Shown one piece after another: positions 1 through 46,887 of a DNA stretch of 46,887 nucleotides (within the stretch, counting starts at the first letter, position 1; each line of letters starts with the position of its first letter). The notes beneath the pieces were generated by a model that saw nothing but the letters and a program-made list of their open reading frames with translations, was not told where the DNA came from and searched no databases. This stretch comes from a virus: positions 1-46,887 of the IMG/VR virus record IMGVR_UViG_3300042554_002321, one strand, 5' to 3'. The translations under genes and the position numbers were made by a program.

Positions 1-466
1 AGAACAGTTTTTTCGGATTGGAATCGTACTTACTGGCGTACGTTGAAGCTACGAATTGTACGTACAGATTTTCATCGGGACCTACAAATAGACGCGGATC
101 TTCGTAACTAAGCCGGTGTTTTTTGGGGCGGAGTTTTTTGGTACCAATGACCGAGGCATCATCCGGCCCCAACATCCCGAAATACAGCTCGTTGGGTTGC
201 CCGTTCAAATAAAAGTACTTGTTGTCGTACCTAAAACCAAAAGCTTCGGGCTGAGATCGCCACGCGATGTACAGCGAACCGTTGAATCGGACGATTGACG
301 GGCTGAAATTAGCGACGTGATCTTTCGGCAGACCTTTAACAATTCGAGTGAATTTTCCGCCGAGAGCTTCTGCCTGCTCGTAGACCGTCGGAATGCCGTC
401 ACCCGTTGACTTAGTCGGATGGACTACGTCGCTATACAAATGGTAATACCTAGTTTGAGACTGCAT
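1..466 (-). CDS. Partial five-bladed-propeller glycosidase/phosphorylase-like protein (GH130/GH43-like), C-terminus outside window
   Basis: The reverse strand is open from an ATG at 466-464 to the left window edge, giving the first 155 residues. The pattern FSPSIVRFNGSLYIAWR (residues 54-70) followed by YEDPRLF (121-127) is typical of the blades of GH130 mannoside phosphorylases and related GH43-like beta-propellers that act on or bind glycans. The start lies 2 nt after the stop of the upstream glycosyltransferase (TGA at 471-469), so the two genes are probably co-transcribed leftward. The substrate cannot be read from the fragment, and the catalytic half may be missing. Family-level call only: it could instead be a non-catalytic propeller in a sugar-modifying pathway. 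Confidence 0.6.
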   Translation of the reverse strand, partial: MQSQTRYYHLYSDVVHPTKSTGDGIPTVYEQAEALGGKFTRIVKGLPKDHVANFSPSIVRFNGSLYIAWRSQPEAFGFRYDNKYFYLNGQPNELYFGMLGPDDASVIGTKKLRPKKHRLSYEDPRLFVGPDENLYVQFVASTYASKYDSNPKKLF

Positions 467-468
467 GA

Positions 469-1641
469 TCAAACCCCCAGATCTTTGATGGCGGCGCTGA
501 ACCCAGCACCAATAGATTCCCAGCGATACTCCGGACGCTGAGTGACGTTATAGCACGCCTCAGCCACTTCGTTGTATGTATGTAAATCGTGGTACAAATC
601 GTCCAGAATCCGAGCCGCCTGCGTCACGTTGATCAGACCGCGTTCGACACCAAGATCTTTATCCACAACCCATGTGGAAATGGGGATAAGTTCGGCCGCA
701 TCCTTCCAGATGTCTTGGCACGCTGTGTGGTGCGGAACAACCTGCGGTTTTTTACAGCCCGCATGTTCGAAACTAACAAGACCCCAGCCTTCTCCATCGG
801 ATGTATTAATACCGACGTCGCAGGCGTTATAAATTGTATTGAGCAATTCGTCCGGCGGTGCGCTCAGGTAGTTGATGTTTGCCGAAGTCAAAATCAGTCG
901 ATTGGCGTCATCCAGACCACGGCGCTGCATCTCGTGTTTAAAGAGAGGCAGAATATCCCAGCCCATGTCTTTCGTACTCATGTGCAGGTACAGCATGGTG
1001 TCGGGTTTGTTGACCGCAAACTCGGCGAACGTCTTGATCGTCAGGTCAATGCGTTTACGCGGTTGATTTCTGTTCGCATTAAGAACGACGAATTTATCTT
1101 CGGGGATACCAATCCGCTTGCGGGCTTCAGCTTTGTCCATCGGGTAGAACCGACCTGTGTCAACCCCGTGGGGGAGCACAGCCAGTCGCGGAGCATCTGC
1201 GCCGCACTTCATGACGCGCTCGGCAGAGGGAACAGTGAAGGTGACCGCTAGATCCCAGTGCTTGATATGACGTAGCATGTCGGGGAAGTAGCTCTCGCTA
1301 TCCACCGGGAAGTACGCGATGAACTTGAACCCGATCTGGTCTTTAAGGAACTGACAGCGTTCCCAAAACTGATTTACAACCCAAATGTCGTTCAGGCAGA
1401 TGATGACGTCTGGTTTCTCTTTGTCGATGATTTCGGGGATCCGGCCGATGCCGAACCGATCACCAGATCCTGAGGGACACGCCGGATATACCTTGTACGG
1501 ATGCTCGTGAGGATCGCCAGTATAGTTAATCCCCATCACCACGATCTCGTGCTGATCTTTGAGGATGTTCAAGATGCTGTGAGTAACTCTTGCGAATCCT
1601 GTATTACTACAGGCATCGCCATACCAAAGGATTTTCGCCAT
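469..1641 (-). CDS. GT4-type (GT-B fold) glycosyltransferase
   Basis: A 390-residue GT-B glycosyltransferase that would transfer a nucleotide-sugar residue to an unknown acceptor in the cytoplasm. The N-terminus MAKILWYGDACSNTGFARV is the first Rossmann strand of the family. A mid-protein NANRNQPRKRIDL segment fits the donor-domain entry, and an E-x7-E motif (EGWGLVSFE, E284 and E292) matches retaining GT4 enzymes. A longer reading from a TTG at 1665 adds eight residues that do not fit the fold, so the ATG at 1641 is preferred. It is divergent from the terminase and abuts the propeller gene on its downstream side. With the sugar enzymes at 3221 and 5902 it suggests glycosylation of virion or host glycans; acceptor unknown. 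Confidence 0.8.
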   Translation of the reverse strand: MAKILWYGDACSNTGFARVTHSILNILKDQHEIVVMGINYTGDPHEHPYKVYPACPSGSGDRFGIGRIPEIIDKEKPDVIICLNDIWVVNQFWERCQFLKDQIGFKFIAYFPVDSESYFPDMLRHIKHWDLAVTFTVPSAERVMKCGADAPRLAVLPHGVDTGRFYPMDKAEARKRIGIPEDKFVVLNANRNQPRKRIDLTIKTFAEFAVNKPDTMLYLHMSTKDMGWDILPLFKHEMQRRGLDDANRLILTSANINYLSAPPDELLNTIYNACDVGINTSDGEGWGLVSFEHAGCKKPQVVPHHTACQDIWKDAAELIPISTWVVDKDLGVERGLINVTQAARILDDLYHDLHTYNEVAEACYNVTQRPEYRWESIGAGFSAAIKDLGV

Positions 1642-1695
1642 GCAAACTCGGTAAATCGAGTACAATTACTATAACAGTGCTATCAGCTTATAGAC
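1642..1695. promoter_or_regulatory. Divergent promoter region between glycosyltransferase and terminase
   Basis: This 54-nt gap separates two divergent genes. On the plus strand TACAAT (1661-1666) and an overlapping TATAAC just after it resemble -10 boxes for the terminase. Reading leftward the same AT-rich stretch gives TATAGT. No clear -35 or Shine-Dalgarno is visible. Inference only. Confidence 0.35.
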
Positions 1696-3219
1696 ATGCC
1701 TAGTCGGGAAACTTTTGCGTATCGCCGTGGGGCACAATTACGAGCACTGAAAGCAATAGAAAACAACGAGAGTAACGTTACAGAAACTATTTATACCAAG
1801 GCTTCTAACGACTTCCATACTTTCTGTACGCTATTAGATAAGCCGCCGGCGCCTCATATGCTGGAATGGCACGAGCACTTGGTGACTAATGAAAGCAATA
1901 AATACTTATTAGATATTGCAGGACCTAACCTTGATATTCTGGCACCGAGGGGTTCGGCCAAGTCGACCGTACTCAACATGTTTACTGCATGGTGTATAGG
2001 ACGGCATACAACTACAAAACGCCCATTGCAGATTATTTATGTGAGTTACAACATTGCGACTGCGATTCCTAAGTCGCGCATTATTCGTCAGATCGTCGAT
2101 TCTTCGGAGTTTCGCAAGATCTTTCCGACGTGCAGGCTGAAACCTGGGATGCAGTCGGACATCGGTTGGTCAATCGACTACGACTACGCCGGGATCCCTA
2201 GGCTCGGTGATGAAGAATTTACTCTAAGAGCAGCAGGACTGCGAGGTAGTATTACGAGTAAAAGGGCGCATCTGGTACTAATTGATGACCCTATAAAATC
2301 ATCAGCAGATATTAAGAACCCTACGATTAGAGAAGAAATGAATAACAACTGGAGTAGCGTTATAGCTCCTATTGTATTTGAGGGCGGTCGGTCTATTTGT
2401 CTAGGCACCCGATTTCATCCGTTAGACATCCACAAGACGATGTTTGTGCCGGAGAAGGGATGGAAACAGGTTACGCAGGAGGCTTTGACCTACGACGATA
2501 AAGGGCAGCCGAAAAGTTACTGGCAAAATCAATGGTCTGTTGATTACTTGCTGCAGCAGAAAGAGCTGGATCCAGTTGCGTTCTGTTTTCAGTATCAGCA
2601 ACAGCCCGTGGCTACGTCGGATCTGGTTGTATCCCCGGATCTGCTAATTAAAGGGGATGTCGCTACAGAATTTGACAGCCTGGCGCTCGGTATCGACTTG
2701 TCCGCCAGTAAAAACGAGACCTCTGATTACACTGCTTTCGTTTTAGGGGGAAGATTAAAAGATAAGTACTATATCGTTGATGCTCATCAGTGTCGTTCTA
2801 TCGGAAATCTTGAGAAGATAGATCTATTGTGCGATATGTTGCTGGAATGGGGCATCTTAACTAAGTACAACGGAGAATATCAGCCGACGTATTCCACGGT
2901 GACCCTCGTGGTTGAGTCTGTTGCCTATCAGGCGAGTCTTGCTGCCGACTTACGACGGGTGCTTCTGAATGAGCGAGGTTTGAGCAACCTGCATATTCAC
3001 GAAGTTAAAGGATTCAGGGGCGACAAGATCGCCCGCTTCCGAGGCACCTTGGGTCTCCTGGAGAACCAGAAAGTGGTTTTTAACAAATATCGCAAGTTCG
3101 ACGCGTTGTTCGATCAGCTTATTAACGTAGGTGCTACTGCGCATGACGACTTACTGGACGCGTACACTTGGTTAATTACATTTTTACAGCGTCGGGGCAG
3201 TTTTTCAGTTGAGTACTGA
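1696..3219 (+). CDS. terL: Terminase large subunit (packaging ATPase/nuclease)
   Basis: This 507-residue protein powers DNA entry into the prohead and cuts the concatemer. The ATPase domain has a Walker A variant APRGSAKST (residues 83-91) and a Walker B LVLIDD (193-198). The C-terminal RNase H-like nuclease has acidic positions in LGIDLSASKNETSDYTAF (D334, D344), a VVES strand near 405, and DDLLDAYTW near 490. Length and domain order match phage large terminases. It starts at ATG after a divergent gap; its stop at 3217-3219 is 1 nt from the next gene. No small terminase subunit was recognised nearby; one of the small genes at 4.1-5.8 kb could do that job, but there is no direct evidence. Confidence 0.93.
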   Translation: MPSRETFAYRRGAQLRALKAIENNESNVTETIYTKASNDFHTFCTLLDKPPAPHMLEWHEHLVTNESNKYLLDIAGPNLDILAPRGSAKSTVLNMFTAWCIGRHTTTKRPLQIIYVSYNIATAIPKSRIIRQIVDSSEFRKIFPTCRLKPGMQSDIGWSIDYDYAGIPRLGDEEFTLRAAGLRGSITSKRAHLVLIDDPIKSSADIKNPTIREEMNNNWSSVIAPIVFEGGRSICLGTRFHPLDIHKTMFVPEKGWKQVTQEALTYDDKGQPKSYWQNQWSVDYLLQQKELDPVAFCFQYQQQPVATSDLVVSPDLLIKGDVATEFDSLALGIDLSASKNETSDYTAFVLGGRLKDKYYIVDAHQCRSIGNLEKIDLLCDMLLEWGILTKYNGEYQPTYSTVTLVVESVAYQASLAADLRRVLLNERGLSNLHIHEVKGFRGDKIARFRGTLGLLENQKVVFNKYRKFDALFDQLINVGATAHDDLLDAYTWLITFLQRRGSFSVEY

Positions 3220-3220
3220 C

Positions 3221-4102
3221 ATGACTTCTGATAAAACTCTTTGGGTCGCGATTGCGGCGCACAATCCGCTGGCTCGGGTCGAGAAGCTGCTCAAGGTTTT
3301 GAAGCTTTATACAGAGTACGACCTTAAAGTTTCTGTGTTTATCTACATAAATAATGAAGCTCAGGATGATGCGAATCAATTAGCCAACTTATTGCGGCCC
3401 TTCCGGGAGAAATTGGAGTTAAATATCGTTATCGCCAACTCTGGCTATGAGGGTTGGGGCTTGACGTGGGCGCATAAAAACGATCTTGTGTTGGCTTGTA
3501 TGAACTACAAGTACGATTATTACATTTATCAAGAAAATGACATGCTGATTACTTGGGAACACTTTAAGTATTGGATGCGTTGGAAGCCTCGACTGGCTGA
3601 ATACGGGTTGGAACCAGGATTTATTCGGTATGAAGTCTTTGAAAGGGAGAAAATACCGTTTGATAACCACTATCGGTACTTTTTAACCAAGCGAACTCCC
3701 AATGTTTGGTCAGAACGAGGCTTTGACGTAAAGAAATTGCTCGTTATCGACCGCGAAATCAAGTTTTTTGCCCAAATTGCAAGTCCTTATTACGCTGCGA
3801 TGATTTTGGATAGTTTTGACGCAGTCAAATACGTGAAAAGCGGCAGTATGGACCCGGCAAAGAGCGTCGAAATCGTCGGTTTTCGAAATTGGCCCCTTGC
3901 CGACCGAAGTTCTATGGGTTTAGCGTTTGAGGACGTCCCTTTTGGCTATGAGCACCGTCGCTGCATCCCAGTGATTGAAGAAAACGGTGTTTATAAACCG
4001 CATCCTTGTTGTTTGTTAGCCCACGACGACACCAAGTACTCAATAGAGCTGGCTAAAACGCAGCCAGAGCTCATAACCTGCGATAAAATGCTTCAGATCT
4101 GA
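3221..4102 (+). CDS. GT-A-like glycosyltransferase (GT2-like)
   Basis: A 293-residue protein beginning MTSDKTLWVAIAAHNPLARV, which fits the first strand and helix of a GT-A glycosyltransferase. The segment YYIYQENDMLITWEHF carries an acidic END triad where a DxD metal/nucleotide-sugar motif is expected. A TTG 12 nt upstream would overlap the terminase stop, so the ATG directly after it is chosen. It sits in the terminase operon, between packaging genes and small unknowns, and pairs with two other glycosyltransferases within 5 kb. Donor and acceptor are unknown; assignment is from fold pattern only, and no Pfam family is named with certainty. Confidence 0.6.
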   Translation: MTSDKTLWVAIAAHNPLARVEKLLKVLKLYTEYDLKVSVFIYINNEAQDDANQLANLLRPFREKLELNIVIANSGYEGWGLTWAHKNDLVLACMNYKYDYYIYQENDMLITWEHFKYWMRWKPRLAEYGLEPGFIRYEVFEREKIPFDNHYRYFLTKRTPNVWSERGFDVKKLLVIDREIKFFAQIASPYYAAMILDSFDAVKYVKSGSMDPAKSVEIVGFRNWPLADRSSMGLAFEDVPFGYEHRRCIPVIEENGVYKPHPCCLLAHDDTKYSIELAKTQPELITCDKMLQI

Positions 4103-4108
4103 TTTTTT

Positions 4109-4336
4109 ATGGACAACGTCAATCATCCTACGCACTATACGTCAGGTGCTATTGAGTGCATCGATGCTTTGAAGGCTCAACTAGGTCCTGAAGGGTTTAG
4201 GGACTACTGCCACGGCAATATCGCTAAATACGTCTGGCGGTACAAGTTTAAAAACGGCGTGGAGGACCTGAAAAAAGCGGCTTGGTATCTTCAGTGCTTG
4301 ATCGGTGAGTTAGAATCAAACAAAGAGAATCATTAA
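4109..4336 (+). CDS. DUF3310 (SaV-like) small phage protein
   Basis: 75 residues. The N-terminus DNVNHPTHYTSGAIECIDAL and the later FRDYCHGNIAKYVWRYKFKN are the hallmark of DUF3310, a small family found across many phages and often called nucleotide-kinase-like or SaV-like. The biochemical role is not settled in the literature. The gene lies 6 nt after the glycosyltransferase and is translated in the same direction, so it is part of the same operon. Start ATG is in-register with the family's N-terminus. Confidence 0.85.
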   Translation: MDNVNHPTHYTSGAIECIDALKAQLGPEGFRDYCHGNIAKYVWRYKFKNGVEDLKKAAWYLQCLIGELESNKENH

Positions 4337-4339
4337 GTA

Positions 4340-4624
4340 GTGGACGTAAGGGCTTTCGGTTCTGTTTACGGTCAAACGGCAGCTCTGCCGTATTCCAGTG
4401 GATTTGGACATGTTCCTAGCAGTGGCCTAATTAATTTTCCTTCATGCCGTGCTGTTTTTATCGAAGCAGATGCTGCCGCCGCTAAAACTTACTTGACTGT
4501 CGAGCTTGCTGACGCTCCCGGTCAAAAAGCTACGGCTAGTAATCTTTCAGGGAACCAGCTTATTCCTATTTCTTGTACAGCTATTATCAGCGGTAACGCC
4601 CCTGGTGTTTTTGTGCTCTACTGA
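4340..4624 (+). CDS. Hypothetical protein, beta-rich
   Basis: 94 residues from a GTG start two nucleotides after the previous stop. The sequence is small-residue rich (Ala, Gly, Ser, Thr) with alternating hydrophobics that suggest a beta-sandwich such as a small virion or decoration protein. It ends in the TGATG overlap with the next gene, supporting translational coupling. I do not recognise a family. Confidence 0.6.
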   Translation: MDVRAFGSVYGQTAALPYSSGFGHVPSSGLINFPSCRAVFIEADAAAAKTYLTVELADAPGQKATASNLSGNQLIPISCTAIISGNAPGVFVLY

Positions 4625-4818
4625 TGGCCACTGATTACTCCAGCTTAATCTCTTTGCTTGGCGGAGACAAAAGTCTTCGCGAGAGCGCAGGTTTAGATGC
4701 GGATGATATCCTTAGTTCCTTGCGAAAAAAAGGTGCTGTTTCATCTGATTTTATGTCTGCTTTAAAATCTGATCTATTAGCTAAAGCACTCGTGGCACAG
4801 CAAATTGGAAGCATGTAG
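4624..4818 (+). CDS. Hypothetical small helical protein
   Basis: 64 residues, starting in an ATGA-type overlap with the previous stop. The sequence is mostly helical in character (SLISLLGGDKSLRESAGL, then SDFMSALKSDLLAKALVAQQ). No known motif. Tight coupling with its neighbour and conserved operon direction are the main reasons to call it real. A small adaptor or terminase small-subunit-like role is possible but unsupported. Confidence 0.55.
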   Translation: MATDYSSLISLLGGDKSLRESAGLDADDILSSLRKKGAVSSDFMSALKSDLLAKALVAQQIGSM

Positions 4819-4830
4819 TAAACTGTAAAT

Positions 4831-5154
4831 ATGGCAGACCCTTTTCTCGAAGCCGGCGACTTTTTCACCAAGGCATTTAACGCCCAGGAGTTAGCGTCGC
4901 GTCGTCAACGCACTGCTCAACGAGCAGCAATGCGAAGTGACGACTATGAAAATCAAGTGAGCGAAGAAGCGCCTAATGCGCCTATTCCCCCTCAGTATGG
5001 TCCGTACGGCACTTACGAAGATGAGTTTTCGCCGACTGAAGACCCTACCGAGTCCATGAAGGCCGAACTGCTTCGAAAGGCCGCATCGAAGCGTGGCCCT
5101 CAAACCGGCATTCCTGTTTCTCCGGGTAACGGAACCCCAGTAGCCAGTGTCTGA
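4831..5154 (+). CDS. Hypothetical proline-rich protein
   Basis: 107 residues. The N-terminal 40 residues look helical and basic (QELASRRQRTAQRAAMRSDD); the rest is disordered, rich in Pro, Glu and Gly. A TAAACT -10-like box (4819-4824) lies just upstream within GTAGTAAACTGTAAAT, resembling the motif before 9564 and 33278. The 3' end overlaps the next gene by 8 nt. Function unknown; a virion-associated linker is possible. Confidence 0.6.
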   Translation: MADPFLEAGDFFTKAFNAQELASRRQRTAQRAAMRSDDYENQVSEEAPNAPIPPQYGPYGTYEDEFSPTEDPTESMKAELLRKAASKRGPQTGIPVSPGNGTPVASV

Positions 5155-5377
5155 AGTCGCAAAGAAAAAAGACCCTGCGAAATGGGCCGCCGCAAAAGCT
5201 AAAGCTCGCAAGCGCTTAGGTGGGCATTCAGCGCGGGCTATGCAGTTGGCTGTTAAGTACTACAAGGAAGCGGGCGGCAAATACGAAGGTAAAAAATCTA
5301 GTGAAAACAAGCTAAGTCGCTGGGGCAAAGAAGATTGGCAGACGCGTGAAGAATACGAAAAAAGCAAAAAGTCCTAG
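5147..5377 (+). CDS. Small basic protein, DUF5872-like
   Basis: 76 residues from a GTG start that overlaps the preceding gene by 8 nt. The protein is very basic and charged: KKKDPAKWAAAKAKARKRL, then GHSARAMQLAVKYYKEAGGK and ENKLSRWGKEDWQTREEY. This pattern matches the small DUF5872-type proteins seen in phages and large DNA viruses. A nucleic-acid or capsid-interior role is inferred from charge only. It is the first of three consecutive small basic genes that overlap or nearly touch. Confidence 0.65.
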   Translation: MSEVAKKKDPAKWAAAKAKARKRLGGHSARAMQLAVKYYKEAGGKYEGKKSSENKLSRWGKEDWQTREEYEKSKKS

Positions 5378-5379
5378 TT

Positions 5380-5598
5380 ATGGCTGATTTAGCGCGAGAA
5401 AAAGGTCGAACCGAGCGATATCTGCCTAAGTCCGCGTGGGCTTCAATGAGCGATGAAGAGCGCCGCGCCACGGATGAAAAAAAGAAACGTGCCACGGCTG
5501 GTAACAAACCTGTGAATACTCAAGTGCCCAATACTGAAAAAGCTAAAGAAGCTCGTCGTCGCGCTTCCGAGTACATTAAGAAAAAGAACAAAAGCTGA
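5380..5598 (+). CDS. Small basic protein related to its upstream neighbour (DUF5872-like)
   Basis: 72 residues, ATG two nucleotides after the previous stop. It is Lys/Arg/Ala rich with a YLPKSAWASMSDEERRATDE segment, similar in type to the C-terminal part of DUF5872 proteins, and ends KARRRASEYIKKKNKS-like. The two adjacent genes may be halves of one ancestral domain or a duplicated pair. The stop overlaps the next start (TGATGG). Function unknown. Confidence 0.6.
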   Translation: MADLAREKGRTERYLPKSAWASMSDEERRATDEKKKRATAGNKPVNTQVPNTEKAKEARRRASEYIKKKNKS

Positions 5599-5849
5599 TG
5601 GCCAAGATTCGTATTGCCGGAGAAGTGTTTGACGGGTACAACAAACCTCGTCGTGATTCTGGCGGCGGTAAGAAATTTGCGGTCGCTGCTAAAGAAGGGG
5701 ATCAGGTACGTTTAGTGCGTTTTGGTGACCCTAACATGACGATCAAAAAACATATTCCTGAGCGACGCGCTAACTTCCGGGCCAGACATAACTGCGACAA
5801 TCCCGGAAGCAAATTAAAAGCTCGCTACTGGGCGTGTCGGAGCTGGTGA
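5598..5849 (+). CDS. Small cysteine-containing basic protein (FRARHxC...YWxC family)
   Basis: 83 residues. The C-terminal 45 residues hold a strong signature: VRFGDPNMTIKKHIPERR, then FRARHNC and a terminal ARYWACRSW. I have seen this pattern in small proteins of phages and giant viruses that often follow DUF5872, but its function is not established. Two Cys and two His could bind a metal. Start ATG overlaps the previous stop. The conserved trio at 5147-5849 is likely one functional unit. Confidence 0.65.
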   Translation: MAKIRIAGEVFDGYNKPRRDSGGGKKFAVAAKEGDQVRLVRFGDPNMTIKKHIPERRANFRARHNCDNPGSKLKARYWACRSW

Positions 5850-5901
5850 GTGCTTTTTATAGCAAATCTTGCTAAGCTGTGCAGGCCCGTTTCGGCCTTC
5901 C

Positions 5902-6744
5902 ATGCTCTTTGATTGTTTTCTCTATTTCAACGAAGCTGAGCTGCTCGAACTTCGCGTAGAAATTCTTAAAGATATTGTTGACGGCTTCATCATTACCGAC
6001 GCCAACCGGACTTTTAAGGGCGACGAAAAACCGTTCACTTGTTTAGAGACGATTCGAAAACTCGGTCTGCCTGAAGATAAACTTCAAGTGCTGCACGTCG
6101 AACTGCCGCCGCCGGATATCGCTCCTAACCCTTGGGTCCGCGAATACGCTCAGCGCGACGCTCTTGCCGTGGGTATGCGGATGACGCCGCCGGATTCGGT
6201 CTTCTTCTTCTCTGATGTCGACGAGATTCCTAAGCCGTCTGCTCTTTTAGAAGCTGTAGAGCTCGCTAAAGAAGATCCTGCACGTTGTGTGCGTCTTTCC
6301 ATGCCGATGATGTACGGGCGGGCAGATCTTCGTGTTATGAGCCCGGACGGGGATAAGACGAAACCCCCGACCAACTGGACCTGCGGGACCGTCGTTCTTC
6401 ACGATCATCTGGATCAAACTCTTTCGGAGATTCGCCAGAACCCCAACGATCTTGTGGTAGGAGACTGTGATGCAGGGTGGCATTTTAGTTGGATGGGAGG
6501 GCCTGATCGCCTTAAGCGCAAACTGACGTCTTTCTCGCACTGTTATGATGACATTCCAAATGCTCATGCTCCTGCATACAGCGAGGAGATGCTGAGCTAT
6601 TTAGATAATTACAAAGCGGAGGCGGGCGGCACAGATCCGCTCGGTCGCAAAGATCATCTGCTGACCTCGTATCCTCATGATCTTTTACCGCCAGAATTGT
6701 TTAAACTAGAACGAGTGAAGGAGTACCTTCTTCCGGACTCCTGA
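5902..6744 (+). CDS. GT17-type glycosyltransferase
   Basis: 280 residues. The N-terminus LFDCFLYFNEAELLELR, the strand GFIITDANRTFKG, the NPWVREYAQRDAL segment and the metal site FFFSDVDEIPKP (DVD at 105-107) match glycosyltransferase family 17, whose best-known member adds bisecting N-acetylglucosamine in animals; bacterial and phage members have unknown acceptors. A longer frame from a TTG at 5869 adds 11 residues unlike the family, so the ATG at 5902 is used. It lies between the small basic genes and the portal. Context suggests modification of virion proteins or host surface glycans. Confidence 0.82.
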   Translation: MLFDCFLYFNEAELLELRVEILKDIVDGFIITDANRTFKGDEKPFTCLETIRKLGLPEDKLQVLHVELPPPDIAPNPWVREYAQRDALAVGMRMTPPDSVFFFSDVDEIPKPSALLEAVELAKEDPARCVRLSMPMMYGRADLRVMSPDGDKTKPPTNWTCGTVVLHDHLDQTLSEIRQNPNDLVVGDCDAGWHFSWMGGPDRLKRKLTSFSHCYDDIPNAHAPAYSEEMLSYLDNYKAEAGGTDPLGRKDHLLTSYPHDLLPPELFKLERVKEYLLPDS

Positions 6745-6762
6745 TAACGTCGTTTTTGTAAA

Positions 6763-9003
6763 ATGCCTGCAGATCTTTTAAGCGTCCGGGGACGATTCAG
6801 TGAGATTCTGGAGGCAGCTCGGACTCAGGACCGCTCAAAGCAGTCCGCCACGATGGTGGTACTGAGTCATGTGCAGCAGATGACCCTTCTTATGATCAAG
6901 AAGGGTCTGTTTTTTTACTGTGAACAGGATACGTATAAAGCTCGTAGTGAGTTTCTAGATGATCTGATAAAACTTAATAAACTTGATATCCGTTTCCCGG
7001 CTATCGTTCGGAATTTTTTGATTGACGGTTCGGGTCTTTTCTATTTCAGGCCCGATCCCAAGCTGAAGTACCAGATTTACTTTTTTAACAAAAACCAGTA
7101 TCGGGTTTACCACGATCTCAACGGAGAGATCGAAGAGGTCGTAATCCTTTATTCCTACAAAGTTAAGAACGGTAACTTAGGGCTGCCTTCGAATACTTAC
7201 GGGCAGAACAAAAGGTATGTCCGTATCTCGATTACGGCCGAGATGATCACAGAGTACGAAGCCGACACGGAGCTGAGTTTTGACTTAGAGCCGGGCTCTG
7301 TCATTACTCCCCGAAACAGTCGGCCAAATACGCTGGGGTTTATCCCCGCCGTGGAGGTTCTGAATAAGCCAAACGCCAGCGGTACTGAAGGCGAAGGTGA
7401 ATTCGAGCCGTTCATGCAGCAGATCGTTCTGCATGATCAGATGATGCAGAATATCGCCAAGAACATCGAGTTCTTTGGTAATCCGACTCTGATCAGTTCG
7501 CGTCCGCGTAGTGATCTGGTGGAGGCGAGTGATACCGATCGTAACTTCCGTCCGACGATCAGCAGTCAAAGCGGATTTGGCGGTTTAGATTCTCCTTCCA
7601 CGAGGGTTTCAGATCCGTTTGGGTCGCAGTCTGGTATCGGGGGTCTTCGAGTTCCTCGAATTATTGCCAACGTAGAGCCGTCGGATCGGGTTGGTTACAT
7701 GACTCCTGACCCCGTAAACGGGGACATGAATCGATATGCGTTGTTACTACGAGAAGAAATTCGAACCGCACTCGGCGGCGTTGACGAAATATCGATTAGC
7801 GCCGGTGCCACTGCGACGGAAATTAAGGGCCTTATGGGTCGTGCTCAAGCGACTGCTCTTCGTAAAAATAAGAGTTTTTTGAGCTACGGCTTCTGCCGAT
7901 TGCTGGAGATGATTATTTATCACCAGGAGCAGATTTTCCGCGAGAGTTTTATTTCTGTCATGGGTTTGACTCCTCCCAAGGAGCCGAAAGAAGAAACTCC
8001 GGAAGCAGCGGAGCGTTATCAAAAGAAGCTGGCTAAGTACGAGCAGGATGTAGATCTTGCTATTCAAACGGCCCTCTCTGAAAACAAAGTACCTGGTGGA
8101 GTTTTTGGTCTTCCGCCAGACGGAGATAGAGAAGTAACGTATCGATTCCAAGGCGATGTTTATGAAGACACCGCTTACGACATCAACCAGAAATCGATCG
8201 TTGTTCGAAATCTTCAGGAGCTAGGTGTTGACAGCGTGGAAGCGCTGCGTTACTTGTTCCCGGATAAAAGTGATTTAGAACGAGCGGAAATGTTGAAGGG
8301 TTTCCCCTTCAGAATGATTCAACAAACGCAAGCCGCACTACAAAATTTCCTGCTAACATTAAATCAGCTGATGCAGTCGCCGCACCCTCTTGCGCCGACC
8401 CAGCCCTTAGCGGCAGATCCGAGGTTAAATATAACGCCTCTCCTCTACCGCACATTCGATCACCTCGCGCAAGAACTAACCTACTCGGGCAGCTATGAGC
8501 CAAGCGATCCCAGCTTCGACCCCGAGCCCGGTCTCCCCGGCAGTAGCGGCGCCCCAGGCGGCCTTCTCCCCGGATATGGGCTCAACCGTCTACCCTCAGT
8601 GGGTGGCGCAAACCCCTACCCCGGCGGTAGCTTCGGCAACTACAGCCCAAGCGCCGTCGCCGGCACAACTGGCTACGGTCCCTTCTATCAACAGCCAGTC
8701 CAGCCAGTTTCCGTCAGCCTCCTCCCCGAGCAACCCATGGGAGGCAGCGCTGGGCAGCCTGGACCGGATCGTCTCCCGGCTCTCCCCGTCCCTCAGCCAG
8801 ACAGCATCGTTAGCGCAGCCCCAGGTAGCGGCGCCGGATATTCAACAGAGCAATCTGGCTTTACAGGCCCAACAGCCCTGGGCTTACCAACCCCCTACGG
8901 TTCAGCCGACCTTATCCAACAGCGTCTATACGACCCCAATTTCCTCGCCGACTTCTACGGCGCAGGAGCCGCAGTTAAGCCAAGCAAGCGCCGCCGTCGT
9001 TAA
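6763..9003 (+). CDS. Portal protein with long Pro/Gly-rich C-terminal extension
   Basis: A 746-residue portal, the dodecameric channel at the head vertex. Supporting features are position after terminase and before scaffold/capsid, an N-terminal helical region (residues 1-60), the beta-rich clip/wing region (QIYFFNKNQYRVYHDLNGEI near 110) and a long helix with the ISAGATATEIKGLMGRAQAT motif near 345-365 that fits the portal stem/crown. Residues from about 578 onward are low-complexity Pro, Gly and Ser ending in KPSKRRRR; this whole tail is encoded by the same DNA as the first 169 codons of the next gene in another frame. Family portals rarely need this tail, so it may be a by-product of, or constrained by, the overlap. 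Confidence 0.85.
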   Translation: MPADLLSVRGRFSEILEAARTQDRSKQSATMVVLSHVQQMTLLMIKKGLFFYCEQDTYKARSEFLDDLIKLNKLDIRFPAIVRNFLIDGSGLFYFRPDPKLKYQIYFFNKNQYRVYHDLNGEIEEVVILYSYKVKNGNLGLPSNTYGQNKRYVRISITAEMITEYEADTELSFDLEPGSVITPRNSRPNTLGFIPAVEVLNKPNASGTEGEGEFEPFMQQIVLHDQMMQNIAKNIEFFGNPTLISSRPRSDLVEASDTDRNFRPTISSQSGFGGLDSPSTRVSDPFGSQSGIGGLRVPRIIANVEPSDRVGYMTPDPVNGDMNRYALLLREEIRTALGGVDEISISAGATATEIKGLMGRAQATALRKNKSFLSYGFCRLLEMIIYHQEQIFRESFISVMGLTPPKEPKEETPEAAERYQKKLAKYEQDVDLAIQTALSENKVPGGVFGLPPDGDREVTYRFQGDVYEDTAYDINQKSIVVRNLQELGVDSVEALRYLFPDKSDLERAEMLKGFPFRMIQQTQAALQNFLLTLNQLMQSPHPLAPTQPLAADPRLNITPLLYRTFDHLAQELTYSGSYEPSDPSFDPEPGLPGSSGAPGGLLPGYGLNRLPSVGGANPYPGGSFGNYSPSAVAGTTGYGPFYQQPVQPVSVSLLPEQPMGGSAGQPGPDRLPALPVPQPDSIVSAAPGSGAGYSTEQSGFTGPTALGLPTPYGSADLIQQRLYDPNFLADFYGAGAAVKPSKRRRR

Positions 9004-9448
9004 CCACTTCGGCCTCGAAGCGCCTGCGATCTTGAATCAGTACTCCACCACCCTGGAGGATGCGCTGATCCAACAGCATCAGACTCTGGAGCAAATTGCC
9101 ACCCGTGGCATGGCTATGGAGCAGATTCTGACTGATCCTGATCATCTGGCTGACTACACCAACCGGTTCTTCACCGAGGTGTATCCCACCGATCTTCGCA
9201 CTGACGAACAGATCGCTGCCGATAACGCTCGCACTGCTCTCCAACAGCAGTCCTATACACCCAACTACGATCAGGTGCCTGCTGTGCCTGCCGCTGCTAC
9301 CGGCGGTCAGCGTACTCAAGACCCCAACGCGCAGTGGGAACAGTTTGGCCAGGTTATGAACCAAGCTCCTGATCAAGCTTGGCGTTACCTGAACAACATG
9401 TCTCCTGAGTCTCTGCGAGCCAAGCTGTTGTTCTTGGATCAAGCCTGA
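8495..9448 (+). CDS. Putative scaffolding protein, overlapping portal 3' end
   Basis: 317 residues, frame +1 relative to the portal, sharing 509 nt with it (8495-9003). The N-terminal 170 residues are Pro/Ala/Ser/Gln rich and disordered. From about residue 170 the protein turns helical and acidic (LEDALIQQHQTLEQIATRGM, then NRFFTEVYPTDLRTDEQIAA, ending MSPESLRAKLLFLDQA), the usual character of phage scaffolds with a capsid-binding helical C-terminus. Position between portal and capsid agrees. The non-overlapping half uses the codon style of the strongly expressed capsid gene. Start ATG at 8495 has no strong Shine-Dalgarno; an internal start is possible, but codons before 9003 are open throughout. 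Confidence 0.72.
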   Translation: MSQAIPASTPSPVSPAVAAPQAAFSPDMGSTVYPQWVAQTPTPAVASATTAQAPSPAQLATVPSINSQSSQFPSASSPSNPWEAALGSLDRIVSRLSPSLSQTASLAQPQVAAPDIQQSNLALQAQQPWAYQPPTVQPTLSNSVYTTPISSPTSTAQEPQLSQASAAVVNHFGLEAPAILNQYSTTLEDALIQQHQTLEQIATRGMAMEQILTDPDHLADYTNRFFTEVYPTDLRTDEQIAADNARTALQQQSYTPNYDQVPAVPAAATGGQRTQDPNAQWEQFGQVMNQAPDQAWRYLNNMSPESLRAKLLFLDQA

Positions 9449-9462
9449 GTTAGAGTTAGTTA

Positions 9463-9481
9463 AACGGTGTAAAGCACCGTT
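9463..9481 (+). other. Perfect stem-loop upstream of terminator
   Basis: AACGGTG, loop TAAAG, CACCGTT form a perfect 7-bp stem. It lies 15 nt after the scaffold stop and has no T-tract, so it is not itself a terminator; it may stabilise the 3' end or act with the terminator that follows. Confidence 0.55.
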
Positions 9482-9504
9482 CGCATGGTGGACGAGTCTT
9501 TTTA

Positions 9505-9531
9505 CCCCCGTCTGGACAACGGGGGTTTTTT
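9505..9531 (+). terminator. Rho-independent terminator after scaffold gene
   Basis: CCCCCGT (9505-9511), a 7-nt loop and ACGGGGG (9519-9525) are followed by six T. This is a textbook intrinsic terminator closing the portal-scaffold transcript. Confidence 0.9.
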
Positions 9532-9532
9532 A

Positions 9533-9551
9533 TTAAGTAGACTGTTAAAAA
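9533..9551 (+). promoter_or_regulatory. 19-nt promoter-like motif (copy 1)
   Basis: TTAAGTAGACTGTTAAAAA occurs here and again at 33247-33265, each ending exactly 12 nt before a start codon. The TAGACT core resembles a -10 box. It follows the terminator directly, so it would restart transcription for the genes from 9564. Confidence 0.6.
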
Positions 9552-9563
9552 CCATTTATTACG

Positions 9564-9746
9564 ATGCCTTTTAAGTCAGAAGCTCAAAGGCGTAAATTCT
9601 ATGCCATGCAGGAACGAGGTGAAATTTCTAAATCTAAGGTAGATGAGTACGAAAAGAAGACTAAAGGTGAGCTTCCTGAGCGTGTAAAAAACCGCGAGGA
9701 AGCGAAGAAAAAAGCTGTAAAATACAAAAAGAACAAAGGTAAGTAA
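9564..9746 (+). CDS. Small basic phage protein (MPFKSEAQRRKFYAM family)
   Basis: 60 residues, extremely Lys/Arg/Glu rich. The N-terminus MPFKSEAQRRKFYAMQERGE is a common beginning of small phage and bacterial proteins of unknown function. It is the first gene after the terminator and the 19-nt promoter-like motif. No Shine-Dalgarno is visible in the 12 nt before ATG. A nucleic-acid-binding or head-interior role is only a guess from charge. Confidence 0.65.
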   Translation: MPFKSEAQRRKFYAMQERGEISKSKVDEYEKKTKGELPERVKNREEAKKKAVKYKKNKGK

Positions 9747-9749
9747 TCC

Positions 9750-9959
9750 GTGCCCAACTCCATTGGTCGCCGCCGTGGCGGAGAGAATACCGAAGTCGAG
9801 CAGCTTAAAAAAGAACTCGAAGAGCTTAAAGCTAATTACGCTCGGGATATAACCTTAATCGGCAGCGATATTCGTGCCCTTGACAGTCGAATCCCTGCTG
9901 AAGCTCCGACTGATAACATCGCTGTCGACGCTCCGACTGATAACACCCCCGCCGCTTAG
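9750..9959 (+). CDS. Hypothetical coiled-coil protein
   Basis: 69 residues from a GTG three nucleotides after the previous stop. Residues 15-45 show heptad-like hydrophobics (VEQLKKELEELKANYARD), suggesting a short coiled coil. The C-terminus repeats APTDN twice. It lies between scaffold and capsid genes. Function unknown; a head accessory protein is possible. Confidence 0.5.
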   Translation: MPNSIGRRRGGENTEVEQLKKELEELKANYARDITLIGSDIRALDSRIPAEAPTDNIAVDAPTDNTPAA

Positions 9960-9985
9960 AATTAAGGCAGCTCTGGCTGCTTTAA

Positions 9986-10699
9986 ATGTATATATCGTAT
10001 CGAAATTACAACTATGATTCTGGGCCTCATCAGGTACAGACCGGACCCTCTTATCAAGGTTATGTCGTAGTCAGTTCTGGTATTCAAGATACCGGAGCAG
10101 ACGTAGGTAGGATTGTCGCTGGCTCACCTAGCTACAGCGGTACGTATTCGACCGCGTGGCGGCAAGTTCCTGCGGCGGTTTCTGGGTATTGGACTGACTA
10201 CGAGAACGTCGATTACGCACCAAGCGGTGTTCTAAGCTCGTACCAGGGTTACCGGCCCGTCACTGTTAATACGATTGCCGGCCGTAAAGTTCAGACTTTT
10301 ACCGGACCAGATTATGGCGTCCGGGACGCAGGAAAATTTACGTACTTCGGAGGCTCTGCACCCGACTCTCAAGTATATGATCCGTACAATACGCCAACTG
10401 GTAACACAGGACAGCAAGGCGTAACCGGCGGCGGCGTCACCCACGGGCGATATGAGGGAGGCATCCTTACCAATTCGCTAGGTCCGCTGGGAACTTCTAA
10501 TCGATCTGAGTGGGTTTATAACCCGCCGGTGTACTGCAGAACGTATACGCAGACAATTCGTACGGAAGAACCTGGGCTTATGTCCGTTCCTTTTAGATTC
10601 ATGTATCGCGGCGGTGCGGCCAAATATGTTTCTAATTACGGCTCCATTTACTACCAACTATCAGAGAGCGTACGCAATATGTATCGAAAGTTGGGTTAA
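9986..10699 (+). CDS. Hypothetical Tyr/Gly-rich virion protein
   Basis: 237 residues, rich in Tyr, Gly, Ser and Thr with few charges, a composition typical of beta-rich structural proteins. It starts MYISYRNYNYDSGPHQVQ and ends with a helical SVRNMYRKLG. It sits directly before the capsid gene, so a head-associated role is likely. I do not recognise a family. Confidence 0.6.
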   Translation: MYISYRNYNYDSGPHQVQTGPSYQGYVVVSSGIQDTGADVGRIVAGSPSYSGTYSTAWRQVPAAVSGYWTDYENVDYAPSGVLSSYQGYRPVTVNTIAGRKVQTFTGPDYGVRDAGKFTYFGGSAPDSQVYDPYNTPTGNTGQQGVTGGGVTHGRYEGGILTNSLGPLGTSNRSEWVYNPPVYCRTYTQTIRTEEPGLMSVPFRFMYRGGAAKYVSNYGSIYYQLSESVRNMYRKLG

Positions 10700-10779
10700 C
10701 GCTAAGAATGAGACAAAGGTCTTTTAATCTGTTGATTCTCTAGTTAGATTACGTATGTAGTTCTTCGGAGGTTGGCGCT

Positions 10780-10871
10780 TTGTTCGTCGACAATGATTTT
10801 CCGAAGCTGCTCGGCGCAGAGCTCTACCGTCCGCACCCAGCGTACGTTGTAGAGATGGCTGCAGAGCCGGT
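10780..10871 (+). CDS. Major capsid protein, exon 1 (TTG start)
   Basis: This short exon encodes about 31 residues: FVDNDFPKLLGAELYRPH, then PAYVVEMAAEPV. No ATG is in frame after the upstream stop at 10741-10743, but GGAGG (10767-10771) sits eight bases before the TTG at 10780, a good Shine-Dalgarno. The reading frame runs into the intron and stops at TGA 10918-10920. Joining nucleotide 10871 to 11997 gives EMAAEPV-VVHDFSKQPG, an uninterrupted frame into the capsid body. Exon 1 ends in U as group I introns require. A conventional gene call would miss this exon and begin the capsid at 12136. Confidence 0.78.
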
Positions 10872-11996
10872 TGACAATCCAGCCGCCTCTCTGAGTAATC
10901 GGAGAGTGAAAACCCGGTGAATTGCTGGAAACCCTTCTTAAAAGCTTCAAACCCTACAACGTAGCTGGCGACGGCAAGCGTGAATGGTTAAAAAGTTTGA
11001 AGTCTGGGGCAATCAGCAGCCAAGCCTCTCAGGAATGAGTGGAAGGTTCATCGACTAGGACATACGATCCAGACCGGATTATGAAGTCCACTAGCGCCGG
11101 GGCTCCCAGTATTGTTCGTAAGCTTTAAGCTTTCGCTCAATACCTAGACTACATCCTCCGTAAATAGCCTGTATGGCTTTTGCGTCCCTGATGTAACCAG
11201 GAATAGAATACAAATCTTTTCCTGTTTTAGTTACTTCTGATTTAATCGGAAGACTTAAACCACTAACATCGAGGATCCAAGTCTGAAGCTGGTAAGCAAA
11301 CTCAAGAGAAGCCGTGGTGACTTTAAATCGACGTTCTGTAACGGATCCGTCGCCGTCCCACACTCCTCTTAAAAAGTCCTTTTTAAACTCACGGAGGTCA
11401 CAAGAAAGTTTTAAAGTGTGGGATTTGTTAGGTGTTATGCCTAACTTAATTAAATCCTCCACCATGAACTTTTTGCTAAGAACTAAAATTTTTTGAGGGG
11501 CATGTTCCTTTCCATTAGTTTTAGGAATCTTTGTCTTAAGTTCAGGAGCACCTTCACCTAAGAACTTTCTAAACTGCTCTAAAATGTTACAGTCTTGTTC
11601 TTTTAGAGCTATCCTCGCTGCTGTTAATCTAGGACTTATGTTTCCATCTGCCGCTAACAAACCTAGAAAGTAAGCTTTATCGGGTGTATCAATGACCTCA
11701 AAATAGCGGTCATTGTACTCCATAAAAGAGTAAGTCTCTCCTGATTTTCTCTTGCGTTTACCGGTTTGTTCAAAGTAAGATGGAATACCTAGTTTCTTCC
11801 TGGCTTTATAAAAAGTCACCATCGTAACGCCTAGAACTTTCGCTGCTTCAACATCTGGCATTTTTGAAGCCAGTTCTTGAACAACAGAAAAGTCTGGATC
11901 AAAACGTTCGAAACGTGGCATTGGGAGCAAGATATAGTCAGTGCCCTAGGGATGAGAAATCTAGGGAACGGATTCGGACTCAAGAATCCTAGCACG
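10872..11996 (+). ncRNA. Group I self-splicing intron in the capsid gene
   Basis: All four conserved core elements are visible in order. P is GAATTGCTGGAAA (10919-10931), Q is CAATCAGCAGCC (11010-11021), R contains GGTTCATCGACTAGG (11045-11059) and S contains GAAGTCCA (11083-11090). P4 pairs TGCTG (10923-10927) with CAGCA (11014-11018); P7 pairs GACT (11053-11056) with AGTC (11085-11088); P8 is ATCC/GGAT. The exon end GAGCCGGU can pair with GCCGCCUC (10882-10889) as P1 with one mismatch and the required final U-G. Near the 3' end CCCTAG/CTAGGG (11944-11949, 11961-11966) forms a P9-type hairpin. The 3' boundary after G11996 is inferred from frame. The endonuclease gene fills the P8/P9 side on the opposite strand. 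Confidence 0.85.
11091..11930 (-). CDS. LAGLIDADG homing endonuclease, antisense inside the capsid intron
   Basis: 279 residues. Two LAGLIDADG helices are clear: AYFLGLLAADG (residues 86-96) and FLRGVWDGDG (186-195), each ending in the catalytic acid. The N-terminal 60 residues carry a helix-turn-helix (DVEAAKVLGVTMVTFYKARK) that may help DNA recognition. Such enzymes cut intron-less alleles and drive intron spread. The gene runs opposite to the capsid gene, so it must be expressed from its own leftward promoter; its stop codon touches the S element of the intron core. An alternative start is the ATG at 11921. Confidence 0.92.
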   Translation of the reverse strand: MLPMPRFERFDPDFSVVQELASKMPDVEAAKVLGVTMVTFYKARKKLGIPSYFEQTGKRKRKSGETYSFMEYNDRYFEVIDTPDKAYFLGLLAADGNISPRLTAARIALKEQDCNILEQFRKFLGEGAPELKTKIPKTNGKEHAPQKILVLSKKFMVEDLIKLGITPNKSHTLKLSCDLREFKKDFLRGVWDGDGSVTERRFKVTTASLEFAYQLQTWILDVSGLSLPIKSEVTKTGKDLYSIPGYIRDAKAIQAIYGGCSLGIERKLKAYEQYWEPRR

Positions 11997-13020
11997 TGTT
12001 GTTCACGACTTTTCAAAACAGCCTGGCCAGACCGTTCAGCTTGATCGTTATCGCTTCTGGGGTAATCCCGGCAGCAAGGAATCCCGCGAGCGTACTGCAG
12101 AGCAGACCATTGGTACTGCTAACAGCCGCAACATCGTGAAGGACAAAGTGCTGGTGACTCTTAAGGAGTACACCGGTCCTGCTGATCCGTCCGATCCCAC
12201 TCAGCCGAGCACCTTTAAGATTGCTCGGGAAACCCTGATCACTGCACAGCGCCTGCTGCTGGACACCGGTAACCTCACCGCTTTCCACCAGTCCATCGGT
12301 TCGCTGACTCTGCTCGACGACTATCGTCGTTGGCGTGACCGGGTGTTCATTAACGAACTCCTGAAAGCAGTTTCTAAAGGCCAAGCTTCCGACACCCAAG
12401 GTGGTTACTACTACCCTGGCGATCTTGCCGTCGGCGCTCTGACCTACGCCAACGCCGAACAAGCCAAGTTCGACGTTAAGGACGACCTGCTCCGCGTGGT
12501 GAAGAGCCTGCGTAAGCGTAACGTTCCTACTTATCAGGACGGTTTCTATCGCTGTGTTTGCGATCCTACCTTCCTGATGCACCTGCGTCAGAACAGCGAC
12601 TTCCGTGAAGTGGCTCGTTATCCTGGCAACGGTCAGATCAACCCCCTCATGTCCGGTATGCAGCCCAACGCTGCTATCTACATGGGTCAGGGCTTTGGTC
12701 AAGCCAGCTTTGTGGCTGGTGAGCCCATCATGCCCACCGGTTTCGTGTTCGAAGGCGTTCGCTTCTTCGAATCGACCAACATGCCCTCTCAGAGTCAGAC
12801 TGCCACCATCGGCGGCACATCGAAGTCTTACGAGAGTGCAATCGGTATGTTCTTCGGTCCCCAGAGCGTGGGCGTCGGTATCGGCGGCAACAACGCTCAG
12901 GTGCTTCTGAATAACAACGACGACTTCAGCCGTTTTATCATGATGATTTGGAGCCTGTACGCAGGTTTCGAACTTCTGAACGCTGATTTCGCCACCGTTG
13001 CTTACTCCTTTAACGCTTGA
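11997..13020 (+). CDS. Major capsid protein, exon 2 (HK97-fold, N4-gp56-like)
   Basis: Exon 2 begins in frame with exon 1 and gives a spliced protein of 371 residues. The frame is open back to 11965, well before the first ATG at 12136, and the extra residues (VHDFSKQPGQTVQLDRYRFW) look like authentic capsid sequence. Later segments such as YRCVCDPTFLMHLRQNSDF and REVARYPGNGQINPLMSGM resemble N4-gp56-like/HK97-fold capsid proteins. Codon use is strongly biased toward C/G-ending codons, as expected for the most abundant virion protein. It assembles the shell around the scaffold. The next gene follows with a strong ribosome-binding site. Confidence 0.87.
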
Positions 13021-13035
13021 TAGGAGGTACTAACG

Positions 13036-13914
13036 ATGGCGATTAACCCTAATCAAGTGCAAGTTGCCAAGATTTATCCTGGTAACTACACCAACGTCCT
13101 GCGTTACTGGCACGACGAAAAGTCCGTTGTTTTCAACAACGAAAACGGAACCTCCGAAACTCTGACCAACCAGCCTATTGGTGGTCCTGTCGGTGTGGTG
13201 TTCCGTCCCGGCTGGATTGCTCAACAGGCAATCGGTTATGTTGATCTGTCTTATCAGGCCAACGGTTCCGTTAACCAGCTTGAGTCCTATGCTCAACCCT
13301 ACGGTTCTGGTCTGAACGGGTCTAACCAACCCTTCAGCAGTGCCACTGTGATCATCCCTTCCCCGGATTATCACAAAGATGTCCGCGCCGACATCGCTGA
13401 TGGCATTTCGGTGCCTTCAGGTTCTTTTGTGTACCGCGCTTCTCTGCGTGTTGATGGCGGCGACGTAATCAGCAGCGGCGTGGGCGGCGGCAGCGCCACC
13501 CCTCAGCTCAGCCTGGTTCCCGCAGTGAGCCAAGGTCTTCGCAGCGACGGCACTGTTGTGTCCGGTCAGTTTGGCGTGTCTGTAACCGGCGCTAACAGTC
13601 GCATTGAGAACGGTAGCAACGCTTCGGTGAACATCATCGACGCCAGCAGGATGTCTGCGCTTACTGCGGAGACCACCTGGAGGCTGTTTGCTACTCGCAA
13701 CTTGGGCGGCGTTGTCGCTTCCGGTCTGGCTCTGGCTTCCGGCACTTTCGATCCTCGTGCTCGATCCGGTCGACTTGCCGGTAAGGATAAGGCTCTCGCT
13801 ATCTGCGAAGTCTGTTGGATCGTGCCCGACACCGCACCTAAGCGCGATGATCTGGCCCTCCAGCCCGGCGGCGTGGTGGAATCCACCATCTACACTTCGA
13901 CCGTTCCTTCCTGA
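13036..13914 (+). CDS. Abundant virion protein, possibly decoration or tail-tube protein
   Basis: 292 residues. It is the only gene here with a near-perfect Shine-Dalgarno (AGGAGG at 13022-13027, nine bases from ATG), and it shares the capsid gene's codon bias, so it is probably made in large amounts. The sequence is beta-rich with many Gly, Ser, Val and Asn residues, and it lies immediately after the capsid gene and before a strong terminator. I do not recognise a family; decoration protein, minor capsid or tail tube are all possible. Confidence 0.72.
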   Translation: MAINPNQVQVAKIYPGNYTNVLRYWHDEKSVVFNNENGTSETLTNQPIGGPVGVVFRPGWIAQQAIGYVDLSYQANGSVNQLESYAQPYGSGLNGSNQPFSSATVIIPSPDYHKDVRADIADGISVPSGSFVYRASLRVDGGDVISSGVGGGSATPQLSLVPAVSQGLRSDGTVVSGQFGVSVTGANSRIENGSNASVNIIDASRMSALTAETTWRLFATRNLGGVVASGLALASGTFDPRARSGRLAGKDKALAICEVCWIVPDTAPKRDDLALQPGGVVESTIYTSTVPS

Positions 13915-13937
13915 TATACTCAGGTCGGCAAAGGGGA

Positions 13938-13961
13938 CCCCTCCTCCGGGAGGGGTTTTTT
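13938..13961 (+). terminator. Rho-independent terminator after capsid operon
   Basis: CCCCTCC (13938-13944), loop TCCG and GGAGGGG (13949-13955) are followed by six T. It closes the capsid transcript before the convergent reverse-strand gene. Confidence 0.92.
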
Positions 13962-13967
13962 ATTGCC

Positions 13968-14447
13968 TTAACGCATCTGCATCATGCTTGAGGTCGGCAG
14001 GGGTACTTCGATTCCACGCAGGCGATTGCGGGCTTCCTGCATCAGCCGTTCTTTTTCCGCGTCGATCTGACCTTCAACAATTTGTTCTACCAGCTGCTCG
14101 GTATACATGCTGGGGTTGATCGTGCGAGCACGCGCATTTAAATTTCGAATTATTTCGTTTTTGCTGAGACCTTCTTGCCCGAGCGCTTTCAGGATCCCTG
14201 GGTCCGTAGCTAACTGAGTCACCTGAGGAATTGTTTCGGCTCCGCCTAGTACAAGCGACGTGGCAACTTCTGCTGCTGTGTTTAGTACAGCTGTTTTTTC
14301 TTTTTTTGGAGATTTTTTTGGAGACATTAGGAGTCCAAGGGGCAACCCAATGCCTACATCCGGAGCAACTGCGTATACAGCTCTTAAAGCTTTGCCTACG
14401 CCAGGTACTTGATTTGCAAATCTAAGTAAGTTAAAAGGGTTGGGCAT
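13968..14447 (-). CDS. Hypothetical protein with hydrophobic N-terminal segment
   Basis: 159 residues on the reverse strand within a plus-strand structural block, ending seven bases from the capsid terminator. Residues 15-42 are hydrophobic (ALRAVYAVAPDVGIGLPLGL), possibly membrane-associated. The C-terminal half is charged and helical (EQLVEQIVEGQIDAEKERLM). No family recognised. The opposite orientation suggests separate timing or a later insertion. Confidence 0.6.
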   Translation of the reverse strand: MPNPFNLLRFANQVPGVGKALRAVYAVAPDVGIGLPLGLLMSPKKSPKKEKTAVLNTAAEVATSLVLGGAETIPQVTQLATDPGILKALGQEGLSKNEIIRNLNARARTINPSMYTEQLVEQIVEGQIDAEKERLMQEARNRLRGIEVPLPTSSMMQMR

Positions 14448-14481
14448 GGTTCGTTACCTTTCCTCTATTCTAACTTTGTCC

Positions 14482-14487
14482 TATACT
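14482..14487 (+). promoter_or_regulatory. -10-like box TATACT
   Basis: TATACT ends 19 nt before the ATG at 14507, in the short gap between divergent genes. No -35 is visible. The spacing matches other -10-like boxes in this window. Confidence 0.45.
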
Positions 14488-14506
14488 CTGCGAAAGTCGT
14501 ATCTTT

Positions 14507-14947
14507 ATGATGACTGCCACTGTTCCTCAAGACGTCACCTATACCCCTAGTGGTGTTAAAGTAGATATTCTCAGTACTCATGATGACGGTGAGTACTTTA
14601 TGGTGAAGTCTAAAACCACGGGAAAGGTCTTTTTCGCGCATAAAAATCAAATCGAACAGAAGGAAGTAGATACAGATTCAGAACAGGGCGCAAAACCCGT
14701 TAAGTCGCGACGGGGTCGTCAGATTGTTAAGCCCCAAGTGCCTGCGCCAAGTCGTTTCAACCTGAACGGCGCTACCCCCGAGCTGCTGACGCAGATTCTT
14801 CCCGGCGTGGGCCTTAAGACCGCCAACGAGATCATCGAGTTGCGCATGTCCCTGCCAGGTGAGCGCTTTTCAAAACTGGAGCAGCTCCGTCAAATTAAAC
14901 ACATTAACTGGGATGAAATCCTCAGTGATGCGATCTACGTTGAATAA
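14507..14947 (+). CDS. Helix-hairpin-helix protein with N-terminal beta domain
   Basis: 146 residues. The C-terminal 60 residues form a ComEA-like helix-hairpin-helix: FNLNGATPELLTQILPGVG (84-102) followed by LKTANEIIELR and a second hairpin, a fold that binds DNA backbone without sequence specificity. The N-terminal 50 residues (GVKVDILSTHDDGEYFMVKS) look like a small SH3-like barrel, joined by a basic linker. In a head-tail module this could be a head-completion or DNA-end-binding protein. ATG-ATG start; either methionine is possible. Confidence 0.7.
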   Translation: MMTATVPQDVTYTPSGVKVDILSTHDDGEYFMVKSKTTGKVFFAHKNQIEQKEVDTDSEQGAKPVKSRRGRQIVKPQVPAPSRFNLNGATPELLTQILPGVGLKTANEIIELRMSLPGERFSKLEQLRQIKHINWDEILSDAIYVE

Positions 14948-14972
14948 TCCTTGGATTAAATAAATAAAGAGT

Positions 14973-14987
14973 ACAATAGGTGTACTG
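14973..14987 (+). promoter_or_regulatory. Two -10-like boxes before 15003
   Basis: TACAAT (14973-14978) and TGTACT (14982-14987) precede the GTG at 15003. The second lies inside GTGTACTGTAGG, which resembles the TAGACTGT core of the 19-nt motif at 9533. Confidence 0.4.
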
Positions 14988-15002
14988 TAGGCGTCGGTAG
15001 TT

Positions 15003-15623
15003 GTGGCCCAGTTTACACAACAAGAGCTAGAACAACTTCAAAGTTATTTAGCACAACAAGGCGTTGTTTTTCAGCCTGACACTACCGATGCCACTAAAAG
15101 AGAAGTAGTTTACGCTGCTGTTAATCAGTTAACGCGTAATCCTGCTCAGGTTTTTGGTTATAGACTTGATGACTTTAACTTTAGTCGTGTAACTTATCAC
15201 CTAGGTTATAATATCGCTACTGTACCTGCGGGTGATTACTCTAGATTATTAGAAGCTTGCAACAGTATTCCGAGCGAATTTTACTACGACAAAATAATCC
15301 AGCAAGTAGAGCGCTGTGAGGAAGCTGAGCGCTTAACAGAACTCGCAGCTGGTCGCGCTACCAACCGGCAAGAAACAATTCTTGGCGATGTAAACCGTTC
15401 GATTAATATTCAAGATAAAACAGAAGTAGCCAAAGTCTGGCGGCAGAACTATTTATACGAGACAAATAGGCTCGCGGAAATGCTGTATGTAGCCAACTAC
15501 AAAGACCCCGTGGCATCTCGTTACAGATTTGAACGTAGTGGCGCAGAATTTATTCAGGCTATTCCTGGCCCACCTGATGTATCTCGTGCTGATCGTCTGT
15601 ATTTCTACGCAGATTGGCGCTAA
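15003..15623 (+). CDS. Hypothetical head-tail connector-type protein
   Basis: 206 residues from a GTG start. It is largely helical with charged residues (QQVERCEEAERLTELAAGRA; DKTEVAKVWRQNYLYETNRL), consistent in size and position with adaptor or head-completion proteins that follow capsid genes. No diagnostic motif. It begins MAQFTQQELEQLQSYLAQQG. Function assigned by position only. Confidence 0.55.
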   Translation: MAQFTQQELEQLQSYLAQQGVVFQPDTTDATKREVVYAAVNQLTRNPAQVFGYRLDDFNFSRVTYHLGYNIATVPAGDYSRLLEACNSIPSEFYYDKIIQQVERCEEAERLTELAAGRATNRQETILGDVNRSINIQDKTEVAKVWRQNYLYETNRLAEMLYVANYKDPVASRYRFERSGAEFIQAIPGPPDVSRADRLYFYADWR

Positions 15624-15648
15624 TATAAACTCAGGCTAGGTCTTTAGG

Positions 15649-17439
15649 ATGTCGTACAGCGCATACGAAAAAACCATCCGAGCGCTTGTCGAAGGCGGGC
15701 TCCGGATGATCAATAACATGATTCCGGATGCGCCGAGCCCTCGGCAAATTCGGCAAACGATCCAACCTAGCTCTTCCGTTACTCCTTCCGCACCTACTGG
15801 TCCTGCCGTTCAACCGCGTCTAAACGTTCCTCCTGATCGATCTACTGGAAGATTTCAGCGGCAACTTCCCGGCCCTCGCGAAGTTCCTGCAGAACAAATT
15901 CCTCGCCGGGCTGGATATCCCCAAGCCGATGTTCCTCGCGAAACTCTTCCGGCTCGTACTCCTGGTGTTGCTTCTGGACAACGTTCTTTACCTATAGTTC
16001 GAGTTCAAGATATTCCCGCGAGCACTACTGTCCGCCCCTATCCGATTTTAAGTTCCCCGCAAGCTCCTGAACCTGCCTTTGCTTACGGTAAAGAACTGAT
16101 GCGTCGAGACCCTGAAGGGTATAACCGTATTCGTTCCATCGTCGAGACCACGGCTGCAGAGCGTGGCGTCAATGCTGACGACGTCATGGAAGCACTGTTA
16201 AGCACCGAGGGATTTGACTCTCCTCTGATCCGGCAGCTGGAAACAACTCCCACTCAATACCTGAATCGGGGCGGCGAGATTGTTCCTTCCGCCGGTGGCG
16301 GGATGGTTCCTCCCGCCGGTCGATCTCTTACTGCAGAAGCAGTTCCGCCTACAGGATTAGTTCCGACTACTCAGGCGGGTCTTCGACCATCTGTCGAACC
16401 TGTCACTGTCTATGAAGTTTCACCAACTCAACGAGTTCTCCCTGAAGGAGATGCCTTTCGATTGATGTCCGACGCGCTTGGCGGTGTCAACATGGTAGAT
16501 CTTCGTCAAGCTCTGGCAACACCTGAATTTCTCCGCAACGTCGGTCCTACGTTGGAACGTCTTGCAACCGGTTCTTCCGCCCAAGCCGCTGCGGCCGGCG
16601 GAACTGCCGCTGCCCGACGGATGCCTGTTGCACCTTTCGTCGGCGGCGGGATTTTAGGAGGTCTTGGTCTTGCTGCTTATATGTCCGGTCGTCAGACACA
16701 GTTTCCTGCTCCTGGTGAGACACAACTGGGTGTGCCCACGGCAACTCCTGAAGCTGGTGCCAATACTCCCTCTGTTACTGGTGCTCCTTTAACGGCTGCC
16801 CCTCAACCTATTGCTGGTAGCACCAACGCAATCCCAGGTACCGTCAACCCCAGTTCACTTAGCGCTCCTGCAGCGCCTTTTGCTCCTGGTCCGTCGGCTC
16901 CGATTGGCGGGCAAGCTCCGGCAGCTCCCGTCGGTAGCTCCATGGGGGCTGGGTCGGTACCGCAACTTATGGATTCGCGAGAATCCGAGTATCGTCAAGC
17001 AATCCAAAACGCAGCCCAGGGCCTCCGTCAAGATGCTTCTCAGTACCAGAACATTGGTGATTTTTACCGTGTTCAAGCGGCTTACGCTGGTGCTCCTGGC
17101 CGGTCGGAACAAATTATCGGCGCACTTAAAGGAATGGGCGCACCTGCTTCCGTCGGCATTGAAACCGAGGCAGCTTTAGAAACTTGGGCAAAAGCTAACC
17201 CCGATCTTGCCTACCGTCTGCAACTTCAAATGCAGCGTCGCGGTCCTAGTCAACAGATGCCCGTGGCGCAAGGCGCTGTTCTGGGTACTTCCATGGGTAC
17301 CAACACGCCCAATAACGCAGCCGGGCAAGCGCGTGCTGCAGCGATAAATGCTGCTTTTAGTACTCAAGGAGCGGCAGATTTAAACGCCACGCTTGCTCCG
17401 CAGGCGTACCAAACCCTTGAAAAAATGCCCCTGTTCTGA
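15649..17439 (+). CDS. Large Pro/Ala-rich virion protein with one membrane-like helix
   Basis: 596 residues. Long stretches of Pro, Ala, Ser, Thr and Gly dominate (residues 25-150 and 355-440), with folded-looking islands near 150-200 and 450-520. A Gly-rich hydrophobic helix (FVGGGILGGLGLAAYMSG, around 328-345) could enter a membrane. The C-terminus is helical and Gln/Met rich. Combined with its place in the tail module this fits an internal or ejected virion protein, possibly one that helps cross the cell envelope. It is not a normal tape measure: heptad repeats are absent. ATG follows TATAAA (15624-15629) by 19 nt. Confidence 0.55.
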   Translation: MSYSAYEKTIRALVEGGLRMINNMIPDAPSPRQIRQTIQPSSSVTPSAPTGPAVQPRLNVPPDRSTGRFQRQLPGPREVPAEQIPRRAGYPQADVPRETLPARTPGVASGQRSLPIVRVQDIPASTTVRPYPILSSPQAPEPAFAYGKELMRRDPEGYNRIRSIVETTAAERGVNADDVMEALLSTEGFDSPLIRQLETTPTQYLNRGGEIVPSAGGGMVPPAGRSLTAEAVPPTGLVPTTQAGLRPSVEPVTVYEVSPTQRVLPEGDAFRLMSDALGGVNMVDLRQALATPEFLRNVGPTLERLATGSSAQAAAAGGTAAARRMPVAPFVGGGILGGLGLAAYMSGRQTQFPAPGETQLGVPTATPEAGANTPSVTGAPLTAAPQPIAGSTNAIPGTVNPSSLSAPAAPFAPGPSAPIGGQAPAAPVGSSMGAGSVPQLMDSRESEYRQAIQNAAQGLRQDASQYQNIGDFYRVQAAYAGAPGRSEQIIGALKGMGAPASVGIETEAALETWAKANPDLAYRLQLQMQRRGPSQQMPVAQGAVLGTSMGTNTPNNAAGQARAAAINAAFSTQGAADLNATLAPQAYQTLEKMPLF

Positions 17440-17449
17440 GGATTGATCC

Positions 17450-17890
17450 ATGGCGGACTATTTTTCTAATTCTGTACCCCTACGCGGGTATGACTTTGGT
17501 ACCTCTATTGCCGGCGGATTTGAGTCGCCGGCGTATAGCATTAATGATTTTTCTTCCGTAGCCGAGGGGCTGGCGCCTTCCACCAGTCCCAGCCCCGCTA
17601 AACCTGGCGGATCGGACAGCCCCTTTAATAACGCGTGGATCGGCGGCAGTATTTTGCTTGAAGGACTCGGAAACATGATCCGAGGGATCCGAGGCATGGA
17701 GCCAGCTCCTCAAGGCATGGCTACCCGCATGATCTCTGACTACATCGCTAAGCAGCAAGACGAAGATCGGCTTAATAAGATTCTTGAGCGTATTGGCGGG
17801 TCTAAAGAAGATTCGTCTGCATTATTGGCGTCGGCATTAGTCAAGCCTGCGCCCCTTAAAACCGACAACCCTTTACGGGGTTTAGGCTGA
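17450..17890 (+). CDS. Hypothetical virion-module protein
   Basis: 146 residues, 10 nt after the large Pro-rich gene and likely co-transcribed. The N-terminal half is Ser/Pro/Gly rich; residues 60-80 (NAWIGGSILLEGLGNMIRGI) are a glycine-rich hydrophobic helix; the end is charged (DYIAKQQDEDRLNKILERIG). The pairing of disorder with one amphipathic helix echoes its neighbour. No family recognised. Confidence 0.5.
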   Translation: MADYFSNSVPLRGYDFGTSIAGGFESPAYSINDFSSVAEGLAPSTSPSPAKPGGSDSPFNNAWIGGSILLEGLGNMIRGIRGMEPAPQGMATRMISDYIAKQQDEDRLNKILERIGGSKEDSSALLASALVKPAPLKTDNPLRGLG

Positions 17891-17911
17891 TAACCCCATC
17901 TAGCGCACACA

Positions 17912-18481
17912 ATGGCCTCTACTAGCACCAACAAGCAACCTTGTCTTGTAGATCGTCCTTTTTTACGGGGCGCGCGTATTACAAACGCTACTACTACGTG
18001 TGATCCCACTAACCCCGCTTTGGGGGACTTGATCCAGTTAGTCCGCGTGGGCGATCTTCCGTCTGAAGACGGTGCTCTGGTCGAGGACATCACTATTGTC
18101 AGCAACGAAGATTACCCTGACAACAGTGGTATTCGTACGGCTGATATTGGTCTGTACGTCTACATGCCGAACCAAGCGGCTCCTTCCACGTCAGCTGCTC
18201 TGATGGTCGGACGTTTTGAAGTCGGATTGAGTGGTTCTACTTTTGGTTACCCGCTGGGTGTCCAACTGCCCGCTGTAATGGCGCCGGTTCCTCGCACCGG
18301 TGATACTAACCTGATCGCTCCTGTTCAAATCGGTAAAAACGAGGGTCTATACCTCGAAAAGGGCTACATCCTGTGTGCCGGTTACATCGGCGTGGGTCCT
18401 GCAGGTGCTTCTGGCGTCCGCGCTTCTGGCGGCCTCAGTCCTTCGGGCATCACTATCTTGGCTCAAGGCGGATTCTATTGA
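17912..18481 (+). CDS. Beta-rich structural protein
   Basis: 189 residues with alternating small and hydrophobic residues, many Gly, Val and Thr and few charges: a compact beta fold. It starts MASTSTNKQPCLVDRPFLRG and ends SPSGITILAQGGFY. Position in the tail or head-tail block suggests a virion component such as tail tube or decoration protein. Codon use is similar to the abundant protein at 13036. No family assigned. Confidence 0.6.
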   Translation: MASTSTNKQPCLVDRPFLRGARITNATTTCDPTNPALGDLIQLVRVGDLPSEDGALVEDITIVSNEDYPDNSGIRTADIGLYVYMPNQAAPSTSAALMVGRFEVGLSGSTFGYPLGVQLPAVMAPVPRTGDTNLIAPVQIGKNEGLYLEKGYILCAGYIGVGPAGASGVRASGGLSPSGITILAQGGFY

Positions 18482-18487
18482 TCTGCT

Positions 18488-20008
18488 ATGTCACGTCGGA
18501 AAGGATCGGATAACTTTGGGTTTCGTCAGTTCAACGCGAACTCAGGTATCCGATCTGTTCCTGATATTTCCGGCGCTGAAAAACCGTCCGAATTAAGTCG
18601 ACCGCAACCTTTTCATCGGCGTTTTAGACCCGCTGTAGGTACTAAAGATTTCAGCGTTTTAAGCGACTATAACTACGCTTCCCTTTGGACTAGATGGCGC
18701 CGTGGTTATGAGTTGTCTATGTATGCGCAGCAAGCATACGATGGTTTAGGTTACGGTTTTAAATACTACTTAGGTAACGATCCCGGTTCTGGTGTTTACG
18801 TTCCAGGACTCAGTTTCTTATATCCAACAACGAGGACCGACTCCAAAATGTGGATGGTCGGAATTCGACCTAGAGATTCTTTTAACTTTAAAGACTACGG
18901 ATACGCTATAGATTCGGTAACTAATTACGATCCACAGACTTACGCCGTAAAGCTCACATCTACTTTTGGTGCTCCTATATCCTTTTTTAAGGGCGAAGTC
19001 CTATCTAATAGATTTACAGCCGGTGGCGTAGACAAGCTTTTTGGGTTCAATAACTACACGGTCGTCGCCGTGGGTTTCAACGGCGTACCCAAAGATCCGG
19101 ATTTTACGCCGACTTTTAACACTCTGTTTTTATCTCACTCTCCGCAAAACAGCTGGAGTGTTGTCGACGCTAACTCTATGACAATACCTGCTTCAGGGCC
19201 TCCGTCCCCTGGCGAGTTTCTGACAACAGAGATGCGTTCACAGTGCAGCTGTCCCGATTTCTTGGGGCGCGAGTCTTTCGACTTGTATCAAAAGTCTCTG
19301 AAGATGCGCTATCCGTACACGGGTGTTTTCAATACTTCTCCCGGTTTCTATGACGCCGGTCCTGAACAAACACCCCGCGTGGTAAATGCGCAGGATAATC
19401 CAGGTTACGCTCGTTCTTTTGGTTTTATTTATCTTAATCAGATATACAATATTCCTTCTTATCAACAAGAGTCTTACTCTGATCCAAATTTATTTTATTA
19501 TCAACCTAAATGGTGTAAGCACATTTACGCCGCGATGTGGGATTTGAAGAATAAATACCAGCAGAGTGCCGCTACGACAATTTGGTTGCCGCAACCTAAT
19601 GACGAGCCTATGAACGAATGGTATCGAGAAAAATTTGAATTGGATTTAAAGAAACAGACTGACTTTTACACCCGAGAGAAGAATCTGACATGGTGGAATC
19701 GGTATGGTCCCTCGATCGAGGAAATGCCTAAACAGATGTTATATCCAGATACATATAACGTTGTAGCCAAGATACTAAACGTTGGTGAGTTGGGTTCGGC
19801 TACACCTTTAAACCCTGATAATATCGTTCTTGAGCCTGTTTCTGTATATGATCCGTATGCTCCGCAAGTTGTCGAAACTTTTGACGGAGGCACGTACCGA
19901 AACGGCGCTCCAGTTCTAACGCCTGTGAATATAATTGACGGCGGTACCTATGCTAATGGCACAGAGATTCCGCCCATCGGTATTTCGTTAAACGGAGGTA
20001 CGTATTAA
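18488..20008 (+). CDS. Large virion protein with split SWIM-like Cys/His motif and C-terminal DGGTY repeats
   Basis: 506 residues, Tyr/Phe/Asn/Pro rich and beta-like. QCSCPDF (C253, C255) and KWCKHIYAAM (C343, H345) match the two halves of a SWIM zinc-binding motif (CxC...CxH; the second half resembles the classical CKHI(Y/H)A), but here they are separated by 87 residues instead of the usual short gap. The C-terminus has three repeats, DGGTYRNGAP, DGGTYANGTE and NGGTY. It lies just upstream of the hexapeptide-repeat gene, and their stop and start overlap. A tail or baseplate protein is likely. A metal-stabilised fold is inferred. Confidence 0.65.
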   Translation: MSRRKGSDNFGFRQFNANSGIRSVPDISGAEKPSELSRPQPFHRRFRPAVGTKDFSVLSDYNYASLWTRWRRGYELSMYAQQAYDGLGYGFKYYLGNDPGSGVYVPGLSFLYPTTRTDSKMWMVGIRPRDSFNFKDYGYAIDSVTNYDPQTYAVKLTSTFGAPISFFKGEVLSNRFTAGGVDKLFGFNNYTVVAVGFNGVPKDPDFTPTFNTLFLSHSPQNSWSVVDANSMTIPASGPPSPGEFLTTEMRSQCSCPDFLGRESFDLYQKSLKMRYPYTGVFNTSPGFYDAGPEQTPRVVNAQDNPGYARSFGFIYLNQIYNIPSYQQESYSDPNLFYYQPKWCKHIYAAMWDLKNKYQQSAATTIWLPQPNDEPMNEWYREKFELDLKKQTDFYTREKNLTWWNRYGPSIEEMPKQMLYPDTYNVVAKILNVGELGSATPLNPDNIVLEPVSVYDPYAPQVVETFDGGTYRNGAPVLTPVNIIDGGTYANGTEIPPIGISLNGGTY

Positions 20009-20631
20009 TGACTTCTACTCCCTACATCATCCTGACGAATCGGTCGTCGCAAGCATCAGATAGACCAAATCCAAGTGCTGCCCAACAAGGTCGCCTTGCT
20101 ATTTCTTATGGAGCTTCTGATCCTGGTGTTTACTTCCAAGATACAGCAGGAAGCATTCGTAAAGTTGGCCCTAATCATTACGCAACTACAGCGCCTAACG
20201 CAGCGCCCTTAGGATTAGCTGGTAATTCTGTAGGTGAAACCTGGGTTGATAGTAGTACAACTAAGTACTACATGAAAGTCTGGACTGGCGCAGCGTGGCA
20301 AACTATTGGTTCTGCCTACGCCGATGTTGCTGTTTTGGCTTCAGGCGCCGTTATTGCATCCGGATGTATTTTGGCATCAGGCTGCATTCTTGCTTCCGGC
20401 ACTATCCTAGCGTCAGGTGCTATTCTTGCGTCAGGTGCTATCCTCGCGTCAGGCTGCGTGGAAGCATCTGGCTCTTATTCAGCAATTCTTTCTTCGGGGT
20501 GTATCGAAGCTTCGGGAGTCCCTGTAACTACGGGATTACCTGTCAGTTCACCTGAAGGTACTGTTATGTATCAAGCTGCAGCACCTTCTGGTTTATATAT
20601 TTACGTCGGCGGTCAGTGGGTTCAGGTTTAA
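20008..20631 (+). CDS. Fibre-type protein with LASG hexapeptide repeats
   Basis: 207 residues. Residues 109-170 are tandem hexapeptides of the form (I/V)(L/I/E)ASG(C/A/T/S), ten or so units with repeated Cys, predicted to form a regular beta-helix or triple-stranded fibre. The flanks contain GETWVDSSTTKYYMKVWTG (76-94) and a C-terminal GLYIYVGGQWVQV, a short motif also found in the fibre at 28439. The start overlaps the stop of the preceding gene (ATGA-type). Role: receptor-binding or tail-fibre subunit, inferred. Confidence 0.7.
   Translation: MTSTPYIILTNRSSQASDRPNPSAAQQGRLAISYGASDPGVYFQDTAGSIRKVGPNHYATTAPNAAPLGLAGNSVGETWVDSSTTKYYMKVWTGAAWQTIGSAYADVAVLASGAVIASGCILASGCILASGTILASGAILASGAILASGCVEASGSYSAILSSGCIEASGVPVTTGLPVSSPEGTVMYQAAAPSGLYIYVGGQWVQV
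20332..20517 (+). repeat. 18-nt tandem repeats encoding hexapeptides
   Basis: About ten 18-bp units encode (I/V)LASG(C/A). Third positions differ between units (gcatcc, gcatca, gcttcc, gcgtca), so the protein repeat is maintained while the DNA has diverged, implying selection on the protein rather than a fresh slippage event. Confidence 0.85.
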
Positions 20632-21167
20632 CCCCGCAGTGTGCTTTTGAGGAACCACGCTGCTTTAAAAGATTCGTCGACTAGCTGGGCTGCGTAGTTT
20701 TCCACATCTGGAGCTTTGATCGTACGAGCCAGTTCGCCAAGATCTTTGGCTTGCATACCAAAGTCTTCCAAGTTTTTAAGGTAGGTAATTAACATATCGC
20801 GAGTTTCATAAGATTTGCAGTTTTTAAAACCTTTATAGGAGTTAAGCAACCCTTTCTGACACATAGGCATCAAGGTGTCCATGGTGCGGACAAACTCGGC
20901 TAGTTTGTCGAACTGTCCAACGTGCAGTTCGTACTGGCCTTTTAAGAATTCATGAATAGGTAGGAACAGAGGTCCTTCGACGTTTAGATGAACTAAGTGA
21001 GATTGCGCGTACAGTTGATGCGCGTAAGACGACAGAGCCACCAGATTCAAGAGAAGGTCCTGAAGCTGGGGCTCTGGTTCCACCGAGATAATTCGCTCTT
21101 CGACTTGCGTGGGCATCAAAGCTGACGTAGGGGTCGAAGCGAAAGTCTCGGTGTACGTCATGTTCAA
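20628..21167 (-). CDS. Dps-like ferritin (DNA-protection/iron-storage protein)
   Basis: 179 residues in the four-helix Dps pattern: SSYAHQLYAQSHLVHLNVEG, then PIHEFLKGQYELHVGQFDKL. The ferroxidase residues H60, H72, D87 and E91 are spaced 12, 15 and 4, the same as H51, H63, D78, E82 in E. coli Dps. Dps family proteins oxidise iron with peroxide and bind or shield DNA. A 35-residue N-terminal tail precedes the helices. It is read leftward from an ATG overlapping the stop of an upstream HTH gene, forming a two-gene operon inserted opposite to the tail genes. It would guard infected-cell or packaged DNA from light-driven oxidative stress, but this is inference. Confidence 0.75.
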   Translation of the reverse strand: MNMTYTETFASTPTSALMPTQVEERIISVEPEPQLQDLLLNLVALSSYAHQLYAQSHLVHLNVEGPLFLPIHEFLKGQYELHVGQFDKLAEFVRTMDTLMPMCQKGLLNSYKGFKNCKSYETRDMLITYLKNLEDFGMQAKDLGELARTIKAPDVENYAAQLVDESFKAAWFLKSTLRG

Positions 21168-21433
21168 AAAGCCGCTGCTACTGCGGTTTCCATTGCGTCG
21201 TCTTCTACTTTAGCCGACGAATCAGCACCGTTCAGATAGCTCTGAAGCGCATCTTTGTTGATCCGATACAAAGACTTAGCGCCGGAAGGCTGCAGGTTTA
21301 CATAGATGTCCTTGGGCCAGCCGCCGGGGTTATTGGATTCGGTCAGTGCAATGCGCTTGCGCACGAAGCCGCTGGAACAGTTGAGGAACTCTGCAGTCTC
21401 AGCAATCGTCAGGAGAGTCTTACCTTCAAACAT
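21164..21433 (-). CDS. Small helix-turn-helix (excisionase/MerR-like) DNA-binding protein
   Basis: 89 residues. LLTIAETAEFLNCSSGFVRK is a MerR/HTH_17-type helix-turn-helix, followed by a wing-like IYVNLQPSGAKSLYRINKDA. Such proteins bind DNA as regulators or excisionases; no integrase was seen, so regulation is more likely. Its stop overlaps the Dps-like start by 4 nt, so it probably controls or is co-expressed with that gene. The upstream gap (21434-21547) would carry its promoter. Confidence 0.72.
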   Translation of the reverse strand: MFEGKTLLTIAETAEFLNCSSGFVRKRIALTESNNPGGWPKDIYVNLQPSGAKSLYRINKDALQSYLNGADSSAKVEDDAMETAVAAAF

Positions 21434-21573
21434 CTGCCGTGTGAATGAGGATGGCTCAGTAATGATAACGAGGTTCTTGCGCTTTGTAAAGGTCGGGAGC
21501 CGGCCTTAACCCTGATTTTATAATGATTACAGAAAGCACTTAATCCCTTGAGACGTACGTTAATGATTCGGTG

Positions 21574-21579
21574 TAGGAT
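21574..21579 (+). promoter_or_regulatory. -10-like box TAGGAT
   Basis: TAGGAT ends 22 nt before the GTG at 21602. This spacing matches other -10-like boxes here and is the main reason for preferring that start. Confidence 0.35.
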
Positions 21580-21601
21580 AAGCAGAGAGTGGGTTCCGCC
21601 C

Positions 21602-21859
21602 GTGGCTACCGCAAACTTCGATGGAGGAATGCAAAATCTTCATTGCGGACTGACGCTGGAAGATGAATTTGTGCTAACCAGGATCCGAGCCAAAGCTAAA
21701 TCTTTAAATAATCGAAGCGACCGAGATCAGTTTTTTTGGGTCATGATTTTAAAGTTAATGTGTAAAGAAAGAGCGTATAAAACAGTTATGAATCAAATAG
21801 GAGTCACTGTAGAAACTAATGTACAGATGTTCGATGATTCTGAAGATTCGGTAGAATGA
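21602..21859 (+). CDS. NblA-like phycobilisome degradation protein (candidate)
   Basis: 85 residues. The core GLTLEDEFVLTRIRAKAKSL followed by DQFFWVMILKLMCKERAYKT aligns with NblA proteins, which start with LSLEQQF, have two helices and end in a K-M-x-x-E/D-N-(I/L)-(Y/F)-K segment. NblA proteins mark phycobilisomes for Clp proteolysis; phage copies are known in freshwater cyanophages such as Ma-LMM01. The acidic C-terminal tail (MFDDSEDSVE) is extra. GTG 21602 is chosen from promoter spacing; TTG 21548, ATG 21563 and ATG 21629 are alternatives. Helix pattern similarity in a small protein is weak evidence, so this is a candidate only. Confidence 0.45.
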   Translation: MATANFDGGMQNLHCGLTLEDEFVLTRIRAKAKSLNNRSDRDQFFWVMILKLMCKERAYKTVMNQIGVTVETNVQMFDDSEDSVE

Positions 21860-21877
21860 TGAATAAATAGCAGACAG

Positions 21878-23101
21878 ATGGCGTTAGATAACCCGCTAAC
21901 CCGACAGTGGCTTGATCTGATCGCGTACGCCGAAGGTACGGACAGTGCTCGTCGCGGTGGCGGGTATGACGTCATGTTTGGTGGAGGTCGCTTCCAAGAT
22001 TTTTCTAGACATCCCGATGTTGTTGTAAGCACTAAGGGTTTTCCGAAAGGTAGCGCTGCGGCGGGTCGTTATCAATTTATGCCCGGTACTTATGCCGGAG
22101 CGCAAAAAGCCCTAGGGTTACAGGGATTTGGTCCGCAAGAGCAAGATCTTGCAGCGATTTATTTGATGAAGCAACGTGGGGTCGACCCTACGAAAGATCC
22201 GATTACTCCGCAAACGATCGCTAAGCTTGCTCCCGAATGGGCTAGTTTGCCCACGCTGCAGGGTAAAAGTTTTTACGGTCAACCCGTTAAATCTTTGGGT
22301 GAGTTGCAGGGTTTTTTACAGAAACCCAGTGGTGGCGTGCCTTATCAGGTAAATCAAGCCGCCGGAGTTACTCCGGTAAGTCTGCCTAGATATGATTTTC
22401 AAAGCGCTTTAAAAAATATTGTTACTCAATATGCTTTATCCGGAGCGGCGCAATCAACAGGAGGAGATACTCAAAAAGCGCAAGTTTATTTACAAGCGGC
22501 GGAGGCTATAAAAGCAGACCCCGATAAATATGGAGAAGAAGGCAGAGCACTTGCCGAGCAGTATCAGTACAAAGCAAATGAAGTTATGTTTTTAGGAGGA
22601 GCACCAGGAGGCAATGATCCTTCTAAGTTAGTCATGGATATTTTGGGCGCTAAGATGAGTCAGAAAGCTTACGATAACAGTCAAGCAGCTCAAGAAAGTT
22701 TAATTAATTCTCAGCTGGCTTCGGCTGGTCCTTCGGCTACTTCCGCAGTAGACCCGAATGCTCAGTTTATTAGCACGGTTGAATTAGGTAAAGCATTGCA
22801 GCGCAAGTACGGTCCTGGTGGATTGCGCATTGGCGAGAACCCAGCTTTTGGCCGCGTGGGCAAGCACAGCCCTGGTTCTCTTCATTACCAAGGTCGTGCT
22901 TTAGATATTACTGATTGGGGCGAGGGAGATTGGAAAAATAGAACCGTTCAGCTCGGCGAACAACTAAGGCAAGCTCTGCCTGGTGCTCAAATTTTCCACC
23001 CCGGATATGATCCTGTCGGCGGTCATCATGAACATATTCATTTAGGTTTACCGGAAGGAAAAATTCCAGTAACTCCGGAACTCTTAAAGCTGATCGGTTA
23101 A
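21878..23101 (+). CDS. Two-domain virion lysin: lambda-R-like muramidase plus M15/LAS-type peptidase
   Basis: 407 residues. Residues 8-130 match the GH104/lambda-endolysin fold: WLDLIAYAEGTDSARRGGGY with catalytic E19, then SAAAGRYQFMPGTYAGAQKA. The C-terminal domain (300-405) has the metal-peptidase pattern SLHYQGRALDITDW (H336, D343) and GGHHEHIHLG (H386, H388), typical of D-Ala-D-Ala carboxypeptidase/M15-like enzymes. A helical linker joins them. Within the tail module, rather than beside holin, it is best read as a structural lysin that opens the wall during DNA injection; the separate endolysin at 38312 supports this. Cleavage chemistry is inferred from family. Confidence 0.8.
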   Translation: MALDNPLTRQWLDLIAYAEGTDSARRGGGYDVMFGGGRFQDFSRHPDVVVSTKGFPKGSAAAGRYQFMPGTYAGAQKALGLQGFGPQEQDLAAIYLMKQRGVDPTKDPITPQTIAKLAPEWASLPTLQGKSFYGQPVKSLGELQGFLQKPSGGVPYQVNQAAGVTPVSLPRYDFQSALKNIVTQYALSGAAQSTGGDTQKAQVYLQAAEAIKADPDKYGEEGRALAEQYQYKANEVMFLGGAPGGNDPSKLVMDILGAKMSQKAYDNSQAAQESLINSQLASAGPSATSAVDPNAQFISTVELGKALQRKYGPGGLRIGENPAFGRVGKHSPGSLHYQGRALDITDWGEGDWKNRTVQLGEQLRQALPGAQIFHPGYDPVGGHHEHIHLGLPEGKIPVTPELLKLIG

Positions 23102-23106
23102 TTCGG

Positions 23107-23112
23107 TATACT
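23107..23112 (+). promoter_or_regulatory. -10-like box TATACT
   Basis: TATACT lies 21 nt before the ATG at 23134, in the 32-nt gap between genes. No -35 is visible. Confidence 0.45.
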
Positions 23113-23133
23113 TGAGAAAGGGTTTTTAAGATT

Positions 23134-23631
23134 ATGGGCGCTAATCCGCAGCAGCAAGCTTTAGAAGCAGCTCAGTCATCGGTTGAGCAAGCTGTAAAGG
23201 AAGGTAAAAGACTCGCAAAAGATCTTCAGCAACGTGGGGGAAAATATAGAAGCATGGCAGGAGATACTCAAGCTGACATGCTTGGGTTCTTAGGTGAAGG
23301 ACAAGACCCGGCGTCTTATTACAGCCGTATCCAAAATCAATTTGGTCCGTTTATGATCGGAGAACAAGAGCGGTTCCAAACTCAACTAAATCAAGGAGAT
23401 TATCCTGTTCTTGGGAGCCCCTCTCATCAGCGTTTTGAAGATACTCTGGTCAAGAGCGCCAACATGTACGATCAGTACATCAAGCGTGGATTAGACGAAG
23501 TTCAGCCTCGATTTGCTGCGATTTCTAAAGATCCTGCGTTTAACCTTCAATACGACACAAGGGCTATGGACTTGGCGCAAGGAAACATCAACCAAGATCA
23601 AGTCAAGCGTTTGACCACTTGGAATGTCTGA
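23134..23631 (+). CDS. Hypothetical helical virion-module protein
   Basis: 165 residues, mainly helical and Gln/Arg rich (QALEAAQSSVEQAVKEGKRL; KRGLDEVQPRFAAISKDP). It follows the structural lysin and precedes a small basic gene with an 8-nt overlap, so it is part of the tail operon. An internal virion or injection protein is possible. Family not recognised. Confidence 0.55.
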   Translation: MGANPQQQALEAAQSSVEQAVKEGKRLAKDLQQRGGKYRSMAGDTQADMLGFLGEGQDPASYYSRIQNQFGPFMIGEQERFQTQLNQGDYPVLGSPSHQRFEDTLVKSANMYDQYIKRGLDEVQPRFAAISKDPAFNLQYDTRAMDLAQGNINQDQVKRLTTWNV

Positions 23632-23917
23632 TCAAATCCCTATCGGGAAGCACGAGCGGAAGGTAGCTTTCCACGCGGAAGCTCCTTTCGCTAAACATGA
23701 TTATCGCTACCGACAGCGTGGCGACATTCGTATGGCCGGGACTGTTTGGAACGAAAGTCCGCAGGAACGAGGTCAACGTCTGTCGCGCGAATACTTACGC
23801 AAGAAAATGCGCGGTGTGCCTGTCGGATTAGGTTTCGGAGAGAACGATAAATTCGGACCTGATAATTCTTACGACACCCGTCAACCGATCAAATATACAC
23901 ACGCCCGAGAATACTGA
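23624..23917 (+). CDS. Hypothetical basic protein, last gene of tail operon
   Basis: 97 residues rich in Arg, His and Tyr (KHERKVAFHAEAPFAKHDYR; RGQRLSREYLRKKMRG). It starts 8 nt inside the previous gene and its last 29 nt overlap the end of the convergent reverse-strand gene at 23889. No terminator is visible at this convergent overlap. Function unknown. Confidence 0.5.
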   Translation: MSDQIPIGKHERKVAFHAEAPFAKHDYRYRQRGDIRMAGTVWNESPQERGQRLSREYLRKKMRGVPVGLGFGENDKFGPDNSYDTRQPIKYTHAREY

Positions 23918-24467
23918 ATAACGCGCTAAACTCTAAGATCTTTCTGTCCGCTTTATAAGGCGAAGGAAAATAATACAAAAACCCATAAATTTTGTTGGTG
24001 TTTACTTTAGTAAACTCTTTATCATCGTTTCTGAGTTTAGGGTGCTCTTTCAAGATACACATGGGTAGATCCAATCCTATTTTCTGAGCGGCCAGCAAAG
24101 CGACATCTGTAGACGTCAAAAACAAGATACCTTCTTCAAATTCTCCCAAGGTGTATTTTCTGAACATTTCCTCCATCCAAACTCTCTGGGCGGATTTAAC
24201 AAACCGCTTCTTTTTTGTCCATAGGTTCCTGTCAGGCGGTTGTTCTGCCCCAGTCAAAATATCCCGTGGAGGATATAAATACACAGATTTTGCTTTCCAG
24301 ATTTGTCGCAATCCCTGATGTTCTGGACAAAAATAACGATTTGCGTGTATTAATTTGTTTGCGTTATGACTACTTGCTGGATCTAAATCAATCTCGCCGT
24401 CAAAGAACGCAGTAACGGTCGCTATTAGCTCTACAGGAGAAACAAAATCAACAGCATTAATCGGCAC
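23889..24467 (-). CDS. Dam-like phage N6-adenine methyltransferase with altered catalytic motif
   Basis: 192 residues. IDLDPASSHNANKLIHANRY (26-45) followed by GLRQIWKAKSVYLYPPRD (52-69) is the layout of the phage DNA N-6-adenine methyltransferase family (PF05869), in which the second block normally ends VxxNPPY. Here NPPY is replaced by YPPR, so the residue that orients the target adenine is missing. The protein is either inactive, non-methylating DNA-binding, or acts on another site. It ends the reverse-strand cluster and overlaps the plus-strand tail operon by 29 nt. Confidence 0.65.
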   Translation of the reverse strand: MPINAVDFVSPVELIATVTAFFDGEIDLDPASSHNANKLIHANRYFCPEHQGLRQIWKAKSVYLYPPRDILTGAEQPPDRNLWTKKKRFVKSAQRVWMEEMFRKYTLGEFEEGILFLTSTDVALLAAQKIGLDLPMCILKEHPKLRNDDKEFTKVNTNKIYGFLYYFPSPYKADRKILEFSALFSILGRVYI

Positions 24468-24867
24468 TTGTTACTTGCTCTTCAAGCACTTCATCAATTT
24501 TATTTTTATCTAGCACATGTATGCTCATTCCGTTTATGTCGAGCATAACCACAATAGGATCATCTTTTTCTTTCTCAATTACCTTGATCAACTTTTTGAA
24601 AAATTTAGCCAGGTCGTTGTTAAGCATTTCTTCCGCCAAAGCCATATCGGTCTGGATATCTTTGACGGTCAGAAATTGAGAAGCTTCGGCATTGCTAGTG
24701 TTAAAAAAGAGAGCGCCCTCTCCTCTATAGGTTTTGAACTCGTCGTGGAGGGTAACGATGTCTCCAATAATCATTCGGGCGACGTTAGCCGCCATCCGCT
24801 TCTTTGTTTCAGACCCTGAAAAAAGATTGTACTTGAGACGCTGTGCGACTTGACTAAGATCAGGCAT
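24457..24867 (-). CDS. Hypothetical helical protein
   Basis: 136 residues, co-directional with and overlapping the Dam-like gene by 11 nt at its 3' end. Charged helices dominate (MALAEEMLNNDLAKFFKKLI), followed by a beta-like strand DDPIVVMLDINGMSIHVLD. The ending EEQVTSAD is acidic. No recognisable domain. Confidence 0.55.
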   Translation of the reverse strand: MPDLSQVAQRLKYNLFSGSETKKRMAANVARMIIGDIVTLHDEFKTYRGEGALFFNTSNAEASQFLTVKDIQTDMALAEEMLNNDLAKFFKKLIKVIEKEKDDPIVVMLDINGMSIHVLDKNKIDEVLEEQVTSAD

Positions 24868-25192
24868 CGGTATACCCCGTGAAGTTGTTCCAAGCGTCCG
24901 CTAGCACTCTAGCGCTATCGTAAAGATAGTTACTTGGGTTATTTTCGTCTGGATCTAGCTTACAGTAATGCCGTCCTTCGACCAGTCCGGATTTCCCGCC
25001 AGAAACAATACCTTGATGAATGAGCTTGTCAATTTTAATTGAAGCTACCCCAAGTCTTTCGGCGAGAGCTCGTTTAGCTATGAACGCCGTGGTTACAGAT
25101 CCAGATTTTGCATTGGCCAGGATTTGAAGTGAAGTGTCAATGCTGCGGAGAATTTTGTTTAAATCTGAAACAACGAGGTGACTCTGGGACAT
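24860..25192 (-). CDS. Hypothetical protein with HTH-like segment
   Basis: 110 residues. AFIAKRALAERLGVASIKIDKLI (about 37-60) has the spacing of a helix-turn-helix, with the rest acidic (GRHYCKLDPDENNPSNYL). It overlaps the next gene by 8 nt. Upstream (25193-25328) is a stretch with three AGCGCT palindromes that could be its operator. A regulator is likely but not certain. Confidence 0.55.
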   Translation of the reverse strand: MSQSHLVVSDLNKILRSIDTSLQILANAKSGSVTTAFIAKRALAERLGVASIKIDKLIHQGIVSGGKSGLVEGRHYCKLDPDENNPSNYLYDSARVLADAWNNFTGYTDA

Positions 25193-25216
25193 AGGTAGAA
25201 GGGGGCTGGGTCCGCA

Positions 25217-25275
25217 CCGAGCGCTCGGCAGGGACCTTCACTTACCAGCGCTCGGAAAGGGTGAAAACGAGCGCT
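25217..25275. promoter_or_regulatory. Three AGCGCT palindromic elements, possible operator
   Basis: The perfect 12-bp palindrome CCGAGCGCTCGG (25217-25228) is followed by AGCGCTCGG (25247-25255) and CGAGCGCT (25268-25275). Centres are 27 and 23 bp apart. The array sits directly upstream of the reverse-strand gene beginning at 25192. Confidence 0.45.
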
Positions 25276-25290
25276 ACCCCCGACGGTAGC
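25273..25290 (-). terminator. Possible terminator hairpin after the gene at 25329
   Basis: Reading leftward, GCTACC/GGTAGC forms a 6-bp stem with a 6-nt GC-rich loop, followed within six bases by TTTT. It could end transcription of the upstream reverse-strand gene or be part of the operator array. Confidence 0.4.
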
Positions 25291-25328
25291 AGAAACGAAC
25301 CCTTCTTGTCGTTACTGCAGACTTTATT

Positions 25329-25745
25329 TTACAGAAGCTTTTCTAGTTGCGCTACAAAGTCTTTAGGTTCTTCAATCAAAAGCTTGATAACAGAATCTAG
25401 CTTAAAGATATTTACAGCTTCTTTTCGTTCATTAATTAGTAACCAGTATGTGTAAGCATTTAGAAGATACATATGCGTTTGTTTTGCACGCAATGCCTGT
25501 GTCTTCCATTTGTCGTGATCAAAAGCGCTGCCGTGGCGGGAGCTACCTGTTTTAAGTTCTAGATCTCGGATCTCAATTTGAAGATCAATATCCTTGATTG
25601 TGTACTCTAAAGAACTGATTTTGGCCTTGCACTCCGGTTCAGAGCGTGGTTCTTCGTTATCCGTATAAATCCAACTCGGCAAATTTTCTACGATGTACTC
25701 AGAACGCCACAGAAAAGGCTTCTGCTGGGTATCAGAAAAACTCAT
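25329..25745 (-). CDS. Hypothetical charged helical protein
   Basis: 138 residues: an N-terminal aromatic segment (WRSEYIVENLPSWIYTDNEE), a coiled-coil-like middle (KISSLEYTIKDIDLQIEIRD) and a helical end. The start overlaps the upstream winged-helix gene stop by 4 nt (ATGA type), so the two are coupled. No family recognised. Confidence 0.55.
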   Translation of the reverse strand: MSFSDTQQKPFLWRSEYIVENLPSWIYTDNEEPRSEPECKAKISSLEYTIKDIDLQIEIRDLELKTGSSRHGSAFDHDKWKTQALRAKQTHMYLLNAYTYWLLINERKEAVNIFKLDSVIKLLIEEPKDFVAQLEKLL

Positions 25746-26074
25746 TCTAAGAGTGAGGTATCAATAAGATTGGTGAAATTGCCGTTTGTACAGTAATAAA
25801 CGTGATGCTCAAACTTTATTTGACAAATCAAATTTAAATTCATCAATCGTTTGAGCTGACTAAGGGCTGCCACTTTGGACATACCTAGAGCCTCGGCTAT
25901 TTCTGTAGCGGATAACGGCTGCTCGGATTTTAACACCTCAACTAGATCGCGATAGCTTCGGATTGCAGAGGTTTGTTTCTTAATGCGGAGATAGTTCTCA
26001 CTGAAATATTTTGGCCGTGAGTCATCTCGATAAGTTCCTGGATTGCTCTGTTGGTCATTTTGCGCTTGGCCCAT
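25742..26074 (-). CDS. Winged-helix DNA-binding protein
   Basis: 110 residues. QPLSATEIAEALGMSKVAAL (52-71) followed by LKRLMNLNLICQIKFEHHVY is a winged helix-turn-helix of the ArsR/MarR kind, with a beta-wing at HHVYYCTNG. It is a likely early regulator. The first 45 codons overlap the 3' end of the upstream HNH gene by 133 nt in another frame. A GTG about 70 residues from the C-terminal end could be the true start, removing the overlap; the domain would still be intact. Confidence 0.65.
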   Translation of the reverse strand: MGQAQNDQQSNPGTYRDDSRPKYFSENYLRIKKQTSAIRSYRDLVEVLKSEQPLSATEIAEALGMSKVAALSQLKRLMNLNLICQIKFEHHVYYCTNGNFTNLIDTSLLE

Positions 26075-26628
26075 CGCAGAACGTCAAGGTGCATGTCAGA
26101 GCTTACCTTTTTAGCAGGACTCGTCGCAAGGTGCATGTGGTGCGGGTTCAAACAATTCGCGTCCCCGCATTTCATAAGTACTTTGTCCTTGGTTTCCAGA
26201 TCCACCCCGAAAAATCTGGCATAGATAAAGCGGCGTGGACGCATCAAGGTGCCATCAGTCGAGTCGACGAGCCGTTTAGGCAGAACTGAGGCATACAGGT
26301 GTTCCGCCGGGTCGATGACGTATTTATGTTGGAGCATCCAGGCTTGGAACCGGTCCGAAGCCGAGCTCGTCGAAGCGTTCTTAAGTTCGGCGGTGCAGAC
26401 CGGGCAAGCGAACGAGCTGGCTAGTCGGCAGCGATGGTCGAAGTCCTTTGCCAGAAGGGCTATCGGAGGCGTCCGGCGGCACTGGCAGGTCGCAACAACC
26501 ACGCCGCCGTGGTGCTCGATGCGCAGGTAGTCGAGTTGTTCGGTGTGATTCGGCGGATCGTCAGGGAGCGGCTGGGATTCGGCATCCAGCAGGCCGAACA
26601 TAAGTAGTAGTAGTACTGAGTTACACAT
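25942..26628 (-). CDS. HNH-like endonuclease with C-terminal HTH
   Basis: 228 residues. KCGDANCLNPHHMHLATSPA (153-172) fits the conserved C...C-NP-HH core of the His-Me finger/HNH homing endonucleases, preceded by RRFIYARFFGVDL, and followed by a probable HTH (MTNRAIQELIEMTHGQNISV). N-terminal CQC and CPVC pairs may bind a metal. A leftward TACACT box (complement of 26653-26658) lies 24 nt before the ATG at 26628, supporting that start; ATG 26601 is an alternative without the hydrophobic leader. A mobile or formerly mobile endonuclease is inferred. Confidence 0.65.
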   Translation of the reverse strand: MCNSVLLLLMFGLLDAESQPLPDDPPNHTEQLDYLRIEHHGGVVVATCQCRRTPPIALLAKDFDHRCRLASSFACPVCTAELKNASTSSASDRFQAWMLQHKYVIDPAEHLYASVLPKRLVDSTDGTLMRPRRFIYARFFGVDLETKDKVLMKCGDANCLNPHHMHLATSPAKKVSSDMHLDVLRWAKRKMTNRAIQELIEMTHGQNISVRTISALRNKPLQSEAIAI

Positions 26629-27126
26629 GAGTCACAGTGCCTCAACATGCTCAGTGTAGCGCATAGCACGTACTGGCTGCCCAACAGCGGATTTTCTCCC
26701 CTATCGGTACCGCCCTGAACCCCATATGGGACGAATGAGACGGGTGCATAGGAGGTTTTTTAGCGCACAGAGTGCTTTGGAGTGACGGGTCCGTTTAGAG
26801 AGGTAAGTAAAAAGGATTTTCTATTAAAGACCGACTTAACGGGTTTTGCTAGCTACTGCCGGCTTTAACTAAGCGTATTTTAGGTGCGCATTTAAAGGCG
26901 CGCATTAAAACGCACTTTGAGGAGCGTCCTAATTGTTATAAAGTACCACTTACTTATTTAAATACGTAACTAACTCAGTGTGCGTGCAATTTATGTTAAG
27001 CGAACAGAGCTCCGAAGGGTTTGTTTCAAGCTTTGTTTTGCAGAAGCGCCGTGGAAATACGTCAATTTATCGGGTTGACACACGGGGTTTTATGTGTCTT
27101 ATACTTGGTGTAACTTAATTCCGATT
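26629..27126. promoter_or_regulatory. Divergent control region
   Basis: A 498-bp gap separates the reverse-strand early-type cluster from the long plus-strand block. It contains leftward TACACT (complement of 26653-26658), a doubled GCGCATT(T/A)AAA (26886-26896 and 26900-26909) flanked by GTGCG (26884-26888) and CGCAC (26911-26915), an AT-rich stretch near 26930-26970, and a good rightward promoter at 27075-27105. No gene longer than about 25 codons was convincing inside. It may hold operators or an origin; neither is proven. Confidence 0.5.
27075..27105 (+). promoter_or_regulatory. Sigma-70-like promoter
   Basis: TTGACA (27075-27080), a 19-nt spacer (18 with TTATAC) and TATACT (27100-27105). 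This is the only clear -35/-10 pair in the window, 21 nt before the ATG at 27127, and it suggests early transcription by host RNA polymerase. Confidence 0.7.
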
Positions 27127-27300
27127 ATGGACTGTACGCTCTCTGCCCGGAATAAGATCTCTGAATCACCTGATACAGAATTTTGGCAACTGTGTCGTCA
27201 GAGGAGTTCGGAACTCGGCATACCAGCCTGGATGCTTGCTGAGGAAGGTTTTCGTCATGAGCAGCGGGCGTTACGGAAAGCTCAATCCGGACCTACGTAG
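27127..27300 (+). CDS. Small hypothetical protein, first gene after early promoter
   Basis: 57 residues beginning MDCTLSARNKISESPDTEFW, with a helical C-terminal half (AWMLAEEGFRHEQRALRKAQ). It is the first gene after the promoter at 27075, with the same -10-to-start spacing seen elsewhere. Small size and composition resemble early host-takeover proteins, but this is inferred from position only. A longer frame from 27094 would start inside the -10 region, so it is rejected. Confidence 0.5.
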   Translation: MDCTLSARNKISESPDTEFWQLCRQRSSELGIPAWMLAEEGFRHEQRALRKAQSGPT

Positions 27301-27353
27301 GGATTGACAGTTTGCTCCAAGGGGTTTAGCCTTTGACGGGCTCTTAATCCCTC

Positions 27354-27731
27354 ATGCAAATCCAATCAAAAGAAGACGTACAAACGTACTGGGGCCAGTA
27401 CGCCAGCAAGGAAGCTCGTAAAGAGCGCTTTGAGCGTATTTACACTTTATATATCCAGGAGGGGTTTTCGCTACAGCAGATCGCGGACCGGTTCGGAATC
27501 TCAAAACAGCGGGTACATCAGATTCTTTTAAAGGAGTCAAAAGAGCCTGAGCTACTGGCCGTTAAGAAGCGAGCTGACATGTTGGAACGCAACACCTGGC
27601 GGGTTAAAGAAATAGAAAATCTTCTAGAAGCAGGAAACAGCTGCAGACAAGTAGCGACTATTTTGGGTATTTCTATAAACATTGTGAAAAGGACTAGCGC
27701 TCGGTTTAATAAGCGGAAAAAAGTGTTATAG
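27354..27731 (+). CDS. Transcription regulator with two helix-turn-helix segments
   Basis: 125 residues. EGFSLQQIADRFGISKQRVH (37-56) resembles region 4 of sigma-70 factors or a Trp-repressor-like HTH, and NSCRQVATILGISINIVKRT (95-114) is a second HTH. The two share a common layout, suggesting internal duplication. It lies shortly after the early promoter, ahead of the HNH-AP2 gene, so a temporal control role is likely. It could bind as a dimer-like unit by itself. No evidence for a complete sigma factor (regions 2 and 3 missing). Confidence 0.7.
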   Translation: MQIQSKEDVQTYWGQYASKEARKERFERIYTLYIQEGFSLQQIADRFGISKQRVHQILLKESKEPELLAVKKRADMLERNTWRVKEIENLLEAGNSCRQVATILGISINIVKRTSARFNKRKKVL

Positions 27732-27737
27732 TTGAAA

Positions 27738-27767
27738 GCCCTGGCGGAGCTGCTAACTCCCCAGGGC
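27738..27767 (+). other. Leader hairpin before HNH-AP2 gene
   Basis: GCCCTGG (27738-27744) and CCAGGGC (27761-27767) form a perfect 7-bp stem, 26 nt before the ATG at 27794. No T-tract. It may attenuate or delay translation of the endonuclease. Confidence 0.4.
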
Positions 27768-27793
27768 GCGATCAACCTGTTCGGACCAGGCCG

Positions 27794-28408
27794 ATGCCTA
27801 AGTATAGACCCATGCCGCCGCTTGAGCGGTTGAATGAGCTGTTTGAGGTTGTTGAGATTCCACCGGATAAATACGGGGAGTGGTCGGGGTTGATACGGAA
27901 AGTCGGTCGCCGGGGAGGAGGCAAAGCCGGCAGCGTGGTTGGACATAGACGGCGGGACGCGACCAATCCGGACCGCTTTGATTGGGTGGTAACGGTTGAC
28001 GGCATTACGTTCTACACATCACGTGTAATTTACTACATGACAAAAGGCGAAGATCCTGGAAATGCTCAAGTAGATCACGAAGACCAAAATTGGTGGAATA
28101 ACAATCCGCAGAACTTACGACTAGATGTAGACGGCCGTATTAAACAGGTCAACATTCCGATGTATCGGAACAACACCAGCGGTATTACGGGAGTAGGTTG
28201 GGACAAGATGAGAGAAAAGTGGGAAGCACGGGTAAAGGTGAAAGATAAACTAATACACCTCGGTCGCTATACCTGCAAAATCGAAGCCGCCCGCGTGGTG
28301 CGAGATAAATGGATCGAACTAGGCTGGGATAAGCTGGGACGCGAGTTGCCCGATCTCGACAACATCAGCTGCGACTGCGGCACCTGTAAACGAATAGATT
28401 TAGGATAA
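27794..28408 (+). CDS. HNH endonuclease with AP2 DNA-binding domain
   Basis: 204 residues. The HNH core QVDHEDQNWWNNNPQNLRL (92-110) has the DH...N...N pattern of phage HNH homing enzymes. The C-terminal AP2-type fold follows: NNTSGITGVGWDKMREKWEA (126-145) and HLGRYTCKIEAARV. This HNH-AP2 arrangement is widespread in phages and plastids as free-standing homing endonucleases. The N-terminal region is basic. A hairpin lies between it and the regulator at 27354. Nothing suggests it interrupts another gene. Confidence 0.9.
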   Translation: MPKYRPMPPLERLNELFEVVEIPPDKYGEWSGLIRKVGRRGGGKAGSVVGHRRRDATNPDRFDWVVTVDGITFYTSRVIYYMTKGEDPGNAQVDHEDQNWWNNNPQNLRLDVDGRIKQVNIPMYRNNTSGITGVGWDKMREKWEARVKVKDKLIHLGRYTCKIEAARVVRDKWIELGWDKLGRELPDLDNISCDCGTCKRIDLG

Positions 28409-28426
28409 AATGAAGAGTAGGAGGGG
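28406..28426 (+). promoter_or_regulatory. -10-like box and Shine-Dalgarno before fibre gene
   Basis: TAAAAT (28406-28411) and a purine run AGGAGGGG (28419-28426) precede the ATG at 28439. Confidence 0.45.
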
Positions 28427-28438
28427 TAGTCTTAGCTA

Positions 28439-30067
28439 ATGCCGGAAGTCAACGTACCCTCCTGTCCCGTACACGGAGCCTTTCCGAGGGCATTACATGA
28501 GGAAGGGTTCCAAGGTGCGGTCGAAGTCCTTGAACAATTAATCCAGACGGTAAGCGGCGTGGGCACTACTTCTTACACACGGTGTCCTTACGGTTACGAA
28601 GCCTCATGGAACGGCATCGTCCGAGCCTTAGAGGATTTAAACGCAACAATCAGCGGCATTCAAGGCGGCGGCGTAGGCGCATCTGGACTTGCCCCCGGAT
28701 CCGGCATTTATTTCGCACCGAGCGGTACATATACGACCATTAACGCTGACGCCCAGCGTATTCCTGGCGCGATCGTCAGTGGTGTAGCTCCTTCGGGCGC
28801 ATATGCGGGCACTATTTGGTTTGACGAGAACGAAGGTCGGACGTTTGTTTATGTCTCCGGCGCGTCGAATCCCGGCTGGTATCAGCTGAACGCCGAAGCC
28901 CTCGCGTACACGTCCGAAACACCGCCGTCTGGCGTTGGCGATAACGCGCCCCCTCGGGATGGTCTGCTCTGGTTCAACCGCGATCTGGGCAATCTGCTCG
29001 TTTACGACGCTGTTTCCAGCGGATGGTACGAGCCTGATGCCCGTCGGAGCGTTGCGTACCGCGAGACACCCCCGACGGCCGTGGTTGAGGGCGAGGTTTG
29101 GTACGACCAGACCACTAGCGTCATCAAGATTTGGGACGGCAGCAACTGGACGTCACTCCTTGATCCTCCGAGTGCGACTAAAACCAGTGTTTCCACTGAT
29201 GCGGTTGTTTTGGACAGCTACCTCACGTCGGAAGTTGGTCCTAAGACCTATTCGATTGCCGTTAGTCGCGGGTTTGAGGTCCAGAATTCCGATATTACGC
29301 TCATTCAGAACGCTGAAGATGCGTATGTTTCGCAGCATTCCGTTGTGTTCTCCAGCGGTACACTTGCTGCATTCAGTGGCCGTTTAGTTGATGGCTACGT
29401 TGAGCTGGTCGGGTACAGTAACAGCATCGACAAGACGATATTCCGCCCGATCGTTTGGAACGGGACTCCGGTCAGCTCGTCTTACTCGACAGCCTTTACC
29501 GGTAAGGTCCTTGACTCCTACCCTGTCAGCTTCTCCGGAACCAAAACTTACTCCGTCAACGTCTCTCGCGGCGGCGAAGTCCAAAATTCGGATGTCACGG
29601 TCATTAATACGGCGGTTAGTGGCTTTAGTTCCGAACACTCGGTTGTGTACACGAGTGGGGCGTTGGCTACGTTTAGCGGTCAGGTATCTGGCGGTAATGT
29701 CCAGCTTGTTGCCTACAGTACTGCTACTGATTACACTACATATCGCCCAGTTATCTGGGGCAATACACAAGGTCTACCGCTTACTGCGACTTCAACGGCC
29801 GGCCAGCTGATCGACCGCTATCCTGTCCAAGCTTCTGGGACCAAGACCATTACGGTTAATGTCAACCGTGGCGGCGAAGTTCAGAGCTCTGATCTCACTG
29901 TTGTGCACACACCGTCTGACGCGTATCTGTCGCAACACTCGGTCGTGTTCAGTTCGGGTATCCTGGCAGCGTTCAGCGGTTTTGTCGTCGGCGATTTCGT
30001 CGAGATCATCGGCTACAGCAACACTGCTGCCTCTACCGTGTTCAGACCCGTTCGCGTCACACCCTAA
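28439..30067 (+). CDS. Tail-fibre protein with three 100-residue repeats
   Basis: 542 residues. Three WF/WY-type short repeats (GTIWFDENEGRTFVYV, GLLWFNRDLGNLLVYD, GEVWYDQTTSVIKIWD; about residues 124-235) precede three long repeats that recur with an exact 100-residue period (starting near 257, 357 and 457). Each long repeat holds a GTKTY strand, SRGGEVQNSD, a QHSVV(F/Y)(S/T)SG strand and a final YRP-like turn. The pattern is a beta-sandwich array as in receptor-binding fibres. One further copy of the long repeat lies in the gene at 30694. The N-terminus has CPVHG and CPYGYE, possibly metal sites. Confidence 0.72.
   Translation: MPEVNVPSCPVHGAFPRALHEEGFQGAVEVLEQLIQTVSGVGTTSYTRCPYGYEASWNGIVRALEDLNATISGIQGGGVGASGLAPGSGIYFAPSGTYTTINADAQRIPGAIVSGVAPSGAYAGTIWFDENEGRTFVYVSGASNPGWYQLNAEALAYTSETPPSGVGDNAPPRDGLLWFNRDLGNLLVYDAVSSGWYEPDARRSVAYRETPPTAVVEGEVWYDQTTSVIKIWDGSNWTSLLDPPSATKTSVSTDAVVLDSYLTSEVGPKTYSIAVSRGFEVQNSDITLIQNAEDAYVSQHSVVFSSGTLAAFSGRLVDGYVELVGYSNSIDKTIFRPIVWNGTPVSSSYSTAFTGKVLDSYPVSFSGTKTYSVNVSRGGEVQNSDVTVINTAVSGFSSEHSVVYTSGALATFSGQVSGGNVQLVAYSTATDYTTYRPVIWGNTQGLPLTATSTAGQLIDRYPVQASGTKTITVNVNRGGEVQSSDLTVVHTPSDAYLSQHSVVFSSGILAAFSGFVVGDFVEIIGYSNTAASTVFRPVRVTP
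29207..30064 (+). repeat. Three 300-nt repeats encoding fibre domains
   Basis: Three units with a 300-nt period encode related domains; amino-acid similarity exceeds nucleotide similarity, showing old duplication with selection. Confidence 0.75.
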
Positions 30068-30189
30068 TGGCTAAGCCTAAGAACACTCAACAAATTGAAT
30101 CGAAGCCCAAAAAAACTAGGCAAGGGGATGGACTCCATTCCAAACCTTCGCACGGACGGAAAAAGTCTCGCGGTCAAGGTAAAGGCTAG
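30067..30189 (+). CDS. Small basic protein (40 residues)
   Basis: ATG overlaps the fibre stop (TAATG). The peptide starts MAKPKNTQQIESKPKKTRQG, and its second half (HSKPSHGRKKSRGQGKG) is Lys/Arg/Gly rich. Its coupling to the upstream gene and the strong charge suggest it is real, perhaps a virion or nucleic-acid-associated peptide. Function unknown. Confidence 0.55.
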   Translation: MAKPKNTQQIESKPKKTRQGDGLHSKPSHGRKKSRGQGKG

Positions 30190-30213
30190 AATTAGTGTAG
30201 TTTCTGAGCCGCA

Positions 30214-30690
30214 GTGAGTTTTAGCGTTCTAACTGCCGGCGAATATATTTACGGAGGCAGGGCCGTTGCTGTGAACAGTAGCGGCCTGGCTATTCTCGCC
30301 GATCCTTTTTCTGCTGATAGGTCCCGCGTAGTCGGCATTTCGCAAGCGGATACTTCGGCAGGGGATCGAGTCCGCGTGGTCTTGGCTGACTACAGCCCGG
30401 TCAATACGGCTGGGATGTCTGCCGGGCGTCCTGCATATCTCTCTATTGAGGGTTCCGGTCGAATTACGACGGATATTAATAGTGTTGTTTCTGGATATAC
30501 TGAGTTTTACGAGCCGTTTTATGTTACGGACGTTGGTAATGCGCTGACTGCGGGTGTTTTAAAGATTGAGATTGAAGACGGAATTCTGACTGGAAGCACG
30601 AATTCTGCTCTACTTACAGAAGATCAATCTCCTTTGATAGAATACCTTGTAGCCGAAGATGGCTCTAAAATACTCTTAGAGAACGCGTAA
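30214..30690 (+). CDS. Hypothetical beta-barrel virion protein
   Basis: 158 residues from GTG, with a TAGTTT-like box upstream. The segment VLTAGEYIYGGRAVAVNSSG, then AGDRVRVVLAD and MSAGRPAYLSIEGSGRI, parallels the protein at 33278 (AGENLIQGDVVYTSGNSLAV ... YFLSKYKGQIT) and DUF2190-like head/fibre decoration folds. It lies in the fibre operon. The likely role is a virion surface or fibre-associated protein. Confidence 0.6.
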   Translation: MSFSVLTAGEYIYGGRAVAVNSSGLAILADPFSADRSRVVGISQADTSAGDRVRVVLADYSPVNTAGMSAGRPAYLSIEGSGRITTDINSVVSGYTEFYEPFYVTDVGNALTAGVLKIEIEDGILTGSTNSALLTEDQSPLIEYLVAEDGSKILLENA

Positions 30691-30693
30691 CTT

Positions 30694-31173
30694 GTGGCCA
30701 ACCGTAAAATCTCAGCCTTTTCGGACATTGGCCTCTCGCCCAGTGGATACATTTATCTGCCGGTCGTCGATCGTTACGAAGCAGCTGACGACGATAAGAA
30801 CAAATTAGTTACGATCAGTGGTTTGGACGCTCGTTATACGGGCTACCCGTACTTTAATGCGGCCGCGCTGTCTCCGGTCACGACCACAACTATTTCTGGA
30901 ACTCGATTAGATACATTCGCCAGCGGGCTTTTTGACTCCGCTCGGTATTACATCAAGGCCAAGCGTGGTCGAGAAATTCAGACGAGTGAAGTTCATCTCG
31001 TTCAGAATGGATCTACTACTGTGATCACTGAATACGCTGTTTTATATACTAGCGGTATTCTTTCTACGTATAGCGGTACGTTTGTCGGTAACAGCGGAGT
31101 GCTTGAAACTTACTCGAATACTTCTGCTTCGACTAAGTACACCGTAATTCGGTACGGCGACACACCTGCTTGA
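30694..31173 (+). CDS. Fibre protein carrying one copy of the 100-residue repeat
   Basis: 159 residues from GTG three nt after the previous stop. Residues 60-158 contain a single diverged copy of the repeat found three times in the gene at 28439: RYYIKAKRGREIQTSEVHLV, TEYAVLYTSGILSTYSGTF and YTVIRYGDTPA match its strand order. The N-terminal part (KISAFSDIGLSPSGYIYLPVVD) resembles the ISELTAL-type heads of the gene at 33000. A short fibre or adaptor is likely. Confidence 0.6.
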   Translation: MANRKISAFSDIGLSPSGYIYLPVVDRYEAADDDKNKLVTISGLDARYTGYPYFNAAALSPVTTTTISGTRLDTFASGLFDSARYYIKAKRGREIQTSEVHLVQNGSTTVITEYAVLYTSGILSTYSGTFVGNSGVLETYSNTSASTKYTVIRYGDTPA

Positions 31174-31184
31174 TTCTGTAGCGG

Positions 31185-31200
31185 TATAATTTAGGAAGGA
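31185..31200 (+). promoter_or_regulatory. -10 box TATAAT and Shine-Dalgarno
   Basis: TATAAT (31185-31190) ends 21 nt before the ATG at 31212 and AGGAAGGA (31193-31200) is a purine-rich ribosome-binding site. Confidence 0.6.
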
Positions 31201-31211
31201 AGTTTTTAATC

Positions 31212-32894
31212 ATGGTCGCTCGTAATTTTATTGCTTTGCCGGCTGTTGATGACGGTTCTACTTTGTTTACTCAGAGTGGTACTGGTGCAGTCACTAGGAC
31301 TGTTGAAAGCAAGCTGCAAGATGTGGTGAGTGTTAAGGATTTTGGTGCTGTTGGAGATGGTGTGACGGATGATACGGCTGCTATTCAAGCGGCTATTAAT
31401 TCCTTTGCTCCATACAATTCGTTTGTCGCTGATGGAGGTAATCTTTACTTACCGCCAGGTCGGTACAAGTTGACGGCAAGCCTTGATCTGACGGGCAAGC
31501 ACGGATTGGCCCTGATTGGGTCTGGTGTTCTGTCTACCGAAATCTTTGCTTCTGGTGATTACCCCGTTATTAGCTCAGTAAACACATCAGCCGCGCCCTG
31601 GAATGATGGCTGCATCCGAGACATGACCATTAGGGGTGGTGGTAATACAAACGCAAATGCTCATGGCATTTACACTGTATTTACAAATGGCTGCACGATT
31701 GAAAACATTGCTATCTACAGCTGCAAGTATGGTCTAAACCTGAATCATTCGTGGCAGTTTGACATTAGCAATGTTGATGCGCATGGCGGAACCACGGACA
31801 GGTGCGACATCGGCGTTTACATGGGGCCGACCACGCTGACCAATATTGATAATGCGATAACTGCCTACAATATTACAGTTAAAGATTGCATCACCGCTGG
31901 CTTCCGCATCGTTAATGGGCAAGGGTCTAAGTTTTCCAGCTGTGAAGCCGGGGCTACACCAATCGGCTGGCACATTGGAGAGCCGCCTACTGGAACAGTG
32001 CTTTGTCAGTGGATGCACGTCGACAACTGCCTGGCTGACAGCAACAGCATCTGTGGATGGCGGATTGCCAAAGGCAGCGCTACAGAATTAAGTCAAATGC
32101 AGTTTTCTAACTGCTGGTCTGGGAACAGTTCAGGCAACTTGGTTTTTATTGCAAATGCTAACGACATTATTTTTAGCAACTGGCAGCTTATTAAAGCAGC
32201 CAATCACGCTATTTACGTTGAAAACTCGTCGAAGCTGCAGTGGAATAATTTTCAGCTAGCTCGATTCAACGACTCAAATAGCGGGAAGCAAGGCATTTAT
32301 TGCGCTGGCACTACTCGCTGCACATTTACGGGAATTGCAACACCACAAAATGCTTTTGCTAATTCAAGCTTTTTGGAAGCCTCCGGCTCTAACATTAACG
32401 TCTTTGACTTGGACACCAGTGAGCCTGGAACGCTAATTGGGATAGATTCCCGAAACATTAGAACGGACACGACCCAGGGTGGCGGCTCAATTACGCAAAC
32501 AATTCAATCGACCGGAGACAACCCCGCGTATCAAAGGTACTCAAACAATACCAATAACTGGATTACTGGCATTCTAAACAATGCTGGCGGCAGTTATTAT
32601 GTTTTAGTCTATAACGGCGTTCAGCGCCTGTTCATCGACCCCGCCGGGATTCTGTTTCCTGCTACGAACGACAGCATCGATCTCGGGGCAAGCGGCAACA
32701 GATTCCGAGATGGTTACATTAATAGGTATTTCGTTGCAGGCTCTGCAGCTTTCTGGAGTGGCGGCAACAACTCTCCAGAAGGCGTGGTTACTGCACCAGT
32801 TGGATCTCTCTACTCTCGGCTCGACGGAGGAGCTGGCACCACCTTGTATGTCAAGCAGTCTGGAACAGGAAACACAGGTTGGGTAGCTAAGTAA
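31212..32894 (+). CDS. Tail spike with pectate-lyase-like beta-helix
   Basis: 560 residues. VVSVKDFGAVGDGVTDDTAA (37-56) is the diagnostic start of the pectate lyase superfamily (PF12708) beta-helix found in phage depolymerases, followed by long beta-helix repeats with NGCTIENIAIYSCKYGL. The C-terminus ends in a RDGYINRYFVAG-type head domain and APVGSLYSRLDGGAG, TTLYVKQSGTGNTGWVAK, a common tailspike C-terminal module. The first 75 nt of the beta-helix are almost identical to those in the spike at 35441. Likely role: binding and degrading host surface polysaccharide. Catalytic residues cannot be assigned. Confidence 0.85.
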   Translation: MVARNFIALPAVDDGSTLFTQSGTGAVTRTVESKLQDVVSVKDFGAVGDGVTDDTAAIQAAINSFAPYNSFVADGGNLYLPPGRYKLTASLDLTGKHGLALIGSGVLSTEIFASGDYPVISSVNTSAAPWNDGCIRDMTIRGGGNTNANAHGIYTVFTNGCTIENIAIYSCKYGLNLNHSWQFDISNVDAHGGTTDRCDIGVYMGPTTLTNIDNAITAYNITVKDCITAGFRIVNGQGSKFSSCEAGATPIGWHIGEPPTGTVLCQWMHVDNCLADSNSICGWRIAKGSATELSQMQFSNCWSGNSSGNLVFIANANDIIFSNWQLIKAANHAIYVENSSKLQWNNFQLARFNDSNSGKQGIYCAGTTRCTFTGIATPQNAFANSSFLEASGSNINVFDLDTSEPGTLIGIDSRNIRTDTTQGGGSITQTIQSTGDNPAYQRYSNNTNNWITGILNNAGGSYYVLVYNGVQRLFIDPAGILFPATNDSIDLGASGNRFRDGYINRYFVAGSAAFWSGGNNSPEGVVTAPVGSLYSRLDGGAGTTLYVKQSGTGNTGWVAK

Positions 32895-32899
32895 TTATT

Positions 32900-33058
32900 A
32901 TGACAAAAACACGTGACTTAGCCAACCTGGGTGGAGGTTTTATCCAGGCCGGCACTGGCGCTGCGCAGCGTTTAGCATTGATCCATAGCATCGAAGCACA
33001 TGGCCAGTATCAAAATTTCCGAGCTGACCGCTCTTACGCCTCCTGCGGCAGCCGATGA
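32900..33058 (+). CDS. Short fibre-head-like reading frame overlapping next gene
   Basis: 52 residues. The start MTKTRDLANLGGGFIQAGTG is a typical tail-fibre opening, but the frame soon crosses the ATG of the next gene and ends in non-fibre residues. It is probably a decayed or truncated fibre head, or coincidental. The overlap with 33000 is 59 nt. Confidence 0.35.
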   Translation: MTKTRDLANLGGGFIQAGTGAAQRLALIHSIEAHGQYQNFRADRSYASCGSR

Positions 33059-33212
33059 ACTGGCGGTGGTTGATGTCAGCGCCAGCAGCACCAAAAAGAC
33101 CACGGTCGGAGAAGTGGTCGGCATTATCAACGGCGATGTAGAGGTCGCCAATGATGGTACTGCAACCATCAGCGAGTTGCCGGTCAGCAAGCTGCAGCGC
33201 AACTTTAAATAA
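33000..33212 (+). CDS. Small ISELTAL-type fibre-associated protein
   Basis: 70 residues starting MASIKISELTALTPPAAADE, followed by LAVVDVSASSTKKTTVGEVV. This is the N-terminal domain common at the start of phage fibre or virion proteins. Here it stands alone. Its first 60 nt recur, mutated and truncated, at 37742. A free-standing fibre adaptor is likely. Confidence 0.65.
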   Translation: MASIKISELTALTPPAAADELAVVDVSASSTKKTTVGEVVGIINGDVEVANDGTATISELPVSKLQRNFK

Positions 33213-33246
33213 AAGCTTGGTACGTTTTATTCGTTATTTATAAACT

Positions 33247-33265
33247 TTAAGTAGACTGTTAAAAA
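33247..33265 (+). promoter_or_regulatory. 19-nt promoter-like motif (copy 2)
   Basis: TTAAGTAGACTGTTAAAAA, identical to 9533-9551 and again ending 12 nt before a start codon (GTG 33278). No Shine-Dalgarno is visible after it. Confidence 0.6.
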
Positions 33266-33277
33266 AGCTCGTTCGCC

Positions 33278-33790
33278 GTGACTACCCGCAATATCTTCAA
33301 CCGTTCCTACACCAGCTTTACCAGCAATGGCAGCCAGGTGTGGCTCGTCAACGGCGGCGGCACGACGTCGAGCTACACGTCGCCGTATACAATATTCGCC
33401 GGCGAGAACCTGATCCAAGGCGATGTTGTTTATACCAGTGGCAACAGTCTGGCCGTCAAGGCTACGGCACTTAGTGGCGTTAATTCGGCGTTCTATTACC
33501 CTATCGGCGTTGCAGCCTCCTCCGCAACCGCAGGCACCGAAGTTGAGGTGAATCTGGACGGCGTGTTCGTTGTGACCAGCGCCAATATCACCGGGGGAAC
33601 GCAACTTGTGCCCGGTACTGATTACTTCCTGTCGAAGTACAAGGGGCAGATCACCCCTTATTCAACCGGTTCCGGTATCATTAGCGCATCGGGTCTCAAT
33701 CAATACGGTGCTTCGGTCCGTGTTGGTCGCGCCCTGAGCACATCGGAACTCGAAGTTGAAATCCAGCCACCAATTTCCTTAGTTAGCTGA
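33278..33790 (+). CDS. Hypothetical beta-barrel virion protein (paralogue of 30214)
   Basis: 170 residues from GTG. TIFAGENLIQGDVVYTSGNS, then YPIGVAASSATAGTEVEVNL and a YFLSKYKGQIT turn follow the same strand order as the protein at 30214. The N-terminus is Ser/Thr/Asn rich. Its own promoter-like motif suggests independent or boosted expression. Likely virion surface or fibre-associated; no enzymatic motif. Confidence 0.62.
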   Translation: MTTRNIFNRSYTSFTSNGSQVWLVNGGGTTSSYTSPYTIFAGENLIQGDVVYTSGNSLAVKATALSGVNSAFYYPIGVAASSATAGTEVEVNLDGVFVVTSANITGGTQLVPGTDYFLSKYKGQITPYSTGSGIISASGLNQYGASVRVGRALSTSELEVEIQPPISLVS

Positions 33791-33865
33791 GCCTGAGTTC
33801 TTCAGTATCAGTTAACACGGCTTTGGTTTTAACTAGCTAGAATGTAGACAGTCCTCACAGACCTT

Positions 33866-34261
33866 GTGACGGAGCATGATCTACTGTTCGAGTTACAGTG
33901 TCTCACAAGATCATCAGCACGTAAGAGGTTCAGAAAAGACATCTTTGCCGCGTGGAATCACACCTGCGCGTATTGCGGTAAACAAGACCCGCAGACATTA
34001 GATCATGTCGTTCCGAAATCTAAAGGAGGCACGACGACACGGGCGAATCTAATACCATCTTGCGGCTGTTGTAACCTAAAGAAGAGCAACATAGAATGGT
34101 GCGAATGGTACAGGACTCAGTTGTTCTGGGAGCACGAACGGGAACTGAAGATATTGGAGTGGGTCAACCGCAATCACAACGAATCGGATTCGGCTAAAAA
34201 ATACGAAGAGTTGTGTTTAGTGCCGCTATTGCCACCACAGGAGAAAAACGAAGCGGCCTAA
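33866..34261 (+). CDS. HNH endonuclease (zinc-bound)
   Basis: 131 residues from GTG. CAYCGKQDPQTLDHVVPKSK contains CxxC (34, 37) and DH (46-47), followed by ANLIPSCGCCNLKKSN with a second CxxC (66, 69), the complete two-CxxC HNH zinc-finger nuclease pattern. The end is acidic. It is a stand-alone gene between fibre and holin-like genes, likely a mobile endonuclease. A cut site is unknown. Confidence 0.88.
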   Translation: MTEHDLLFELQCLTRSSARKRFRKDIFAAWNHTCAYCGKQDPQTLDHVVPKSKGGTTTRANLIPSCGCCNLKKSNIEWCEWYRTQLFWEHERELKILEWVNRNHNESDSAKKYEELCLVPLLPPQEKNEAA

Positions 34262-34266
34262 AAACT

Positions 34267-34285
34267 TATAAAATAGAATTGGAGG
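34267..34285 (+). promoter_or_regulatory. -10-like boxes and Shine-Dalgarno
   Basis: TATAAA (34267-34272) and TAGAAT (34274-34279) lie before GGAGG (34281-34285) and the ATG at 34298. Confidence 0.45.
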
Positions 34286-34297
34286 CTCTAATGAACA

Positions 34298-34585
34298 ATG
34301 CCGGAGTGGTTGTTGACGTTAGTTGTCTCGACGTTGCTTAGTGGCGCGGGCCTAACTTGGAAGAGATTTTCAGACGTTAACGACCGCGTGGACCGCATCG
34401 AGATCCGATTGGCGGAAGAATTTGCAACAAAAAATGATATGAACACAGCGTTTGACAAGGTCGACAAAGCGCTGTGCAGATTTGAAAATAAGTTGGACGC
34501 ACTCGTGATGTCCGAGTTGCGTACTTTAAGGGAGGGATTTGTACAGAAGGTCAGTGAGATGGAGGAATCTAACCGACCTTCCTGA
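34298..34585 (+). CDS. Membrane-anchored coiled-coil protein, lysis-type candidate
   Basis: 95 residues. The first 21 residues (WLLTLVVSTLLSGAGLTWKR) form one hydrophobic helix, followed by a charged coiled coil (DVNDRVDRIEIRLAEEFATK). This resembles small phage spanin, antiholin or class III holin-like proteins. It lies back to back with a holin-like gene on the other strand. A strong Shine-Dalgarno is upstream. Lysis role is inferred from shape and neighbourhood. Confidence 0.55.
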   Translation: MPEWLLTLVVSTLLSGAGLTWKRFSDVNDRVDRIEIRLAEEFATKNDMNTAFDKVDKALCRFENKLDALVMSELRTLREGFVQKVSEMEESNRPS

Positions 34586-34587
34586 GA

Positions 34588-34776
34588 TCACTTTTTAGCG
34601 ATCTTGGTTACGATACCGGCGATCACTTCGATGACTTTGTATAACTTGCCATACAGTTCGTTATCTTTAGGGGTAGGAGTGGTGTTGACGATAACGAGCG
34701 CTAAAGCATGAAGTGCGGCGCCAATAGCGACGATGTCGACCCAGTGGGCAGCTAGAAAGGCGATTGCGGCGGTCAT
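34588..34776 (-). CDS. Holin-like small membrane protein
   Basis: 62 residues. An N-terminal hydrophobic helix AAHWVDIVAIGAALHALALV, then PTPKDNELYGKLYKVIEVIA and a basic end TKIAKK, fits small phage holins. The gene is convergent with 34298 (3 nt between stops). Lysis timing protein is inferred; membrane topology could be one or two helices. It lies upstream, in its own direction, of nothing obvious and is probably transcribed from the 34.8 kb region. Confidence 0.6.
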   Translation of the reverse strand: MTAAIAFLAAHWVDIVAIGAALHALALVIVNTTPTPKDNELYGKLYKVIEVIAGIVTKIAKK

Positions 34777-34834
34777 AGCTAGGTGAGCGGTTATTTATAG
34801 TTTAGGACTGGAAGGTTAAATTTAGGTGTGTGCG

Positions 34835-35018
34835 GGGTGCGGTATGGAAGTTATGTGATTTGGCGCACCGCTCTAGCTGAAACCTCCGAAATTCGGGTGT
34901 TTGATTGGAGCAGCGTGGCCGGAATTTCCGCCTACGCTCCGGATTCGAGGGGCCTTTTTTATGCGTAGGGTGCGGTATGGAAGTTATGTATTTTGGTGCA
35001 CCGCAGCCCCGAAGGGGC
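34835..35018. repeat. Pair of 22-bp repeats forming hairpins, with nearby inverted repeats
   Basis: GGGTGCGGTATGGAAGTTAT plus two more bases occurs at 34835-34856 and again at 34968-34989, 133 bp apart. Each copy folds back on a downstream CACC: GGTGCG (34836-34841) with CGCACC (34864-34869), and GGTGC (34969-34973) with GCACC (34998-35002). CCTACGC/GCGTAGG (34931-34937, 34963-34969) and GCCCCGAAGGGGC (35006-35018) are further inverted repeats. These may end or regulate the two flanking reverse-strand genes. Confidence 0.6.
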
Positions 35019-35034
35019 GAGGATAGGGGTCTGG

Positions 35035-35343
35035 TTAGTCGCGCCGCCAGGTCGATTTGATCTCCATGGCGCCGCCCAACAGGTCTTGTGCTTTGGACCC
35101 GTCTGGTTCGTGCTCTATATACTCGTGTTTCGGCGGCTCTTCCTTCTCCCACTGCTCCACCAGTTTTTCCGCCTGCTTGCTGACGTCCAGCATTGTCTGC
35201 TCGACCTTCCACAGCACCCAATCTGGCCGCGTCCAATCCAGCACCTTGCCGACCCACGGTTTGCGTTTCAGTGCCGGCCACACGTCTAGCAGTTCTAGGA
35301 TTAACTCGTGTAGCACTGCATACCATATGTTGTACTCTTTCAT
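35035..35343 (-). CDS. Hypothetical protein
   Basis: 102 residues, Trp-rich and helical (YAVLHELILELLDVWPALKR; WKVEQTMLDVSKQAEKLVEQ). It reads leftward between plus-strand spike modules, like the holin-like gene at 34588. The Trp content and amphipathic helices hint at membrane contact but no signal is clear. Unknown function. Confidence 0.55.
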   Translation of the reverse strand: MKEYNIWYAVLHELILELLDVWPALKRKPWVGKVLDWTRPDWVLWKVEQTMLDVSKQAEKLVEQWEKEEPPKHEYIEHEPDGSKAQDLLGGAMEIKSTWRRD

Positions 35344-35440
35344 TTTGATTTGATTCGGTGCGTTCTTAGTTTAGCTTGTTTCGGCCGCGTGGTTTTGCCT
35401 GTTTTGTTTGTTAGAATTTGTCTAGGTGTTTAGGTCGCAA

Positions 35441-37642
35441 ATGGCTACTCGTCGGCCGATTGTTCTGGTTAGCGGTATATCTTCTGAGCTGCCTGTTGGT
35501 GATGTTATCGATACCGGTCTGGATGTAACTCTCCAGCCGAATCCCAGCGGTCTGTATTTTACTGGGGATAACAAGTTAGGTTTTGATGGTCAGGGCGATA
35601 ACATTCAAGTTATTTCTTCGGGTGTTGGCGCTGTTTATCGGACGGTTGAGGATAAGAGTAGAGATATTGTAAGTGTTAAGGATTTTGGGGCGGTTGGAGA
35701 TGGTGTTGCTGATGATACGGCTGCGATTCAGGCAGCTATTAACACAGACAAAACTGCGGTTGTTCCTCCAGGAACTTATAAGGTCACCAATACTCTAACC
35801 ATAAATACCAACGAGCATCTACATCTTCAGACAGGTGCAACCATCACCAAGAGCACGGGCACCGTTTTCCCAGTTGTGCGAGTCAGGGGCAATTTCGCCC
35901 AGCTCACTGGCGATGGCTATAGGTCAATCATTTCAACGCCAGATGTAACCGGCAATCCAAGTGATCCCACGACAGAGGGCATTGTCAACATCGGTCCGAG
36001 TAACCTGACGTCTCCAGTTAACATCAACTGGGCTAGAGTTTCGGGTCTTACTATTTCAAACACTGGAACGCGGCGAGCGGCTTACATCTCCAGTGGCGGA
36101 GTTGACACAGCAGTAGACCTGGACATCGGCGTCAAGATGGTCAACGCCGACAACTTTGTTGCTGGATCCTCCAGCCTTTACAATACCACCGTTGAAAATC
36201 TCTACATCAACGGTGTTGGCGTTGGCGTTGACCTTGAGCCTGTTGTTCAAGGCAACCATTTCAGGATGCTCTACTTCGCGTATTGCACTCTGTACGGCAT
36301 CCGCATGAAGGGATGCAATGAAAACGCATTAAGCCATACGTTCTTCCATCAAGCAGGCGGCATCACATATGTTCGTCTTGAACGGGCTTTAAGTGCTGCT
36401 GCGGCCGCTGCGGCTGGCTTCAGCTACTACGCCTATCCGGATCGGGATTGTAGCGAAAACCAGTTCGTCAACCTGATGGGCGAGCCTGGCCCCGATGGTC
36501 CAGGTGGGCGTGATGCCAGGGTTTACAGCCTTGGCGTTGGTACAAATAAAACCTACATCCAAGGACACCAAAATACCGGCCACGGAAACATCAATGACTC
36601 CGGCAACACTTCCAACGTTTTTATCCTAGAAGGCGTCATCAACGGTGGCTCGCTAAGCAACAGCTCAAGCGTCACGACTGTTGACTTCATTGGTCAATCC
36701 GCCGCTATAAACAGCACTGATACGACCAAAAGCACAAGGGCGCACGGCTTTGAATGGCGAAGGCTAAGTCACTGGAGCTTTACCGCAGGCGACAAGAAAA
36801 AGATCGCTACCCTTCAGTTAACAACCGTTGCGACTGATTACCTAGTAGAAATCATTGCGGTTCACGGTTGGGCGGCCTCATCGACCAGCTCGTGGGGCTC
36901 GTCTCGGATGCTCCTCAATGTTCGCAGAGGCAACACAACAACAATCGGCGCGCAGGTGTTCAGCGTTGAAAAATCAACAACCACTGGATTTACCGAAATT
37001 GAAGTTGCAAGCGATACGGTCACGTTCGGGTATTTCTCTCAGCACGATACTACGGTTCAGGTTTATTACCGCTTGGTAGGTGCGCGTCTTGCAAACGCAA
37101 ATCTCCAATACAGCGGTTTCGTTTTTACGGCTCTTGATGGTGCGACAGACTCAACCGCAGCGAACCCTGTTGGCGGCTGTTACAACGGTTACATTGGATT
37201 CAGTCCTCTTGCTGACAACACTCAACCCCTTGGTAGTGCCACTAACAGGTGGAGCCAAGTCTTTGCTGGCAACGGAACGATCAATACATCAGATGCAAAC
37301 CTGAAACAGCAGATCTCTGACCTATCCGATCAGGAAAAAGCTGCAGCCTTAGCAATCAAAGGCCTAGTCAAGAAGTTCAAGTACAACGACGCCGTTTCTT
37401 GCAAAGGCGACGATGCCCGCATCCACGTTGGCGTTATTGCCCAGGAAGTAGAGCAAGCCTTTATTGGCAACGGTCTTGATCCCGAAAATTACGGCCTGTT
37501 CTGCAAAGACACATGGTGGGAGCTTGATGGGTCGCCTATTGACGTAGAGGAAGGTGAGCAGCCTCCCGCTGCGGCAGTTCAGCAGAGCCGGTTTGGGATC
37601 CGTTATGACCAGTTGCTAGCCTTTGTTATTTCCGCTTTATAG
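35441..37642 (+). CDS. Tail spike: pectate-lyase-like beta-helix with C-terminal S74 chaperone
   Basis: 733 residues. IVSVKDFGAVGDGVADDTAA near residue 77 begins a pectate-lyase-superfamily beta-helix. The last 115 residues form a Peptidase S74 intramolecular chaperone: TSDANLKQQISDLSDQEKAA, then RIHVGVIAQEVEQAF and the conserved FGIRYDQLLAFVISAL. The Ser-Lys pair needed for self-cleavage (S in TSD, K five residues on) is present, so the chaperone probably trims itself off after trimerisation. A longer reading from GTG 35426 lacks support. Host glycan depolymerase or receptor-binding spike. Confidence 0.88.
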   Translation: MATRRPIVLVSGISSELPVGDVIDTGLDVTLQPNPSGLYFTGDNKLGFDGQGDNIQVISSGVGAVYRTVEDKSRDIVSVKDFGAVGDGVADDTAAIQAAINTDKTAVVPPGTYKVTNTLTINTNEHLHLQTGATITKSTGTVFPVVRVRGNFAQLTGDGYRSIISTPDVTGNPSDPTTEGIVNIGPSNLTSPVNINWARVSGLTISNTGTRRAAYISSGGVDTAVDLDIGVKMVNADNFVAGSSSLYNTTVENLYINGVGVGVDLEPVVQGNHFRMLYFAYCTLYGIRMKGCNENALSHTFFHQAGGITYVRLERALSAAAAAAAGFSYYAYPDRDCSENQFVNLMGEPGPDGPGGRDARVYSLGVGTNKTYIQGHQNTGHGNINDSGNTSNVFILEGVINGGSLSNSSSVTTVDFIGQSAAINSTDTTKSTRAHGFEWRRLSHWSFTAGDKKKIATLQLTTVATDYLVEIIAVHGWAASSTSSWGSSRMLLNVRRGNTTTIGAQVFSVEKSTTTGFTEIEVASDTVTFGYFSQHDTTVQVYYRLVGARLANANLQYSGFVFTALDGATDSTAANPVGGCYNGYIGFSPLADNTQPLGSATNRWSQVFAGNGTINTSDANLKQQISDLSDQEKAAALAIKGLVKKFKYNDAVSCKGDDARIHVGVIAQEVEQAFIGNGLDPENYGLFCKDTWWELDGSPIDVEEGEQPPAAAVQQSRFGIRYDQLLAFVISAL

Positions 37643-37741
37643 AGGTATTTACTTATGATCACTATTCTCGCCATCAAAGTGTCCCATGAGGCACTGGTAA
37701 GCTTGACTAGGCTGTATTCACGTTGACACAGACGCTGGCAA

Positions 37742-37801
37742 ATGATTAACATCGAAATTTCCGAGCTGACCGCTCTTACGCCGCCTGCCGCAGCCAATTA
37801 A
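37742..37801 (+). pseudogene. Truncated copy of the ISELTAL gene at 33000
   Basis: Encodes MINIEISELTALTPPAAAN followed by TAA. The first 19 residues align with the N-terminus of the protein at 33000 with high nucleotide identity (AAATTTCCGAGCTGACCGCT shared), but the frame ends where the partner continues DELAVVDVS. It is the remains of a duplicated module. Confidence 0.75.
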
Positions 37802-37845
37802 ATGCCGGGAGCTAATACTTAAATCGCGTCTGCTTATCTTCGATC

Positions 37846-37851
37846 TATAAT
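37846..37851 (+). promoter_or_regulatory. -10 box TATAAT
   Basis: TATAAT 23 nt before the ATG at 37875, no -35 visible. Confidence 0.5.
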
Positions 37852-37874
37852 TTAATTACTCCCGGTACTTATAC

Positions 37875-38315
37875 ATGTCCGAGCTAACCCGCGACCTCGA
37901 ACTTAACGCCGTTTTGGCCTCGGGCGTGGCGTTCCCGGGCCAGCAGCGTAGCGAGTCAACTAACTTTCAACAGCGCCGGACAGTCAACGCCAGCGGCGTG
38001 GTGATCAGCACCGCTAGTGCCAAATACGACACTGCCGACGGTAAGTACGGCATCAGCGACTATTACCAGTTCCAAGCCACGGCAACTGGTGTCATGCAAG
38101 TCAATATTCGTGATCAAAACAGTCTGCGGAGTGTTATTGTTCTTGACTCCGCCGGCGCCGAAGTTATGACCGCCGAGCCTTCGAAGCTCAGCCGTCGCAA
38201 TAATGCGGTAACGACTCAGCGGATTGGAACATCCGGTACGTACTACATGTACATCCAGACCGGCGGCCGTAACTCTGCCGAGTATCGGATCGACGTCGAC
38301 ATCCTTAATCAGTGA
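37875..38315 (+). CDS. Beta-sandwich (PPC-like) virion or secreted protein
   Basis: 146 residues. YYQFQATATGVMQVNIRDQN and TSGTYYMYIQTGGRNSAEYR resemble the bacterial pre-peptidase C-terminal (PPC) beta fold, often used for glycan or cell-surface contact. Asn/Ser rich and few charges in the first half. The stop overlaps the endolysin start, so the two are coupled. Function is inferred, possibly a carbohydrate-binding accessory. Confidence 0.6.
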   Translation: MSELTRDLELNAVLASGVAFPGQQRSESTNFQQRRTVNASGVVISTASAKYDTADGKYGISDYYQFQATATGVMQVNIRDQNSLRSVIVLDSAGAEVMTAEPSKLSRRNNAVTTQRIGTSGTYYMYIQTGGRNSAEYRIDVDILNQ

Positions 38316-39544
38316 GACTTTCTCAAACGGGTCTCGACCTGATCAAGGAGTTCGAGGGTCTGCGCCTAACGGCGTATCCGGACATCGGCGGCGTGCCCAC
38401 GATCGGGTATGGCACGACCGGCCCGGATATCAAGCTCGGTACGGAGATCACCAAGGCTCAGGCCGAGGATCTGCTGCGCAAAGATGTAGCTGCGTTTGAG
38501 GGCGGCGTCTCAGATTTAGTCAAGGTTGCGATTAACCAGAACGAGTTCGATGCGCTGGTTTCGTTTAGTTACAACGTTGGATTGAGTGCTTTGCAGTCAA
38601 GCACTCTGCTGCGTCTTTTAAATGACGGGGCGGATCGCACGGTTGTCGCATCTGAGTTTCTCCGTTGGGACAAAGTCGGCGACAAACCTATCGAAGGGTT
38701 AACACGGCGGCGCAAAGCGGAAAGAGACTTATTCTTAGCTAAAGTCAAGAACCCCATGCTCGCCGCTTCGATCGTCGCCAAGCAAGACACTTGGCTGAAA
38801 CGCAAGCCGATTCAAAGTTCGGAGCTGGCTGCTGAGGAAAAACTGTTTGTACCCAACGGCAGCGCGTGGGAGTGGACAGAGATTCGGCAGTACCCCGGCG
38901 AGCAACACCAGCGGGTGTTTCTGCAGGCCAGACCAGATGCTGAGTGGTGGTTTTGGCCTGAGCATTTCAAGATTATTAACGACACAAGGACGCAGGAAAC
39001 GCCGCCGAAGTTGGACGGTGAGATTAAGCTCGTTGTGCCGTACTTTAGCCAGCGGGATAACGCTAAAGACCCTATGCGCACATGCTTCAGTAGCAGCTGT
39101 GCGATGTTGCTTGCGGCGCTTGACCCTGACGCTATTAATAACGATGATGAGTTTATAAATGAGGTCTTTAAATACGGCGATACCACAGAAGCTTCTGCGC
39201 AGTTACAAGCCCTAAAGCACTTTGGTGTTGACGCTAAGTTTGTTCAGAACTGGAACTGGGCCAAGGTCGAGTCTCAACTGAGACTGGGTATACCGGTGCC
39301 TATCGGGGTACTTCACAAAGGCCCGGTGGCGAATCCTACCGGCGGCGGCCACTGGTTAGTAGTCGTAGGTATTACGGCAGACGGCACTAAGTTCTGGGTG
39401 CACGATCCGTTCGGCGAGATGGATCTGATCAATGGAGGATACCCCAGCACAAACGGTAAGTATCGACTGTATTCCAAGAAGAATCTTGGTTTGCGCTGGA
39501 TGGTGGAGGGCGAAGGCTCAGGCTGGGCTATAGTTGCAAAATAA
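38312..39544 (+). CDS. Endolysin: GH24 muramidase fused to C39-like cysteine peptidase
   Basis: 410 residues from GTG. Residues 1-150 match T4-type lysozyme (GH24): GLDLIKEFEGLRLTAYPDIG, with E15, D24 and T30 spaced as in T4 lysozyme (E11, D20, T26), and a RRRKAERDLFL C-terminal helix. Residues about 150-240 are a linker domain. Residues 240-410 match the C39/papain-like fold: VVPYFSQRDN with Q247, RTCFSSSCAM with C258, GGHWLVVVGI with H347 and VHDPFG with D365. It probably cuts both the glycan and the peptide part of peptidoglycan. Overlap with the upstream stop implies coupling. Confidence 0.88.
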   Translation: MRLSQTGLDLIKEFEGLRLTAYPDIGGVPTIGYGTTGPDIKLGTEITKAQAEDLLRKDVAAFEGGVSDLVKVAINQNEFDALVSFSYNVGLSALQSSTLLRLLNDGADRTVVASEFLRWDKVGDKPIEGLTRRRKAERDLFLAKVKNPMLAASIVAKQDTWLKRKPIQSSELAAEEKLFVPNGSAWEWTEIRQYPGEQHQRVFLQARPDAEWWFWPEHFKIINDTRTQETPPKLDGEIKLVVPYFSQRDNAKDPMRTCFSSSCAMLLAALDPDAINNDDEFINEVFKYGDTTEASAQLQALKHFGVDAKFVQNWNWAKVESQLRLGIPVPIGVLHKGPVANPTGGGHWLVVVGITADGTKFWVHDPFGEMDLINGGYPSTNGKYRLYSKKNLGLRWMVEGEGSGWAIVAK

Positions 39545-39556
39545 TACTATAAGAAT

Positions 39557-39829
39557 ATGAACGCCGCCGATTGGTCCAATATTGCTCGCTGTGCTAATGA
39601 GCGCGTCTTGGCGCAGACGTTCTCTTTTGACGACGAGGAGAACAATATTCTTGGTGACCTGCAAACAAGGGAGATGGCTTTAGCTCAGGCGTATCGAGAA
39701 ACGCTTATTGCTTCCGTTTATTGGTACATCACACAGCAGATAACGAAGGAGTTCGATCGAGAAGATCTGCTCGAAGATCTTGAAGAACAGACGATCCGAG
39801 GCATTTCGATCCAGCTCCTGACCGACTAG
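39557..39829 (+). CDS. Hypothetical acidic helical protein
   Basis: 90 residues, acidic and helical (FDDEENNILGDLQTREMALA; DREDLLEDLEEQTIRGISIQ). Located just downstream of the endolysin on the same transcript; no membrane segment, so not a spanin by itself. Function unknown. Confidence 0.55.
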   Translation: MNAADWSNIARCANERVLAQTFSFDDEENNILGDLQTREMALAQAYRETLIASVYWYITQQITKEFDREDLLEDLEEQTIRGISIQLLTD

Positions 39830-39854
39830 GATAGGAGGCCCCTTCTGAGACCGT

Positions 39855-40088
39855 GTGGCCGAACCCAGCAAGTACGAAGATCTCCTCGCCAACTGGGACG
39901 TAAACGCCGAGCAAGATCGCGCTGACTTTCTCGATTGGCTTTATGAATTCTATAAGTGTACAGACGGCCTGTATACGGGGCTGTACCAACGGTTTATTGA
40001 CGACCTAGCTAACGGACTGCTCCACGACCTATATAACAACTACCCTGAGCTGTTTAAGACTCTTAAAACTAGGCTAAAATGGTCCTAG
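39855..40088 (+). CDS. Hypothetical small protein
   Basis: 77 residues from a GTG with an upstream GGAGG (39835-39839). Trp, Tyr, Leu and Asp rich with repeated LYxxLY motifs (GLYTGLYQRF), mostly helical. No family recognised; not clearly part of lysis or replication. Confidence 0.5.
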   Translation: MAEPSKYEDLLANWDVNAEQDRADFLDWLYEFYKCTDGLYTGLYQRFIDDLANGLLHDLYNNYPELFKTLKTRLKWS

Positions 40089-40101
40089 ATTAGTGAGCGC
40101 T

Positions 40102-40326
40102 ATGAGCCGAGACTACGATAAAGAATATAAGGAATACCACGGTACTGAAGAACAAAAGAAGAGGCGAGCGGCGCGTAATAAAGCGCGTCGCCACCTTGAA
40201 CAGCAGGGTCGGGTTCATAAGGGAGACGACCGGGATGTGGACCATAAAGACAGGAACCCGCATAACAACTCCCCTGATAACATTAGAATAAGGTCAAAGC
40301 ACGCCAATCGCGGAGATAACAAGTAA
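40102..40326 (+). CDS. Small HNH-type endonuclease fold
   Basis: 74 residues. DDRDVDHKDRNPHNNSPDNI contains the DH...N...N HNH core; the rest is basic (RRAARNKARRHLEQQGR). Such tiny HNH proteins are common in phages, sometimes as packaging cofactors near terminase, sometimes as mobile. Here it is far from the terminase. GTG 40093 is an alternative start. Confidence 0.75.
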   Translation: MSRDYDKEYKEYHGTEEQKKRRAARNKARRHLEQQGRVHKGDDRDVDHKDRNPHNNSPDNIRIRSKHANRGDNK

Positions 40327-40817
40327 TGCCGATTGTTCCCGGCTCCGACGCGGGCAAAGCTCCTGAAGCTGCTCCTCGGTTAGCGATGCCGACGTTCGGC
40401 ATGTTAAATCAGCCGCCCATGCCGGGCGTTCGCCGCGTGGCGCAACTCGATGACATGAACCGTGTGTCTTCTCAGTTTGCTCACGATCGCGGCATCTACA
40501 GTCGTCCTCCTGTAGGTCCTGTCGAATACGGCGAAGGCAATATCAAAAAGTCCACAGCTCTTGTGGGACCTGCAGGTTATAACCAGCGCAATATCCCTCT
40601 GCCTGAGTCTCCTGATGATATGAGTCAGGCAGAGTACATGATGTCGCTTAACGAAAATAACCCTAAAAACAGGATGCTGATGCAGCAACTTACTTCTGTA
40701 CCTAAGCAAACCATGCTCAACACGCCCTCGTTTTCAGACGAATATCCGTATCAGAGCAGCAACACGATGAACAACTTGCTGGCATTAGCTAAGCTCAAGA
40801 AGGATTCGCGGAAATGA
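40326..40817 (+). CDS. Hypothetical Pro/Met-rich protein
   Basis: 163 residues, mostly disordered with PMPGVRRVAQLDDMNRVSSQ and repeated short helices. Starts overlapping the previous stop by 1 nt. A virion-linker or host-interaction protein is possible. Unknown family. Confidence 0.5.
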   Translation: MPIVPGSDAGKAPEAAPRLAMPTFGMLNQPPMPGVRRVAQLDDMNRVSSQFAHDRGIYSRPPVGPVEYGEGNIKKSTALVGPAGYNQRNIPLPESPDDMSQAEYMMSLNENNPKNRMLMQQLTSVPKQTMLNTPSFSDEYPYQSSNTMNNLLALAKLKKDSRK

Positions 40818-40945
40818 AGGACAACGACTTTCCGATCCGCATGGCGGGCCAGCGGTTTGGCTTAGATGCCGCACGCATGTCCGCCGTGACGCCTTCTGAA
40901 GTTACTTCGCGACTCCGTTACCAACAGACGTTCCCCAAAACATGA
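40814..40945 (+). CDS. Very small hypothetical protein (43 residues)
   Basis: ATGA overlap with the previous stop, 43 residues beginning MKDNDFPIRMAGQRFGLDAA and ending RLRYQQTFPKT. The chain of three ATGA overlaps (40814, 40942) supports a real coupled operon. No family. Confidence 0.5.
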   Translation: MKDNDFPIRMAGQRFGLDAARMSAVTPSEVTSRLRYQQTFPKT

Positions 40946-41121
40946 CTCGTCTCGCAGGCTCCCTGATCAATATCAATCCTTCAGCCATCCCTCAGTACGG
41001 AGATCGCTGGGCCGGCCAGGTCATCAAGGAAAATCCCGGCATTGTGGAACGCGTGGCGTCCGCAATCGGTATAGTACCTACGACCCAGCAGCCTGCCGGT
41101 GAATCGTTTGCACAACGCTAA
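40942..41121 (+). CDS. Small hypothetical protein (59 residues)
   Basis: ATGA overlap with the previous stop. 59 residues, MTRLAGSLININPSAIPQYG followed by a basic helical stretch IKENPGIVERVASAIGIV. It overlaps the start of ThyX by 23 nt in another frame, which favours translational coupling. Unknown function. Confidence 0.5.
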   Translation: MTRLAGSLININPSAIPQYGDRWAGQVIKENPGIVERVASAIGIVPTTQQPAGESFAQR

Positions 41122-41806
41122 GCTCGATTGGATTACCGACAGCCCTGAGAAGGTTGTCGCCAGGCACGCCCGAGCAAGCACCAAAAATCCGGACAAGGAG
41201 GAGTTTCAAAAACTCCTTACTTTCTGTGTTAACCAGGGTCATTTTAGCATCTTTGAGCAGGTCTGTGCTTCGTTTGAAATTATAACGAGCCGCGCAATTT
41301 CAGCGCAAATTATACGTCACAGGGCCTTTCATTATCAAGAACTGTCGCAGCGTTATTGTACTCCAGATAAAATTCTGGATGACGCTTGGGAAGGCTGTTG
41401 GGATTTCGAACTGCGGGCTCAGGATTTTAAAGATCGGCAAAACAGCTTGGAGTTTGCGGACGAGACGGTCAAGCAGGTATTGAAAGAACGCGTCAAAGAG
41501 GTTTTTTCGGATATCGAGGAGTTGTACCACACTCTGCTGGAGTCCGGTGTTGCTCGGGAATGCGCCCGAAACATCCTGCCGATGTGCACACCTACCCGTT
41601 TGCACATGCAGGGCACTCTACGGGATTGGATTTTTTATGTCGGTCTGCGTGGGGCTAACGGAACTCAAAAGGAACACAAATACATCGCTCATGACATTGG
41701 ACGCATTCTGTCTGCTTACGTGCCTACTACAGTCAAGGCTGTCCTAGCTTCGGATAATCCCGCTGTTGACGGCTGGCGGGTGATTGAGAATTTGGAGATC
41801 TCCTAA
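41099..41806 (+). CDS. thyX: Flavin-dependent thymidylate synthase ThyX
   Basis: 235 residues from GTG. The ThyX signature RHRAFHYQELS (residues 73-83, RHR-x7-S) and the later ARNILPMCTPTRLHMQG are clear. ThyX makes dTMP from dUMP with FAD, NADPH and methylenetetrahydrofolate, feeding phage DNA synthesis. It overlaps the preceding small gene by 23 nt and is followed by hairpins and a strong terminator. Length is normal for the family. Confidence 0.95.
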   Translation: MNRLHNAKLDWITDSPEKVVARHARASTKNPDKEEFQKLLTFCVNQGHFSIFEQVCASFEIITSRAISAQIIRHRAFHYQELSQRYCTPDKILDDAWEGCWDFELRAQDFKDRQNSLEFADETVKQVLKERVKEVFSDIEELYHTLLESGVARECARNILPMCTPTRLHMQGTLRDWIFYVGLRGANGTQKEHKYIAHDIGRILSAYVPTTVKAVLASDNPAVDGWRVIENLEIS

Positions 41807-41810
41807 CGAA

Positions 41811-41835
41811 CTCCTAATTAACTTCAAATTAGGAG
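41811..41835 (+). other. Perfect stem-loop after ThyX
   Basis: CTCCTAATT and AATTAGGAG form a perfect 9-bp stem with a 7-nt loop, a few bases after the thyX stop. No T-tract, so it is not an intrinsic terminator; it may protect the mRNA end or be a regulator site. Confidence 0.6.
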
Positions 41836-41866
41836 CAAATTTGACTTTAAACTAGCTTTCGATAGA

Positions 41867-41911
41867 GCCTGAGCCTCTGTTTCGTCCTACTGAGACGTCT
41901 CACGCTCAGGC
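41867..41911 (+). other. Structured element with internal palindrome
   Basis: GCCTGAGC (41867-41874) pairs with GCTCAGGC (41904-41911), enclosing the 12-bp palindrome TGAGACGTCTCA (41891-41902). Its compact structure before a terminator resembles a small RNA or a binding site; it is not a tRNA (no acceptor or anticodon pattern). Confidence 0.5.
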
Positions 41912-41945
41912 CATCAAACTCGAACAAGATCTTTCTTGCCTACTA

Positions 41946-41986
41946 GAAAGCCCCGGTAATCCTTCATGGGGACGACCGGGGCTTTC
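41946..41986. terminator. Strong bidirectional terminator between convergent genes
   Basis: GAAAGCCCCGGT (41946-41957) and ACCGGGGCTTTC (41975-41986) form a 12-bp stem with a 17-nt loop between thyX and the reverse-strand cluster. The stem arms end in AAAG/CTTT, serving both directions. Confidence 0.85.
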
Positions 41987-42002
41987 TTCGCGCGTTTCTT
42001 AA

Positions 42003-42620
42003 TTATATCATGTTTTTCCAAGGGTCGTCTGTGTTTTCCGGCGCCCGGTTATTTTTTTGGAACAGTTCTTTAGCAACCTCTGCGGCACGCGGAACAAAAT
42101 TACGCGCTTGCGTGGCGGCTGTAAGCGTCTGGATCTGGCCGCTCATAATCTGAATTTGTTGTTTTAGTACAGCATTCTCCCTAAATACTTCGTCAGTTTG
42201 ATTATCCGCCCATGCTTTGGCGTTCAGCGTGAGCTGTGTCAGTATTTGTGAAGGATGATCAAAGGAGTAAACAGCTCCCATTGGGGTGTCCACGCGTTGC
42301 CCGCCGTTCTGCGTTGAAATCAAACTCTCCAACAGTTTTTCCGCTTGCGGTAATTCGAGCTCTGCGTGGAAAGCTAGTTGCTGCGGAGAAACTAGACCTT
42401 TGAAGTTTTCGTAGCAAAAGCTCAGCGCTTTCGAAACTTTTGCTGCTCGTTCAGCTTCTTCCTTTTCCCTGTCTTTCTTGCTGCCGATCAGGCTTGCAGT
42501 TACCAGCGAGCCTCCGGCAGCAGCCCCAAACACAGGAAAAGTTCCTGGTTGCATCGCAATCGAACCGAGCGCTAGCCCGAAGCCGGCGCATGTAGCGATC
42601 AGAGTTTTATTGATCGGCAT
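42003..42620 (-). CDS. Membrane protein with helical C-terminus
   Basis: 205 residues from ATG at 42620, 14 nt inside the end of the primase-helicase gene. Two hydrophobic segments (TLIATCAGFGLALGSIAM; FGAAAGGSLVTASLI) anchor it in the membrane. The rest is charged and helical (DREKEEAERAAKVSKALSFC; LVSPQQLAFHAELELPQAEK), the latter winged-helix-like. The ending (ENTDDPWKNMI) is acidic. It may place or regulate replication at the membrane; the function is unknown. Confidence 0.6.
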   Translation of the reverse strand: MPINKTLIATCAGFGLALGSIAMQPGTFPVFGAAAGGSLVTASLIGSKKDREKEEAERAAKVSKALSFCYENFKGLVSPQQLAFHAELELPQAEKLLESLISTQNGGQRVDTPMGAVYSFDHPSQILTQLTLNAKAWADNQTDEVFRENAVLKQQIQIMSGQIQTLTAATQARNFVPRAAEVAKELFQKNNRAPENTDDPWKNMI

Positions 42621-45372
42621 TTGATGGTTTTGGGTCGTGTTCCGTAAACGCCTTGTCCCAGACGTTGGGGTTTGCAGCAAAGTCTACCGGTGACGGCAGT
42701 CGATTATCACCCCGGTTACGCGGATCCGTGGTCGGATCATAGGGCTTGATTACGAGTCCTTGAATGACAGCTTTGCCATTTATGAATTTAGACTGCACGC
42801 CGGGTACTTTCAACACGTTGTTTGTTGTCTCGCGCAGACGGTCCACGAAGCGGGGCTTGGCAATCGTCCTGAAACCGTTGCACTTGGCGAAGTTGCAATA
42901 GCTCGCATACACTTCTGTGAATGCGTTTTTAACGTACAGACCCTTCTCCTGCTCGTCGATGTTCGGTTTAAGGGCACCAGCACCAAGCACGGTATAGGAG
43001 TTTGGTGCGTACATAGTGCACTCAGCCAGCCAAGCCACGATCGGATTGTTGAAGATCAGAGCTTCGATGTTCGTCGTGTTCAGCGTGGGAGCGAACTTGG
43101 TCGGGTTGGCCAGCACTTCACGCATTTGATCGTGTCCCATGCTCAGCGCCCAGGCTGCAATGTTCGGTAACTCCGGAGCAAACTCACCCTCGATGTGATC
43201 GGGATACACGCTGATCAAGTTCTTGCGCTTCGAGGGGTTGATGACGTTGTTCATCACGATCGTGAGGCGCCGGCGCTCCAGACCACTACTGATGTCCGAG
43301 CTGCTGATGTGCTCGTTCGATGCGATTGAAACGAGGAGCTCGGGTTTGAAGTTGATCACCTCTTTGCCGTACTTCCGTTCGGCCCGCAGCGTGTCGCTGG
43401 CGGACGTCAGCTTTTTGAGGGTGTCCAGGCGGCGGCTAAACGAAGCTTCGTCGGTCAGTAGCAAGAGCCGCTTTCCGATCAAGCTGTGCCCTTCGAATCG
43501 GTTGGTTTCAATCGTCTCCAGGTCGGACGTATGCGTGCCCGTGTAGCCCGCCAGCGCAATCAAAACCTGTTGCAGCGTGGATTTACCGGAGCCACCGGCA
43601 CCGATCAGGTGGAGGAAGCGCTCGCCCGTTGCGTAACCGACAAAGACAGCCCGACAGAATGCCTGGATAATGACGACGTTATCTTTTCCTACTGCCCAAC
43701 TCAGCCAGCTCAGGAATTTCGGGCAGTTGGTGTCTTCGCTGAAATCAAAACCGAGGCGGCTGCGGAAGTACAGATCGCGCTGAAAACCGTCGGCAAAATC
43801 CAGGGTCTCCACGTCCAGAACGCCATTTCGGAATGCCACCTTGCCTCGGTTGGAAGTCCAGATGGACTTACGTCCGCCCTTAATGGAGCGAAGAAGACGG
43901 GCTTTCAGCAACAGGAAAATGCTGTTGACGGTTCCGCTGTTGTAGCGTTGCAGAATGCCGGTCTGCACAAACGTATCTAGAGCTTTAAGGATGCGCCGTT
44001 TGATATGCTGCTCGTCGCTCAGGAACCAGATCCCTTCCTCGTCGTCGTAGCTAAAGAATTCGTCGAGAGAGGAGTCGTACAGGAACTGATCGCCGTAGTT
44101 GCTGGAGATAACTTCGGCAATGTCGTTCTCGCTGAACGCACGGTCGTTGTTTTGCAGGTTGATCAGTTGTGCAGGAGTCTGCGGCGTGGCAACCATGGGC
44201 TCTTCGTCGGGTGTTTTTGTGGATGTTGATGTTGTTTTGGGCGACGGCTCGCTAGTCAGATCGAAGTCGTCGATTGAAAGCACAGAGTTTTTTGGTTGTG
44301 CTTTTTTTGCTTTGATCCGATCCTTGACGGAGTCGGGACACTGCTCTGCGAATACGGAACGGTTTGCGTATTTAACTTTTTTCCAGCACGCCACTTCGGC
44401 ATCTTCTGCCACGATGGCCGCTGCTGGTCGGAGGCTCGTCGCGTCTGCGATCGAGTTCAGGATGCGGTTGAACTTGCCGTCTAGCTCTGGGGCGTACTCG
44501 TAGATAGAGTAGAACAGACGGTGCGCAACGTCAAGGGGGGCCTCCGTCAGGGTGACGTTATGACCGTTGCACCAGTTAGCCCAGCCGATGATTTCCTTGA
44601 GACCGATTGCCATGGCTAGGCTCCGGTCTTCGACCGCCTCGCCGTGCAGCATGTTCTGGACGGATTTGCTAAGCAACAGATCAAGCTGGCATCCGTCCGC
44701 CTCTAGGGGGCAATCCAGTGCTTCGTGAGCGTCATGCTTGATCGAAGCGTCTCGCGGCAGCGTGGAAAATACTCGGGCTCCTTCATCGATTTGCCAGGTA
44801 GGGATAAATTTGTCTGTTGTACAGATCAAATCCTGCGGGCCACGACCGCCGTAGAACAGGTTGACGGTCTGTGTCGCACGCTTGTCTGAGCCGGGAATCT
44901 GTACGGCGATTTGCCGTACAAACCACTGGTAGAAATCTGGTTGTACGATGTCTCGTTCGAGTCCAAAAACGAGACGGAACCTGGGCCAATCGGGTGTGTT
45001 GCTCGGGGAATAATACGCAAACGAGAGGTACTTCTTACATATATCTAATTCAAGTGCTTGTTCAACTGTTAACTGAATGTCCTTTATCTTTTCTCCGTTC
45101 TCGTCTTTACCGTCTGCCTGATTGTCAATATCGATGATAACCAAACCGGCTTTTATGAATCCGGTGTCTCCGCTTTTGCGTCTGCCTTCAATCAGCTGTG
45201 CTGCACACAGACCGGAACCTACCGCAATTCGATTCGCGATGACTTCTGTCGAGTTGCTGGATGCTTTCCAGTTTTCGTTAAAGGCAGCAAAGTTACCGCC
45301 CGATGCTATCTTTCCGGTCTTCGGATTTAGATATTCGCGAACTTCGTCGTTGATCGAATAACTAAATTCCAT
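42607..45372 (-). CDS. Primase-helicase: AEP-type primase fused to D5/SF3 helicase
   Basis: 921 residues. The N-terminal archaeo-eukaryotic primase domain has LVIIDIDNQ (D81, D83 metal site), WPRFRLVFGL (129-138) and DKRATQTVNLFYGG (163-176), with a short basic linker rich in Ser/Thr near 370-390. The C-terminal helicase has Walker A GAGGSGKST (591-599), Walker B RLLLLTDEA (635-643), the SF3 sensor motif SIASNEH (N686) and an arginine finger in GLERRRLTI (about 700). This is the replicative initiation and unwinding protein, acting at the fork. It heads the reverse-strand cluster apart from the nuclease and small genes upstream. Confidence 0.9.
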   Translation of the reverse strand: MEFSYSINDEVREYLNPKTGKIASGGNFAAFNENWKASSNSTEVIANRIAVGSGLCAAQLIEGRRKSGDTGFIKAGLVIIDIDNQADGKDENGEKIKDIQLTVEQALELDICKKYLSFAYYSPSNTPDWPRFRLVFGLERDIVQPDFYQWFVRQIAVQIPGSDKRATQTVNLFYGGRGPQDLICTTDKFIPTWQIDEGARVFSTLPRDASIKHDAHEALDCPLEADGCQLDLLLSKSVQNMLHGEAVEDRSLAMAIGLKEIIGWANWCNGHNVTLTEAPLDVAHRLFYSIYEYAPELDGKFNRILNSIADATSLRPAAAIVAEDAEVACWKKVKYANRSVFAEQCPDSVKDRIKAKKAQPKNSVLSIDDFDLTSEPSPKTTSTSTKTPDEEPMVATPQTPAQLINLQNNDRAFSENDIAEVISSNYGDQFLYDSSLDEFFSYDDEEGIWFLSDEQHIKRRILKALDTFVQTGILQRYNSGTVNSIFLLLKARLLRSIKGGRKSIWTSNRGKVAFRNGVLDVETLDFADGFQRDLYFRSRLGFDFSEDTNCPKFLSWLSWAVGKDNVVIIQAFCRAVFVGYATGERFLHLIGAGGSGKSTLQQVLIALAGYTGTHTSDLETIETNRFEGHSLIGKRLLLLTDEASFSRRLDTLKKLTSASDTLRAERKYGKEVINFKPELLVSIASNEHISSSDISSGLERRRLTIVMNNVINPSKRKNLISVYPDHIEGEFAPELPNIAAWALSMGHDQMREVLANPTKFAPTLNTTNIEALIFNNPIVAWLAECTMYAPNSYTVLGAGALKPNIDEQEKGLYVKNAFTEVYASYCNFAKCNGFRTIAKPRFVDRLRETTNNVLKVPGVQSKFINGKAVIQGLVIKPYDPTTDPRNRGDNRLPSPVDFAANPNVWDKAFTEHDPKPSNADQ

Positions 45373-45475
45373 GAGACCCCTTGTGGCCCGGACATTCTGG
45401 CACAGAAAAGCGCAACGCGCATGGTTTGCTCTGTAACAACCGAATCTCTCTAGATTCGATCATCTTAGATGAGAC

Positions 45476-46261
45476 TCACCCTGTTACGTCGTGAGTGTCG
45501 TAGTATTTTCGCACTATTTGCCACCAGTTTTCTTTGTCTTTTTCTATATCTTTTTCTCCGAAACTAAATACCTGAACGCTATATTCAGGTATAGGAGTAG
45601 ATACAATTATCTGGGTTTTCGATATTTTAATACCCAAGCATTTTTCGGCTGCGATTGTATAGGCAGCAAGCTGGAGTTTCGTTTTCTTAAATTTAAAGAC
45701 TCCACTGATTAGGGCTTTCTTTAAGTTCTCTGGGATATCAGCTTTGCTTGAGGGGAACTTCGCGCTGTATGGCCCTACGGACGTTTTGAAGTCGCCCAGG
45801 ATGATTTCGCCGTTGCTGTCTTTATAAATGATGTCGCAGCAGCCCGCCCAGCCCTGGCCTGTTGGAGCATCGTAGTAGTGTATGCGTCCGACTCCGTCGT
45901 CCCCGACGTAGCGGGACCAACCAGGTTGGTTGTAGGGTTTTTCACTCCATAGGACGCGTCCGCTGCCGATCAATTCATCAACTTTCTCTGGAACGTCCTT
46001 CCAATAAGGCTTAAGATCTTCTCTGGGGTTTACTGTAATCCCCCTGATGTGGTTCTCTACCGCCTCATGGATCCAGCTTCCACGAGCTGCTGCAGCGTCA
46101 GCCACGCCTGGATTTAACGCATTCCAATGCGCTAGCTTACGCTGTGTCTCGGCGCTCTGCGTGGCGGATAAAACAGATGTCACCGAAGGCAAAGGCACAT
46201 CTACACCTTCGCAACGGTAGTGACGTAAACCGTTGACCGTGAGCCTGGTACTATTAGACAC
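45476..46261 (-). CDS. PD-(D/E)XK nuclease (RecB/Cas4-like)
   Basis: 261 residues. RGSWIHEAVE (60-69, H65), GCCDIIYKDSNGEIILGDFK (D143, D157, K159), and KLQLAAY (195-201) form the RecB-type PD-(D/E)XK core: H-x, D, D-x-K and Q-x-x-x-Y. These act as exonucleases in recombination, end processing or degradation of host DNA. It sits immediately upstream of the primase-helicase, so a role in phage DNA replication or recombination is likely. CxxC-type iron-sulphur clusters are not obvious. Confidence 0.85.
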   Translation of the reverse strand: MSNSTRLTVNGLRHYRCEGVDVPLPSVTSVLSATQSAETQRKLAHWNALNPGVADAAAARGSWIHEAVENHIRGITVNPREDLKPYWKDVPEKVDELIGSGRVLWSEKPYNQPGWSRYVGDDGVGRIHYYDAPTGQGWAGCCDIIYKDSNGEIILGDFKTSVGPYSAKFPSSKADIPENLKKALISGVFKFKKTKLQLAAYTIAAEKCLGIKISKTQIIVSTPIPEYSVQVFSFGEKDIEKDKENWWQIVRKYYDTHDVTG

Positions 46262-46323
46262 GTTAAGGAAGACGGGAATTTCCGTCTTAAATCTTTGAGT
46301 ATTCTATACCTGTTGATGCTGAA

Positions 46324-46650
46324 TTAAAACCTTAAAGCTATTTGCGGGGAGGGGCCGTCATCATCTTCGTCTTCCTCGTCACTGTCGTCCCCACCGATAT
46401 AGAACTCATCTACTTGATACTTGAAGTCCCGTTGAGCATCAATCATTTGCTCGTGGAGGCATTGGCCTGCGTTAAAAGACTCAGTAACAATTTCTGCGCA
46501 CGTCTCTGCATCTCTTGCTTCGCCATCAGGGGAAATGCATTCCTGGAGTAGCTGGGTTGAAACGAGTAATGATGCGATCCGATCAAGACCACGGTTTGTC
46601 TCCGTCAGTTTTTCAAGCAGTTCCCGGTGAAGTTTTTCGATTTTATGCAC
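46324..46650 (-). CDS. Hypothetical helical protein with acidic tail
   Basis: 108 residues, helical (KLHRELLEKLTETNRGLDRI) with a final GGDDSDEEDEDDDGPSPQ acidic tract. Acidic tails of this sort occur in single-strand DNA-binding or DNA-mimic proteins, but no OB-fold is visible. It overlaps the upstream partial gene by 8 nt, forming a coupled pair. Confidence 0.55.
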   Translation of the reverse strand: MHKIEKLHRELLEKLTETNRGLDRIASLLVSTQLLQECISPDGEARDAETCAEIVTESFNAGQCLHEQMIDAQRDFKYQVDEFYIGGDDSDEEDEDDDGPSPQIALRF

Positions 46651-46887
46651 TTTGATTTAAGGGGAGGGGCGGAACTGACTGCCAATCTACAAGAAACTCG
46701 ATGTTCGTGCCATCCATCCAGTTCTTCGGTTGCCTGAAGACAAACCATGCGGACGTTACGGAATCACGCGACTTGCTGACAGTGCTGAACTGCGGCCGTG
46801 GCGAGAAGATCATCAAGTCAGACAGTTTACTGTTTTGGAACAACTTGCGCCGTTTAGCTACGGGCTCTAGAAAGCTTAAGCGGTCTA
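46643..46887 (-). CDS. Partial phage protein, 5' end outside window
   Basis: The frame is open from the right edge to a stop at 46645-46643, giving 80 residues of a C-terminus. RDSVTSAWFVFRQPKNWMDG followed by TNIEFLVDWQ looks like the tail of phage N6-adenine methyltransferase-like proteins (AWFV(W/F) segment), but the catalytic part is outside. A TTG inside the window at 46843 is not a real start. Family call is weak. Confidence 0.45.
   Translation of the reverse strand, partial: DRLSFLEPVAKRRKLFQNSKLSDLMIFSPRPQFSTVSKSRDSVTSAWFVFRQPKNWMDGTNIEFLVDWQSVPPLPLNQSA

Follow-up and report, generated by a model that had tools for sequence, protein, structure and literature searches.

The locus described here raises the question of whether one stretch of phage DNA, at the 3' end of a portal gene, encodes two proteins in two frames. 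The window, i.e., the whole stretch of DNA analyzed, is a virus record of 46,887 bases. An earlier note had placed a portal gene at 6763–9003 and a second gene at 8495–9448, overlapping by 509 nt in different frames, and these coordinates proved exact to the base. We consider it highly probable that this is an old, genuine dual-coding overlap in an S-EIV1-type head-assembly module, in which translation from an independent inner start yields another head protein, which is most likely the scaffold. The following features were delineated.

6763–9003, + strand: portal gene, 746 aa, from ATG 6763 to the stop at 9003
8305–8494, + strand: portal stretch with reduced synonymous divergence, directly 5' of the inner start
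8495–8497, + strand: ATG of the scaffold-like gene within portal codons, its position being identical in 78/78 clade A loci with a complete portal
8495–9448, + strand: scaffold-like gene, 317 aa, from ATG 8495 to the stop at 9448
8495–9003, + strand: dual-coding overlap of 509 nt, scaffold frame +1 relative to portal, identified from codon-position divergence, overlap-aware selection analysis, and 404/404 entries
8732–8752, + strand: dual motif, scaffold NPWEAAL and portal QPMGGSA on the same bases; the motif pair recurs in clades A–E
8899–8916, + strand: portal tail motif GSADLI, kept in clades A and B
9504–9531, + strand: intrinsic-terminator-like hairpin with a T run, 3' of the scaffold-like gene
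12136–13020, + strand: major head protein gene (phrog_1357, E 4e-19)

Two open frames at the 3' end of the portal gene

Both ORFs lie on one strand, and across the 509 shared nucleotides neither contains a stop, as the earlier note had stated. An in-frame stop is located 18 nt upstream of 8495, and ATG 8495 is the earliest possible start thereafter. The overlap covers the last 170 portal codons.

The portal assignment, previously made from the letters alone, was backed by profile and structure searches. The protein matched phrog_20475 (E 3.4e-158) and phrog_64, "portal protein" (E 6.8e-10); the match to Pfam SPP1_portal was weak (E 0.065). AlphaFold2 predicted a folded core of approximately residues 1–572 and a disordered, Pro/Gly-rich tail (573–746) ending in basic KRRRR. 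The best 50 PDB matches of this model in Foldseek were all portals or portal-containing complexes, with E-values from 1.5e-10 and a probability of 1.00. According to the models, the overlap coincides with the disordered portal tail, since the fold ends at 572 and the overlap starts at codon 578–579, and it encodes the mostly disordered N-terminal half of the scaffold-like protein. The low complexity ascribed to both products was confirmed: both are Pro-rich and predicted to be disordered in the overlap. Directly 5' of the portal gene, a Glyco_transf_17 gene (E 1.7e-16) was found at window positions 5869–6744 (+ strand), and a Glycos_transf_1 gene (E 5.6e-8; 472–1665, minus strand) flanks the packaging genes. 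Elsewhere in the window, a single ORF (38312–39544) combines a phage lysozyme with a C39/C70-like cysteine peptidase domain.

For a fixed portal protein sequence and the codon usage of the clade, the probability that the +1 frame stays open along the overlap was 0.013 for the window sequence and 0.008–0.24 for nine other representatives. Openness by itself is thus only moderately unusual, because +1 stops rarely arise from Pro, Gly, Ser, and Ala codons. It would be compatible with a locus in which 8495–9003 encodes only the portal tail, the second gene begins downstream of 9003, and the openness of the +1 frame results from Pro/Gly-rich codons alone: chance opened the frame in 0.8%–24% of codon redraws, and the GenBank annotation of S-EIV1 shows such an arrangement. 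The comparative evidence presented below is far stronger than frame openness alone.

In the phage collection, Synechococcus phage S-EIV1 alone gave a clear match. Hundreds of relatives were found in viral contigs, and further ones in contigs of MAGs and on a plasmid of Kovacikia minuta. A complete portal was present in 404 locus entries (a few being one contig entered twice), which form 178, 47, 17, and 7 clusters at 95%, 80%, 70%, and 50% portal identity, respectively. The +1 frame was open across the portal 3' end in 404/404 of these entries, over 359–644 nt (median, 524 nt), and the +2 frame for a median of 25 nt only. Both frames were also open in L421. No homologue with one frame broken by stops and the other kept, the finding named in advance as refuting dual coding, was present among the 404 entries. 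The plasmid-borne Kovacikia copy keeps the overlap at 34%–35% portal identity, and the deepest members (Kovacikia-type, with a portal core 35% identical to that of the window, and L363/L421) also carry it. The most divergent exception was L343 (4001–6659), with an open overlap of only 359 nt and a later inner start; its scaffold-like protein contains a tandemly repeated QIADQIAQVYQAQE-like stretch. The lineage is a large group of S-EIV1-type cyanobacterial viruses, and the overlap is kept in every relative found.

As to sources, the 1.2-Mb plasmid pA of Kovacikia minuta CCNUW1 carries the portal, scaffold-like, and major head genes of the lineage (L174, NZ_CP083583.1, 708456–722222), possibly as a prophage or phage-plasmid region in this cyanobacterium. 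Other contigs of the lineage (L163–L173) were binned in MAGs labelled Euryarchaeota, Bacteroidetes, Rhodobacteraceae, and others, and these odd labels probably reflect binning contamination.

Selection on the two frames

Divergence at portal third codon positions was 0.38–0.50 in the portal core of the five clades and 0.13–0.21 over the overlap, i.e., 2.2- to 3.1-fold lower, and recovered to 0.35–0.48 in scaffold-only DNA. Portal first positions, which are scaffold third positions, rose in the overlap to 0.17–0.24 in all five clades. In the same phages, chance ORFs, both antisense and same-strand, within the major head gene and the gene that follows it left third-position divergence unchanged. 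A shift of the codon-position signature in every testable clade, together with the openness of 404/404 loci, points to real dual coding, as the earlier note had supposed.

To obtain overlap-aware rates, isolated differences were classified by their effect in each frame. Portal omega in the overlap was 0.13–0.25 where the scaffold change was nonsynonymous and 0.26–0.59 where it was synonymous; for the scaffold frame, the values were 0.08–0.19 or 0.17–0.40 (overall 0.08–0.40). Within-clade pairs are not independent, and these omegas are therefore effect sizes rather than significance tests; the agreement of five clades carries the selection argument. Changes silent in both frames occurred at 0.12–0.21 per opportunity, close to the core synonymous rate of 0.17–0.22, so there is no general slowdown in the overlap. 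The by-frame dN/dS comparison proposed in advance, run here across relatives, thus gave purifying selection on both the portal and the scaffold frame in five clades, with negative controls. The idea that each low-complexity product can tolerate changes forced by the other was not borne out, both frames being instead under purifying selection. Functional segregation of the two frames was considered and rejected: residue variability correlates positively, not negatively, along the overlap, and the frames are therefore not split into alternating blocks. The dual motif has the general form NP[WY]xxA[FLM] in the scaffold frame and is [EQ][SP][MLVI]xxG[VI]-like in the portal frame in clades A–E.

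These rates bear on both single-frame explanations. If only the portal tail were encoded, neither the 2.2- to 3.1-fold suppression of portal synonymous positions nor a scaffold-frame omega of 0.08–0.40 would be expected, and chance ORFs elsewhere show no such signal. The converse, that only the scaffold-like protein uses 8495–9003 and the portal ends near residue 577 with an incidental open tail, would fit a predicted portal fold that stops at 572 and a distant portal that has no tail (see below). However, an early portal-frame stop occurred in 0/404 entries, portal omega in the overlap was 0.13–0.59, and the GSADL motif and the basic C-terminus are conserved, which leaves this explanation very little probability.

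Inner start and expression of the second gene

Start offsets were counted from the end of the conserved portal stretch [KRQ]E[LIMV][ST]Y. In 400/404 entries the inner start was at −2 (ATG), +1 (GTG), or +10 nt (ATG); of the remaining four, two have an upstream TTG listed first, a third has its start at +16, and that of L343 lies further downstream. A Shine-Dalgarno sequence was strong in clades B, C, and E and in most of the Kovacikia types (K). In clade B, which includes S-EIV1, AAGGAG precedes the inner ATG in 97/97 loci, within portal Lys-Glu codons. The same AAGGAG precedes the inner GTG in clade C (72/72 loci), GAGGT precedes the start in clade E (77/80 loci), and Kovacikia types mostly have AAGGA or GGAG. 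The match is weak in clade D and weak or absent in clade A, to which the window belongs; the DNA around the inner start of the window is strongly conserved in this clade (third-position divergence, ~0.05). The inner gene therefore has its own initiation signal, in the form of a conserved start position with a Shine-Dalgarno sequence in several clades.

In S-EIV1 (KJ410740), the start of AHV82225 is annotated at 59863, 3' of the stop of the portal gene AHV82224, and the first inner ATG (L082, KJ410740.1) is at 59287, inside AHV82224. No conserved start was found 3' of the portal stop in clade B, and for this reason AHV82225 is probably annotated too short, by ~192 codons at the front counting from the first ATG 59287. 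Starts that are not conserved beyond the portal stop, together with the invariant Shine-Dalgarno sequences in clades B and C and the ATG or GTG at the inner start, make it extremely improbable that the portal tail is the only product of the shared DNA. Ribosomal frameshifting by +1 on the portal mRNA, producing a fused portal-scaffold protein in place of the two separate products or in addition to them, would agree with the +1 position of the scaffold frame and the 509 nt over which the frames are jointly open. It is unnecessary given that clades B, C, E, and K have strong, conserved sites for internal initiation, and we find it just as improbable.

The conservation of both frames, their purifying selection, the conserved start position, and the portal fold are shown by the computations, and dual coding with an independent inner start is the preferred interpretation. 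We infer from sequence that both proteins are translated. Some ribosomes would begin at ATG 6763 and make the portal, and others would start independently at ATG 8495 and make the +1 frame product. The shared DNA would then yield the disordered, basic-ended tail behind the portal ring domain and the disordered N-terminal half of the scaffold-like protein, and the message probably terminates at the hairpin 9504–9531 after the second gene. Both disordered parts may extend into the procapsid interior, where portal and scaffold would meet. About 12 portal copies are required, against a far larger number of scaffold copies; the inner start, not reinitiation at a stop 509 nt away, therefore most likely sets the scaffold supply. 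The proposal that the overlap provides a fixed ratio point for the translation of the two proteins is unsupported, since initiation of the inner gene is independent, with a Shine-Dalgarno sequence in most clades, and 509 nt separate this start from the portal stop, making termination-reinitiation coupling very unlikely.

In each of the five clades, portal synonymous divergence was also reduced, to about half or less, over the 190–420 nt preceding the inner start; in L082 the dip is at 7447–7744. Among the clade A controls, the terminase, the glycosyltransferase, and the gene at 13036 had no 3' dip, and the major head gene was low throughout. An extra overlapping ORF upstream of 8495 was rejected, as no frame is open there in all clades. 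RNA structure was likewise rejected as the cause: alifold signals were weak and not coincident between clades. The sole structure to beat 100/100 shuffles was a hairpin of 6 pairs in clade A, near −190 to −175, and it showed little covariation. A search for a sigma70-like internal promoter gave no match on the + strand. A tentative and rather unlikely possibility is that the overlap is maintained by tying together the partners of procapsid nucleation: the portal tail and the scaffold N-terminus would interact and be inseparable by recombination, and the conserved upstream stretch would be a control element setting the amount of scaffold per portal message.

Identity and origin of the second gene and comparison with known systems

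The major head protein gene is located at 12136–13020, so the second gene sits at the position expected of a scaffold gene, between the portal and major capsid genes. The portal, scaffold-like, and major capsid genes are directly adjacent, in that order, in Kovacikia-type phages. In the window, a LAGLIDADG-like homing endonuclease gene (11091–11930, minus strand; PF14528, E 3.5e-12) lies between the scaffold-like and major head genes. In a coarse AlphaFold2 model of the scaffold-like protein (mean pLDDT, 61), residues 1–160 are disordered except for helix 81–95, which is the NPWEAAL region, and residues 163–317 are helical. Known scaffolds likewise combine a helical C-terminal half with a disordered N-terminal half, and from its position and this predicted layout the second product is probably the capsid scaffold. 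The protein had no match to known scaffolds by PHROG, PDB sequence, or Foldseek searches, as would also be the case if the overlap were real and encoded some other head protein, e.g., an internal or minor one. Scaffolds diverge fast, so that a missing match says little, and the gene order and the half-disordered, half-helical layout speak for a scaffold; another head protein is a possible but clearly less favored assignment.

The earlier note regarded one of the two coding layers as probably newly created. The arrangement is common to every relative found, down to 34%–35% portal identity, and is therefore old in this lineage. A distant portal was identified in Acaryochloris phage A-HIS1 (hhalign probability, 95.5%; E 1.4e-8). 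It ends at the equivalent of residue 513, lacks the tail, and overlaps the next gene by 4 nt; this gene is unrelated, and A-HIS1 could not serve as an outgroup for the scaffold gene. Because this portal has no tail, the tail and the overlap look like a feature of the lineage, and the addition of one coding layer to a shorter ancestral portal is plausible. The portal may have been extended over the beginning of the scaffold gene, or that gene may have acquired a start further upstream. Codon-usage dating (Pavesi-like) was non-discriminating: in most clades the RSCU of both overlap frames was almost unrelated to that of the rest.

Gene callers usually dismiss or drop long out-of-frame overlaps in tailed phages. 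Here such an overlap is kept, with clear dual selection, throughout a lineage represented by hundreds of environmental genomes, providing a large natural data set on two essential proteins evolving on shared bases. Recognizing it would put right the annotations of S-EIV1 and related phages, and it makes the interaction and dosage of portal and scaffold a testable question in a group of which one member is in culture.

The closest known system is S-EIV1 itself (KJ410740, AHV82224/AHV82225), which has the same portal, a +1 overlap of 554 nt from the first ATG, and the same scaffold-like protein from the inner ATG. It differs in sequence (41% portal and ~32% scaffold identity to the window) and is annotated with two non-overlapping hypothetical genes. 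In a virus-wide survey, overlaps were common in dsDNA phages, but 84% were shorter than 50 nt, and the largest near-identical overlap common to different families was 185 nt (PMC7017920), compared with ~500 nt kept here at 34%–35% portal identity. No published overlap of portal and scaffold frames was found in the literature searched, the S-EIV1 genome paper being outside its coverage. In the small ssDNA phage phiX174, lysis gene E lies out of frame inside scaffold gene D and is expressed by internal initiation. Both loci have an internal start and a capsid-assembly gene that takes part in out-of-frame dual coding; however, in phiX174 a lysis gene lies within the scaffold gene, whereas here, in a tailed dsDNA phage, the portal tail is laid over the start of a scaffold-like gene. 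In lambda C/Nu3, the scaffold also arises from an internal start within an upstream head gene, but in frame, so that its sequence is common to both proteins, while in the present lineage the offset is +1 and the partner is the portal.

Follow-up and report, generated by a model that had tools for sequence, protein, structure and literature searches.

The window analysed here, that is the whole 46,887-nucleotide stretch of the IMG/VR virus record IMGVR_UViG_3300042554_002321, carries on its plus strand a capsid gene in two exons, and the 1125 nt between these exons hold a homing endonuclease gene (HEG) on the opposite strand. The features of the locus are the following:

1696-3219: terminase, upstream of the capsid gene
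6763-9003: portal-like gene, upstream of the capsid gene
10767-10771, plus strand: Shine-Dalgarno GGAGG of the capsid gene, read from the sequence
10780-10871, plus strand: capsid exon 1, 30 codons and 2 nt with a TTG start, uninterrupted in intronless relatives
10872-11996, plus strand: group I intron, 1125 nt, from Rfam RF00028, empty-site comparison and covarying structure
11091-11921, minus strand: LAGLIDADG_3 homing endonuclease gene, 276 codons, antisense to the intron, in the P8 region
11997-13020, plus strand: capsid exon 2, from splice joining, comparison with relatives and the PHROG profile
Expected ligated exon junction, plus strand: ...GAGCCGGT/TGTTGTTCAC..., predicted from the splice-site placement

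An initial annotation, made from the letters of the DNA alone, had proposed that a capsid gene with a 31-codon first exon (10780-10871, TTG start with GGAGG) is joined to a second exon at 11997-13020 by removal of a 1125-nt intron. Indeed, the two exons once joined translate into a continuous 371-aa protein, the position of the start codon is kept in relatives as TTG, ATG or GTG, and intronless relatives read through the first exon, which bears out its extent. A splice scan requiring a U at the end of the 5' exon and a G at the end of the intron gives a single solution, after nucleotide 92 of the capsid coding sequence (hereafter site 92), and relatives in IMG/VR encode the same capsid protein without interruption through this very point. 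Compared with one of them, the intronless L002, the window shows 98.1% identity from 11998 on and 93.5% up to 10871, and the two L002 blocks that flank the junction are adjacent with no insert, which makes L002 an exact empty site. Splice scan and empty site hence agree with the intron length and boundaries first proposed. Since the L002 blocks adjoin, exon 1 corresponds to real coding sequence in the relatives, and nearly all the changes in it relative to the window are silent. Intron presence is patchy among near-identical phages.

The capsid assignment of the initial annotation is likewise upheld. The intronless L002 homologue matches the profile PHROG 1357 'major head protein' with an E-value of 8.6e-23 and the gene follows the terminase and portal-like genes; on this profile and gene-order basis the split gene is assigned as the major capsid gene. 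A PDB profile search with the capsid protein returned no relative by sequence, and an AlphaFold model built on a 29-row alignment (pLDDT 28.8) was too poor for use on the fold. The nearest isolate relative of the capsid protein is that of cyanophage S-EIV1 (65.9% over exon 2), and the virus belongs to an S-EIV1-like freshwater cyanophage lineage. The capsid gene of isolate S-EIV1 is intronless, and to our knowledge there is no cultured intron-bearing phage of this lineage. The intact S-EIV1 gene, with a GTG start, lies at 60859-61986 of KJ410740.1 (L001:4767-5894), where the record shows over it, in place of one gene, smaller hypothetical ORFs, one on the minus strand and a short one on the plus strand. 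Elsewhere in the window, at 42607-45372 on the minus strand, a 921-aa D5_N/DUF5906 primase-helicase-like protein is encoded; the structural genes are on the other strand.

Ribozyme fold and the antisense endonuclease gene

The covariance search proposed with the initial annotation was performed using the Rfam group I model. RF00028 matches 10913-11101 on the plus strand with 43.7 bits (E-value of 1.8e-9 in a local scan and 5.5e-8 over the whole window), a score below the 50-bit gathering score, and the endonuclease ORF splits P8 and P7; the outcome named as a refutation of the initial annotation, no group I hit, was not obtained. At E <= 0.05 the same RF00028 scan found no other group I intron in the 46.9-kb window. 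Eleven distinct introns were collected at site 92, among which that of L308 is 318 nt long, lacks a HEG and scores above the gathering score (76.4 bits, E-value of 1.3e-17); its P8 is a plain short GCTCC/GGAGC hairpin.

A structure model was fitted to seven distinct site-92 sequences after removal of the endonuclease ORF from the introns. It comprises P1, P2, P3, P4, P5, P6, P7, P7.1, P7.2, P8, P9 and P9.1, with 98.2% of the pair cells standard, a percentage that is not independent by itself because the model was partly derived from the same sequences. In this structure 22 pairs are changed on both sides, and none of 500 shuffles was as good. P3, P4, P7 and P8 are 100% paired in the seven introns, with a P3/P7 pseudoknot around P8; P3, P4 and P7 give no covariation of their own because they are invariant in the site-92 introns. 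The elements are placed as follows, all on the plus strand:

10868-10885: P1, CGGU/UG (slash, splice site) pairs with the guide CAGCCG, with a U.G wobble at the splice site; 6 of 6 pairs invariant in seven introns
10887-10906: P2, two pairs changed on both sides
10913-11101: P3-P6 core, from RF00028 and the structure model
10913-10918/11096-11101: P3, from the structure model
10918-10920: UGA at which the exon-1 frame stops if the intron is retained, 15 codons past the exon; product of the unspliced RNA 46 aa
10923-10928/11013-11018: P4, from the structure model
10932-10934/11006-11008: P5, from the structure model
11019-11047: P6, from the structure model
11053-11057: P7 5' strand (element R, GACTA), pairs with 11935-11939
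11058-11089: P7.1/P7.2 between P7 and P3', two P7.1 pairs changed on both sides
11102-11107: P8 5' strand GCTCCC, pairs with 11923-11928; the loop holds most of the endonuclease gene
11923-11928: P8 3' strand, from the structure model
11935-11939: P7 3' strand (element S, TAGTC), from the structure model
11944-11966: P9, 5 of 6 pairs changed on both sides
11970-11989: P9.1, the least certain helix, 74% of cells paired

The P, Q, R and S elements, the P4, P7 and P8 pairings and the 5'-exon U listed in the initial annotation are thus all present. P7.1 and P7.2 lying between P7 and P3' are typical of subgroup IA, and their placement here points to this subgroup for the window intron. Taken together, 10872-11996 is, as read from its sequence and covarying fold, a group I intron predicted to be self-splicing.

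The endonuclease ORF fills most of the intron and its 3' end overlaps the P3' strand and the P8 5' strand. Its product matches PF14528 (E-value of 3.5e-12, 46.8 bits against a cut-off of 22.5) as well as the endonuclease family PHROG 4645 (E-value of 6.3e-38), and displays two LAGLIDADG motifs with acidic residues, FLGLLAADGN and FLRGVWDGDGS. The frame is open in all 10 HEG-bearing genotypes of site 92. Pairwise dN/dS of the HEG ranges from 0.08 to 0.28 over 15 pairs, indicating purifying selection, and on account of these values the antisense gene is maintained as a protein. In a collection-wide scan, close relatives of this antisense LAGLIDADG_3 HEG were found at six loci, only at site 92. 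Given that the gene is opposite to the capsid mRNA, its product would have to come from an antisense transcript; a simple scan found no sigma-70-like promoter for it, and no clear Shine-Dalgarno was seen.

Insertion sites in related capsid genes

Capsid introns in related contigs lie after coding nucleotides 8, 12, 57, 64, 92, 107, 109, 111, 144, 154, 233, 265 and 321. Each of the 13 sites has a solution with a U before the intron and a G at its end, and all fall within the first 321 of 1113 coding nucleotides (5' 29%). Every site has one or more representatives matched by RF00028; the top match per site has an E-value below about 3e-5, and the weakest matches are ORF-interrupted. A single gene may carry up to three introns, as in L026 (8, 154 and 233) and L276 (111, 265 and 321). 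Sense LAGLIDADG_2 endonucleases occur at sites 64, 107, 109, 111, 144, 154, 233 and 265, an antisense LAGLIDADG_3 gene at site 92 and an antisense HNH_3 gene at site 12. When the alignment of the sense HEGs was queried over IMG/VR, all 79 loci found (79/79) were located within this capsid gene.

Since earlier capsid queries disfavoured intron-bearing genes, ranking down those with introns after codon 78 or with an intron anywhere, scans anchored on the C-terminus were used to estimate intron frequency. These found introns in 21 of the 72 complete capsid genes of the window's clade (29%) and, among newly fetched loci, in 18 of 62 complete genes of the S-EIV1-like clade (29%), the latter figure counting as site 12 six 'other' rows whose sequence is the end of the site-12 intron; both samples consist of the loci most similar to each query with some contigs recurring, so that the percentages hold for those sets. 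No intron past about codon 108 was found in either C-terminus-anchored sample. Under uniform placement, the probability that 13 of 13 sites fall within the first 321 of 1113 nt is about 1e-7; it is 1e-6 when only highly conserved codons are allowed and 1e-5 to 7e-5 with nine merged zones. As the values stay between 1e-7 and 7e-5, the 5' confinement is not explained by sequence conservation alone. We also looked for contigs resembling spliced cDNA. For the interior sites, the agreement between an intronless locus and an intron-bearing junction did not exceed 77 of 80 nt. The comparison is uninformative for site 12, whose local sequence occurs in many intronless alleles.

Several individual sites deserve description. 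At site 12 (L103:3180-4003 and about 25 other S-EIV1-like genotypes) a group I intron of about 825 nt with the antisense HNH_3 gene follows only four codons, for example GTG TTC ATT GAT, and versions of 256-281 nt lack the HEG. The site-8 introns (L026:4163-4528 and L043:4502-4828) begin 8 nt into the coding sequence, hence the Shine-Dalgarno and the start codon are split from nearly the whole gene. L003 (site 107), L059 (site 109) and L276/L278 (site 111) have introns at three sites spaced 2 nt apart; the L003 and L059 endonucleases share 87% identity, which suggests that a single intron type moved its insertion point and P1 pairing by 2 nt. In the L392 capsid gene (codons 36-108) two or more interruptions are present, one of them an insert of HEG size close to codon 108, in the region of site 321.

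Mobility and competing explanations

Outside a stretch that reaches some 200 bp upstream and 100 bp downstream from the insertion, L002 shows 94-100% identity with the window, save two bins of 90% far upstream. Inside this stretch, identity falls to 48-86% in the 200 bp upstream and to 74-78% in the 100 bp downstream. Such a pattern of flank divergence suggests a co-conversion-like scar left by recent homing, although ordinary recombination or intron loss in L002 could also account for it. Furthermore, the divergence of the HEG and that of the capsid gene do not follow each other: between the window and L083/L084 dS is 0.22-0.30 for the HEG and 0.52-0.94 for the capsid gene (0.22 against 0.52 for L083), while between the window and L030 it is 0.90 for the HEG and 0.63 for the capsid gene. 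A disagreement in both directions fits the expectation for horizontal transfer. On these sequence comparisons the site-92 intron is probably mobile.

Just upstream of the insertion, at about 150 bp, L003 has the haplotype of the window, and the introns of the window and L003 are at sites 92 and 107 respectively. This suggests repeated exchange at the insertion spot. It also speaks for a region that is exchanged anyway, and thus for a reading in which the scar and the patchy introns would be due to phages recombining generally across the capsid region, with the introns as hitchhikers and not as drivers. We consider this unlikely, given that the L002 divergence is confined to about 300 bp around the site, as break repair predicts, and that the endonuclease genes are kept functional. 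Still less probable is a fixed intron passed on by vertical descent, a passenger which splices and no longer homes, the antisense ORF being a relic. Intron and HEG do sit at the same site in capsid genes down to 69% identity (L087), and in L087 the two are about equally diverged; yet the low HEG dN/dS, the two-way dS discordance, the recent-looking scar against L002 and the patchy distribution among near-identical phages all argue against this passenger state. Finally, translation of the capsid from the internal GTG at 12136, which opens a 294-aa ORF and would leave exon 1 as a dead fragment with no splicing, is very improbable, as the proteins of intronless relatives begin at the same upstream start and run on without a break for 371-376 aa, the first 80 codons retain their amino acids while silent sites diverge, and compensatory changes maintain the ribozyme structure.

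We therefore favour, with a probability of roughly 0.92, a group I intron with a homing endonuclease, inserted after nucleotide 92 of the capsid gene, in a history of splicing, homing and repeated colonisation. According to this model, the pre-mRNA would fold into P1-P9, guanosine would attack after the U at 10871 and the exons would be ligated into an mRNA for the 371-aa capsid protein. Because the UGA at 10918-10920 comes at the margin of P3, ahead of P4-P7, translation should not run through the ribozyme core. The antisense LAGLIDADG enzyme would cleave the uninterrupted capsid genes of relatives in the same infected cell, close to where the intron inserts, and break repair would copy in the intron plus flanking sequence, about 200 bp from upstream and 100 bp from downstream. 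Within the lineage, the same capsid gene has been colonised repeatedly, as the 13 sites show, by introns with three endonuclease types; those endonuclease genes that run antisense belong to two families unrelated to each other, LAGLIDADG_3 and HNH. As for the 5' confinement, we conjecture that early introns are plausibly those best shielded from translating ribosomes, or else that the endonucleases act as weapons against co-infecting relatives.

Known systems and significance

The initial annotation considered an intron in a capsid gene a striking case, since the most abundant late product depends on splicing; this is only partly right. A single capsid intron is not new in kind, as the major capsid gene of mycobacteriophage LittleE (gp13/gp14, JF937101) is also interrupted by a group I intron, whose opposite strand carries a LAGLIDADG-type gene, and there splicing was proven by RT-PCR and N-terminal sequencing (PMC3706429). 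A group I intron in the capsid gene of lactococcal phage Tuc2009 is cited in the same paper (PMC3706429). More unusual are the antisense endonuclease and the colonisation of many sites, neither of which the initial annotation had brought up. The LittleE intron matches RF00028 with 30.7 bits; it differs from the present case in that phage and host are unrelated, that it is one intron in one of six genomes and not a many-site radiation, and that its endonuclease is about 177 aa long against 276 aa in the window, with no significant similarity between the two.

Among other systems, gp210 of Phi-PA3 is a phage intron endonuclease that acts on a co-infecting relative and thus serves as a model for the window enzyme; however, it is of the HNH type and nicks the PhiKZ gp178 gene, and is not a LAGLIDADG enzyme in a capsid intron (PMC11620839). 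Jug phages carry many group I introns in essential genes, with splicing backed by metatranscriptomes, but these are spread over many genes of huge genomes, whereas here one gene has 13 sites (PMC12363816). Antisense as well as sense HEGs recur in the L2066 group I introns as described in PMC9548176, although these belong to eukaryotic nuclear rDNA and encode His-Cys endonucleases with spliceosomal introns. In a literature search covering mainly openly accessible journals, neither a single phage gene with introns at so many sites nor introns in this cyanophage lineage came up. What appears to be new here is the multi-site colonisation of the capsid gene with recurrent antisense endonucleases. 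We give about even odds to the parallel that the capsid gene is to these phages what cox1 is to mitochondria, an essential gene in which group I introns have settled again and again.

The capsid gene is an unusual landing strip for probably mobile introns in the S-EIV1-like lineage. Such genes are easily split or missed by gene callers, as in the S-EIV1 record. If splicing takes place as predicted, the capsid of a widespread freshwater phage lineage would be ribozyme-dependent in about 29% of the complete genes sampled. Given that near-identical phages differ in intron presence, site and endonuclease, the lineage constitutes a natural experiment on homing and on competition between co-infecting phages, and equally on how an endonuclease gene placed antisense within the loop of a ribozyme is expressed and on the reason for the 5' confinement.
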